Source: a bacterium (lineage in GTDB: Bacteria; Oederibacteriota; Muellerivitia; Muellerivitales; Muellerivitaceae). From it: a stretch of DNA of 43,435 nucleotides. How positions within the stretch are numbered: position 1 is the first letter of the stretch; every line of letters begins with the position of its first letter. The translations under genes and the position numbers were made by a program. The notes under the pieces are model-generated. The model had not been told where the DNA came from and made no database searches. It saw only the letters and a list, made by a program, of their open reading frames with translations. The DNA lies in contig DASZRK010000063.1 of the NCBI GenBank assembly GCA_035549195.1, positions 1 to 43,435 on the forward strand, written 5' to 3'. Positions 1-43,435 of this stretch are shown here, piece after piece.

Positions 1-1
1 T

Positions 2-364
2 ATCAGCTCCAATGATCCTGGGACCCACCCGGATGATTCCCCGGAAAACCTCAAGACAATGGGGGAGACCTTGGGCTTGAATTTCCCCTTGGCTTTCGAT
101 GCTTCCCAGGATGCTGCCAAGGCTTTCCGCGCCGCCTGTACCCCTGAGTTCTATCTTTTCGACCGGGACCGGAAACTGATCTACCGGGGTCAGCTGGATG
201 ACAGCCGTCCCAAAAACCAGGTTCCTGTTACGGGAAATGACCTCCGGGCCGCCTTGGATGGCGCCTTGGCCGGAAAGCCGCTTTCTGTAGAACAAAAGCC
301 GGGCATCGGCTGCAATATCAAATGGCGGCCGGGGAATGAGCCTGATTATTTCCTCCATGGATAA
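2..364 (+). CDS. Thioredoxin-family (AhpC/TSA-like redoxin) protein, 5'-truncated
   Basis: The last 120 codons of a gene that begins before the window; the reading frame is open from base 2 to the TAA at 362-364. The visible part starts ISSND, followed by an acidic loop rich in His, Asp and Pro (HPDDSPENLK). It continues with FPLAFD, AACTPEFYLFD and the tail motif PGIGCNIKW. This pattern is characteristic of small cytoplasmic thioredoxin-like proteins of the AhpC/TSA superfamily. The catalytic N-terminal Cys motif would lie upstream of the window and cannot be checked. Two cysteines are visible (codons at 137 and 311). A role in thiol redox or peroxide handling is inferred from the family; the substrate is unknown. 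Confidence 0.85.
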   Translation: MSSNDPGTHPDDSPENLKTMGETLGLNFPLAFDASQDAAKAFRAACTPEFYLFDRDRKLIYRGQLDDSRPKNQVPVTGNDLRAALDGALAGKPLSVEQKPGIGCNIKWRPGNEPDYFLHG

Positions 365-419
365 GGCCTGGCTCGTAGTAAAATGTTAGCCCATCCCGTT
401 GCACCGGAAAGGGCCACTA

Positions 420-3400
420 TTGAACCTTCCTCATCAATTGAAAAGCTTCATTGATGACGTCCTTTTGAAGGCCGTGGCGGAGTTGGGCGAGGGGATCCTC
501 GTCTTGGACCCGCCCCGGGTCCTTTATGCCAACGAGACCTTTTGCAAGATCAGCGGTTTCTCCAGTGACGAGTTGACCTCCTTCGAGTCTTTTTTTGACC
601 TCCTTTCCGTTGAAACCCGCAAGACCATCCAGGAAAAATTGGACCATCACCTGAAAAGCGGGAAGGGGTTTGTGCGCCATGAGGGGGTTTTCATGGCCAA
701 GACAGGAGAGCCGCTCCAATTGGAATGGACCATCAAGGCCTTCTTGGACGGTGGCGATAAGAAGATCGTTTCCATCATCCGGGACGTCACCGAGCAGAAA
801 AGCCTCAGGGAAAGCCTCCGGTCCCAGGATCTCCAGTACAAGCTCCTTTTCCAGAGCAATCCCCAACCCATGTTGATCTACGACCTGGAGGATCTCTCGA
901 TCCTGGCGGTCAATGACGAGGCGGTCCAGAAGTACGGATATACCCCCGCTGAATTTCGTTCCCTGAAATTGCCGGATCTCCGGGACCCGAAGGACCTCGG
1001 GGAGTTGATGCGGAAGGTTGATCAGATCCGCGACGGACTTTCCGTGGTCCATGAGATTGTCCGCCATCGAACGAAGTCCGGCGAGATCCGGGATGTGGAG
1101 ATCATTTCCCATACCATCGAGTTCGAAGGTCGAAAGGCCCGCGTCATCATGGTCGATGATGTTACGGAGCGTCGAAAGGCCGAAAAGGCGCTGACGGAAA
1201 GTCAGGAAAGGCTTCGGACGGTTGTCACCGGGGCCCCGGTGGTCCTTTTCGCCATCGATCGGAATGGGATCTTCACCCTTTCGGAGGGTAGCGCCCTCAA
1301 GCGTCTTGGCTTCGCGCCGGGACAAGTGGTCGGCACTTCCGCTTTCGACCTTTACCGCGATAATCCGGGGATCGTCCAAAGCTTGAAGCGGGCCTTGTCC
1401 GGGGAAGAATTCTCCGAATTCCTAGAGACGGGTGGCCTGGTCTTCGATACCCACCTTTCCCCGGTCCGGGACGCCCAAGGAGCCGTGGTGGGAGTGAACG
1501 GATTCTCGGTGGACGTGACCGAACGGCGCTCCATGGAGAGGGTCCTTCAAAAACGGATGGAATTCGAGAAGCTCATCACAAGCCTTTCCTCCCACTTTAT
1601 CAACCTGCCACTGCCCCAGATCGACGAGGGAATCCGCAACGGGATCGGGTCCATCGGTCGGTTCATTGGGGTCGACCGGGTCTTCATGTACGTCGTCCAG
1701 AAAGAAAAGAGCCCGAACCCGGCGTTTGAGTGGTATTCGGAAGGGGTGGACCCCCTTTCCGATGAGGTCTCGGGGATCTCTCTTGATTCCTTCCCGTGGT
1801 TCTCCGAAAAGCTGGGCCAGGGGGAGGCGATCCAATTGGTCTCCTTGGAGGAGCTTCCGGCGGAAGCCTCCGCGGAAAGGGAATTCCTGGGGCGCAGGGG
1901 TGTCCGGTCCATCGTGGCGGTTCCTTTGGCGACCGCCGGAACATTGATCGGATTCCTGACCTTCAGTACCACCCGGGCGGCGAAGACCTGGACGCCTGAG
2001 GACTTGGCCCTTTTCAAGATCACGGGCGAGATGTTCGCGGGCGCCTTGATGCGTAAGAGGAACGAACAGGCCCTTTTGGAGAGCGAGGGGAAGTTCCGGG
2101 TCCTTTTCCATAATGCCTTCGACAGCATCTTTCTTTTCGCCATCCGGCCGGATGGGAGCCCTGGTCCCATCCTGGAAGCCAACGATGTGGCATGCGTCAA
2201 ATTGGGTTACGCCAGGTCGGAGTTGCTTGGGAAGACCTTCCAGGAATTATTCATCCAGGATGAGACCGGGGACATCCCCAAGCACCTACAAAAGCTCATT
2301 CAACAGGACCATTTGAGTTTCGAGAAGCATCAGGTGGCCAAGAACGGTCTCAAGATCCCGGTGGAGATCAACGCCCATCTTTTCGAATGGGGGGGGCAAA
2401 GACTGGTCCAGGCGATCGCCCGGGACATTACCGATCGTAAAAGGGCGGAGGAGACCATTCGCCGGCAGGCCTATTACGACCCCTTGACGAACCTGCCCAA
2501 CCGGATGCTTTTCAAGGACCGCTTGGAACAGGCGATGAAACAGGCCCACCGGAACAGGCAGATGTTGGGGGTCATTGTCCTGGACTTGGACCGTTTCAAG
2601 AACATCAACGAGACCCTGGGCCATATCCTGGGGGATAAACTCTTGGTGGCGGTGGCCGAGCGGTTGCTCGAGGTCCTCCATGAAAGCGAGACCATCGCGC
2701 GCTTTGGGGGTGACGAGTTCACCCTGCTGCTGCCACAGATCAACAGCGTGGAGGAGGCGACCCAACATGCCCAGAAGATCATTGAACTATTGGCCGCGCC
2801 CTTCAAGGTCTCCAACCACGAACTCCATCTGACGACCAGCATCGGTATTTCCTTTTACCCGGAGGACGGGGAGAACGCCGAGCTGCTGCTGAAGAACGCC
2901 GAGACGGCCATGTACCGGGCGAAGGAACAGGGGCGGAACAACTATCAGCTCTACGCATCGGTGATGAACGTAAGCGCCTTCAAGCAGCTTTTGATGGAGA
3001 ACAGCCTGCGCCGGGCCCTGGACCGGGAAGAATTCGTCGTGTATTACCAGCCCCAGTACGAGATCAAGACCCAGAAGCTGGTGGGGGCCGAAGCCCTGGT
3101 GCGTTGGAAGCATCCGGACCTTGGCTTGGTCTTTCCGACGGAGTTCATTGGATTGGCCGAGGAGACGGGGCTGATCGTCCCCATCGGGGAATGGGTCATC
3201 CGGAACGTTTGCGCCAAGAACAAGGAATGGCAGGAGGCGGGTTGTGAGAAGGTTTGCATCGGCGTGAACCTATCGGCCCGCCAGTTCCAACAACGGAACC
3301 TGGTGGCTTCTATTTCCCAGATCCTCCACGACACGGGCTTGGACCCGAAGTGGCTGGGACTGGAGATCACCGAATCGATCGCCATGAAGAACGCCGATTT

Positions 3401-3761
3401 CACCATTTCGGCACTGAACGAGTTGAAGAAGATGAAGATCAAACTTTCCTTGGATGATTTCGGGACGGGCTACTCGTCCTTGAGTTATCTGAAGCGGTTC
3501 CCCTTGGAGGCCCTTAAGATCGACCGTTCTTTCGTTCGGGATATTACGACCGATCCCAACGACGCGGCCATCGTCAATGCGGTGGTGGCCCTGGCCCATA
3601 GCCTGAAATTGACCGTGGTGGCGGAAGGGGTGGAGACGGAGACCCAATTGGAGTTCCTGCGGAACAATCATTGTGATGCGGTGCAAGGATATATCTTCAG
3701 CCATCCGCTCTCGGAAGACAATTTCCTCAAGGAACTGAGGGCGCAAGCCAAAAAGATCTGA
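420..3761 (+). CDS. Multi-sensor diguanylate cyclase/phosphodiesterase (PAS-PAS-PAS-GAF-PAS-GGDEF-EAL)
   Basis: A soluble cyclic-di-GMP turnover protein of 1113 residues with no membrane segment. In order it shows PAS (about 15-127), PAS (138-255), PAS (265-370), GAF (385-545), PAS (558-680), GGDEF (685-845) and EAL (862-1105). The diguanylate cyclase motif is intact (FGGDEF, GGDEF at 763-767). The phosphodiesterase half keeps EAL (891-893), GVNLSARQF, LEITES, LDDFGTGYSS, LKIDRSF, VVAEGVET and QGYIFS, so both activities look possible. The inhibitory I-site, normally RxxD five residues before GGDEF, reads HESE here, which suggests loss of product inhibition. I chose TTG at 420 because GGAAAGG lies 8 bases upstream. 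An in-frame TTG at 399 adds 7 residues but has no ribosome site. The ligands of the sensor domains are unknown. Confidence 0.93.
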   Translation: MNLPHQLKSFIDDVLLKAVAELGEGILVLDPPRVLYANETFCKISGFSSDELTSFESFFDLLSVETRKTIQEKLDHHLKSGKGFVRHEGVFMAKTGEPLQLEWTIKAFLDGGDKKIVSIIRDVTEQKSLRESLRSQDLQYKLLFQSNPQPMLIYDLEDLSILAVNDEAVQKYGYTPAEFRSLKLPDLRDPKDLGELMRKVDQIRDGLSVVHEIVRHRTKSGEIRDVEIISHTIEFEGRKARVIMVDDVTERRKAEKALTESQERLRTVVTGAPVVLFAIDRNGIFTLSEGSALKRLGFAPGQVVGTSAFDLYRDNPGIVQSLKRALSGEEFSEFLETGGLVFDTHLSPVRDAQGAVVGVNGFSVDVTERRSMERVLQKRMEFEKLITSLSSHFINLPLPQIDEGIRNGIGSIGRFIGVDRVFMYVVQKEKSPNPAFEWYSEGVDPLSDEVSGISLDSFPWFSEKLGQGEAIQLVSLEELPAEASAEREFLGRRGVRSIVAVPLATAGTLIGFLTFSTTRAAKTWTPEDLALFKITGEMFAGALMRKRNEQALLESEGKFRVLFHNAFDSIFLFAIRPDGSPGPILEANDVACVKLGYARSELLGKTFQELFIQDETGDIPKHLQKLIQQDHLSFEKHQVAKNGLKIPVEINAHLFEWGGQRLVQAIARDITDRKRAEETIRRQAYYDPLTNLPNRMLFKDRLEQAMKQAHRNRQMLGVIVLDLDRFKNINETLGHILGDKLLVAVAERLLEVLHESETIARFGGDEFTLLLPQINSVEEATQHAQKIIELLAAPFKVSNHELHLTTSIGISFYPEDGENAELLLKNAETAMYRAKEQGRNNYQLYASVMNVSAFKQLLMENSLRRALDREEFVVYYQPQYEIKTQKLVGAEALVRWKHPDLGLVFPTEFIGLAEETGLIVPIGEWVIRNVCAKNKEWQEAGCEKVCIGVNLSARQFQQRNLVASISQILHDTGLDPKWLGLEITESIAMKNADFTISALNELKKMKIKLSLDDFGTGYSSLSYLKRFPLEALKIDRSFVRDITTDPNDAAIVNAVVALAHSLKLTVVAEGVETETQLEFLRNNHCDAVQGYIFSHPLSEDNFLKELRAQAKKI

Positions 3762-3762
3762 C

Positions 3763-4227
3763 CTAGAGACGCTTCTGGCGGGCCCTGAGCGCCCGGTCGA
3801 TGTCCCGGTTCGCTTCCTTTTCCCGCAGCTTGTCCCGTTTGTCCCGGACCGATTTCCCCCTGGCAATGGCCAATTGGATCTTCACTTTGCCGTGCTTGAA
3901 GTAAAGGCGGATGGGGACCATAGAGAGGCCCTTTTCCTGGACCCGGTGGGCCAGGTTCTGGATCTCGGAGCGTTTCAGGAGCAATTTGCGGACCCGGGTG
4001 GGCTCAAGGTTATAGCGGTTCCCTTGTTCGTAGGGGGATATGTGCATCCCATAGAGCCAGACCTCGTCCTTTTCCACCCTGGCGAAACTGTCCTGGAGGC
4101 TGGCTTTGCCGTTGCGGATGGATTTGACCTCGCATCCGGCCAGGGCGATGCCCGCCTCCTGGCTTTCCAGGATGAAATAATCGTGATGGGCTTTACGGTT
4201 TTGGAGTGTTGGTGCTCTCTCGCTCAT
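3763..4227 (-). CDS. smpB: SsrA-binding protein SmpB
   Basis: A 154-residue protein of normal SmpB length. Recognisable segments are NRKAHHDYFILE, AGIALAGCEVKSIRNGKASL, DSFARVEKDEVWLYGMHISPYEQGN, a KLLLKRSEIQ segment and LVPIRLYF-like MVPIRLYFKHGKVK. It ends in a very basic tail (RDKRDKLREKEANRDIDRALRARQKRL region), as in the family. SmpB binds tmRNA and brings it to stalled ribosomes for trans-translation. The ATG at 4227 lies inside the 3' end of rnr (35-base overlap), so the two are co-transcribed and probably translationally coupled. The stop is one base from the stop of the convergent c-di-GMP gene, and no terminator is visible between them. Confidence 0.97.
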   Translation of the reverse strand: MSERAPTLQNRKAHHDYFILESQEAGIALAGCEVKSIRNGKASLQDSFARVEKDEVWLYGMHISPYEQGNRYNLEPTRVRKLLLKRSEIQNLAHRVQEKGLSMVPIRLYFKHGKVKIQLAIARGKSVRDKRDKLREKEANRDIDRALRARQKRL

Positions 4228-6265
4228 AGATCCTCGTCAAGGTCATCCGTTGCAGGACCATGTCCACGTTGGCCACGGACACGGTCATCTTATCGCCGAT
4301 CAAAATGCGTCGGCTCCTTTTTCCGTTGAGGGAAAGCGACCCCTCATTGAAGGTATAGAGGTCGTCCGTCAGGCTTTCCATGGGCAAGAAGCCTTCCACT
4401 CCCAGGGCCTCCAGTTCCACGAAGGCCCCGTGGGCCGTGAGGTGCCGCACCGTGCCCGGGAAGGTCCTGCCGACCTGCCCTTCCATGAACCGCAACTGAA
4501 GGATCCTTTGGCTTTCCCGCTCGGCTTTCTCGGCCTTCCGTTCCTGCTCGCTGGTCTGCAGGGCCATTTTGTCCAGGTGACGGCTTTTAGGCGGCGGGGT
4601 CGACTGCAACCGAGCTTTTTTCAACGAACGGTGCACGATAAGGTCGGGGTAGCGCCGGATGGGGGACGTGAAGTGGCAGTAGGAATCCAGGCCCAGCCCG
4701 AAATGGCCCGCGTTGCGGGTGGCATAGACGGCCAGTTTCAGGGACCGGAGGGAGAGGGTGGAGACGGGGGCCTGCCAAGGCCCGCCTTGGACCGAGCGGA
4801 TGAGTTTTTGCATCCCTTGGGGGGTAGAGAGGTCCAAGCCCTTGTGGGGGATGTGGTAGGCGTCCAGGAAGGTGGTCAGGTCCTCCAGGTCCCGGGCCTC
4901 GGGCGGCTCATGGATGCGGTAGAGGGTCGGGAAGTTCTTGCCGTCCAGGAAGGTGGCGACGGCCTCGTTGGCCGAGACCATGAAGTCCTCGATGAGCCGG
5001 TGGGTCTCCAGGCGTTCCTTCTGCTGGACGCCCACGATCTTGCCGTTCTCGATGATGGCCCGCACTTCCGGGAAATCGAAATCCAGGGAACCTTTCCGCT
5101 CGCGTTCCTTCCGGATGGCCCGGGACAAATGGAGCATGTCCTGGAGGGTGGCGGCAAAGGGTTCGTATTTGGACTTGATCTCGGGCGTGGCCTTCCCATC
5201 CAGGAAAGCCTGGACCTCTTCATAGATGCCCCGCCGTCCGCTTTGGATGACGGTGTTGCGGAACTCGGTCCCCTGCAATTGGCCTTGGGCGGTATAGGTC
5301 AGGAAGGCGCTGACGGTCAGGCGGGGGACACCTTCCCGCAGGGAACAAAGTCCGTCGGACAGGGCTTGGGGGAGCATGGGGAGCACCCGGTCGGCCAGGT
5401 AGAGGCTGGTGCTGCGGGCGAAGGCCTCCACGTCCAGGGGCGTTCCTTCGGAAACATAATGGGAAACGTCGGCGATATGGACCCCCAACCGGAGGCGACC
5501 GTTGGCCAGGCGCTCCAGGGAAATGGCGTCGTCGAAGTCCTTGGCGTCCTTGCCGTCGATGGTCAGGATGGGCAGGTGGCGCAGGTCCATGCGGCCCTCC
5601 CAGTCCTCCGGACCGGGATCGGCGGGGAAGCGGGCGACCTGGTCCATGACGGATTGGGGGAAGCTTTCCGGCCATTCATATTTGCGGATGACGCTCTTGA
5701 TGTCGACGCCGGGCGCGCCGGGGAAGCCCAAAAGCTCCTCCAGCCGGCCCGCCATCAGGCGGCGGCCCTCCCCGGGCCATTGGCTGATCCGAAGCACGGC
5801 TTTTTGACCCTCGACGGGGGGAATGGGGCCCTTTTCGACCTTGGCCACCGGCAACCGTGTGTCGTCGGGTTTCAGGAAGGTCTGTCCTTGCTCGTTGAAA
5901 AGGGTCCCGACCACGGTGTTGTGGGACCGTTTGACGAGTTCGAGGCTTTCCACGATGAATTTCCCGGGCTTATAGCTGTCGATCCGGACATCGGCTTTGA
6001 CCAGGTCCCCGTCGATAATGCCGTTCATTAAGCGGGGCGGAACGAAGGCGTCCTCGCTCCCGTCAGCCGGGATGAAGAAGCCGAAGCCTTTCTCATTGGC
6101 TTGGACACGGCCTTCCAGCAGGTGGGCACCCTTTTTTTGCGAAGGACCCGAGGGTTTGTGGCCCTTCGAGTGGTGGCGAGAATGCGGGCCTTGGTGTTGC
6201 CGCGGGGGCCTGGGTCCCTTGCGTTTACGGGAATTCGAATTTTTGTGACTGTGTTTCTTCGACAA
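4193..6265 (-). CDS. rnr: Ribonuclease R (RNB-family 3'-5' exoribonuclease)
   Basis: A 690-residue processive 3'-5' exoribonuclease. It shows two cold-shock/OB regions (about 48-110 and 115-175), the RNB catalytic domain (about 225-550) and a C-terminal S1 domain (about 600-680, GTVRHLTAHGAFVEL). The metal-binding aspartates are present in TIDGKDAKDFDDAIS (D237, D243, D245, D246). The usual N-terminal winged-helix region is missing. In its place is a 46-residue tail rich in Lys, Arg and His. The start is TTG at 6265, with only a weak purine-rich site upstream. Pairing with smpB fits the known role of RNase R in degrading mRNAs released by trans-translation. It is divergent from the tRNA-Leu gene. 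Confidence 0.96.
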   Translation of the reverse strand: MSKKHSHKNSNSRKRKGPRPPRQHQGPHSRHHSKGHKPSGPSQKKGAHLLEGRVQANEKGFGFFIPADGSEDAFVPPRLMNGIIDGDLVKADVRIDSYKPGKFIVESLELVKRSHNTVVGTLFNEQGQTFLKPDDTRLPVAKVEKGPIPPVEGQKAVLRISQWPGEGRRLMAGRLEELLGFPGAPGVDIKSVIRKYEWPESFPQSVMDQVARFPADPGPEDWEGRMDLRHLPILTIDGKDAKDFDDAISLERLANGRLRLGVHIADVSHYVSEGTPLDVEAFARSTSLYLADRVLPMLPQALSDGLCSLREGVPRLTVSAFLTYTAQGQLQGTEFRNTVIQSGRRGIYEEVQAFLDGKATPEIKSKYEPFAATLQDMLHLSRAIRKERERKGSLDFDFPEVRAIIENGKIVGVQQKERLETHRLIEDFMVSANEAVATFLDGKNFPTLYRIHEPPEARDLEDLTTFLDAYHIPHKGLDLSTPQGMQKLIRSVQGGPWQAPVSTLSLRSLKLAVYATRNAGHFGLGLDSYCHFTSPIRRYPDLIVHRSLKKARLQSTPPPKSRHLDKMALQTSEQERKAEKAERESQRILQLRFMEGQVGRTFPGTVRHLTAHGAFVELEALGVEGFLPMESLTDDLYTFNEGSLSLNGKRSRRILIGDKMTVSVANVDMVLQRMTLTRIYERESTNTPKP

Positions 6266-6353
6266 ATGTTTCTTCTTTCATGAAAAAAGCATGGAGCGAT
6301 CTTCAGTATTTTATTTGGAACGAGGGGGGAAGCGAGGGGGAAGGGGGCCTTGC

Positions 6354-6383
6354 TTGACAGGTTCTCGGATGTCAATTTATACT
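6354..6383 (+). promoter_or_regulatory. Sigma70-type promoter of tRNA-Leu
   Basis: TTGACA at 6354-6359 and TATACT at 6378-6383 are separated by 18 bases. This is the closest match to the sigma70 consensus that I found in the window. Transcription would start near 6390, about 25 bases before the mature tRNA. Confidence 0.85.
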
Positions 6384-6415
6384 ACGGGGCCTTTTGAGAC
6401 AAGCCAGATGATCTT

Positions 6416-6503
6416 GCGGAAGTGGCGAAACTGGCAGACGCACTAGCTTCAGGTGCTAGCGGGGGCAACCTCATGGGGGTTCAACTCCCCCCTTCCGCAC
6501 CAA
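6416..6503 (+). tRNA. tRNA-Leu (anticodon CAG)
   Basis: An 88-base class II tRNA. The acceptor stem GCGGAAG pairs perfectly with CTTCCGC (6493-6499). The anticodon stem CTAGC/GCTAG encloses the loop TTCAGGT, giving anticodon CAG, which reads CUG. A long variable arm (around GGGGGCAACCTC) and a GGTTCAACTCC-type T arm follow. CCA is encoded at 6501-6503. CTG is a very common Leu codon in the neighbouring genes, so this should be a heavily used tRNA. It is flanked by its own promoter and a terminator. Confidence 0.96.
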
Positions 6504-6552
6504 CTCTCATTGTTCGATATTGAAAGCCGTCGGCTTTCGATGAAAAAGGGTT

Positions 6553-6587
6553 GGTGTAGTGCCTGTTGGGGCGCGCACCACTTTTTT
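6553..6587 (+). terminator. Rho-independent terminator after tRNA-Leu
   Basis: GGTGT(A)GTGCC at 6553-6563 pairs with GGCGCGCACC at 6570-6579, with one bulged A and a 6-base loop. A run of six T follows at 6582-6587. It closes the short tRNA transcription unit. Confidence 0.75.
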
Positions 6588-6724
6588 AGAGTCCCAGAGC
6601 TCTTCGGGGCCTGGTCAGCATCCTCTCCCATCCTTGAACCCCTGCGTTCTTTTCCTTACCTTAGGCATGATCCCTTCGTTGTTTTCCTAATAATCCGTTC
6701 CTTAAAAGGAAAGGTTTGTAATCA

Positions 6725-9310
6725 ATGCCATCAAAATCGATCCCCGCTCCGGGCGCCGTGACACGGTTCAAGTTCAAGAATGGAGCGACCCTCCTGGTGA
6801 AGGAAGAGCCGAACACTCCTGTGGTGGCCCTGAACTTTTGGGTCGAAGCCGGTTCCGTCGACGAAAGGCCGGATGAACGGGGAATGGCCCACCTGATCGA
6901 ACATATGATCTTCAAGGGTACCCGGAAAAGGGGGGTCGGGGAGATCTCCCGCCAGGTCGAGGCGGCCGGCGGCTACCTGAACGCCTTCACGAGTTACGAG
7001 CACACTTGTTTTTATGTGGTCCTTCCCAGCGAACAGGTCCAAAAGGCCATTGATATCGAATTCGACGCCTACCAGCACTCCCTTTTCGACGCCAAGGAAT
7101 TGGCGAAGGAAAAGGAGGTGGTCTTCGAAGAGATGCGGATGCGCCGTGACGATCCCTGGAGCTGGTCCTGGGAGATACTCCTGGGAATGCTGTTCCGAAA
7201 GAATCCCTATCATTGGCCGGTCATTGGCGACCTCAAGATCCTTCGAGCGGTGCCCCGAGAGAGGCTGAAGCGTTATTATGACCATCATTATGTTCCAGCC
7301 AATATGGTGATCTCAGTCGTAGGGAACGTGGAAGCGTCCAAGGTCCAACGCTGGGTAGCGGCCCAGTGGGGTCGAAAGGGGAAGGTCCTGCCGCCGGTGC
7401 GTCGGACGGCATCCGATAACGAACCGGCCGGATTGAAGCTGCGTTTGGAGGAGGGGGAAGTCCAGCAGATTTACCTATCGGTCGGGTTCCCGACCGTTGC
7501 CCTGGAACACCCTGATTCGGCGCCCCTGGAGATCCTGGCGGCACTTTTGGGGGATGGGGCCTCGAGCCGGTTCAATCTTTCCTTGCGCGAAAGGACCCAG
7601 GATGCCGACGATGTGGCCAGCGAGCATTTCTCCGGAAAATACGGTGGGGCTTTGGTGTTCCAGGCCCTGACGGACTCCTCGCGGCTCGAAAATTGCGTAT
7701 CGGGTATTGGAGCGGAGATCGACCGGCTCCTGGAGGGGCCTCTTCCGCCGCAAGAATTGGAAAAGGTGAAAAATCGTATTAAATCCTCAAAAGTTTTCGA
7801 AAAGCAAAACGTGGATGGCCAGGCAAAGACCCTCGGTTTCTGGGAATTGCAGGGAGGCTATGAGAAGGAAGAAGCCTTCCTGCGAGCCTTGGATGCGGTT
7901 TCAGAAAAGGACATCACCCGGGTGGGGCGACGCTATCTGACAGCGGTCCGGGCATCGCTCCTCATTTATCATCCGAAAGGCCAAGCCCCGAAAGGTGACC
8001 GGGCCCATTGGGAAGGGGTGCTGGAGAAAGCGCTCTCCCCCAAAAACCGTCCCCGGAAGGCGGTGAAAAGAAGCCCGGATGGCCCGGCCAAGATTGTGCT
8101 TCGCAACGGCGAAACCCTTTGGTTCCGGCGCCGAAAGTCGCTTCCCTTGGTCTCGCTGGGGGCGTTCGTTCCGGGCGGGTTCAGTGAGGAAAGGCCCGAA
8201 GTCTATGGGATCACCTCCTTAATGACCAAATGCCTTCTCAAAGGAACCAGCCGACTTTCCCATGACATTTTCTCCCACCGTATCGAGAGTCTGGGGGCTC
8301 ATTTGGACGCCTCCATGGATAAGGATTATTGGGGCCTGACCTTGGATTGCCTGGTACCGCAATTCGAGAGGGCTTACGAACTCTTCCGGGAAACCCTGCG
8401 GGACCCGGCCTTCCTCCCCTCGGAAACGGCCAAGGAGCGAAAGATGCAAATGGCGGCTGTCGCCCGGTTGAAGGACGATCCGGCGGAATATGCCCTCCTT
8501 CAATCCGATCTCTTGACGTTCCAAGGAACGCCCTATGCCCACGCTCCTCTCGGAGAGCCCGAGACCCTCTCCAAGATCGGTTCGGTAGCGATGCGTGATT
8601 GGCACCATCGGTTCATCAAGAAGAAACCGCTGACATGGTTCGCGGTAGGGGATATGGAGCCGGAAAAACTCTTGAAACTCCTGGAAACCGATCCGCGGGG
8701 CCGCCGCAAGCCTGGGAGGCCCGGAAGGGACGGGGGCCATCATGATGTGGCATCCAGGACCTTGCGCTTTCGGCAGGGGACCCAACAATCCAATTTGGTC
8801 CTGGGACTTTCGGCGCCCTCGTTCCGTTCGGACGATTATTTCCCTTTCCGGGTCTTGAACACCCTTTTGAACGGAATGGGGGGACGGCTTTTCTTGGAAT
8901 TGCGTGAAAAAAGGAGCTTGGCCTACAGTGTCTATGCTTCCCATGACGCCGGCGCCCGGGCCGGGATCTATCAGATCTATATCGGATGCGATCCATCCAA
9001 GGCGGATTCGGCCCGCGCCGAGATGGAGCGGGTCCTCTTCGATCTGTGGACCGGGCGCATAACACAGGCCGAATTGGAAAGGGCCAAGACCTATATGGCG
9101 GGACTTTTCAAGATGGGGCTGCAATCCAACCGATCCCAACTGCTTTCCTACGCCCGCTATGAAATGGCCGGGCATGGGGCGGGGACCCTCGCCCTCGTCC
9201 CGGGGAAGATCCAGAAGGTCACCTTGAAGGATGTTCGGCGTGTGGCGGAGAAATACCTGGACACGGACAAGAAAACATGGGTCCTGGTGACCCCGCAAGG
9301 GAGGGATTGA
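6725..9310 (+). CDS. M16-family zinc metallopeptidase (two fused M16 halves)
   Basis: An 861-residue insulinase/pitrilysin-like peptidase. The N-terminal half holds the inverted zinc motif HLIEH (H56, E59, H60). The downstream acidic ligands lie in EKEVVFEE (E129 and E136), at the spacing usual for the family. The C-terminal half (from about 455) repeats the M16 fold, but its equivalent site reads LMTKCLLKGT, without the HxxEH residues. It is therefore the inactive clamshell partner. A C-terminal segment with RLFLELREKRSLAYSV is typical of M16. No signal peptide is visible, so a cytoplasmic location is most likely. AAGGAAAGG precedes the ATG. Function is probably degradation of small unfolded peptides; the substrate is unknown. 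Confidence 0.92.
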   Translation: MPSKSIPAPGAVTRFKFKNGATLLVKEEPNTPVVALNFWVEAGSVDERPDERGMAHLIEHMIFKGTRKRGVGEISRQVEAAGGYLNAFTSYEHTCFYVVLPSEQVQKAIDIEFDAYQHSLFDAKELAKEKEVVFEEMRMRRDDPWSWSWEILLGMLFRKNPYHWPVIGDLKILRAVPRERLKRYYDHHYVPANMVISVVGNVEASKVQRWVAAQWGRKGKVLPPVRRTASDNEPAGLKLRLEEGEVQQIYLSVGFPTVALEHPDSAPLEILAALLGDGASSRFNLSLRERTQDADDVASEHFSGKYGGALVFQALTDSSRLENCVSGIGAEIDRLLEGPLPPQELEKVKNRIKSSKVFEKQNVDGQAKTLGFWELQGGYEKEEAFLRALDAVSEKDITRVGRRYLTAVRASLLIYHPKGQAPKGDRAHWEGVLEKALSPKNRPRKAVKRSPDGPAKIVLRNGETLWFRRRKSLPLVSLGAFVPGGFSEERPEVYGITSLMTKCLLKGTSRLSHDIFSHRIESLGAHLDASMDKDYWGLTLDCLVPQFERAYELFRETLRDPAFLPSETAKERKMQMAAVARLKDDPAEYALLQSDLLTFQGTPYAHAPLGEPETLSKIGSVAMRDWHHRFIKKKPLTWFAVGDMEPEKLLKLLETDPRGRRKPGRPGRDGGHHDVASRTLRFRQGTQQSNLVLGLSAPSFRSDDYFPFRVLNTLLNGMGGRLFLELREKRSLAYSVYASHDAGARAGIYQIYIGCDPSKADSARAEMERVLFDLWTGRITQAELERAKTYMAGLFKMGLQSNRSQLLSYARYEMAGHGAGTLALVPGKIQKVTLKDVRRVAEKYLDTDKKTWVLVTPQGRD

Positions 9311-9312
9311 CC

Positions 9313-9615
9313 ATGTTCGTTCTCGGGAACCTTTTTTATGCCTTGGCCCAATTGCTGGGCGGGGTCATCTTCCTCTATATCTGGGTCATTATTTTCCGCG
9401 TGGTCATCTCCTGGGTGAACGCCGATCCCTACAACGGGTTGGTCCGGTTCATTCACGCGGTCACGGAACCTGTTCTGAGTCCCGTCCGCCGCATCCTTCC
9501 GCCTTGGCGTCTCCATGGGGTGGACCTTTCACCCATGATCGTCATTTTGATCCTTTATTTTCTCAAGGCTTTCCTGGTCGCCACCCTTTACGACCTGGGG
9601 AATCATTTACGGTGA
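9313..9615 (+). CDS. yggT: YggT family membrane protein
   Basis: A 100-residue integral membrane protein with two hydrophobic segments (about 3-27 and 77-97). They flank the YggT signature (PYNGLVRFIHAVTEPVLSPVRRILPP). YggT proteins are short inner-membrane proteins; links to osmotic tolerance and cell division or photosystem assembly in other organisms are known but not general. I prefer the ATG at 9313, two bases after the peptidase stop and preceded by GAGGGA. A longer in-frame reading would start inside the peptidase gene. It is co-transcribed with the peptidase. Confidence 0.9.
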   Translation: MFVLGNLFYALAQLLGGVIFLYIWVIIFRVVISWVNADPYNGLVRFIHAVTEPVLSPVRRILPPWRLHGVDLSPMIVILILYFLKAFLVATLYDLGNHLR

Positions 9616-9774
9616 GGTTGATCCAGTTTTTTCTTCGGTCGAATTTACTGACCTGAAAGATTTTGGCAATTCCCAGTACAACATCTAGTAGGGAACAAGG
9701 CGAGGGACCGCTTTTCTCCCTTTTCGGTGGTAAGCTCTCCCAGGCTTAAAGCATTCTCTTTTCGTTAAACCCAC

Positions 9775-9780
9775 TATAAT
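9775..9780 (+). promoter_or_regulatory. Possible -10 element for the barrel/OmpA gene
   Basis: A perfect TATAAT lies 60 bases before the gene. No good -35 is found 16-18 bases upstream (the region reads gcattctctt). It would therefore need an activator or be a weak promoter. The 160 bases between yggT and this site hold nothing else I can name. Confidence 0.45.
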
Positions 9781-9800
9781 GAGCCACCGAATGACGCATG

Positions 9801-9820
9801 GGCGGATCGATCCGCCTTTT
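9801..9820 (+). repeat. Perfect 16-base palindrome plus TTTT in the leader
   Basis: GGCGGATCGATCCGCC at 9801-9816 is its own reverse complement and is followed by four T. As RNA it folds into a 6-bp stem with a TCGA loop. It lies between the TATAAT and the start codon of the outer-membrane protein gene. It could be a small attenuator, an RNA-stability hairpin or a dimeric-repressor site. Confidence 0.5.
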
Positions 9821-9839
9821 GGAGCCTTGGCAGCCGATC

Positions 9840-12185
9840 ATGAAAAAGACACCTTTCCCACACCTTACCTTCCTATGGGGCCTCGCCTTGTTCGCCGGGC
9901 CCTCATTCGCTTTGTCCCCCCAGGCCCAGCAGGATGCCTACAGCCTAGGCATGGGCCAAGCCGATTCGGCCGTGGTCGGGGGCACCCATGCCATCTCCCT
10001 GAACCCCGCCGGGGTCGCCCGTGCCAACGAGCCCATGGCCCAATTGGGGTTGGGCACCCAAGGTCCCGATCTTTTCCTGAACACTTCCGTTCTTTACCCC
10101 ATGACCGACGGCACGGTCTTCGCTCTCTCCCAGTTCAGCGATTTTCCGAACCAGCCTTTTTCAAGGACCACCTACATCGGGACCGTGGCCATGCCGCTTA
10201 ATACGGCCCGGGACCTCTTTTTCGGGTTGAACTTGAAGGTGCTTTCCCTCTCCGACCTCAATGGGGCCAATGTGATGCCAGGAAGCGGACTGGGGTTGGA
10301 CTTGGGGATCGCCTACGATCTTCGAAGGCCCGAAGGGACCATCGCCTCCTTCGCGCTGGCCATCCAGGACCTCAGTACCGAGGTCCGCTTCGGGAACAGT
10401 TACGACCTGACCCTGCCCAGGACCTTCCTCTTGGGGGTCGCCTACCAGAACATTCCCGATACCCGCGTGGAGGCCGATTTCCAGATCGTGGACCAGACCC
10501 TCCAGAACACTCCCCTGCACAACCGGCTGCGGTTCGGTGTGGAGCATTTCTTCGAGGAAAGGCAATTCTCGGGCCGAATCGGTTATGACGATCCTTTTGA
10601 TGCGGACGGCTATTTCACTTTGGGGGCCGGTTACCATCCCGCCCAACCTTTTGAAGTGACCTTGGCCTTGACCGCTGCCCCCCAAAGCGGGGACATCGGG
10701 CTGTTCTCGTCCCTGGTCTATCGTTTCGGGGAATTGTTCAAACCGACCGGGACCGTGCCGGGATCCCGCACGGAAGCATCCTCCACCATCACTTTGGGGC
10801 CTTCGGAGGACCTGACGCGGGGCGCCACTCAGGTCGGCAAGCCGATTTCGGGCGTTCCTTTACGGAAAATGTCCATCGAAGTGGATCCCAAGGTCTTCTC
10901 CCCGGCAGGGCGGCAAAAGACCACGTGGGTGAAGTTCCCCGGCAAGACGGGGCCGGGTGTCGCCCGGTGGGTGGTCCTCATCCAGGGGCAGGATGAAAGA
11001 CCTTTAAGGGAATTGGGAGGCACGGGCAGTTTGCTGCCGGGATTCCTATGGGACGGCACGGATGATTCGGGACAGCCTGTCCCCGAGGGCCGCTATTCCA
11101 TCGTTCTGAGGACCTTTAACGAGAAAAATGAGATGCTTTCCGATGATTCCCAAACGGTCGATATCCTCCTTCCACGCTCGAAGTTCGAGATCGCCTTGGA
11201 CGATCCCTATTTTTCCCCGCTCTTGAAGAAAAGAGGAAAGAAGGAACTGACCCTTTCGGTCAACGCGGGCGGTTCTGCCGCGGTCCAGGGCTGGGATTTC
11301 GAGATCAGCGATTCCTCGACCCAAAAGGTGGTCCACCAACAGCAGGGCAAAGGGAAGCTCCCCAAGAGCCTGAAATGGAACGGCAAGGACTTGAACAACC
11401 ACGCCGCCCAGGACGGCAAATACATGGCCCTCCTGACGGCCCAAGACCTGGCGGGGAACAACCTCAAGAGCGACGCGCTCCAATTCACGCTGGATTCCAC
11501 GCCGCCCGAGGTCGCTTTGAAGGCGGAGAATACCTGGCTGGCTCCGTCGGACAAGACGCCGCAAAAATACACCTTGGATGTCGCCGACCTTTCGGGCGTC
11601 GAAAATTGGACGCTCGTTCTGAGCGACGAGGACGACAGGGTGGTCAAGGATTTCCATGGAAGCGGGCAACCGCCCGAGAGCGAGACCTGGGACGGGACCG
11701 ATGCGAACGGCCAAACGGTCAAACCCGGGGCCTTGGTGAGCGCGGTGCTGGAAGCGACGGACAAGGCGGGGAACAAGGGTGAGAGCGATCCGGTGGAATT
11801 TCAAGTGGACTATCGCCCCCCTTCCAACCAGGAGCAACTGACGCTGAACCTGACGACCCTCTATTTCAACGCCCAAAGCTCCCAACTGACCGATTACGCC
11901 CGAAAGGACATGGACAAAGCGGCCGGTTCCATCAAGGAATACATGAACAAGAGCCTGTTGGTGGTGAAAGGCTACGCATCCTCCTCGGAGACCGGGGATC
12001 TTTTGACCCTGTCCCACGCCCGCGCGGTGGAGGTAAAGAAATACCTGGTGAAGAACCTGGGTGTCCCGGAGTCCGCCGTTTTCGCGGTGGGGTACGCCGA
12101 TAAGGATTCCACCAAGAAGGGGACGACGCCCCTTTCCGAGGACCCGGACCGCCGGGTCGTGATCTCCCTGACGACCTTGCACTGA
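9840..12185 (+). CDS. Exported PorV-like barrel, FlgD-like Ig repeats and OmpA domain fusion
   Basis: A 781-residue envelope protein. Residues 1-25 form a signal peptide (MKKTPFPHLTFLW... ending FALS). Residues 26-300 resemble the PorV/UPF0164-type outer-membrane barrel (SLGMGQADSAVVGG, ISLNPAGVA near the N terminus). Three FlgD-like Ig segments follow, each marked by a W-[DN]-G-x-D-x-x-G motif (around 400, 513 and 620). The last 115 residues are OmpA-like (LYFNAQSS, VVKGYAS, LSHARAVEVKKYL, DPDRRVVISL) and may bind peptidoglycan. I chose ATG at 9840 because the signal peptide starts there. An upstream in-frame ATG at 9798 would add 14 residues in front of it. The likely role is an outer-membrane anchor or assembly factor; its cargo is unknown. 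Confidence 0.8.
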   Translation: MKKTPFPHLTFLWGLALFAGPSFALSPQAQQDAYSLGMGQADSAVVGGTHAISLNPAGVARANEPMAQLGLGTQGPDLFLNTSVLYPMTDGTVFALSQFSDFPNQPFSRTTYIGTVAMPLNTARDLFFGLNLKVLSLSDLNGANVMPGSGLGLDLGIAYDLRRPEGTIASFALAIQDLSTEVRFGNSYDLTLPRTFLLGVAYQNIPDTRVEADFQIVDQTLQNTPLHNRLRFGVEHFFEERQFSGRIGYDDPFDADGYFTLGAGYHPAQPFEVTLALTAAPQSGDIGLFSSLVYRFGELFKPTGTVPGSRTEASSTITLGPSEDLTRGATQVGKPISGVPLRKMSIEVDPKVFSPAGRQKTTWVKFPGKTGPGVARWVVLIQGQDERPLRELGGTGSLLPGFLWDGTDDSGQPVPEGRYSIVLRTFNEKNEMLSDDSQTVDILLPRSKFEIALDDPYFSPLLKKRGKKELTLSVNAGGSAAVQGWDFEISDSSTQKVVHQQQGKGKLPKSLKWNGKDLNNHAAQDGKYMALLTAQDLAGNNLKSDALQFTLDSTPPEVALKAENTWLAPSDKTPQKYTLDVADLSGVENWTLVLSDEDDRVVKDFHGSGQPPESETWDGTDANGQTVKPGALVSAVLEATDKAGNKGESDPVEFQVDYRPPSNQEQLTLNLTTLYFNAQSSQLTDYARKDMDKAAGSIKEYMNKSLLVVKGYASSSETGDLLTLSHARAVEVKKYLVKNLGVPESAVFAVGYADKDSTKKGTTPLSEDPDRRVVISLTTLH

Positions 12186-12191
12186 AGGAGC

Positions 12192-12227
12192 GAATCGCCC
12201 CCCCGGACCCCGCGATTCTGTTAAAAT
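12192..12227 (+). promoter_or_regulatory. Inverted repeat and -10 box upstream of the ABC importer operon
   Basis: GAATCGC (12192-12198) and GCGATTC (12212-12218) form a perfect 7-bp inverted repeat with a 13-base C-rich spacer and 20-bp centre-to-centre spacing. TAAAAT (12222-12227) follows at once and is a plausible -10. The right arm occupies the spacer between -35 and -10. No consensus -35 is present. The layout resembles a repressor or activator site at the sugar-transport promoter; as a terminator it lacks a T run. Confidence 0.5.
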
Positions 12228-12263
12228 GCCCGGTATCCACCCAACCGGAGGCCGGTCCTTTCC

Positions 12264-13568
12264 ATGAAGAACGTCCTTCTGATCCTCCTTGCCGCCGGTC
12301 TTTTCTTCGGTCTGAGCCAATTTTTCATCCAACAGAACCACCGGCCCCCTGACGGGCAGGTCCACCTGACCCTCTGGAACATGCCCCCCAAGTCCCTGCC
12401 CTTGGACCGGCAGCTTTGGGAGGAGGAGGTCCAAAGGTTCGAGAAAGAGAATCCGGGGATCGCGGTCGAGGGGGTCGAGCGGGAATACCAGCCCGAGGAA
12501 TTCATCACCGTCATGGCGGGCGGGAAGGGTCCGGACCTGGTGAAGGTCTGGGCGGGCGCCATCCAGACCCTGGCCTCCCTGGGGTTCCTGGAGCCCATCG
12601 ACAGCTATATGCAGAATTGGTCCCAGCAGGATTTCATGCCCCCCACCATGTGGCAAAGCACCCAGGTGGGAAGCCATCTTTATGGGGTCCCCTCGGACAC
12701 CAACTTCCTTTTTCTTTTCTACCGTAAGGACCTTTTCACCGAAGCCGGCATCCCTGCGGACCAGCCTCCTGCGAACTGGGCCGACCTGCAGGCCGATGCA
12801 CGCAAACTGACCCACCGTAACGCCGGCCAATATGGATTGGGGCTCATCCCGAAGACCTGGTATTTCCAGGACTTCGTCTGGCAGGCGGGCGGGGAGATGA
12901 TCCGCATGGAGAACGGGAAGCCGCGGGCGGCCTTCGCGGAGGCGCCGGCGGTCCTGGCCCTGCAATTCTGGAAGGACCTGCGGTTCAAGGACAATGTCCT
13001 CCAGCCCGACGTGCTCATCCAGGAACCCGAGTTGCTCCACCTTTTCGCCCTGGGCAAGGTGGCCATGATGTTCGGGGTGGCGAACCAATTGCCGCCCTTG
13101 ATCAGTCGTTACAAGATCGACCCCAAGACCATCGGGATCGCCCCCTTGCCGGCGGGCCCCGCAGGGAAGGCCGCGCACCTGGGGGGGAACGTCTATGTCA
13201 TCAATTCCACCGCCGACGAGGATCGGAAGAAGGCGGCTTGGAAATGGATCGAATTCGACCTTTCCCCCGTCAACCAACTATGGAAGTGGACCCGGATGCG
13301 GGAATTGGGGATGGTGATCTTCCCGGGGGCCTTCAGCCCTTCGGCCCAGGTCAATAATCTACCTGAATTCCAGATGGTGGCCGATTCCATGAACATGGCC
13401 AAGTTCGAGCCCCATGTGAACGGGTGGCCGCAGGTCCGGGACCTTTTGGACTCCGACCCCCTGCAGAACATCCTCTTGGACCCGGAGGCCGATCCACGGG
13501 CCCTTTTATTGAGCTTCGCCCGGCAAGCGGACCGGGATATTTTCGCCAAGGTGCCGGCCACTCCCTGA
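12264..13568 (+). CDS. ABC transporter extracellular solute-binding protein (family 1, sugar type)
   Basis: A 434-residue periplasmic binding protein. A hydrophobic N terminus (about 3-22) precedes the family pattern LTLWNMPP, FEKENPGIAVE, ITVMAGGKGPDLVKVWAG and a long alpha/beta body with YGVPSDTNFLFLFYRKDLF and PANWADLQADARKLT. Such proteins deliver oligosaccharides or polyols to MalFG-type permeases, which follow directly. No lipobox Cys is present, so it is either released into the periplasm or held by an uncleaved N-terminal anchor. GGAGG precedes the ATG by about 12 bases. The substrate cannot be told from sequence. Confidence 0.9.
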   Translation: MKNVLLILLAAGLFFGLSQFFIQQNHRPPDGQVHLTLWNMPPKSLPLDRQLWEEEVQRFEKENPGIAVEGVEREYQPEEFITVMAGGKGPDLVKVWAGAIQTLASLGFLEPIDSYMQNWSQQDFMPPTMWQSTQVGSHLYGVPSDTNFLFLFYRKDLFTEAGIPADQPPANWADLQADARKLTHRNAGQYGLGLIPKTWYFQDFVWQAGGEMIRMENGKPRAAFAEAPAVLALQFWKDLRFKDNVLQPDVLIQEPELLHLFALGKVAMMFGVANQLPPLISRYKIDPKTIGIAPLPAGPAGKAAHLGGNVYVINSTADEDRKKAAWKWIEFDLSPVNQLWKWTRMRELGMVIFPGAFSPSAQVNNLPEFQMVADSMNMAKFEPHVNGWPQVRDLLDSDPLQNILLDPEADPRALLLSFARQADRDIFAKVPATP

Positions 13569-13607
13569 AAAAGGGGATGGAAGGCCCACGGTTAGGAGAC
13601 CTTGGGA

Positions 13608-14864
13608 ATGGCTGACTTCAAGCCCTTTTCGATCTATGACGACGATGAGCAGAAGGACAAAAAGGTCCCGATCCCCGAGGTGCCCCAGGACCATGAGGGC
13701 GACTTGGGGCTCGAGATCGAGGATGTCCCGACCCGGGATGACGACAAGACCCGGGATGAACTGATGCGTCAATTGGGGATGGGATCCGGGGAACCCGTCG
13801 GGGAAAAGAAGACCTCCGAGGCCCTGGAACAGGCCACTTTCCTGAAGGGCGAGGCCAATGAGTCCGTCGAGGACCGGGCCAAGGCCTTGATCCGCAAGCG
13901 CCAGGAGACGGGGAAGATCCGCGACCGCCGGAAGGTCGCCTCCATCTTCGACAAACCGATCGAACCGGATAAGCCCATCCGGCCTGGCCGGGCGGCCTGG
14001 CACCCTTTCAGCTACCGGGCCCAATCCTTCTGGTTCCTTTTCCCGGCCCTGGTCCTGTTCGTCATTTTCTATCTCTACCCCATGATCCAGGGTTTCCAGA
14101 TCAGCTTGAGCCATTTCAACCCGTTGGGGCACAGTCAATCGGTCGGCTGGGCCAATTACGAGCGGGCCCTCCAGGATTCTCTTTTTTGGCAGACGGTGGT
14201 CAACGCGGTCTATTTCACCCTGCTCTCCATCATCCTGGGATTCTGGCCGCCGATCTTCCTGGCGATCCTGCTCAATGAGGTGACCCGCGGGAAGGGCCTG
14301 TTGAAGTTCCTTTACCTGATCCCTTACGTGATCCCGGTGGTGCCGGCGGCCAATCTTTGGAAATGGATCTTCGATGAAGGCTTCGGGGTCTTGAACTCCA
14401 TCCTGGGCGCCCTGGGCCAGCCGCCGGTGGGGTGGCTCTCGGACCCCAAGTGGGCGCTGATCTCGATCGTCCTGATGTTCGTATGGAAGAACACGGGTTG
14501 GTTCATGCTCATCTACTTCGCTTCGCTCCAGAACCTGCCCGACGAGCTCTATGAGGCCGCCGAATTGGACGGGGCAGGCTTGAAGAAGAAGGTCTTTTCC
14601 ATCACCCTCCCTTACCTGGTGCCGGTCATGTGGACCCTGTCCATCATCCAGGTGATCATGACCTTCCAGATCTTCACCGAGGTCTATGTCATGACCAATG
14701 GCGGGCCCATGCACGCCACCGAGGTCATCGGGACCTACATCTACAAGACGGCCTTCGGGAGCATGGACCTGGGCTATGCCTCGGCCATGGCCATGCTGAT
14801 GTTCGGGGCCCTTTTCGCCTTCACCTTCGTTCGTTTCGTCCAGATCAAACAAGTCTCGCGCTAG
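13608..14864 (+). CDS. ABC sugar-type permease (MalF-like) with long acidic N-terminal extension
   Basis: A 418-residue inner-membrane permease. The binding-protein-dependent permease domain (about 135-418) has six membrane segments. Its cytoplasmic EAA loop reads ELYEAAELDGAG...FSITLP, which couples to the ATPase. The first 130 residues are unusual: a charged, hydrophilic, probably disordered or helical extension (DDDEQKDKK near the start). Family members are normally about 290-320 residues. I chose ATG at 13608, with AGGAG nine bases upstream; a TTG two codons earlier is less likely. It lies 39 bases after the binding-protein gene and 8 bases before the second permease. Confidence 0.92.
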   Translation: MADFKPFSIYDDDEQKDKKVPIPEVPQDHEGDLGLEIEDVPTRDDDKTRDELMRQLGMGSGEPVGEKKTSEALEQATFLKGEANESVEDRAKALIRKRQETGKIRDRRKVASIFDKPIEPDKPIRPGRAAWHPFSYRAQSFWFLFPALVLFVIFYLYPMIQGFQISLSHFNPLGHSQSVGWANYERALQDSLFWQTVVNAVYFTLLSIILGFWPPIFLAILLNEVTRGKGLLKFLYLIPYVIPVVPAANLWKWIFDEGFGVLNSILGALGQPPVGWLSDPKWALISIVLMFVWKNTGWFMLIYFASLQNLPDELYEAAELDGAGLKKKVFSITLPYLVPVMWTLSIIQVIMTFQIFTEVYVMTNGGPMHATEVIGTYIYKTAFGSMDLGYASAMAMLMFGALFAFTFVRFVQIKQVSR

Positions 14865-14872
14865 GGGGAACC

Positions 14873-15802
14873 ATGGAGAACGGTCCGGTCGTTTTCGAAA
14901 AAACCAAGGCGCCCCCGGCCAGCCGGGGACTCTTTTCCCACCAGGACAGGAAGAAGGCCTCGGTGAGATTGATGATCCTGCTCGGGACCTTGTTGCTGGT
15001 CGCCGGGGCGGTGGTGGTCATGTTGCCGGTCCTCTGGATGGTGCTGGGGGCCTTCAAAACCCCGGCGGAGATCTATTCCACGCCGCAGACTTACCTGCCG
15101 GCCCAATTCGGATTGGACAACTTCCTCCAGGCCTTCAAACTGGTGGCCTTCGACCGTTATTTCCTCAACAGTTTCTTCATCTGCGTCTGCGTGGTGGTGG
15201 GCCAACTGCTGGTCTGCTCCATGGCCGCCTATGCGCTGACCAAGCTGCGGGTCCCCTTCGCCAGCGGCATCTTCCTGCTCTTCATGACGAGCCTCATGGT
15301 ACCGGTCGAGGTCCTGGTCATCCCCCTTTACCTGATCATGAAATATTTCCCGTTCGGCCCGGGGGTCCATCACGTGAACCTCATCAACACCTATTGGGCC
15401 TTGATCCTGCCCGGCCTTTTCAGCGCCTTCAGCATCATCGTGCTGAAGGATTTCTACGACTCCATCCCCAATGAGATCCTCTACGCCGCCCGCATCGACG
15501 GTTGCGGCGAGACCCGCGTCTTCATCCGTTTCATCCTTCCCATGACCGGGCCCATCATGGCCATCCTGGCGATCTTTTCCTTTGTGACGACATGGAACAG
15601 CTTCTTCTGGCCCTTGATCGTCCTGAACAACCCCGATTACTATCCCCTGGTCCTGGGGGTGCAAAAGTTGATCGACACCGGGGAGCCTTGGAACGTGGTC
15701 ATGGCGGCCTTGACCCTGGCCACCATTCCTTCGGTCATCCTGCTGCTCTTCTTCCAGCGCACCATCATCCGGGGCATCGCCTATACCGGGATCTATGGCT
15801 GA
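14873..15802 (+). CDS. ABC sugar-type permease (MalG-like)
   Basis: A 309-residue second permease subunit. After a 35-residue cytoplasmic N terminus it has six membrane segments, the first at about 37-60. Its EAA loop is EILYAARIDGCGE...FILPMTGP. It pairs with the MalF-like subunit to form the translocation channel. AGGGGGAA lies just upstream of the ATG at 14873, a spacing of only 2-3 bases. No ATP-binding subunit follows; yqeK comes next. The importer must therefore use an ATPase encoded elsewhere, as MsmX/MsmK-type systems do. Confidence 0.93.
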   Translation: MENGPVVFEKTKAPPASRGLFSHQDRKKASVRLMILLGTLLLVAGAVVVMLPVLWMVLGAFKTPAEIYSTPQTYLPAQFGLDNFLQAFKLVAFDRYFLNSFFICVCVVVGQLLVCSMAAYALTKLRVPFASGIFLLFMTSLMVPVEVLVIPLYLIMKYFPFGPGVHHVNLINTYWALILPGLFSAFSIIVLKDFYDSIPNEILYAARIDGCGETRVFIRFILPMTGPIMAILAIFSFVTTWNSFFWPLIVLNNPDYYPLVLGVQKLIDTGEPWNVVMAALTLATIPSVILLLFFQRTIIRGIAYTGIYG

Positions 15803-16373
15803 GGCCGCCCCGGGACCCCAGGTGGTCCGCTGGGTGAAGGCGCGGGTCGGCCCCGGCCGGTTCCGCCATATCCAGGGCGTCGCCCGGACCGCAGCCCGCT
15901 TGGCCCGCCGTTCGGGTCTTTCGGTCCCCAAGGCCCTTTGGGCGGCTTGGCTCCATGACAGCGCCAAGGAAATGGACCGCACCCTCCTGCTCCGCTGGGT
16001 GGGGAAGAGCCGGGGAAGAATGGATCCCGGGGAGGAAGGGATCCCGGCCCTCTGGCACCCCCATGCGGGAGTGGGGTTGGCCCGGGAGATCTGGGGGATC
16101 CGTGACCGGGAGATCCTGGAGGCCATCCGTTGCCATACCCTCGGGAGTCCCGGCATGGCGCCGGTGGCCCAGGTGATCTTCGTGGCGGATTTCATCGAAC
16201 CCGGACGGCATTTTCCGGGCGTGGACCGGGCGCGGGCCGCGGCTCACCGGGGGTTGGCGGGCGCAGTGACGCTGAAATGCAGGATGACCATCGGGCATTT
16301 GATGGGGAATGGCAGGGTCGTCCATCCCCGGTTGCTGGAGACCTATAACTTCTTCATCGGGAGTGGAACGTGA
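15795..16373 (+). CDS. yqeK: YqeK-type HD-domain protein, predicted symmetrical Ap4A hydrolase
   Basis: A 192-residue HD-superfamily phosphohydrolase. Metal and active-site residues fit YqeK: RFRHIQGV (H25), LHDSAKE (H54, D55), WHPHAG (H88/H90), IRCHTLG (H114) and VADFIEPGR (D132). YqeK enzymes split diadenosine tetraphosphate into two ADP. The ATG overlaps the permease stop by 8 bases. The usual neighbours nadD and rsfS are absent from the window, though a LytR_C gene, also a common neighbour, follows with a GTGA overlap. The basic N-terminal stretch is normal for the family. Confidence 0.85.
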   Translation: MAEAAPGPQVVRWVKARVGPGRFRHIQGVARTAARLARRSGLSVPKALWAAWLHDSAKEMDRTLLLRWVGKSRGRMDPGEEGIPALWHPHAGVGLAREIWGIRDREILEAIRCHTLGSPGMAPVAQVIFVADFIEPGRHFPGVDRARAAAHRGLAGAVTLKCRMTIGHLMGNGRVVHPRLLETYNFFIGSGT

Positions 16374-17200
16374 GAGCGAAGATCTGGGGCTATCTCATCG
16401 GGGCGGCCGTCCTGGCCGGGTGTTTCCTCGCCTTCCGGTCCCAGGCACCCCTTGTTTTTTTTGTCCTGCGTGACGCCGAGATACCGGAAGCCTTCCGGGT
16501 CCAGGTCCCCTTGGGGCCCGGACGGCCGCAGGTCGATCCGGTGCAACTGGATGCCGGCCAAAAAAAGACCGCGATGGAAGTCCTCAAGAGCGGCGATGCG
16601 GAACGATTGGAGGGTTTTGCGAAGGGTCTGGGCCGCTTCCATGCCGTTATTGGCCTTCCCGCGGTCGAGGATGCCTGGCCCGCCTTCTGGGAGAAGGGAC
16701 TCCGGGGGCATGGGCCGGACGACGAATTCGATGACCTGACCTGGGCGGACCGTTCCTACCTGGCCACCGGTCCCCGACCCGCGCCCCCGGCCCCGGGCAT
16801 GGTCCCGCCGTCCGATCAGGCTTCCGCGCCGGCGTCCAAGCCGACGCCGACCGTGGGGACGACGGCTCCAGCACCTTCCCTTCTGCTTGTGGAAATCCAA
16901 AATGGTTGTGGTATAACGGGTGCCGCCGATTGGGTGGCCCGCCGATTGAAGGGTGTCCATGCCCAAGTGGTCGGGACCGGGAACGCCGACAATTTCCGCT
17001 ATCCCCGGACCCTTTTACGGACGAACCTTTCCAGTTCCCCGGCCCTGGAGGAGGTCCTGGACCGCCTGGGGCTGGACGCTTCCCGGGTGGAGGGGTTGGC
17101 GACGCCCATCCCCGGCGTGGATGCGGTCATCGTGGTGGGGAAGGACTTCCCGAAATTGAAGGAGAAGTGGCGTGAGCGAGATCGTCACGGAAAGAAATAA
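16370..17200 (+). CDS. Membrane-anchored protein with C-terminal LytR_C domain
   Basis: A 276-residue protein. One hydrophobic segment (about 6-23) contains LAGC, which could be a lipobox but is followed by more hydrophobic residues. A central region (24-125) resembles nothing I recognise. A Pro/Ala/Thr linker (about 128-165) leads to a LytR C-terminal domain (about 168-262: LLVEIQNGCGITGAADWVA, then VGTGNADNFRYPRT, and DAVIVVGKD). The LCP phosphotransferase domain that normally precedes LytR_C is missing, so wall-polymer transfer is unlikely. The GTG start overlaps the yqeK stop by four bases. It probably sits in the periplasm. Confidence 0.75.
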   Translation: MRAKIWGYLIGAAVLAGCFLAFRSQAPLVFFVLRDAEIPEAFRVQVPLGPGRPQVDPVQLDAGQKKTAMEVLKSGDAERLEGFAKGLGRFHAVIGLPAVEDAWPAFWEKGLRGHGPDDEFDDLTWADRSYLATGPRPAPPAPGMVPPSDQASAPASKPTPTVGTTAPAPSLLLVEIQNGCGITGAADWVARRLKGVHAQVVGTGNADNFRYPRTLLRTNLSSSPALEEVLDRLGLDASRVEGLATPIPGVDAVIVVGKDFPKLKEKWRERDRHGKK

Positions 17201-17537
17201 ATTCAAGAAGCTCTTCGCCAACACGACCTCCCGGATCCTGCTGGGGGTCTGGCTCCAGGTCAAGGGGTCCCGGTTCTCCATGTCCTCCATCGCCGAGTTG
17301 ATCTCCTTCCCGGAGGACGCCCTAGAGGCAAAGCTTCAGACCTTCGCCGGGATGGGCCTGGTCCATGTCACGTCGGACCAGGGTGGGGACCGCCAGATCG
17401 AGTTCCTTCCCGCGCCATCCTTGGAGATCGAGAAGATCATCCGGGAAATGTTCGAGGGACGTAAGAGCGACCTGGAATCGGTGGAGCTCAAAATGCGGTC
17501 CTTGATCTACAAGAACCTGCTGACCCTGAACCCTTGA
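17172..17537 (+). CDS. Small protein of unknown function, possible winged-helix fold
   Basis: A 121-residue protein from a GTG start that overlaps the previous gene by 29 bases. The middle (about 25-75) has the rhythm of a winged helix-turn-helix (SMSSIAELISFPEDALEAKLQTFAGMGLVHV), followed by a charged helical tail. It occupies the place where rsfS often sits after yqeK, but shows no RsfS motifs. Its stop overlaps the argS start. Tight overlaps on both sides and clean codon use support a real gene. Function unknown. Confidence 0.65.
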   Translation: MSEIVTERNKFKKLFANTTSRILLGVWLQVKGSRFSMSSIAELISFPEDALEAKLQTFAGMGLVHVTSDQGGDRQIEFLPAPSLEIEKIIREMFEGRKSDLESVELKMRSLIYKNLLTLNP

Positions 17538-19189
17538 ACCAGGACATCTTCGGCATCCAAAATTCGCTGACCGCTTCCCTCCAAAAGGGCCTCCAGGCCC
17601 TGGGACAGGAAGCCTTGCCCATCACGTTGGAAAAGCCCAAGGACGCGGGCCACGGGGATCTTTCCACCCCATTGGCCATGTCGTTGGCCAAGAAACTCCG
17701 CCAAAACCCGCTCGTCATCGCCAAGGACCTGCTCGCAAGGACCGAATGGGACCCTTCGCTCATTGAAAAGGCGGAAGTGGCCCCCCCGGGTTACCTGAAC
17801 CTCTGGCTGAAGCCCTCGGCCCTTCAGTCCCGGCTGGCGGCCTTGATCCAGGAGGGGGACCGATATGGGTCCAACCAAGAGCTCAAGGACTGGCACCTTT
17901 TACTGGAATTCGTATCGGCGAACCCGACCGGGCCCTTGAACGTGGTCAATGCCCGGGCGGCGGTCCTGGGGGATGCCATCCGGAAGTTGGTCCAGGCTTC
18001 GGGCGGCAGGATTGCCACCGAATACTACATCAACGACGCGGGCAATCAGGCCCGCCTTTTCGGGGAGTCCCTGGCCGCTGCCCTGAGCCGCGCCCAAGGA
18101 ACCCATCAAGAGGCCCCGGAGGGGGGTTATCAAGGCGCCTATATGGACGACCTGGCCCGGATGGCGCTGGGCCAATTTCCCGCTTCCGATCCAAAGCTTC
18201 ACGATCCCCAATTCCTGGGGGAATGGGGCATGGACCGGATGGTGGACGGACAAAGGGCTTCCCTGGAGCGCTATGGGGTCCAGTTCGACCGTTGGTTCTC
18301 CGAGCGGCGTGGGTTGCACGATACGGGCCTGGTCCAAAGGGCCTTCCAGAAATTGAAGTCCATGGGGCTGACCTATGAGAAGGACGGGGCGGTCTGGATC
18401 AAGGCCACCGAGTTCGGGGGCCCCAAGGATGAGGTGCTCATCAAGAGCAATGGGATCCCGGCCTATATCGTGGCGGACATCGCTTATCACCTGGATAAAT
18501 TGGGCCGTGGCTTCGACCGGGTGGTCAACATCATGGGCCCGGACCACCATGGCCATATCCTCAGTATGAAGGCCACCCATCAAGCCCTCGGGTTCGCTCC
18601 CGATCGTTTCGAGGTTTTGGTGGCCCAACAGGTGAGCCTCCTCTCCGGCGGGGAAAAGGTGAAGATGTCCAAGCGGGAAGGGAAGTTCGTGACCATGGAG
18701 GAACTTCTCGACCAGGTCGGACGGGACGCGGCCAGGTTCTTCTTCCTGATGCGGGGCGCCAATACCCATTTGGACTTCGACATCGAAGTGGCCAAAAAGC
18801 AGACCGAAGAAAATCCGGTCTTCTACATCCAATATGCCCATGCCCGCATCTGCAGCCTAATCCGCAAGGGCGCGGATCGGGGAAGGCGCCCGGCGACGGA
18901 ACCGGCCCAGTTCGCCCTTTTGGTGGAGCCTGAGGAAAAACTCCTCATGCGGGAGCTCCTGGAGTTCCCCAAGTGGGTCGCGGACAGTGCCCGGGCCTAT
19001 GAACCACACCGGATCATCATCTACCTGCAGACCCTGGCGGCGGATTTCCACCTGTATTACAGTAAACACCGTGTCTTGGACAGCGAGGAAAACCTTTCCT
19101 CGGCCCGCCTGGGACTTGCGCGGGGGGTGAGCCGGGTGATCCACAACGCCCTTTCACTCTTGGGGGTCTCGGCGCCGGAACAAATGTAA
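17534..19189 (+). CDS. argS: Arginyl-tRNA synthetase with altered HIGH motif
   Basis: A 551-residue class I synthetase charging tRNA-Arg. It shows the N-terminal Add-1-like domain (1-110), the Rossmann fold from about 118, the KMSKR loop (377-381, GGEKVKMSKREGKF) and the C-terminal anticodon domain (about 430-551, ending SLLGVSAPEQM). The conserved segment SANPTGPL is followed by NVVNAR, so the HIGH signature (HVGH in most ArgRS) reads N136-V-V-N139. The rest of the catalytic core appears intact (YYINDAGNQ, GPDHHGHI). The start is TTG at 17534, overlapping the previous stop as TTGA. Slightly short but complete. Confidence 0.95.
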   Translation: MNQDIFGIQNSLTASLQKGLQALGQEALPITLEKPKDAGHGDLSTPLAMSLAKKLRQNPLVIAKDLLARTEWDPSLIEKAEVAPPGYLNLWLKPSALQSRLAALIQEGDRYGSNQELKDWHLLLEFVSANPTGPLNVVNARAAVLGDAIRKLVQASGGRIATEYYINDAGNQARLFGESLAAALSRAQGTHQEAPEGGYQGAYMDDLARMALGQFPASDPKLHDPQFLGEWGMDRMVDGQRASLERYGVQFDRWFSERRGLHDTGLVQRAFQKLKSMGLTYEKDGAVWIKATEFGGPKDEVLIKSNGIPAYIVADIAYHLDKLGRGFDRVVNIMGPDHHGHILSMKATHQALGFAPDRFEVLVAQQVSLLSGGEKVKMSKREGKFVTMEELLDQVGRDAARFFFLMRGANTHLDFDIEVAKKQTEENPVFYIQYAHARICSLIRKGADRGRRPATEPAQFALLVEPEEKLLMRELLEFPKWVADSARAYEPHRIIIYLQTLAADFHLYYSKHRVLDSEENLSSARLGLARGVSRVIHNALSLLGVSAPEQM

Positions 19190-19232
19190 CCGACGGGAGT
19201 TGCGGATTCTTTCGACAGGACGGAGGGGACCC

Positions 19233-19946
19233 ATGAAGAACCTTTATTTAGTCGCTTTCATGACGCTGCTCCTGGGGGGGTGCCATCAGGCCCCTTCGCC
19301 CGCAACCCAGTTGGAAGCTGCCCCGCTCGAAAGGATCAAGGAGTCCCTGCGCCAAGGCCGTTACGACGAAGCTTTGGCTTTGGAAAAAGACGCGTCGGGG
19401 CAATTGGCGGCGGGCCCTGCCAAGAACGAGGCCCTTTTCTTGCAGACCTACACCCAGATGGTCGGGAGAGGTGATCTGGGAGGGGCCCGGGTCCCCTTGC
19501 GCCCGTTGGTCGCGACCTTCCCATCCGGCTTCCTTTCGGTCGAAGGCCAAAAGGCCTTGGCGGATTGCCACTTCTGGCAGGGCCATTACCAGACCAGCGC
19601 GAAGGAATACCGGAAGCTCCTGACCGCATCCGGGACAGGACGATGGGAATCCTATGCGCTCTTCCAGATCGGGCTCTGTCTTCTTTTGGAGGACAAGGTC
19701 ACGGAAGCTTTGGATTGCTTTCAGAACGTGGTCGACCGATTCCCCAAGGATCCCATGGCGGATGCGGCCCAGTTCTCGATCGTGAATTCTTACTTGAAAC
19801 TGCAGGACCTGAAGAACGCCAAGACCCAATTGCACCATTTGATCACAGCATCCCAGGACCCGTTCCTCAAGACCCAGGCCCAGGAATCGCTCCAGCAGAT
19901 CGTGGAAAAAGAAACTTTTGAGCGGGAAAAGAGCGTTACCCCATGA
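19233..19946 (+). CDS. TPR lipoprotein, possibly TadD-like
   Basis: A 237-residue lipoprotein. Its signal peptide ends in the lipobox LLGGC (Cys at about 16). The body is helical, with tetratricopeptide-type repeats (RYDEALAL, GHYQTSAKEYRKLL, DKVTEALDCFQNVVDRFPKDP, ADAAQFSIVNSYLKLQDLKNA). The ATG at 19233 is preceded by GGAGGGGA; an upstream TTG would place 11 residues before the signal peptide. It overlaps tadB by four bases (ATGA). TPR lipoproteins named TadD act as pilotins in Tad pilus loci, so a similar role is a reasonable inference. YbgF/BamD-like functions are alternatives. Confidence 0.8.
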   Translation: MKNLYLVAFMTLLLGGCHQAPSPATQLEAAPLERIKESLRQGRYDEALALEKDASGQLAAGPAKNEALFLQTYTQMVGRGDLGGARVPLRPLVATFPSGFLSVEGQKALADCHFWQGHYQTSAKEYRKLLTASGTGRWESYALFQIGLCLLLEDKVTEALDCFQNVVDRFPKDPMADAAQFSIVNSYLKLQDLKNAKTQLHHLITASQDPFLKTQAQESLQQIVEKETFEREKSVTP

Positions 19947-20809
19947 TGGATCGGCTGGTTCCGGCCCTTTTGGCCCTGGCGGCTATGGGCTTTGGGGCTT
20001 TCATCTTTTCGGCGACCCTGAACCTGACCCGGAGGATTGCGGGGAATGATCCCCGGGGAAAAGCTCCCCGAGGACCCTTATGGAAAGGAACTTTCAAGCT
20101 TTCCCGCCGTGATGTCCTTTGGTCGGTGGCGGCGCTGGCCGGACTGGTGATCGCGGTCCTTGTGGATCTGGACCTGGGTGTTTGGTCCCTCCTGGTGATC
20201 GGCTCCGTTTGGACGGCCGTGAAATGGGGTCCCCGCTGGAAAATGGGATGGGACCTGAGCCGGCGGTCCCAGGTCATCGAGGATCTTTTTCCCCAATCCC
20301 TGGGGATGGCCATCCAAGCCCTCAAGACCGGTCAGACGATCCCCCAAACACTTCTTTACCTTTCCGAGGAAACGCCCGCGCCTTTGGCGGATGAATGGAA
20401 GCGCGTCTGTTCCGAGATCGAATTGGGTTCCTCCCCGGAAGATGCCCTGTCGCAAATGGCCTTGCGCTTGAGGGGCCTGGACCCGGTCCAGCGTTTTGTG
20501 GAGGCCTATCGTATTTCCCGGAGGACCGGGGCCAATTTGACAAGGCTATTGGAGGTCCTCCTGGACGGAATGGAGGAAAAGGCGAGGATCCTCCGGCGCA
20601 TGAAGGCCATGACGGCCCAGGCCCGTCTTTCCGGCCTCTTGATGGGGAGCCTTCCCTTTTTCCTGGGGGCCGTTTTTTTCCTGATGGATCCGACCATGAT
20701 GATGCCGCTTTTCACCGACAAGCTGGGGTGGGGCATTCTCCTGGCCGCTGTCCTGTTGGAATCTGCGGGTTTCCTTTGGATCCGCCAGCTGCTCCGGCTG
20801 GAGGTTTGA
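19943..20809 (+). CDS. tadB: Tad/type II secretion F-family inner-membrane protein, TadB-like
   Basis: A 288-residue platform protein of the T2SSF superfamily. It has N-terminal membrane segments (about 5-27 and 52-80), then the cytoplasmic helical T2SSF domain (about 100-225: LFPQSLGMAIQALKTGQTIPQ, RISRRTGANLTRLLEVLL). Two C-terminal membrane segments follow (about 232-250 and 262-282). TadB and TadC form the inner-membrane platform on which the TadA ATPase assembles Flp-type pili. Gene order TPR lipoprotein-tadB-tadC with four-base and one-base junctions supports the call. The ATPase, pilin and secretin are not in the window. Confidence 0.88.
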   Translation: MMDRLVPALLALAAMGFGAFIFSATLNLTRRIAGNDPRGKAPRGPLWKGTFKLSRRDVLWSVAALAGLVIAVLVDLDLGVWSLLVIGSVWTAVKWGPRWKMGWDLSRRSQVIEDLFPQSLGMAIQALKTGQTIPQTLLYLSEETPAPLADEWKRVCSEIELGSSPEDALSQMALRLRGLDPVQRFVEAYRISRRTGANLTRLLEVLLDGMEEKARILRRMKAMTAQARLSGLLMGSLPFFLGAVFFLMDPTMMMPLFTDKLGWGILLAAVLLESAGFLWIRQLLRLEV

Positions 20810-20810
20810 A

Positions 20811-21680
20811 ATGGCATCGCTTTTAATGGTCCTTTGCGCCCTTTCCATCGGTTATGGGGGCTATGGGCTGGCTCGAACGGGCCTGGAGAGATTCGACCGG
20901 ACGCGGAACGAGGCCCGGCTACGGACCGCCCGGACAACCCGTGTTCGCCGGGTCCCCTTGGCCTCGCTCCTGCCCGTCCTGGAAGGCTGGCTTTCCCGAT
21001 GGGTGGACCTTCCCTTGTTGCGGGATCATCACCGATCCTTGGGAGATTGGATCCGCCGGTCCAGGAAGGCGGAATGGACAGCGACCCAGGTCATGGCCTA
21101 CCAGGCCCTGGCCGCCTTCGGGGGTGGTTCCTTTTTTTATCTCCTATCCGATAGCGGGTTGCTGGCCACCCTGGCCTTTGGATTGGGAGCTTTTTATCCG
21201 TTCCTGTGGCTCCGGGAGAAAGCCCTGGCCCGGGAAAGGGCGGTGCTGATCGAACTTCCGAACGCCTTGGAGGTCCTTTCGCTCTGCTCGGAGGCCGGCC
21301 TTTCCTTGGAGCAGGGCATGGACCAATATGTCCGTCATGCCGGAACCGGTCCCTTGGCGACCGAGCTGGGCGAGATCCTGGAGCAGACCCGTGCGGGTTC
21401 GAGCCGAAAAGAGGCGATGGGATCGGCGGCCCTGAGGCTTTCCTTGACCGACTTTTCCCTTTTTACCTCCAGCGTCATCCACGCGGAGAGGTTCGGGACG
21501 GGGGTCGCAGGGACCTTGCGTCGGTTGGCCGGGACCCTGCGGGACAAGCAATCCCAACGCGCCGAAAAGGCCGTCCAAGAGATGCCGGTCAAGCTCCTGT
21601 TCCCATTGGTCCTCTTCATCATGCCCGTGACATTCCTGATCATTTTCGGGCCCATCCTGCTGCAATTCATGCGTCCTTGA
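20811..21680 (+). CDS. tadC: Tad/type II secretion F-family inner-membrane protein, TadC-like
   Basis: A 289-residue partner of TadB. One N-terminal membrane segment, two more around 95-130, the T2SSF domain (about 140-255: ELPNALEVLSLCSEAGLSLEQGM, TSSVIHAERFGTGVAGTLRRLA) and a C-terminal segment (265-285) are visible. The motif RAEKAVQEMPVKLLFPLVLFIMP is typical of TadC. The ATG is one base after the tadB stop. The stop overlaps the TTG start of the DUF192 gene. Confidence 0.88.
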   Translation: MASLLMVLCALSIGYGGYGLARTGLERFDRTRNEARLRTARTTRVRRVPLASLLPVLEGWLSRWVDLPLLRDHHRSLGDWIRRSRKAEWTATQVMAYQALAAFGGGSFFYLLSDSGLLATLAFGLGAFYPFLWLREKALARERAVLIELPNALEVLSLCSEAGLSLEQGMDQYVRHAGTGPLATELGEILEQTRAGSSRKEAMGSAALRLSLTDFSLFTSSVIHAERFGTGVAGTLRRLAGTLRDKQSQRAEKAVQEMPVKLLFPLVLFIMPVTFLIIFGPILLQFMRP

Positions 21681-22012
21681 GGCCGGAACGGCTGAAGGGC
21701 GTTTTCAAGGCGACCTCCTTTTGGGACCGGATGATGGGGCTCATGGGGTGCGTTCGCTGGCCCCGGGAGCGTCCCTTCCTTTTCTTCCCGGAATGCGGGT
21801 CGGTCCATACCTTCTTCACCTTCCTGCGGCCCGATATTGTTTTTACGGATAAAAACAATAAAATCCTGAGGGTCGTGGCGGGAGCGGGGCCTTGGCGTTT
21901 CTTCTGGGGCCCCCGTGGTACACGTCATTGCCTGGAAGCACCCCGCGGGACGGCCCGTGCCCATGGGTGGAAGTCGGGGAAAACCCGGCTCGAGATCCTA
22001 ACGATAAACTGA
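21677..22012 (+). CDS. DUF192 family protein
   Basis: A 111-residue protein that fits DUF192 over most of its length. Matching pieces are FKATSFWDRMMGLMG, a buried VHTFFTF strand, DIVFTDKNNKILRVV, PWRF and a C-terminal LEAPRGTARAHGWKSG. The best start is TTG at 21677, which overlaps the tadC stop as TTGA; the same arrangement starts argS. A much longer open frame runs upstream through tadC but has no homology there. No signal peptide is present, unlike many DUF192 proteins. Function is unknown; its place directly behind tadC suggests a link to pilus assembly. Confidence 0.8.
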   Translation: MRPERLKGVFKATSFWDRMMGLMGCVRWPRERPFLFFPECGSVHTFFTFLRPDIVFTDKNNKILRVVAGAGPWRFFWGPRGTRHCLEAPRGTARAHGWKSGKTRLEILTIN

Positions 22013-22027
22013 ACCTGGAGGCGGTCA

Positions 22028-23335
22028 ATGGCCTATGAGTTCCTGAAGTCCGATCCGGAGGTCCGCGAAGCCAACCTGAACGAGTTGAGGCGCCAGAACG
22101 AGAAACTGGAACTGATCGCATCGGAGAATTTCACCAGCCTAGCGGTCATGGAGGCCCAAGGCGGGGTCATGACCAACAAATACGCGGAAGGCTATCCGGG
22201 GAACCGCTACTACGGAGGATGCGAATACGTGGACGTGGTGGAGAACTTGGCCCGGGACCGGGCCCGCAAGCTCTTCGGGAACGCCGAATACGTCAATGTG
22301 CAACCCCATTCGGGGAGCCAAGCCAACATGGCGGTCTATTTCACCTTTGTTCAGCCCGGGGACACCATCCTGGGTCTGGACCTTTCCCATGGCGGGCATT
22401 TGACCCATGGCAGCAAGGTGAATTTTTCCGGGAAGATGTACAACTTTTTCGCCTATCAGACCCGCAAAGAGGATGGAAGGGTGGACCTGGACCAGGCCCG
22501 GGACCTGGCCCGGAAGCACAAGCCGAAAATGATCAGCATCGGGGCCTCCGCCTATTCCCGTGACTGGGATTACAAAGCTTTCCGCGCCATCGCCGATGAG
22601 GTGGGGGCTTTCCTCTGGGCGGATATCGCCCACACCGCCGGGCTCATCGCGGCCGGGGAATTGAACGATCCCATGGCCTATTGTCACGTGGTGACCACGA
22701 CCACCCACAAGACCCTCCGCGGACCCCGTGGGGGAATGATCCTGATGGGCAAGGATTTCGATAATCCCTTCGGCCTCACGGCCCCCAAGAGCGGCCGGAC
22801 GAAAAAAATGAGCGAATTACTGGACAGCCAGATCATTCCCGGCATCCAAGGCGGTCCCTTGATGCACGTGGTGGGCGCCAAGGCGGTGGCTTTCGGGGAG
22901 GCTTTGAAACCCTCGTTCAAGGACTACGCCAAGCGGGTCAAGGCCAATGCCAAGGCCCTCTGCGGGGCCCTTCAAGGTTTCGGTTTCGAGGTGGTCTCGG
23001 GGGGGACCGAGAACCATTTGATGTTGATCGACCTGCGCAACAAAAAGATCAATGGAAAACAGGCCCAGTTGGCCCTGGACGAGGCCCATATCACCACCAA
23101 CAAGAATTCGGTGCCCTGGGACGCCGAATCGCCGCTCTTGACGAGCGGGCTTCGGCTGGGGTCCCCGGCCTTGACGACCCGCGGTTTCGGCGAAAGGGAA
23201 TTCGAGAGCATCGCGGGATGGATCAACGCGGTCCTGTCGGCGCCGGAAAGTGAGGCGGTCCGAACGAAGGTCAAGGGCGAGATCGCGGAATTGACCCGGA
23301 AGTTCCCGCTTTATCCCGAGTTGCTGAAGGATTAG
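22028..23335 (+). CDS. glyA: Serine hydroxymethyltransferase
   Basis: A 435-residue PLP enzyme converting serine and tetrahydrofolate to glycine and methylene-THF in the cytoplasm. Signatures are [36 protein letters not shown] and the PLP site [15 protein letters not shown] (K228). GGPLMHVV and [12 protein letters not shown] follow near the C terminus. GGAGGCGG precedes the ATG. It is 15 bases after the DUF192 gene and is closed by a strong terminator. Confidence 0.98.
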
Positions 23336-23344
23336 GCGATAAAC

Positions 23345-23381
23345 AAAAAAAGGCCGGATCCGATCGGATCCGGCCTTTTTT
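23345..23381. terminator. Bidirectional rho-independent terminator
   Basis: A run of seven A (23345-23351), then GGCCGGATCC (23352-23361), loop GATC, GGATCCGGCC (23366-23375) and six T (23376-23381). The 10-bp stem is perfect and flanked by A and T tracts, so it works on both strands. It sits between glyA and the convergent propeller lipoprotein gene. Confidence 0.95.
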
Positions 23382-23388
23382 ATTGGGT

Positions 23389-24387
23389 TTATTTCTTGGC
23401 GGGTGTGGGGGTCGGGGAATCGGCCGCGACCAGGATACGGGCGGCCGCCCAGGAGGGTGAAGAACCGCTGGGGAGCATCAGGTCCTTGATATCGGTCCCG
23501 TTGGCGTTGGCCATGAAGATCTTGGTGCCAACATCCTCCCCGGTCCCAAAAGAGGTGAAGACGATCTTGCGGTCGTTCTGGGCGAACCGGGGGCTGAGGC
23601 TCCGATTGTTATTGGTCAGATTGAGAGGATCGCTCCCGTCCAAGGCGTTGAAGGTATAGATCTGGGTGGTGTTGGAACGGTAAAGGTTGGCCAGTACCTT
23701 CTTCCCGTCCGCCGAAAGGGAGGGGGATCCCACGTTCCAATCGGTATAACGGGTGATCCGCTGGGCCGACTTTTCGGACAGGCTGTAGGACCAAAGATTG
23801 AAGACCGTGTCGTCCAGGTCCGAAAGATAGTAAAGGTTCTTACCGTCGGCGGAGAGGAAGGGACAGATGGCATTGCGTCCGACCATGAGCGTCTCGGGGT
23901 CGTATCCGTCGGGATCCATGGACCAGATGTCCCCATGGAGCGAATAGAGGATCCTCTTTCCATCGAGGGACCAGGAAGCGCTGTCGTTGATGAGCAGGTT
24001 CTGGTACTGCGTCGGCAATAGGTTCGTGCCCTCGAAGGTCAACTGGGTCCGCCGGCTTCCATCCAGGTCGATCTTCCAGAGATTGTAATTCCCGTCCGGG
24101 CTCTCGGCGTTCGACCAGTAAACCACTTGGTCCCCCTTAGGGGAACAAACAGGGAACCACTCCACGCTTTTTCCGCTGGTGAGGGGGGTGATCTGCGAAT
24201 TCTCAAGGTCCAGGCGGACCAAGTGGCCGCCTTGGACAAAGACCAAACTTCCGGGCGGGATCACCGGGGTTGGGGTGGGAGGAGGGGGAGGGACCTCTAC
24301 TTTTTTGGGTTTACAACCCGTTATGGGAAGGGAGAACCCAACGGACAAGGCCAGGGCCAGAAGAAAGAGTGGAACGGTCTTTTTCAT
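23389..24387 (-). CDS. Beta-propeller (TolB/PD40-like) lipoprotein
   Basis: A 332-residue lipoprotein. The signal peptide starts MKKTVPLFLLALAL and ends in the lipobox PITGC. A Pro/Thr-rich spacer (PPPPPTPTPVIPP) leads to a beta-propeller made of repeats with W/S-P-D/x-G-K motifs (CSPKGDQVVYWS, SWSLDGKRILYS, LSADGKNLYYLS, LSADGKKVLANL, FAQNDRKIVFTS). TolB-like propellers are usually periplasmic binding platforms; no Pal or TolA gene is nearby. I start at ATG 24387 because the signal peptide begins there. It is a tandem relative of the gene upstream, 13 bases away. Confidence 0.8.
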   Translation of the reverse strand: MKKTVPLFLLALALSVGFSLPITGCKPKKVEVPPPPPTPTPVIPPGSLVFVQGGHLVRLDLENSQITPLTSGKSVEWFPVCSPKGDQVVYWSNAESPDGNYNLWKIDLDGSRRTQLTFEGTNLLPTQYQNLLINDSASWSLDGKRILYSLHGDIWSMDPDGYDPETLMVGRNAICPFLSADGKNLYYLSDLDDTVFNLWSYSLSEKSAQRITRYTDWNVGSPSLSADGKKVLANLYRSNTTQIYTFNALDGSDPLNLTNNNRSLSPRFAQNDRKIVFTSFGTGEDVGTKIFMANANGTDIKDLMLPSGSSPSWAAARILVAADSPTPTPAKK

Positions 24388-24400
24388 GGTTCGCTGGACC

Positions 24401-25714
24401 TCATTTCTTCGACCAGCAGGGTTGTTGGGGCGCGATGGCGGCCAAACGGGTCTTGTGGGCGCCAGTGGCGGAATCCATGACCCAAAGCTCACCGGATTGG
24501 ACGTAAGCGATCTTGCTGCCATCGGGGGAGAAGATCGCATTGTTCACGCCGGGTTCGGTCAAGAACTTGACCGTTCCGGGATCGGAGCCGTCCTTGGAAG
24601 GTTTATCCACGACCGCCACCCGGTAGGCCTCTTCACTGGGGTCCTTCTTGGCCAGGAGCATAAGGAGGCTGGTGGTTTCCGAAGGGGAATAGGTCAGGAG
24701 GTTTCCGAGGGGGATGGTTTGGTTGACCAGGATCGCTTTGGAGACCGAACGTTCGGAGGAAGCGGAATAGACCGAATCCCCTCCAACGGCGTAGGCCACT
24801 TCCCGGGCGTCGGCCGACCAAGTCATATCAAAGATGGGTCGAGAGGTCTCGGCCAGTCCCAACTCGTCCAAAAGACGGGGATTGGAAAGGCGGAGGCTGA
24901 AGTGGTCCATGCCCTTGCGGACCAAAAAAGCCACGTATTTATTGTCCCGATGGGGTGCCCATTCGACCTGAACGACCGAAAATGCCGGGTCCTGGGTCGA
25001 AAGGGTCTCTTGGCTGAGGCTATCGAGATTCACCTTCCAAAGGGAATTCTTGTACGCAAAGGCGATCTCGTCGCTCTTGGGCGACCAAGAAAAAGGAGCC
25101 TTGAGGCTCAATTCGTTAGGGAGGCTCATGTCGGAATAGAAGGTCAATTGCTTGAATTCAGAAGATCCCTTTTTCACCACGAAAAGATTGGGCTTGCCGT
25201 CCTTCATATCGGAAAGGAAAGCCAGGATCTTCCCATTCGGGGACCAAAGGGGGAACCAACTGCTGGTCCCCAGGGGGGTCAAGCGAAGACGGGCGGTCCC
25301 ATCGTTGTTCATGGTCCAAATAATGGGCTTCTTGTCCTCCAAAACAGTGTAGGCGATCTTCTCGATCTCCTCTGGCGTAGGGGTGGCCGTCGGAGTGGCG
25401 GTGGAAGTCGGCTTGGCCTTGGTAATGGACATTTCAGTGGACATTTCCAGCCCGGTGCCTGCTTTTTGATCTTTGACAGGGTGGGCGGCAGGGACCTGAA
25501 CGGTCGGGACCGGCGAGGGGCTGGTTCCGGGGTTCGAGGAAGAGGATTCAGCAGGGGCAGGCGGATTGACAGGTACTTTAGGTTGGATCTTCTTGAAAAA
25601 GGGAAGGGAGCGCTTACCGCAACCGGGGATATTGACGTCACAACCCGCGGAAAACAGAAGGATCAGCAACAACATTGCGGAAAAAATGGACAGGCTTTTT
25701 AAGGTTTCGCGCAA
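24401..25714 (-). CDS. Beta-propeller (TolB/PD40-like) lipoprotein with Pro/Thr-rich linker
   Basis: A 437-residue lipoprotein. The signal peptide ends in LFSAGC. A low-complexity linker of roughly 90 residues rich in Pro, Ser and Thr (about 35-115, with PTSTATPTATPTPEE at its end) separates the lipid anchor from a propeller (about 118-437). The propeller has repeats such as PLWSPNGKILAFLS, FSWSPKSDEIAFAY, MTWSADAREVAYAV and AIFSPDGSKIAYVQ. The start is TTG at 25714, with GGGGAA upstream. It has its own promoter at 25767-25795. Its function is probably envelope-associated binding; no partner can be named. Confidence 0.8.
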   Translation of the reverse strand: MRETLKSLSIFSAMLLLILLFSAGCDVNIPGCGKRSLPFFKKIQPKVPVNPPAPAESSSSNPGTSPSPVPTVQVPAAHPVKDQKAGTGLEMSTEMSITKAKPTSTATPTATPTPEEIEKIAYTVLEDKKPIIWTMNNDGTARLRLTPLGTSSWFPLWSPNGKILAFLSDMKDGKPNLFVVKKGSSEFKQLTFYSDMSLPNELSLKAPFSWSPKSDEIAFAYKNSLWKVNLDSLSQETLSTQDPAFSVVQVEWAPHRDNKYVAFLVRKGMDHFSLRLSNPRLLDELGLAETSRPIFDMTWSADAREVAYAVGGDSVYSASSERSVSKAILVNQTIPLGNLLTYSPSETTSLLMLLAKKDPSEEAYRVAVVDKPSKDGSDPGTVKFLTEPGVNNAIFSPDGSKIAYVQSGELWVMDSATGAHKTRLAAIAPQQPCWSKK

Positions 25715-25766
25715 ATCGTTGTTCCCCGAAGAGATGAAGTTGTTGGTGCCAAACCGTTGAGAAGCA

Positions 25767-25795
25767 GTCTAGAAGGTCCCCCCCTGAAAGTCAAC
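25767..25795 (-). promoter_or_regulatory. Sigma70-type promoter for the propeller lipoprotein pair
   Basis: Read on the minus strand, TTGACT (25795-25790) and TAGACT (25772-25767) are 17 bases apart. The -35 lies 5 bases past the stop codon of the upstream PAS gene. It also sits inside the loop of the hairpin at 25782-25807. Confidence 0.65.
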
Positions 25796-25812
25796 GAAAT
25801 CAGGGGTTTTTG
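25782..25812 (+). terminator. Terminator-shaped hairpin, plus-strand orientation
   Basis: CCCCTGA (25782-25788) pairs with TCAGGGG (25801-25807) across a 12-base loop, and five T follow (25808-25812). In this orientation it would stop antisense transcription entering the PAS gene. On the minus strand it covers the stop codon of that gene and the -35 of the next promoter. It may be chance. Confidence 0.35.
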
Positions 25813-26654
25813 GGGTTTTGGGAGGTCTCCATCGGTTCTAGGAGCAAGAGGTGGCCTTCGTTGACCGGCTCTAAAGTGACCTGCAAAGCGGGGGCTTTGG
25901 GAAAAGCTCCAATTACCTTCTGTTTTTCCCGGGTCTCCATGGCCTGAAGAAGGGAAGGATCAGGATATAGGTCCAAAAGATGCCCGTTCAAAAGATCCTT
26001 TCCAGGGAGGCCCAGGAGTTCCGCAACGGCAGGACCTGTCCCCCGGATATTGAAATGAGGATCGATCAAAAGGTGGCCGGCCGATAGGGCGGGCAGTGGC
26101 ACGTGGATCTCCCGACCGGGTACCGAAGGAGTCGAGGCGGGAAGGGAACCCGGAATAGGGTCTGGAACCGGTCGATATCGGGATGGAAGCATCAAAAAAC
26201 AGAGACCCAAAAGGAAGGTCAATAGACCGCACGATGAGGCAGTTTTCCATGGATCGAGGAGAGGAGCAAGTTCCAGGATGAAATGGTATTGAGCATTGTC
26301 CTCGCCGGTGAAAGAGGCCTCGTGGAGGATCGAATCCGGAAAGAGGAAACGGTCCCCATCGTTCCCGGGCCGTGGTAATAAGCTCTGATTCCCGCCCGAA
26401 AGGATCGGGGTATCGTTGCGGGTCACCCGAAAGACCCGGGTCTGCTCCATGGACTCCAGGGATTTTCCCCAATCGATGGCGCCCATATCGTCGCCCGATC
26501 GGAGGATATATCGAAGATGGTCCTGAAGGACCTGGGCCAAGCCGGTTTCCTGCTTGAGGTCAAAATGAAGAACACACCCAAAAGAGATGGCAAAGACCGC
26601 CAAGGCGGGAAACAGGATGAGGGAGGCCATTTTAAAGGGGAAAGGGCGTTCCAT
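25800..26654 (-). CDS. Membrane sensor-like protein with periplasmic loop and C-terminal PAS domain, no output domain
   Basis: A 284-residue protein. One membrane segment lies at about 8-30, an extracytoplasmic domain at about 31-135 and a second membrane segment at about 138-157. After a Pro-rich linker, a PAS-like domain occupies about 190-275 (GHLLIDPHFNIRGTGPAVAELLG). The layout is that of a two-component sensor kinase, but the reading frame ends after the PAS domain. No kinase, GGDEF or HAMP/effector region follows. The ATG at 26654 has GGAAAGA upstream. It could pass signals by protein contact. Gene decay is less likely, as the frame is clean. Confidence 0.65.
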   Translation of the reverse strand: MERPFPFKMASLILFPALAVFAISFGCVLHFDLKQETGLAQVLQDHLRYILRSGDDMGAIDWGKSLESMEQTRVFRVTRNDTPILSGGNQSLLPRPGNDGDRFLFPDSILHEASFTGEDNAQYHFILELAPLLDPWKTASSCGLLTFLLGLCFLMLPSRYRPVPDPIPGSLPASTPSVPGREIHVPLPALSAGHLLIDPHFNIRGTGPAVAELLGLPGKDLLNGHLLDLYPDPSLLQAMETREKQKVIGAFPKAPALQVTLEPVNEGHLLLLEPMETSQNPKNP

Positions 26655-26658
26655 TGTC

Positions 26659-26687
26659 TTTCCAGGGTTTTCAAAAAGGGCTATAAT
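26659..26687 (+). promoter_or_regulatory. Probable promoter of the pheA operon
   Basis: TTTCCA (26659-26664) and a perfect TATAAT (26682-26687) are 17 bases apart. The leader to the pheA start is about 48 bases. I see no attenuator peptide or T-box in it. Confidence 0.6.
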
Positions 26688-26741
26688 CCGGCAACATTTT
26701 TCATTTTAGGGCATTTCCAAACCCAATAAAGCGGGAAAACC

Positions 26742-27815
26742 TTGAAAAAAGACCTGAAACACTACCGTGATGCCATCGATCGGGTGGACCAACAACTGGT
26801 CAAGTTATTGAACGAACGAGCCCGCCATGTCCTGGGGATCAAGGAACTCAAGGACAAGGGGGCTCTGCAATTCTATGCTCCGCACCGGGAAAAAGAGGTC
26901 TATCGGCGGGTGGCCAAGGCCAACCAGGGACCCTTTCCCACGGAGACCCTCCATTCCATTTTTTGCGAGATCATGTCGGGTTCCTTGGCTTTGGAATCCA
27001 AACTGAAGGTCGCCTTTTTCGGACTGCCCGGGACCAACACCCACATCGCCGCTCTCCAGAAATTCGGACATTCCAGTGATTACATTTCCGGCCCGACGCT
27101 GAAGGACGTTTTCCTGGAAGTGGAGCGGGGACGGGCCCATTACGGGGTGGTCCCCATCGAGAACTCCACCGAAGGCATGGTCAACCATACCCTGGACCTC
27201 TTCGTGGAATCGGACCTGAAGATATGCTCCGAGATCCTCATGCCCATCTCCCACACCCTCATGTCGAGGACCGGGTCGCTCCAAAAGGTGAAGACGGTCC
27301 ATAGCCACCCGCAAGCCCTGGGGCAGTGTCGGATCTGGCTGGAAGCCAACTTGCCGGGCATCAAGGTGGTGGAAAGCGCCAGTACGGCCAAGGCGGCCCA
27401 ACAGGCGGCTTCCGATGCCAAGGCCGCGGCCATCGCTCCGGACCTAGCCGCCAAAATGTACCGGCTGCGTCCCATCGCGCGGCATATCGAGGACATGCAG
27501 GACAACTACACCCGCTTCCTGGTCATCGGCCGCACCAATGCCGAGCGGACGGGCGCGGACAAGACCTCCCTCATGGTCTCCATCAAGGACAAGGTGGGCG
27601 CCCTTTTCGCGCTCCTCCGTCCTTTCGAGAAACGAGGGTTGAACCTGACGAGCATCGAGTCCCGTCCTTCGCGGAAGAAGGCCTGGGATTATTATTTCTT
27701 CATCGACTTCCTGGGGCACATCAGCGATCCCCTGGTTTTGGAGGCGGTGGAGGAGATCGAATCGGCTTCCCTGACGGTAAAAGTGCTGGGTTCCTATCCC
27801 CGCAGCGAGAATTAA
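26742..27815 (+). CDS. pheA: Bifunctional chorismate mutase/prephenate dehydratase (P-protein)
   Basis: A 357-residue enzyme making phenylpyruvate from chorismate. The AroQ-type chorismate mutase occupies about 1-85 (YRDAIDRVDQQLVKLLNERA). The prephenate dehydratase follows at about 88-265 (VVPIENSTEGMVNHTLDLF; NYTRFLVIG). The ACT regulatory domain is at about 275-350 with the Phe-binding pattern NLTSIESRPSRK. Feedback inhibition by phenylalanine is expected from the ACT domain. The start is TTG at 26742, preceded by GGGAAAA. First gene of the aromatic cluster. Confidence 0.97.
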   Translation: MKKDLKHYRDAIDRVDQQLVKLLNERARHVLGIKELKDKGALQFYAPHREKEVYRRVAKANQGPFPTETLHSIFCEIMSGSLALESKLKVAFFGLPGTNTHIAALQKFGHSSDYISGPTLKDVFLEVERGRAHYGVVPIENSTEGMVNHTLDLFVESDLKICSEILMPISHTLMSRTGSLQKVKTVHSHPQALGQCRIWLEANLPGIKVVESASTAKAAQQAASDAKAAAIAPDLAAKMYRLRPIARHIEDMQDNYTRFLVIGRTNAERTGADKTSLMVSIKDKVGALFALLRPFEKRGLNLTSIESRPSRKKAWDYYFFIDFLGHISDPLVLEAVEEIESASLTVKVLGSYPRSEN

Positions 27816-27816
27816 G

Positions 27817-28908
27817 ATGGCCTTTCCCGTCGCCTTTCGTGCCCATTTAGCGGCCATGAAGCCCTATGTTCCGGGCAAGCCTATCGAAGAGCTCGAACGG
27901 GAACTCGGCATCACCAACGCCTCCAAATTGGCCTCCAACGAAAACCCCTTGGGACCATCGCCCAAGGTCCTTGAGGCGATCCAAAAAGCCCTGCCTAAGA
28001 TCGGGCGTTACCCGGATGGGGGGGCCCATCATCTTTCGGGAGCCCTGGCGAAACACTTGGGCGTGGACCCCAAGCAAATCCTGTTGGGCCATGGTTCGAA
28101 CGAGCTTCTGGTCCTTTTGGGACAGATGGTCCTGTCGCCGGGCGATGAAGTCCTTTTTTCACAGGGAAGTTTCCTGCTTTACCCGTTGGTGGCCCAACTC
28201 TTCGAGGCGAAACCGGTCGAGGCCCCGGCCAAGGAGTTCACCCACGACATGGGGGCTTTCCTCAAGGCTTTGACGCCCAAGACCCGGTTGGTCTTCCTTT
28301 GCAACCCCAACAATCCGACGGGGACCATGATCCCGCTCGCCCAGGTGGAAGACTTCCTGAAGGCCTGCCCCCCGCAGGTCCTAGTGGTCCTGGACGAGGC
28401 CTATTACGAATACGTGGAAGATCCGGCTTATTTCGGTTCCATTGCCCTTTTGTCGAAATATCCGAACCTGGTGGTCCTGAGGACCTTTTCCAAGGCCTAC
28501 GGGCTGGCGGGCCTGCGTGTCGGCTACGGCGTGGCCCGGCCCGAATTGGTGGAGATCTACCAAAAGACCCGCCAGCCCTTCAACGTGAACAGCATGGCCA
28601 TGACAGCGGCCGAGGCCGCCTTGGGCGACCCGGACCACATGAAGAAAGCGGTGGAATTGAATGGACGTATGCGCAAGGTCCTGTCCGACGGCCTGCGTGA
28701 ACTTGGATTGCGGCCCTTGCCGACCCAATCCAACTTCGTTTATTTCGAGATCGAAGGAGCACCGGACCTCTACCAAGCGCTCCTCCAAAAGGGGATGATC
28801 GTGCGTCCCATGGGCCCGGGGGCTTTGCGGGTCACCACGGGTACGGAGGCCGAGACCCGGTCCTTCCTCAAGGCCTTTCGCGAAGTGCTGGCCTGGGGGA
28901 AGAAGTGA
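27817..28908 (+). CDS. hisC: Histidinol-phosphate/aromatic aminotransferase
   Basis: A 363-residue class II PLP aminotransferase of the HisC family. Signatures are KLASNENPLGPSPK, NPNNPTG, VVLDEAYYEY and the PLP lysine in RTFSKAYGLAGLRVGYG (K226). It starts one base after the pheA stop. Its place between pheA and tyrA suggests it also transaminates phenylpyruvate and hydroxyphenylpyruvate (or prephenate). This is known for HisC enzymes of some Gram-positive bacteria. No his genes are in the window. Confidence 0.95.
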   Translation: MAFPVAFRAHLAAMKPYVPGKPIEELERELGITNASKLASNENPLGPSPKVLEAIQKALPKIGRYPDGGAHHLSGALAKHLGVDPKQILLGHGSNELLVLLGQMVLSPGDEVLFSQGSFLLYPLVAQLFEAKPVEAPAKEFTHDMGAFLKALTPKTRLVFLCNPNNPTGTMIPLAQVEDFLKACPPQVLVVLDEAYYEYVEDPAYFGSIALLSKYPNLVVLRTFSKAYGLAGLRVGYGVARPELVEIYQKTRQPFNVNSMAMTAAEAALGDPDHMKKAVELNGRMRKVLSDGLRELGLRPLPTQSNFVYFEIEGAPDLYQALLQKGMIVRPMGPGALRVTTGTEAETRSFLKAFREVLAWGKK

Positions 28909-29747
28909 TGCGCCCCAAGGTCGCGATCATCGGGGTCGGACTCCTGGGCGGATCCATCGCTTTGGGACTTCGGAAACGGGGCGGTTTCCGGTTGGTGGGG
29001 TGGAACCACCGGGCTTCCTCGCGCAAGAAGGCGGCGAAGTTATTGCCGGTGGCCACGAGCTTCGAGGAGGCGGTGAAGGATTCGGATATCGTCCTTCTTT
29101 GCGCCCATTCCTCGGCCATTGGTGAGGAACTTCGGCGGATACCGGCGATTTCCAAACGCCGTGTCCTTATCATGGATGTTTCCAGCGTCAAAGGCGGCAT
29201 CGTTGCCGCCGCCCGGAATGTTCCCGGCATCGCCCGGCATTTTGTCCCTTGCCATCCCATGGCCGGAAAGGAGAGGTCCGGGCCAGCGCATGCGGACGCC
29301 GACCTGTACCGGGGCAAGACGCTTTTCATCACGCCCTTACGGGGAACGCCCCGCGCCTTGGTGAGGAAGGCGGAAGCCTTTTGGAGAATTTTGGGGGCTT
29401 TGCCTTGCAAGCTCGATCCCGAACGGCATGACCGGGTGGTCGCCATGACCAGCCACCTGCCCCATCTTTTGGCCTCGGCCATGATGGCGCTCTACGGAGA
29501 AAAAGGAGGGAACCCCGCCTTCGCCCGGGCCATCGGGTCCGGCTTCCGTGACTTCACCCGGATCGCCGGTGGTAATCCAACCATGTGGCGCGACATCGTC
29601 GAGATGAATCACAAGGAGATCGAACGGGCCCTGAGGGGCTACAAAAGGATCCTGGGATCCATGGAACGGAACCTGAAGTCGGGCAAGGGGGCCTATTGGA
29701 ACGATTTCTTTGGTAAGGCCAAACGGCGGAGGGAAAAACTCCCGTGA
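28908..29747 (+). CDS. tyrA: Prephenate dehydrogenase (TyrA family)
   Basis: A 279-residue NAD(P)-dependent enzyme converting prephenate (or arogenate) toward tyrosine. The Rossmann fingerprint is VAIIGVGLLGGSIALGLRK. HPMAGKERSGP and TSHLPHLLASA are typical TyrA active-site segments. There is no fused chorismate mutase or C-terminal ACT domain, so control may rest on PheA and DAHP synthase. The ATG overlaps the hisC stop as TGATG; an adjacent GTG at 28905 is an alternative one codon earlier. Confidence 0.95.
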   Translation: MRPKVAIIGVGLLGGSIALGLRKRGGFRLVGWNHRASSRKKAAKLLPVATSFEEAVKDSDIVLLCAHSSAIGEELRRIPAISKRRVLIMDVSSVKGGIVAAARNVPGIARHFVPCHPMAGKERSGPAHADADLYRGKTLFITPLRGTPRALVRKAEAFWRILGALPCKLDPERHDRVVAMTSHLPHLLASAMMALYGEKGGNPAFARAIGSGFRDFTRIAGGNPTMWRDIVEMNHKEIERALRGYKRILGSMERNLKSGKGAYWNDFFGKAKRRREKLP

Positions 29748-31039
29748 AAAAGATGACCGTCCATCCTGTCCAAGGGCTGAAGGGTACCTTGGTGGTCCCC
29801 GGGGACAAGTCCATTTCCCACCGGGCCGTCATGTTGGGTTCGCTTGCTTATGGCAAGACCACTGTCCGGCATTTCCTTGATTCGGCCGATTGCCTCTCCA
29901 CGGCCGCCATCTTCCGGGCCCTGGGGGTAAAGATCCGACAAAAAGGCGACCGGATGGAGATATGGGGAAAGGGCCTCAACTCGCTCAAGCCAAGCCCCAA
30001 GGTCCTGGATGCGGGCAATTCGGGGACTTCCGCGCGGATCCTCCTCGGGCTCCTGTCCGGCCAGCCCTTCACCACCCGTCTGACGGGGGATAAATACCTT
30101 CGCCGACGTCCCATGCGCCGGGTGGTCGAGCCCTTGACCCGCATGGGAGCCCGGTTCTCGGGGCCGGACCAATCCAATCTTCTGCCCCTGAGGATCGAGC
30201 CGAGACCCTTGAAGGGCATCCATTATGAACTTCCCGTGGCCAGCGCCCAGGTGAAGAGCGCCCTGATGATGGCGGGCCTTTTCGCCCACGGCAAGACGGT
30301 CATCACCGAGCCGGCCCCGACCCGGGACCATACGGAACGGATGTTCAGTGCCTTCTCCATCCCCTTCAAAAAAAAGGGGAAGGTCATCACGGTCCCGGGG
30401 CCCACGGCGCCCTTCAAGGGAAGGGACCTGATGGTCCCCGGAGACATTTCCTCCGCGGCCTTCTTCATCGTGGCGGGCCTCATCGTCCCCGGTGCCAAGC
30501 TCCAGTTGAAGGGGGTGGGCGTGAACCCCACCCGCACCGGCCTCTTGGACGCCCTCGGACGGATGGGGGCCAAGATCACGATCAAGAACATCCCGGTGGG
30601 CCGGGGCGAGGAACCCGTGGCCGACCTGACGGTGAGCACCTCGTCCCTCCAGGGGATCCGGGTGGAGGGGGAAATGGTCCCGCGGATGGTCGATGAATTC
30701 CCGATCTTCGCCGTGGCGGCCACCCAGGCCCATGGGACCACGGTGGTCAGGGACGCCCAGGAATTAAGGGTGAAGGAATCGGACCGCATCCTCATGATGG
30801 AAGTGACCCTGCGCCGGATGGGCGCCGATATCCTGGCCACGCCCGACGGCTGGGTCATCAAGGGCCCCACGCCCCTGAAGGGCGCGGTCTGCTCTTCGGG
30901 AGGCGATCACCGGATCGCCATGTCGTTGGCGGTGGCGGGGCTCATCGCCCAAGGGGCCACGACCATCAACGATACCGAGAACATCGACACATCCTTCCCG
31001 GGGTTCGAAAAAATGCTTCGAAAGGCCTGTATCCCATGA
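29744..31039 (+). CDS. aroA: 3-phosphoshikimate 1-carboxyvinyltransferase (EPSP synthase)
   Basis: A 431-residue shikimate-pathway enzyme joining shikimate-3-phosphate and PEP. Signatures are VVPGDKSISHRAVMLGSLA (K22), LDAGNSGTSARILLGLL, PVASAQVKSALMMAGL, VPGDISSAAFFIVAG, VDEFPIFAVAAT and ELRVKESDRI. The GAGT region before the GTSAR motif reads GNSGT, as in class II-type enzymes. The GTG start overlaps the tyrA stop (GTGA), and the stop overlaps cmk (ATGA). Confidence 0.97.
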   Translation: MKKMTVHPVQGLKGTLVVPGDKSISHRAVMLGSLAYGKTTVRHFLDSADCLSTAAIFRALGVKIRQKGDRMEIWGKGLNSLKPSPKVLDAGNSGTSARILLGLLSGQPFTTRLTGDKYLRRRPMRRVVEPLTRMGARFSGPDQSNLLPLRIEPRPLKGIHYELPVASAQVKSALMMAGLFAHGKTVITEPAPTRDHTERMFSAFSIPFKKKGKVITVPGPTAPFKGRDLMVPGDISSAAFFIVAGLIVPGAKLQLKGVGVNPTRTGLLDALGRMGAKITIKNIPVGRGEEPVADLTVSTSSLQGIRVEGEMVPRMVDEFPIFAVAATQAHGTTVVRDAQELRVKESDRILMMEVTLRRMGADILATPDGWVIKGPTPLKGAVCSSGGDHRIAMSLAVAGLIAQGATTINDTENIDTSFPGFEKMLRKACIP

Positions 31040-31725
31040 GTCCTGTCATCATCGTCGCCATCGATGGGCCCGCCGGCGCGGGTAAAAGCACCGTGGCCAA
31101 GACCCTGGCCAAGAAACTGGGTTTCCTGCACATCGATACCGGGGCCATGTACCGCGCGGTCACTTGGGCGGCCCTACGCCAAAAAGCGGACCTGAAAGAT
31201 GAGAAGGTTCTGGAGGCCATCGCCCGCTCCGCCCGCATCGAGCTCAAACCCGCCGAACCCCAGAACCGGGTCTTCCTGGACGGGGAAGAGGTGACCCAGG
31301 CCATCCGCACCCCCGAGGTCACCCAGGCTTCCGCCCATATCGCTAATTGCGTGCCGGTCCGTCGGATCCTGGTGGCCCGCCAGCAGCAGATGGGCAGGAT
31401 CGACAGCGCCCCTTACGGTGGGGCGGTCCTGGAAGGAAGGGACATCGCCACCGATGTGTTCCCCGACGCCCAATACAAGTTCTATCTGGACGCCTCGGTG
31501 GAGACCCGGGCCAAAAGGCGTCTGGCGGAGCTGGCCAAGACAGGTGTCAAGACCAGTTTGGAGGAGGTCATGGCCGACGTGAAGGCGCGCGACGACCGGG
31601 ACATGAACCGGGCCGTCGGGGGCCTACGAAAGACCCCCGAAAGCATCGTGATGGACCATTCGGACCTGGGCGTGGAGGAGTCGGCCCAGGCCTTGCTTGA
31701 ATTCATCCGCAAGAATCCCCGGTGA
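31036..31725 (+). CDS. cmk: Cytidylate kinase
   Basis: A 229-residue kinase phosphorylating CMP and dCMP. The P-loop DGPAGAGKST (9-18), LHIDTGAMYRAVTW, GRDIATDVFPDAQYKFYLDAS and the lid region RDDRDMNRAVGGL are family hallmarks. The order aroA-cmk is widespread. The usual rpsA partner lies about 9 kb downstream here, separated by a cyclase, envelope genes, DAHP synthase and plsC. Confidence 0.97.
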   Translation: MSPVIIVAIDGPAGAGKSTVAKTLAKKLGFLHIDTGAMYRAVTWAALRQKADLKDEKVLEAIARSARIELKPAEPQNRVFLDGEEVTQAIRTPEVTQASAHIANCVPVRRILVARQQQMGRIDSAPYGGAVLEGRDIATDVFPDAQYKFYLDASVETRAKRRLAELAKTGVKTSLEEVMADVKARDDRDMNRAVGGLRKTPESIVMDHSDLGVEESAQALLEFIRKNPR

Positions 31726-31728
31726 CCC

Positions 31729-32763
31729 ATGAGCGCTCCTGAGGACCGTTTCATTTACAGACCAAAGATCACCGAGTTGACCGGTTGGGCCATGCTCCTT
31801 TTCGGCGTGACCGCCGGTTTTTGTTTCTATCTCACGCAAGATCCGGGGGTCTCGGTGGAGGTCGGATCGGCGGGGGCGGTCTTCCTCATTTTTTCCTGGA
31901 TGGACCTTTCCCACAAATCCCAAAGAGGCCTTTACGTCGAGCTTCAACAGTTCCTTTTACGCTGCAAGATCCTGCCGGCCGACTACAAGATCGACCGCAA
32001 CCCGAGCCTTTCCACCCTGGAAAAACGGAAGAAGGAATTCATGGATATGGCGGCCGCCCATTTCCAGCAAAGCGAGAAAAAATTGACCGAGGCCCGGTAC
32101 GTCCTGGACCGTTTCGTGGGGACCAAGGGCTCCCAATTCGCGACGGAGAAGGGACGGCAGGCGGTTTGGGAGGGGCAGGTCCAACGGGCCATCGTGCTTT
32201 TTTCGGATGTGCGCGGGTTCACCTCCATGACCGAGAAATTGAAACCCCAGGAGACGGTGCGGTTCCTGAACCGGATGTTCACCGAGTTCGAGGAGGTCCT
32301 CGCCTTCGCCGGAGGCGAGATCAACAAGTTCATCGGCGACGCGGTGCTTTGCTTCTTCCCGTTCCCGGAGGACAACCCCGAGCCCGCCGTCAAACGGGCC
32401 ATCCTGGCGGGACTGCGCCTCCAGGACGCCTTCCATCAGATCCAGGGGACCTTCCGGGAGACCTATTCGGAGTCGGTCCACACCGGTTTGGGCGTGGGGA
32501 TGGCCGGTGGGGAGGTGATCCTGGGGAACCTGGGGTCCGCCCGCCGGATGGAATTCACCCTGATCGGGGATACGGTCAATCTGGCTTCCCGTCTTTGTTC
32601 CATCGCCGAGGACGGACAGGTATTGGTCAACCAGGACTTGGCCCAAGTGGCCGCCGATTCCTTCCGGATGGAAGCCCTGGAGCCGGTGCGGTTGAAGGGC
32701 AAGACGGGCACCTATCGTCCCTATTCGGTGACGGGTGAAATGATCCGGCAGGGACTCGCCTGA
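31729..32763 (+). CDS. Membrane class III adenylate/guanylate cyclase
   Basis: A 344-residue protein. A two-helix membrane hairpin (about 17-36 and 44-60) and a linker with coiled character (about 90-125) lead to a class III cyclase domain (about 148-330). Metal aspartates are present in LFSDVRGFTS (D160) and NKFIGDAVL (D204). The substrate-recognition Lys is in EINKF (K200), and the transition-state Asn/Arg pair is in GDTVNLASRL. It therefore looks catalytic. ATP is the more likely substrate, but this cannot be settled by eye. It starts 3 bases after cmk and precedes two envelope genes with close spacing. Confidence 0.9.
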   Translation: MSAPEDRFIYRPKITELTGWAMLLFGVTAGFCFYLTQDPGVSVEVGSAGAVFLIFSWMDLSHKSQRGLYVELQQFLLRCKILPADYKIDRNPSLSTLEKRKKEFMDMAAAHFQQSEKKLTEARYVLDRFVGTKGSQFATEKGRQAVWEGQVQRAIVLFSDVRGFTSMTEKLKPQETVRFLNRMFTEFEEVLAFAGGEINKFIGDAVLCFFPFPEDNPEPAVKRAILAGLRLQDAFHQIQGTFRETYSESVHTGLGVGMAGGEVILGNLGSARRMEFTLIGDTVNLASRLCSIAEDGQVLVNQDLAQVAADSFRMEALEPVRLKGKTGTYRPYSVTGEMIRQGLA

Positions 32764-32798
32764 AACCCGTCCTCCTGTCCGGCATCCGAAAGGATCCC

Positions 32799-34508
32799 AT
32801 GCGCGACTGGAGCAAACCCGCTTTCACCTTGCTCCTGGGGATGGCCCTCTGTTTCTTCTGCCTCAACCTTTACCTTTCCAACCTGCCGGTCAATTACACC
32901 TATGACGGGATGGTCTTCGCCTCGAAGGTCGAGAGCGACCATTTCCCGCTTTGGGATTATTTCCATCCCCACCATCTCCTTTACACCTTCCTGGGCCGTC
33001 TTCTGTTCCTCTGGGGAAGGGCCCATGGGGCCGCTTGGGACGGCCTGGTCACCCTTCAGTTCTTCGATCTGACCACGGGCGTGCTGGGCGTCCTGTTGCT
33101 TTTCCACCTCCTGGTGCGGGAGACGGACGACCGGTTCGTCGCCGCCCTTTGCGCCACGGGGTTGGCCTGCACCCTCAGCTATTGGTATTTCTCCACCACG
33201 CCCGGTGTGCGGATCTTCGCCACGGTCACGCCCCTTTTGGCCTGGTATGTCCTGACCTGGCAGAAAAAGCTCCCGCCGTTCTTCGGCCTGGTGGTGGGTC
33301 TTTTCCATGCCCTGGCCGCCTTGGGTCATCAAACCAACCTTTTGCTCGTTCCGGCCTTCCTGGGCGGGTTCTGGTGCATCCCGGGCCGCACGGCGTGGGA
33401 AAAACTGCGCATGTGCCTTTATTATTCCGTCTCCCTCACCGCCGGGGTGCTTTCGGCCTATGGTTTCGTCGGACGTTATGTCTGTTACCGCAAGACCTAC
33501 GAGAGCTGGCTTTGGTGGGTCTTTTCCTATTTCCATGTGAAGGCCTGGGGCGGGCATCTGGAACAGGCCGGGGTGGACCGGGGGAAATTCGCCATGGTGC
33601 AGGCCTTTCTCGCCAAGGCCGTGCCCACGCAGGTCATGGTGGATCCGTTCACTTTCGAAGCGGCCAAGACCCTTTTCCAATACGCCCTTTGGTCCCTCCT
33701 GGCGGTGCTCCTTTTGAGGTCCTTCCACTATTGGAAGGGGCACCGTCAGGCCCTTTGGATGTCCCTGCTTTGGCTCGTCGCCTATGTCCCTTTCTTCATC
33801 TGGTGGGAACCTTGGAACATCGAATTCTGGGTTTCCTCCACCGTCCCTTGCTGGGTCCTGATCGGCCTGGTGGCTTCGGACCTGTCGAGCCTCTGGTCCC
33901 AGCCCGTGGTCCATTGGGCCAACCGCCTTTTTTTCAGCGGACTTTGGGCCGGATTGGTGGTTTTGCTTTTTTTCTACAATTTTCACGGCAATCTGGTGAG
34001 GTCGGCCACCAATGCCTATGGCCACAAGGCCCTCTTGGGGGCCTTGGACTGGAAGGTGCGCAAGGACGACCTGCTGGTCCTGGACGGCATCAACACCATT
34101 CCTTTCTATATCGACCGTTACTACAAGCGGGATTACCTGAGCCTGCACGCTTTCCTGAAGCGCTACGAACCCAAACCCGCCGACAAGAAGGCGACCCCGG
34201 TCCCGACGTCCCAGGCGACGCCAACGCCTCCGCCCGATCCGTGGAAGGATCTTTCCGATCTTTTCGCGGGCGTTTGGAAGCGCCACCGGAAGGTTTGGGT
34301 CTTGACCGAGGCGGTGGATGAAAAGGATGATTGGCGGATCCGGTTGGAGAACCTGATGAAGCTTCCGCCGGGGAAGTTGACCGAATTCTTCAAAAGCTAC
34401 GAATTGAGGCCCGTGACCTACCAGAAGAAGATCTATTTCTACGAGGTGGTCCAGCCCAGTCCAACCCCCTCGCCCAAGCCGTCCCCCAAGGCCCTCCATG
34501 CGCCCTAG
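32799..34508 (+). CDS. Polytopic GT-C-like membrane protein, possible protein/polymer O-glycosyltransferase
   Basis: A 569-residue inner-membrane protein with about ten hydrophobic helices in residues 8-400 and a 165-residue soluble tail. The first outside loop has an acidic residue (NYTYDGMVF) followed by FHPHHLLYTFLGRLLFLWGR. This resembles the Asp ... HPPG-x-P-L-x-x-L-L-G-R pattern of DUF2723/TMEM260-type GT-C transferases, so a lipid-linked sugar transferase is a fair inference. The tail contains two Pro/Thr-rich stretches (TPVPTSQATPTPPPDP and SPTPSPKPSP). AAAGGAT precedes the ATG. It overlaps the next gene by 11 bases, which points to a joint function. Donor and acceptor are unknown. 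Confidence 0.65.
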   Translation: MRDWSKPAFTLLLGMALCFFCLNLYLSNLPVNYTYDGMVFASKVESDHFPLWDYFHPHHLLYTFLGRLLFLWGRAHGAAWDGLVTLQFFDLTTGVLGVLLLFHLLVRETDDRFVAALCATGLACTLSYWYFSTTPGVRIFATVTPLLAWYVLTWQKKLPPFFGLVVGLFHALAALGHQTNLLLVPAFLGGFWCIPGRTAWEKLRMCLYYSVSLTAGVLSAYGFVGRYVCYRKTYESWLWWVFSYFHVKAWGGHLEQAGVDRGKFAMVQAFLAKAVPTQVMVDPFTFEAAKTLFQYALWSLLAVLLLRSFHYWKGHRQALWMSLLWLVAYVPFFIWWEPWNIEFWVSSTVPCWVLIGLVASDLSSLWSQPVVHWANRLFFSGLWAGLVVLLFFYNFHGNLVRSATNAYGHKALLGALDWKVRKDDLLVLDGINTIPFYIDRYYKRDYLSLHAFLKRYEPKPADKKATPVPTSQATPTPPPDPWKDLSDLFAGVWKRHRKVWVLTEAVDEKDDWRIRLENLMKLPPGKLTEFFKSYELRPVTYQKKIYFYEVVQPSPTPSPKPSPKALHAP

Positions 34509-37500
34509 GACCCTCCTGCCCCTGGTTCTCCTCTTTTTGTTCTTCCGGATCCCGGCCGATGGGGAAAAAACCCCGGTGGTCGATGTGGTCCCCCTGGAAG
34601 TCTCCCCGCAAGTGATCAAGGCCCAGCCCACCCCGACCCGTTCCGAGGCGCACAAGGACCTGCCACTGGAGGAGATGGGCCCGGAAATGCTCCTGGACCA
34701 TCCCTGGTTGAACGACCTTTATTCCTGGGGAGAGACCTTCGATCTGGACCATCAGGAGGTCAAGGCCGCCAATACGGGCGCCTATTGCATCGGCAATGGG
34801 AGGTCCTTCGCGCTGGTCGGCCTCTCCAGTCCCCTTTGGAGCTGGTCCAACCTCTATGGAGCCTCCTACCAGGAACCCGACCTGGGGGCCATGAAGATGG
34901 ACGTGACAAGGGCGGGGAACGATTTTTGGTGCCCGAAACAGGAGATCGGATGGGTCAAACGCTCCGGGGTGGTGCGGGTGCGCGCGGTGGGGAAGGGCAT
35001 CCTAGTGGAGACCTATGACTTCGCCCCCGCCCGGGCCAACGAAAGCGACAGTTGGGACAATCCGCCGGTCCTGGTCCGGCTGGTCCATATCCAGAACAAC
35101 GGGGACCAGGACGAGAACGACCTGGACATCCAACTCAAGATCCAATCGGCTTGGAACGTCAAGATCCATCCTGAACAGGAGGGGCATGAACTGGTCTGGG
35201 ACCAGAAGGCCCAAAGGGCCAAGAAGCGGACCATCTGGCGGATGGGGTCCTTCAACCCGAAACGGGTACGGATCTGGGACGGGAACCTTCATTACGGCAT
35301 CGAGTCCCTGAAGCCGGGGCAAGAGACTTGGACCGGTTTTTATCTCCTCTCGGCCGGGGGGCGGACCGAGGCCCACAACCTGGCCGAGGATGTCCGCAAA
35401 AAGGGAGCTGTGCGTCTTTTGGACGAGACCCGGGATTATTTCACCCGATGGTTCGACCAGGGAACGACCTTTTCCGGGGACGCCAAGATCGCCGATCTTT
35501 TCGAGATCGAATCCATGATCTTCAAGTCCCAACAGTCCTATTCGGGCGGCTTCTCACCCCTGATCGGCTATTCCTACACTTGGATCCGGGACAACAACGG
35601 GCCCATCCGGTGGTTCCTCAAGACGGGACATCCGAAAGAGGCCAAGGGCGCCATGGATTTCTTCTATGGCGTCGGTTCCACCATGGGATCCCTTCCCAAC
35701 AGCATCCGGGTGGATTATCCCCTGGACTACCGCAAGAAGGACCTTTCCAACATCCACGTGGAACACGCCGAAACGCCCAACTGGATCGTACTCCAGCACT
35801 GGTGGTATTACCTCGCGACCGGCGACCTGGAGTTGATCCGGGCCCGGTGGAATTACCTGGTGCGTTGCATCAAAGGGCAGGTCAACGAGGACGACCAATA
35901 TTTCTTCCACCGGGACGAGACCTATCTTTGGTGCCTGGAGTCCCGCTGCTTCGACGAGGTGCCTTTCCCGAACTACTATCTTTCCACCTATGCTTTCTCC
36001 ACGGATTCCAGCTTCGACCTGGTCTCGGCCGCGGACCACCTGGCTTACCTGGGAAAATACCTGGAAATGGACCGGGAGGTGGAGGACCTGAAGAAATTGT
36101 CCCAAGCGGTCCGTGACAAGGCCGAAAGTACCTATTGGGACGAGAAGCACGGTTATTGGGCGCCCGCCCAGTCCCTCCTGGGCCCCCTCTACAACGCCCC
36201 TTTTGCCAATATCCTGGTCAATCCGCTTTGGTGCGGTTATGCCCGCGGGGAACTGGACCCCCTGGGGCCTACGCCCTTGAGCACTGGGCGGGCGGTCTCG
36301 GCCCTTTGGAATGCCTATCCTTGGCTGGGCCGTCCCGACGGTTTTTGGAAGACCACCCCAACGGTCGATTTCTTCGTGGGCATGAACCCGGGTCAGCTTC
36401 TCTACGATTTCTGCGAGGCGCACCTGGCCTGGGCGGGCAAGGCCTATCAAGCCGTCCTCAAGGCCGCTACGCCTTCCGGTGAGTTCGCCGAAATGTATGA
36501 CGGCGATTATAGACCCTGGAATCCGCCGGTCTGGGGGGTGGGGACCAGCGGCCGGGTGCGTCCCTGGGAAGGGGGCCTTAACACCGAATCGGTCCTGGAA
36601 TACTTGACGGGGTTCGAACCGGACGCCGGGAACAACCGCCTGGTCCTTTCCCCCCACCTGCCCGAGGACATGAAGGAACTGGACGCCCAGCGTTTTTGGG
36701 TCGGACCGGTCCGCGTGTCCCTGGCCCTGAAAAGGACCTCCTCCCGCGAGTGGACGGCGACGTTGCACTTGGATCGCGGTGAGCAGATCGGAGTGGTGAT
36801 GGACCTTTGGGCCGACCACCGGCGCTTCCGATCGGTCGAGGCCGCGCCGAAGGTCGAATGGCGGAAATCCTTGGAGATGACCGAGGGAAGGGAAGCGCTT
36901 TGCGAAACGACCCTGGAGGCGGACAAGGATCTTGTCTTCACCATCCAGGAAGGCGGGACCCTGAGCGACAGCGAGATCGATCCTCCGGGCCCCCAGACCT
37001 TCAAGCCGGATCCCTATGAGACGGAATCGGGGGATGTCCTGCTCCTGACGACCCCCACAGGCGTCTTCCAGCAGCATAAACATGCCCGTCCAGAGCGGTT
37101 CTTGGAGACCGGGCGGGAAGAGCTGCGGCTCATGAAAGGGGTCACCAAGTCCCTGTCCTTCCTGGACCTGGACCTTCCGATCGCGCCCGAGGACATCGTC
37201 AATGGACTGTTGGACGCCAAGGGCGCCAACAAAGTGAAACTGGCGGTCCTGGGGCGGGGCGCCTTTTCGTCGGGCAAGCACGATTTCAAGCCCGAGATCT
37301 ATTGGACCCACCCCAAGCTTTGGCAGGGGATCAAGAAGTTCCTCGAGCAGGGCGGTGTGCTCTTCCTGGGCCCTTCTTATCCGGACCGGGAGGTCCTCCC
37401 CCAATGGGTGGTCAACCTCACGGGCGGTTGGGAGGAAGGGCTTTCGAAGGATAAGGCCCTGGCCATCAACGCCAATAAGGTCTCGTCCATCCAGACGAAG

Positions 37501-38208
37501 TTGGACGAACTGCCGGTCAACGACAAGGGGGCCGAGGAGGCCCATGGCGTGAGCGTGACCGGGGAAACTTTCGAGGACCAGCAGACCCTTCCCGACCTCC
37601 AGGACGAGAAGAAGATGATCCAGGAACACGGCCGCGGGTTTTCGGGCTACTACCAGTTCACCATGCGGACCGTTCCCGGCAAGCGCCACCGTCTTTGGTT
37701 GCGGGTCAACACGGCCCATAACATCAAGGGGATGGCCTTGCAGGTCCAACAAGGGGACGGGTGGACCCAGGTGGGGGTGCGGACCCAGAACCTGGGCGAG
37801 ACCCGGCACTTCGAGTCGCTCTATTTCGATGTTCCTGACCGTTTCATCATTTCCGAGCGGACGACCTTCCGCTTGGTCTCCAAGAACGGGGAGGAAGTGA
37901 ACGCCTACCGTCTCTGGATGTACGCGGTGGAGGGCGGCCGCAATGAATCGCTCCCGGAGATGCTCGGTTTCGGCGCCAACCAGGACATCGGATCGGTGGT
38001 CCACGGCTTGATCCCCAAGGGGAAGGATTGGAAGGTCCCGGTCGTCCTGGCCCAGCACGGGGACCAGGGGGCGGTCATCCTGCAAAAGGTGGGCAATGGG
38101 TTCCTGATCCGAAGCGAGTTGTCCATGGAGGATTCGGTCCCCATCTTCAAGGCCCTTCTGTCCCCGGGATTGGTCGAGGACATGCGGTCGGCTTGGGACA
38201 AGTTCTAG
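34498..38208 (+). CDS. Large exported six-hairpin-glycosidase-like protein with C-terminal accessory domains
   Basis: A 1236-residue protein. A signal peptide (1-22, ending RIPADG) and Pro/Thr-rich spacer precede an N-terminal beta-sandwich (about 70-325). An (alpha/alpha)6-barrel region (about 335-725) follows, with YTWIRDNNGPIRWFLKTG, HRDETYLWCLE and SGEFAEMYDGDYRPWN. These resemble glucoamylase/GH63/GH94-like active-site loops. E663 in SGEF and D365 in WIRD are candidate catalytic or substrate residues. Residues about 845-985 look like a class I amidotransferase/ThuA-type fold (VLFLGPSYPDRE). Residues 1025-1150 look like a carbohydrate-binding beta-sandwich. Glycan cleavage or trimming outside the cytoplasm is inferred; the exact GH family is not recognised. 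Confidence 0.7.
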   Translation: MRPRTLLPLVLLFLFFRIPADGEKTPVVDVVPLEVSPQVIKAQPTPTRSEAHKDLPLEEMGPEMLLDHPWLNDLYSWGETFDLDHQEVKAANTGAYCIGNGRSFALVGLSSPLWSWSNLYGASYQEPDLGAMKMDVTRAGNDFWCPKQEIGWVKRSGVVRVRAVGKGILVETYDFAPARANESDSWDNPPVLVRLVHIQNNGDQDENDLDIQLKIQSAWNVKIHPEQEGHELVWDQKAQRAKKRTIWRMGSFNPKRVRIWDGNLHYGIESLKPGQETWTGFYLLSAGGRTEAHNLAEDVRKKGAVRLLDETRDYFTRWFDQGTTFSGDAKIADLFEIESMIFKSQQSYSGGFSPLIGYSYTWIRDNNGPIRWFLKTGHPKEAKGAMDFFYGVGSTMGSLPNSIRVDYPLDYRKKDLSNIHVEHAETPNWIVLQHWWYYLATGDLELIRARWNYLVRCIKGQVNEDDQYFFHRDETYLWCLESRCFDEVPFPNYYLSTYAFSTDSSFDLVSAADHLAYLGKYLEMDREVEDLKKLSQAVRDKAESTYWDEKHGYWAPAQSLLGPLYNAPFANILVNPLWCGYARGELDPLGPTPLSTGRAVSALWNAYPWLGRPDGFWKTTPTVDFFVGMNPGQLLYDFCEAHLAWAGKAYQAVLKAATPSGEFAEMYDGDYRPWNPPVWGVGTSGRVRPWEGGLNTESVLEYLTGFEPDAGNNRLVLSPHLPEDMKELDAQRFWVGPVRVSLALKRTSSREWTATLHLDRGEQIGVVMDLWADHRRFRSVEAAPKVEWRKSLEMTEGREALCETTLEADKDLVFTIQEGGTLSDSEIDPPGPQTFKPDPYETESGDVLLLTTPTGVFQQHKHARPERFLETGREELRLMKGVTKSLSFLDLDLPIAPEDIVNGLLDAKGANKVKLAVLGRGAFSSGKHDFKPEIYWTHPKLWQGIKKFLEQGGVLFLGPSYPDREVLPQWVVNLTGGWEEGLSKDKALAINANKVSSIQTKLDELPVNDKGAEEAHGVSVTGETFEDQQTLPDLQDEKKMIQEHGRGFSGYYQFTMRTVPGKRHRLWLRVNTAHNIKGMALQVQQGDGWTQVGVRTQNLGETRHFESLYFDVPDRFIISERTTFRLVSKNGEEVNAYRLWMYAVEGGRNESLPEMLGFGANQDIGSVVHGLIPKGKDWKVPVVLAQHGDQGAVILQKVGNGFLIRSELSMEDSVPIFKALLSPGLVEDMRSAWDKF

Positions 38209-38287
38209 GCCGGGGGAAGGGCTCAGTTTTTTTTCCCTGGACGTTTAATTTTGTTAGAGTGATTCAGCCTATTTGAAAAGGATGGCC

Positions 38288-38905
38288 ATGCGCGCTCCGG
38301 TGCTCAACCTGTTCAAGTTGAAGAAAAAAAACCATGAGAATGCCCCCGGCAAGGGGCGTGAGGGACATGGAGAGGACCTGTTGCGCGCCATGCCGTCCTG
38401 GGGGATGGTCCTGGTGGCCTATGGGTTGGCGCTTGGTTTTTGCTGGGTGAGCCATCAATTCTTCCTCTGGTTCCCGCCTTACTTGCGGGAGGTCTTCAAG
38501 AACCTGCGGGGGCTTCCGGTGGAATGGGCCGACCTGGGACTCGATTGGGCTGAGCGAGGACTGGCTTGGATCGCTTGGGGCGCGGCGGTTTACCACCAAC
38601 TTTGGCAATTGGGGACCCGTTACCGGCTGACCGCCCATGACATCCAGGTGGAACATTGGTTCCCTTTCCGCCAACTCATCTCGATCCCCTATGGGGCGGT
38701 GCGGCGGCTGGGTTTCACCCAAGGGCCCGTGGGGATGATCTTTCAGTTCGGACATGTGGAGCTCGATACAGGGAGTCCCCAAGGCCCCGTCCTGTTGGTC
38801 AATTGCCCCAGGCCCCGTCAATTCATCCAAGCCCTGCAACCGAAGGTCGAGTCCATCCTCCAGCCCCACCTGGGGCCGCATCGGCGGGCGGGGGATACGG
38901 CCTGA
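38288..38905 (+). CDS. Membrane protein with bacterial PH-like (DUF304-type) domain
   Basis: A 205-residue protein. A charged N terminus (rich in Lys, Gly and Glu) is followed by one or two hydrophobic segments (about 38-62 and 88-105). The C-terminal domain (about 112-190) has the bPH2 pattern: YRLTAHDIQVEHW, ISIPYGAVRRLGF and VLLVNCPRPRQFIQAL. Function unknown. I chose ATG at 38288, six bases after AAAAGGA. An in-frame TTG at 38273 and ATG at 38282 are possible. It follows the glycosidase-like gene after a 79-base gap with a run of eight T but no convincing terminator. Confidence 0.6.
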   Translation: MRAPVLNLFKLKKKNHENAPGKGREGHGEDLLRAMPSWGMVLVAYGLALGFCWVSHQFFLWFPPYLREVFKNLRGLPVEWADLGLDWAERGLAWIAWGAAVYHQLWQLGTRYRLTAHDIQVEHWFPFRQLISIPYGAVRRLGFTQGPVGMIFQFGHVELDTGSPQGPVLLVNCPRPRQFIQALQPKVESILQPHLGPHRRAGDTA

Positions 38906-38906
38906 G

Positions 38907-38928
38907 GGAAGGCTTGGAAGTGCCTTCC
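38907..38928 (+). repeat. Inverted repeat enclosing the -35 box of the DAHP synthase promoter
   Basis: GGAAGGC (38907-38913) and GCCTTCC (38922-38928) form a perfect 7-bp inverted repeat. Its 8-base centre holds the whole -35 hexamer TTGGAA. It may be an operator for regulation of aromatic biosynthesis. Read as RNA it could be a weak terminator for the upstream gene, but no T run follows. Confidence 0.5.
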
Positions 38929-38942
38929 GCTCTTCCTATAAT
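38914..38942 (+). promoter_or_regulatory. Sigma70-type promoter of DAHP synthase
   Basis: TTGGAA (38914-38919) and a perfect TATAAT (38937-38942) are 17 bases apart. Transcription would start near 38949, giving a leader of about 47 bases. Confidence 0.8.
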
Positions 38943-38995
38943 CCCCGCTCTGAAGCCGACGCCCCACCGGCCTGAATCCAATGGAAAGAACAAGC

Positions 38996-40108
38996 ATGGC
39001 GACCACCAAGACCCGTAAAAGAAAACTCACCCAGATCGGAAAGGTTTCCCTGCGGGCTCGGGCCCAGGACACCCATGTGGCGGGGGCGGAAGTCCTCATC
39101 TCCCCGAAAAAGGTCAAGAAGCAGCTTCCTGGGAACCGCAAGTCCTTTGAGACCGTCCTGACCGCCCGCAAGGACTTGGAGGCCATCCTGGACGGGAAGG
39201 ACCGCCGTCTCTTCGTGGTGGTGGGCCCCTGTTCCATCCACGATCCCCAGGCCGCCTATGAATACGCGGTCAAGCTCAAGCGCCTGGCCGGCATGGTCAA
39301 GTCCACGATGGTGCTCATCATGCGGGTCTATTTCGAGAAACCCCGCACCACCATCGGTTGGAAGGGACTCATCAACGATCCGGACATGAACGATTCGTTC
39401 CACATCGAAAAGGGGATCCTGCTCGCCCGCCGCCTCCTGCTGAAGTTCAATGAGATGGGTCTGCCCACCTCTACCGAGGCCCTGGACCCCATCATTCCCC
39501 AATACATCGCGGACCTCATCAGCTGGTCGGCCATCGGGGCCCGGACCACCGAATCCCAGACCCATCGGGAGATGGCCAGCGGACTTTCCATGCCGGTGGG
39601 CCTCAAGAACGCCACCGACGGAAGCATCCAGGTGGCCCTGAACGGGATCAAGTCGGCCCGCACTTCCCACCATTTCCTGGGGATCGACCAGAACGGTCAA
39701 TCGGCCGTCTTCCGTACCACCGGAAATCCTTACGCCCATATCGTGCTTCGGGGAGGGTCCAAACCCAATTACGACCCGGCCTCCATCAAGGCCTGCGAAG
39801 AAGCCCTGGGGAAAGAGGGGCTTCCGGTCAACATCGTGGTGGATTGCAGCCATGGCAACTCGAACAAGGACTACCGGCTCCAGCCGGTGGCCTTCAATGC
39901 GGTGGTGGACCAGATCGAGGCGGGGAACAGGTCCATCGTGGGATTGATGCTGGAAAGCAACCTGAACGAGGGGAACCAGCCCCTGCAGAAGGACCGGTCC
40001 CAGTTGAAATACGGGGTCTCCATCACCGACGCCTGCATCAATTGGGTCACGACCGAAGAGCTCATCCTATCGGCCCACCAAAGGCTCAAGAAGCTTTGGG
40101 GCCGCTAG
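38996..40108 (+). CDS. aroF: 3-deoxy-7-phosphoheptulonate (DAHP) synthase, class I
   Basis: A 370-residue enzyme joining PEP and erythrose-4-phosphate, the first step of aromatic biosynthesis. It is the AroFGH type: VVVGPCSIHDPQAA, MRVYFEKPRTTIGWKGLINDP, STEALDPIIPQY, IGARTTESQTHREMASGLSMPVG, KNATDG, VDCSHGNSNKD and GVSITDACI. The N-terminal 35 residues are basic and longer than usual. The ATG at 38996 has GGAAAGA at good spacing; an in-frame ATG at 38981 is possible. The choice among aroF, aroG and aroH symbols is arbitrary. Its own promoter separates its control from the pheA operon. Confidence 0.95.
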   Translation: MATTKTRKRKLTQIGKVSLRARAQDTHVAGAEVLISPKKVKKQLPGNRKSFETVLTARKDLEAILDGKDRRLFVVVGPCSIHDPQAAYEYAVKLKRLAGMVKSTMVLIMRVYFEKPRTTIGWKGLINDPDMNDSFHIEKGILLARRLLLKFNEMGLPTSTEALDPIIPQYIADLISWSAIGARTTESQTHREMASGLSMPVGLKNATDGSIQVALNGIKSARTSHHFLGIDQNGQSAVFRTTGNPYAHIVLRGGSKPNYDPASIKACEEALGKEGLPVNIVVDCSHGNSNKDYRLQPVAFNAVVDQIEAGNRSIVGLMLESNLNEGNQPLQKDRSQLKYGVSITDACINWVTTEELILSAHQRLKKLWGR

Positions 40109-40126
40109 GCCTGACCGGGGGGTCCA

Positions 40127-40750
40127 GTGCCTTCCTTCCCTAAACTCCGTTTCACGACCACTTGGCTCGTCGAACTCCTGTTCAAGACCCGTGGGTCCGG
40201 GCTGGGGAACATCCCGGCCGAAGGGCCTTTCGTGGTCGTGGCCAATCATGCCAGCTTCCTCGATCCCTATCTCATTGGCTATACCAGTATCCATCGCCAG
40301 GTCGGGTTCATGGCGAAGGAGGAGCTGTTCCGCGTTCCGCTCTTTGGATGGATCATCCGCAATTGCGGGGCCTTTCCGGTCAAACGGGGGACCCGGGACC
40401 AGCAGGCCATCCAGCGTTTCCACGATTTCCTCCATTCGGGAAAGCCTTTGGTGGTCTTCGTGGAGGGGACGCGGACCTTGGACGGGAACCTTCAACCGGC
40501 CAAAAAAGGGGCAGGGATGCTCCTCTATAACGCCCGGGTCCCGGTCATCCCAGCCTTCATCGACGGGACCTTCCAGGCGTGGCCTAAGGGAAAACTTTTG
40601 CCCAAACCCCATCCCACGTCCGTGACCTATGGCCCCACGATCGACCTGGAAGACCTTTACCGGCTGCCGGCGGACCGTAGGACCTACGCCCTCATCGCGG
40701 AACGCGTGACCCAAAGGATCCGCGACCTGAAACCAGCCCCTAAAAAATGA
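40127..40750 (+). CDS. plsC: 1-acyl-sn-glycerol-3-phosphate acyltransferase
   Basis: A 207-residue acyltransferase making phosphatidic acid at the inner membrane. Block I is NHASFLD (the HxxxxD catalytic pair), block II is PLFGWIIRNCGAFPVKR, block III is FVEGTRTLDGN and block IV is VPVIPAFIDG. The GTG start at 40127 has GGGGGGT upstream and lies 18 bases after DAHP synthase. The plsC-rpsA neighbourhood is common in bacteria. Confidence 0.93.
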   Translation: MPSFPKLRFTTTWLVELLFKTRGSGLGNIPAEGPFVVVANHASFLDPYLIGYTSIHRQVGFMAKEELFRVPLFGWIIRNCGAFPVKRGTRDQQAIQRFHDFLHSGKPLVVFVEGTRTLDGNLQPAKKGAGMLLYNARVPVIPAFIDGTFQAWPKGKLLPKPHPTSVTYGPTIDLEDLYRLPADRRTYALIAERVTQRIRDLKPAPKK

Positions 40751-40780
40751 AAAACACCCGAATTTACAGGGCGTTTCGAT

Positions 40781-40808
40781 TTGAAGTCCCCCACCCCTGA
40801 TGTAGAAT
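40781..40808 (+). promoter_or_regulatory. Probable promoter of rpsA
   Basis: TTGAAG (40781-40786) and TAGAAT (40803-40808) are 16 bases apart. Transcription would start near 40815, leaving a leader of about 130 bases. An imperfect inverted repeat (40809-40830, arms GGCCT and AGGCC) covers the start point. Confidence 0.65.
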
Positions 40809-40918
40809 GGCCTTCCTTCAAAGGCAGGCCTCCGTACCCAGATTTCCCCCCTGAACCCGTTGTCCGCAAGGGCGGGTGGAAAGGTGGACCGGGAGGGCCC
40901 CTCTGAACTATTCCATCC

Positions 40919-40935
40919 CTCCTAATCCTATGGAG
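40919..40935 (+). promoter_or_regulatory. Possible hairpin sequestering the rpsA ribosome-binding site
   Basis: CTCC (40919-40922) can pair with GGAG (40932-40935) across a 9-base loop. GGAG is the Shine-Dalgarno sequence of rpsA, 8 bases before the ATG. The stem is short, so this is tentative. It would fit the known translational self-control of S1. Confidence 0.35.
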
Positions 40936-40943
40936 CCGAGAAC

Positions 40944-42674
40944 ATGAGGTCCCCCATGCCCGAATCACCCATCCATGAAATGACAATGGAAGAGCTTCTC
41001 AACGAGGAGAAACGCCTTTCCAGGGGTCAGGTCGTCACGGGCCAGATCGTCAAGATCGATTCCGACGACCTCATCGTCGACGTCGGCTATAAGACCGAAG
41101 GTGTCATTCCCCGCGCCGAGTTCCAGGACATCACGGGCCAACTGACCGTCAAGGTGGGCGATCAGGTGGAGGTCTCGGTGGAACGGATGTCCGATTCGAA
41201 CGGACGCCTGCGCCTCTCCAGGCGCAATGTCGATAAAAGCCGGGTCTGGCAGAGCCTGGAGGAATTGTTCAACGCCGGGGGACTCATCAAGGGCCGTATC
41301 ACCAAGAAGGTGAACGGCGGTTTCCGTGTGGACCTGGGGGTGGTCGAGGCCTTCCTGCCCACCAGCCAATCCTCCCTGCAGAAGAACCCCGATCCGGGGG
41401 ACGACCTCCTGGAAAAGATCTTCGACTTCAAGATCATCAAGATCGACCGCAATCGGAACAATGTGGTGGTCTCCCGGCGCCCGGTGTTGGAACTGGAACG
41501 GGATGAAAACCGGCAAAAAAGGCTTGGTGAACTCCATCCCGGGGACATCCTCGAGGGGAAGGTCAAGAGCCTGGTGAGCTATGGGGCTTTCGTGGACCTG
41601 GGCGGCGTCGACGGTCTCCTGCATATCGCCGACATCGATTGGGGCCGGGTCAATAAGGTCGAGGATTTCGTCAAGGCCGACAGTACCCTCAAGGTCATGG
41701 TGCTCCAGGTCGACAAGGAAAAGGGGAAGGTCTCCCTGGGGCTCAAGCAGATGATGCCGGACCCTTGGGCGGAGGCGGAGAAACGGCACCGGGTGGGACA
41801 GAACGTGGATGTGGAAGTGGCCCACTTGGTCGATTACGGCGCCTTCCTGAGGACACCGGAGAACCTGGAGGGGTTCTGCCATATCTCCGAACTGTCCTGG
41901 TCCAAGAAGGGCAGGAAACCCACGGAGATCCTGAAGGTGGGGGACAAACGACAGGCCCAGATCACCGAGTTGGACCTGGAAAAACGGAAGATCGGCTTCA
42001 GCCTTAAGCGGCTGGAAAAGAGCCCCTGGGAAGATGTGATGAAGAAGTATCCCATTGGGTCGAACCTCGAGGCGACGGTCACCAATGTGGCCGAATTCGG
42101 CCTTTTCATGGAGATCGAGGATGGACTGGAGGGGCTCCTGCACCAGTCGGATATTTCCTGGGACAAGCGGACCAAGACGCCCCAAAAGGACTTCAAGGTG
42201 GGGCAAAAGCTGACCGTCAAGATGCTGGCCATCGACCAGGAGAAGAAGCGCATCTCGCTCGGGCTCAAACAAGCGACCGGCGATCCTTGGGACAAGGCCG
42301 AGGAAAAGTACAAGCCCGGCCAGGTGGCGGCGGCCAAGGTCCTCCGGTTGACCGAATTCGGGGCTTTCCTGGAACTTGAAAAGAACGTGGAGGGTCTGGT
42401 CCATAAGACCGAGGTGGCCGCCCATGTCCCCAAGAAGCTCGAGGATGTCCTGAAGCCGGGCCAGGAGGTCCAGGTCAAGGTCCTTTCGGTGGATACGGGG
42501 AAGCGCCGTATTTCCTTGAGCATCAAGGCCCTCGCCCAAAAAGAGGAGAAGCCGGCCGAACCGGGAGTTTCCGAAGAGCAGATGGTGGACCGCCGGACCA
42601 ACGCCTTCCAAAAGATGCTCAAGAAGTTCCTCAAAAAGACCAAGACGGATGAAGAGGAAGAAGAACTTTACTGA
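40944..42674 (+). CDS. rpsA: 30S ribosomal protein S1
   Basis: A 576-residue protein with six S1 RNA-binding domains, starting at about 29, 110, 197, 277, 362 and 449. Domains three to six carry clear YGAF or FGxF strands (SYGAFVDL, DYGAFLRT, EFGLFMEI, EFGAFLEL). S1 binds mRNA and helps initiation on structured or weakly SD-led messages, which suits a genome with many TTG and GTG starts. The tail is acidic (KTDEEEEELY). ATG at 40944 follows GGAG; ATG at 40956 is an alternative. Confidence 0.97.
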   Translation: MRSPMPESPIHEMTMEELLNEEKRLSRGQVVTGQIVKIDSDDLIVDVGYKTEGVIPRAEFQDITGQLTVKVGDQVEVSVERMSDSNGRLRLSRRNVDKSRVWQSLEELFNAGGLIKGRITKKVNGGFRVDLGVVEAFLPTSQSSLQKNPDPGDDLLEKIFDFKIIKIDRNRNNVVVSRRPVLELERDENRQKRLGELHPGDILEGKVKSLVSYGAFVDLGGVDGLLHIADIDWGRVNKVEDFVKADSTLKVMVLQVDKEKGKVSLGLKQMMPDPWAEAEKRHRVGQNVDVEVAHLVDYGAFLRTPENLEGFCHISELSWSKKGRKPTEILKVGDKRQAQITELDLEKRKIGFSLKRLEKSPWEDVMKKYPIGSNLEATVTNVAEFGLFMEIEDGLEGLLHQSDISWDKRTKTPQKDFKVGQKLTVKMLAIDQEKKRISLGLKQATGDPWDKAEEKYKPGQVAAAKVLRLTEFGAFLELEKNVEGLVHKTEVAAHVPKKLEDVLKPGQEVQVKVLSVDTGKRRISLSIKALAQKEEKPAEPGVSEEQMVDRRTNAFQKMLKKFLKKTKTDEEEEELY

Positions 42675-42678
42675 TCGG

Positions 42679-42734
42679 CCGTCCGCCGGTCCTCCTCTGG
42701 GCCGGTGCATGGGACGGGGCGGTGCGTTCTTTTT
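42679..42734 (+). terminator. Possible terminator after rpsA
   Basis: An outer stem CCGTCC (42679-42684) with GGACGG (42712-42717) encloses an inner stem CCGGTCC (42686-42692) with GGGCCGG (42699-42705). TTCTTTTT follows at 42727-42734, nine bases after the stem. The gap makes a classical terminator doubtful. The rest of the 285-base gap holds no gene I can support. Confidence 0.35.
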
Positions 42735-42959
42735 CATGCATTGCATCCCGTTCGTTCCTTGAAAATGAAATGGGAACGGAGCCGGAGCGTCGGCATCGTT
42801 CCTGCTTTCATCCAAGGGACGTCCGATCGATCGAGCCGCCCAGCGGCCGGTCTTTTCCTTTCGGCCGGGCGTCCAAAGGCAGTGGTCTTGCGGGGCTCGA
42901 TCGGCTTCCATTAAACTCTGCCCGGACCGATGTCCACGTGATCCACTAGATCCGACCCA

Positions 42960-43435
42960 GTGAGGCCTTTCATCGTCCTGATCATCCTCTTCCTCCTTGT
43001 TTTATCGGCCCGCGCCGGCGCGGCTGGCATCGATGCCCCTTCTCCCGCCGATGAGGGACGGGCCCTCCTCAAGGCGCGCGCCTATCACTTGGCCATGGAA
43101 CGATTCCGCCAAGTGGAAGAGAGGAGCGAAAGTTACGTGGAACAGGCCCTGGCCCTGAAGCTCATCGGGGAGACGCGCTTCCACGAGAAGGAATATGGGG
43201 AAGCCTACGAAGCCTTTCAAAAATCCCTCCGGTTGAATCCCCTGACCCCGAACGCCCTGGGGCTGGAATTCCGCTCCGCGGTGGCCCTGGTCTACCTGAA
43301 GAACTATCAAGGGGCCATTCCGAAATTCCGCGAACTGGAACAAAGGGCGACCGAAGTGGAGACCCTTTGCGACCTCCTTTTCTGGGAGGCGGAGTGTCAT
43401 TTCCAACTGGAGCATTACGGACAGGCCGAGGCGGC
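42960..43435 (+). CDS. Exported TPR-repeat protein, 3'-truncated
   Basis: An open frame of about 158 codons that runs off the window end. GTG at 42960 begins a signal peptide (MRPFIVLIILFLLVLSARAGA). The mature part is helical with TPR-like repeats (AYHLAMERFRQVEERSE, ALKLIGETRFHEKEYGEAYEAF, ALVYLKNYQGAIPKF, ECHFQLEHYGQAEA). No strong ribosome site is visible. An in-frame stop at 42939 excludes longer starts. A weak promoter (TTGCGG at 42888, TAAACT at 42912) may serve it. Likely periplasmic; function unknown. Confidence 0.7.
   Translation, partial: MRPFIVLIILFLLVLSARAGAAGIDAPSPADEGRALLKARAYHLAMERFRQVEERSESYVEQALALKLIGETRFHEKEYGEAYEAFQKSLRLNPLTPNALGLEFRSAVALVYLKNYQGAIPKFRELEQRATEVETLCDLLFWEAECHFQLEHYGQAEA

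Follow-up and report, generated by a model that had tools for sequence, protein, structure and literature searches.

The window, the whole stretch of 43,435 nucleotides analysed here, comes from a genome of the candidate division FCPU426 that measures 3.2 Mb, in which it forms contig 63. It carries two consecutive genes, gene 1 (32799-34508, 569 codons) and gene 2 (34498-38208, 1236 codons), which overlap by 11 bases, ATGCGCCCTAG, at 34498-34508; the coordinates and lengths are as the first-pass annotation had claimed. As both frames are intact and are conserved in nine other genomes, the gene pair is not a chance occurrence. Neither window protein has any match in Pfam or NCBIfam, and single-protein sequence searches of the PDB with each returned nothing beyond chance. 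The gene 1-gene 2 system is real and conserved, and is unnamed in the libraries searched. The features of the locus, including a third gene, are as follows.

32799..34508, forward strand: gene 1, predicted GT-C-like polytopic membrane glycosyltransferase, 569 aa (AlphaFold and Foldseek; PMT_2 in the family, TMEM260-like in relatives)
32904..32906, forward strand: D36, acidic residue of the first loop and candidate catalytic Asp, shared by the whole family (10 of 10) and by the aligned relatives of other phyla
32964..32984, forward strand: HPHHLLY motif, gene 1 residues 56-62, with H56 and H59 kept in nearly all aligned relatives
33801..33830, forward strand: WWEPWNIEFW motif, gene 1 residues 335-344, family signature by conservation
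34498..38208, forward strand: gene 2, predicted exported six-hairpin glycoside hydrolase, 1236 aa (GH94/GH95/GH65 fold match; profile matches to chitobiose phosphorylase and GH15 glucoamylase)
34498..34563, forward strand: signal-peptide-like N-terminus of gene 2, MRPRTLLPLVLLFLFFRIPADG, read from the sequence by eye
35482..36609, forward strand: predicted (alpha/alpha)6 barrel, gene 2 residues ~329-704 (predicted helices and Foldseek)
35569..35592, forward strand: Y358...W362-x-R364-D365 of gene 2, equivalent to TtGA Tyr337...Arg343-Asp344 (1LF6 profile alignment), invariant in 19 sequences
35914..35922, forward strand: D473-E474-T475 of gene 2, with E474, on the alpha5-alpha6 loop, as candidate general acid (invariant in 19 sequences; position after helix alpha5 as in clan GH-L)
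36490..36492, forward strand: E665, on the loop that precedes helix alpha12, candidate general base (invariant in 19 sequences; position)
36568..36570, forward strand: E691 in RPWEGG, alternative candidate general base (invariant in 19 sequences)
37033..38205, forward strand: C-terminal alpha/beta domain of gene 2, weakly ThuA-like, with an inserted beta-sandwich (predicted secondary structure; weak 4JQS profile match)
38273..38905, forward strand: third gene, encoding a membrane protein that has a bacterial PH domain (Pfam bPH_2, 6.9e-7), likely start ATG at 38282 or 38288

The AlphaFold model of gene 1 was built from eight sequences (pLDDT 65, pTM 0.54). In Foldseek it matches STT3/PglB with E values of 2.5e-5 to 7e-4, and further matches are to ALG3, AftA, ALG9, PIGU, Pmt1-Pmt2, and Emb proteins. 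All high-probability matches are GT-C proteins or close structural kin, while non-GT-C folds have a probability below 0.4 among the matches listed. The structure prediction and fold search proposed as a check on the first-pass annotation thus recovered the GT-C core, and gene 1 is predicted to have a GT-C fold. The model is of middling confidence, and prediction is poor for the first loop, where the active site is supposed to lie. Both elements that the annotation had placed in this loop, an Asp (D36) and HPHHLLYTFLGR (residues 56-67), are present, and a conserved acidic residue at this position fits the GT-C type, suggesting a catalytic role for D36.

The proposed kinship to TMEM260 is supported, and extends to PMT. 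Six of the 10 family members match PMT_2 (PF13231) at E ≤ 1, the best at 1e-6, with the window protein among those lacking a match, and the distant gene 1 relatives L101 and L104, from other phyla, pass the cut-off of the TMEM260-like model (PF11028). The window protein itself has no match to the latter at E ≤ 1, and for this reason gene 1 is not filed in the TMEM260-like family but regarded only as kin of it. Like TMEM260-like and PMT_2 GT-C enzymes, gene 1 is polytopic, with a predicted GT-C fold and a first-loop Asp, whereas its family has HPHHLLY and WWEPxNIEFW motifs of its own. In alignment, WWEPxNxEFW is invariant in 10 of 10 family members and recurs in other phyla. Some genomes outside the phylum have several copies of the family, at least three in G289 and two in tandem in G011.

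The gene 2 model covers residues 56-1236 at middling confidence (pLDDT 69, pTM 0.65) and consists of a beta-sandwich followed by an (alpha/alpha)6 barrel. Its fold matches GH94, GH95, and GH65 enzymes in Foldseek with E values of 6e-18 to 1e-12; cellobiose phosphorylase is matched at 5.8e-18, and GH95 fucosidases, the GH65 enzyme PGGHG, and further (alpha/alpha)6 enzymes are also recovered. No family-level match to GH65, GH15, GH94, or any other family is found in Pfam or NCBIfam, and PDB matches are weak and at the profile level only. The N-terminus, judged by eye, together with the model, bears out the earlier description of an exported protein with a six-hairpin barrel and added C-terminal domains. 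A similar N-terminus, with a positive start and a hydrophobic stretch, is seen in the L029, L030, and L036 homologues.

An alignment of 19 gene 2 sequences, reaching beyond the phylum, has few invariant residues, among them Y358, W362, R364, D365, D473-E474-T475, E665, R688, W690, and E691. Profile comparison with the GH15 glucoamylase TtGA equates D365 with Asp344 and Y358 with Tyr337. In TtGA, the nucleophilic water is kept in place with the help of Asp344 from helix alpha2, the general base forms a bond with Tyr337, and in clan GH-L generally the acid lies on the alpha5-alpha6 loop and the base on the alpha11-alpha12 loop (PMC8626586). E474 and E665/E691 sit on the matching loops of the gene 2 model, although poor prediction of one barrel helix makes the helix numbering approximate; assigned by position, these glutamates are the candidate general acid and base. 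Gene 2 is thus predicted to be a six-hairpin glycosidase with a clan GH-L-like inverting active-site layout.

With clan GH-L enzymes (GH65 FjGH65A and PGGHG; GH15 TtGA), gene 2 shares the beta-sandwich and (alpha/alpha)6 barrel, the helix-alpha2 Tyr and Asp, and the acid and base loops, but at 1236 aa it has extra C-terminal domains that are absent there. The best fold and profile matches are phosphorylases of family GH94 and the part of cyclic beta-1,2-glucan synthase that belongs to GH94. In inverting phosphorylases, phosphate replaces the general base (PMC8626586), whereas gene 2 has two invariant base-loop glutamates and is predicted to be exported, both of which disfavour a phosphorylase despite the GH94 fold. 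Gene 2 is probably an exported inverting glycosidase that acts on an alpha-linked glucose-like sugar.

The C-terminal alpha/beta and beta-sandwich part of gene 2 has no named relatives in profile searches beyond a weak hint of a ThuA-like domain (4JQS, E 0.27), and its conservation is limited to the paired homologues plus a small number of distant ones. Two distant glycosidases outside the paired clade (L051:6699-11102 and L094:6080-9961) also have a portion of the post-catalytic C-terminal domain. A 688-aa protein of genome G014 (L121:5291-7354), with no Pfam match, has the C-terminal beta-sandwich without the glycosidase.

We surveyed 45 genomes of the phylum, in which named relatives of the window genome are assigned to FCPU426 and, at a greater distance, to Candidatus Firestonebacteria. 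Strong matches to gene 1 and to gene 2 occur in an identical set of 10 genomes (Fisher p 3e-10, uncorrected for shared ancestry), and the glycosyltransferase (GT) and glycoside hydrolase (GH) genes are adjacent in all 10. Adjacency in G030 is traced via a contig break, as the GT gene and the start of the GH gene lie at one contig end and the GH remainder at the start of another contig. The neighbourhood survey that had been suggested as a check therefore finds the pairing conserved. G005, which is congeneric with G001 and 94% complete, lacks gene 1, gene 2, and the bPH_2 gene. A contig titled Proteobacteria (L045, JAJPJW010000098.1) carries the FCPU426-family module and gene order, and is probably mislabelled. 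Six relatives have 4-base ATGA or GTGA overlaps at the GT/GH junction, which, with the 11 bases in the window, implies translational coupling. In pairwise comparisons, sequence identity declines for GT and GH together (r = 0.97), reaching 21-29% across families. All paired GHs fall into a single clade (support 100/99), indicating one origin of the paired glycosidase.

The surroundings of the pair vary. In most FCPU426 genomes it lies inside a shikimate operon, while in Firestonebacteria it is beside rhamnose catabolism genes, indicating that no single operon accounts for the pairing. That the two genes stay adjacent and diverge in step amid changing surroundings argues that selection holds the pair together. 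Conserved adjacency by itself is no proof of a shared substrate; from its persistence despite drift to ~20-30% identity, we infer that GT and GH act on the same surface glycan.

The bPH_2 gene, which was absent from the first description of the locus, is a third conserved gene. It lies 3' of the glycosidase gene in 8 of the 10 pair-bearing genomes; of the other two, G030 lacks it and in G018 the contig ends. No full-length bPH_2 homologue was found elsewhere in the phylum. The conserved unit thus comprises three genes, encoding the GT, the GH, and the bPH_2 membrane protein. The nucleotide cyclase noted upstream does lie close in the window, ending 35 bases before gene 1, but neither spacing nor adjacency is conserved: an MsrB gene separates the cyclase from gene 1 in G001, G006, and G007, and the G004 cyclase is not beside the pair. 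We therefore reject the cyclase as a member of the module. An MsrB-like gene with an export-like N-terminus is found just 5' of the GT gene at L036, L035, L038, L039, and L041, an arrangement not seen in the window. On the other side, genes for a rhamnulokinase-like kinase and L-rhamnose isomerase lie directly 3' of the module at two Firestonebacteria loci (L029:12681-15618 and L031:3315-6283). The genomes in which RhaB and RhaA follow the module, G010 and G030, belong to the same genus, and RhaA was not found in FCPU426-family genomes, leaving a weak case for a rhamnose-specific role. In the genomes examined, the neighbours of the pair include no recognisable gene for a polyprenyl-phosphate sugar synthase, flippase, polymerase, or polymer export.

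Outside the phylum, no GT gene is found near relatives of the GH core (nine loci in seven genomes, plus L051), and no GH gene near GT relatives (thirteen loci, some on short contigs). The gene 1 family, with its HPHHLxY and WWEPxNIEFW motifs, is spread there without a glycosidase partner (L101-L107 and L110-L117). Conservation of the pairing thus holds inside the phylum and fails as a general rule of either family, and we reject a general GT/GH pairing across bacteria. As each family occurs without the other outside the phylum, the pairing arose once, as a lineage-specific combination drawn from two wider families, and the two activities are not mutually required in general.

Overall, the observation made in the first-pass annotation, an overlapping membrane transferase and exported glycosidase, is confirmed, and its interpretation as a system that builds and trims a glycan is partly supported. 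We lean, if only slightly, towards reading the three genes as an extracytoplasmic glycan build-and-trim module. The GT-C enzyme of gene 1 would transfer a sugar from a polyprenyl-phosphate donor to an acceptor, either glycan or protein, at the outer face of the inner membrane. The exported inverting glycosidase of gene 2, which would be exo-acting, would then cut a terminal alpha-linked glucose-like hexose, probably from the same glycan, as a step of maturation or removal, and the bPH_2 protein would probably assist at the membrane. The working principle has an analogue in the endoplasmic reticulum (ER), where a glycan is transferred and then trimmed. A bacterial transfer-then-trim system proper, in which a clan GH-L-like glycosidase matures or edits the product of a GT-C enzyme with a dedicated PH-domain membrane partner, is an elaboration that we regard as unlikely. 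Literature searches found nothing on DUF2723 with a glycosyltransferase, nor on GT-C with a six-hairpin enzyme.

Two specific forms of the build-and-trim module can be considered. One is decoration of polysaccharide side chains in the three-component style of Gtr/GT136, with the glycosidase either governing how long the chains become or taking the decoration off again, the role that PelA plays for Pel. This we hold to be a tentative, on balance doubtful, possibility. Loci for exopolysaccharides such as those of PelA and PslG likewise combine a synthesis gene and a hydrolase for the same glycan, although the synthases there differ in type and the hydrolases belong to other families than those here, and their polymer export genes have no counterpart found beside gene 1 and gene 2. 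GT-C enzymes do add periplasmic side-chain sugars from lipid-linked donors (PMC11127046), and hydrolases are common in exopolysaccharide loci (PMC9075953, PMC9894940), whereas the lack of a donor synthase, flippase, polymerase, or export gene beside the pair speaks against this form. The other form, protein O-glycosylation with trimming, appears rather unlikely. Here a TMEM260/PMT-like gene 1 would modify proteins and gene 2 would strip terminal sugars from the glycoproteins, by analogy with ER glucosidase trimming or PGGHG on collagen. The PMT_2 and TMEM260-like matches in the gene 1 family and its relatives are consistent with this, as human TMEM260 initiates protein O-mannosylation (PMC11292533), and the folds closest to gene 2 include that of PGGHG, a GH65 glucosidase that acts on a protein glycan. 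However, the same models also cover GT-C enzymes for lipids and polysaccharides, and the window protein matches neither.

The remaining explanations do without a common glycan. Gene 2 could be a catabolic exported glycosidase for nutrient scavenging, with gene 1 linked just for expression or no transferase at all; free-standing gene 2 relatives in other phyla, one of them beside a second glycosidase, and the position of the module 5' of rhamnulokinase and L-rhamnose isomerase in two Firestonebacteria are in keeping with such a role. As the FCPU426 module sits in a biosynthetic operon, RhaA was not found in those genomes, and strict pairing with a GT-C enzyme over deep divergence would be unexpected, we judge scavenging to be quite improbable. 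The adjacency might instead be inherited from one ancestral arrangement without a functional link, all pairs being of one clade in one phylum. Neighbours outside the trio change between groups while the pair stays, identity falls to 21-29% between families, and overlapping or near-abutting GT/GH junctions are retained, making mere inheritance very improbable.

The three-gene unit contributes two enzyme families not yet classified, for one of which the predicted active site is clear, in a pair known from uncultured soil and groundwater bacteria and forming one transcription unit. In these organisms, translational coupling may link the synthesis of one glycan to its cleavage. If true, transfer-then-trim would be a counterpart, evolved independently in candidate phyla, of the ER process in which a GT-C enzyme makes the transfer and six-hairpin glucosidases do the trimming. 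Next to nothing is known about surface glycans in FCPU426, Firestonebacteria, and similar uncultured phyla, and the conserved transferase-glycosidase-PH unit offers a testable entry point to them.
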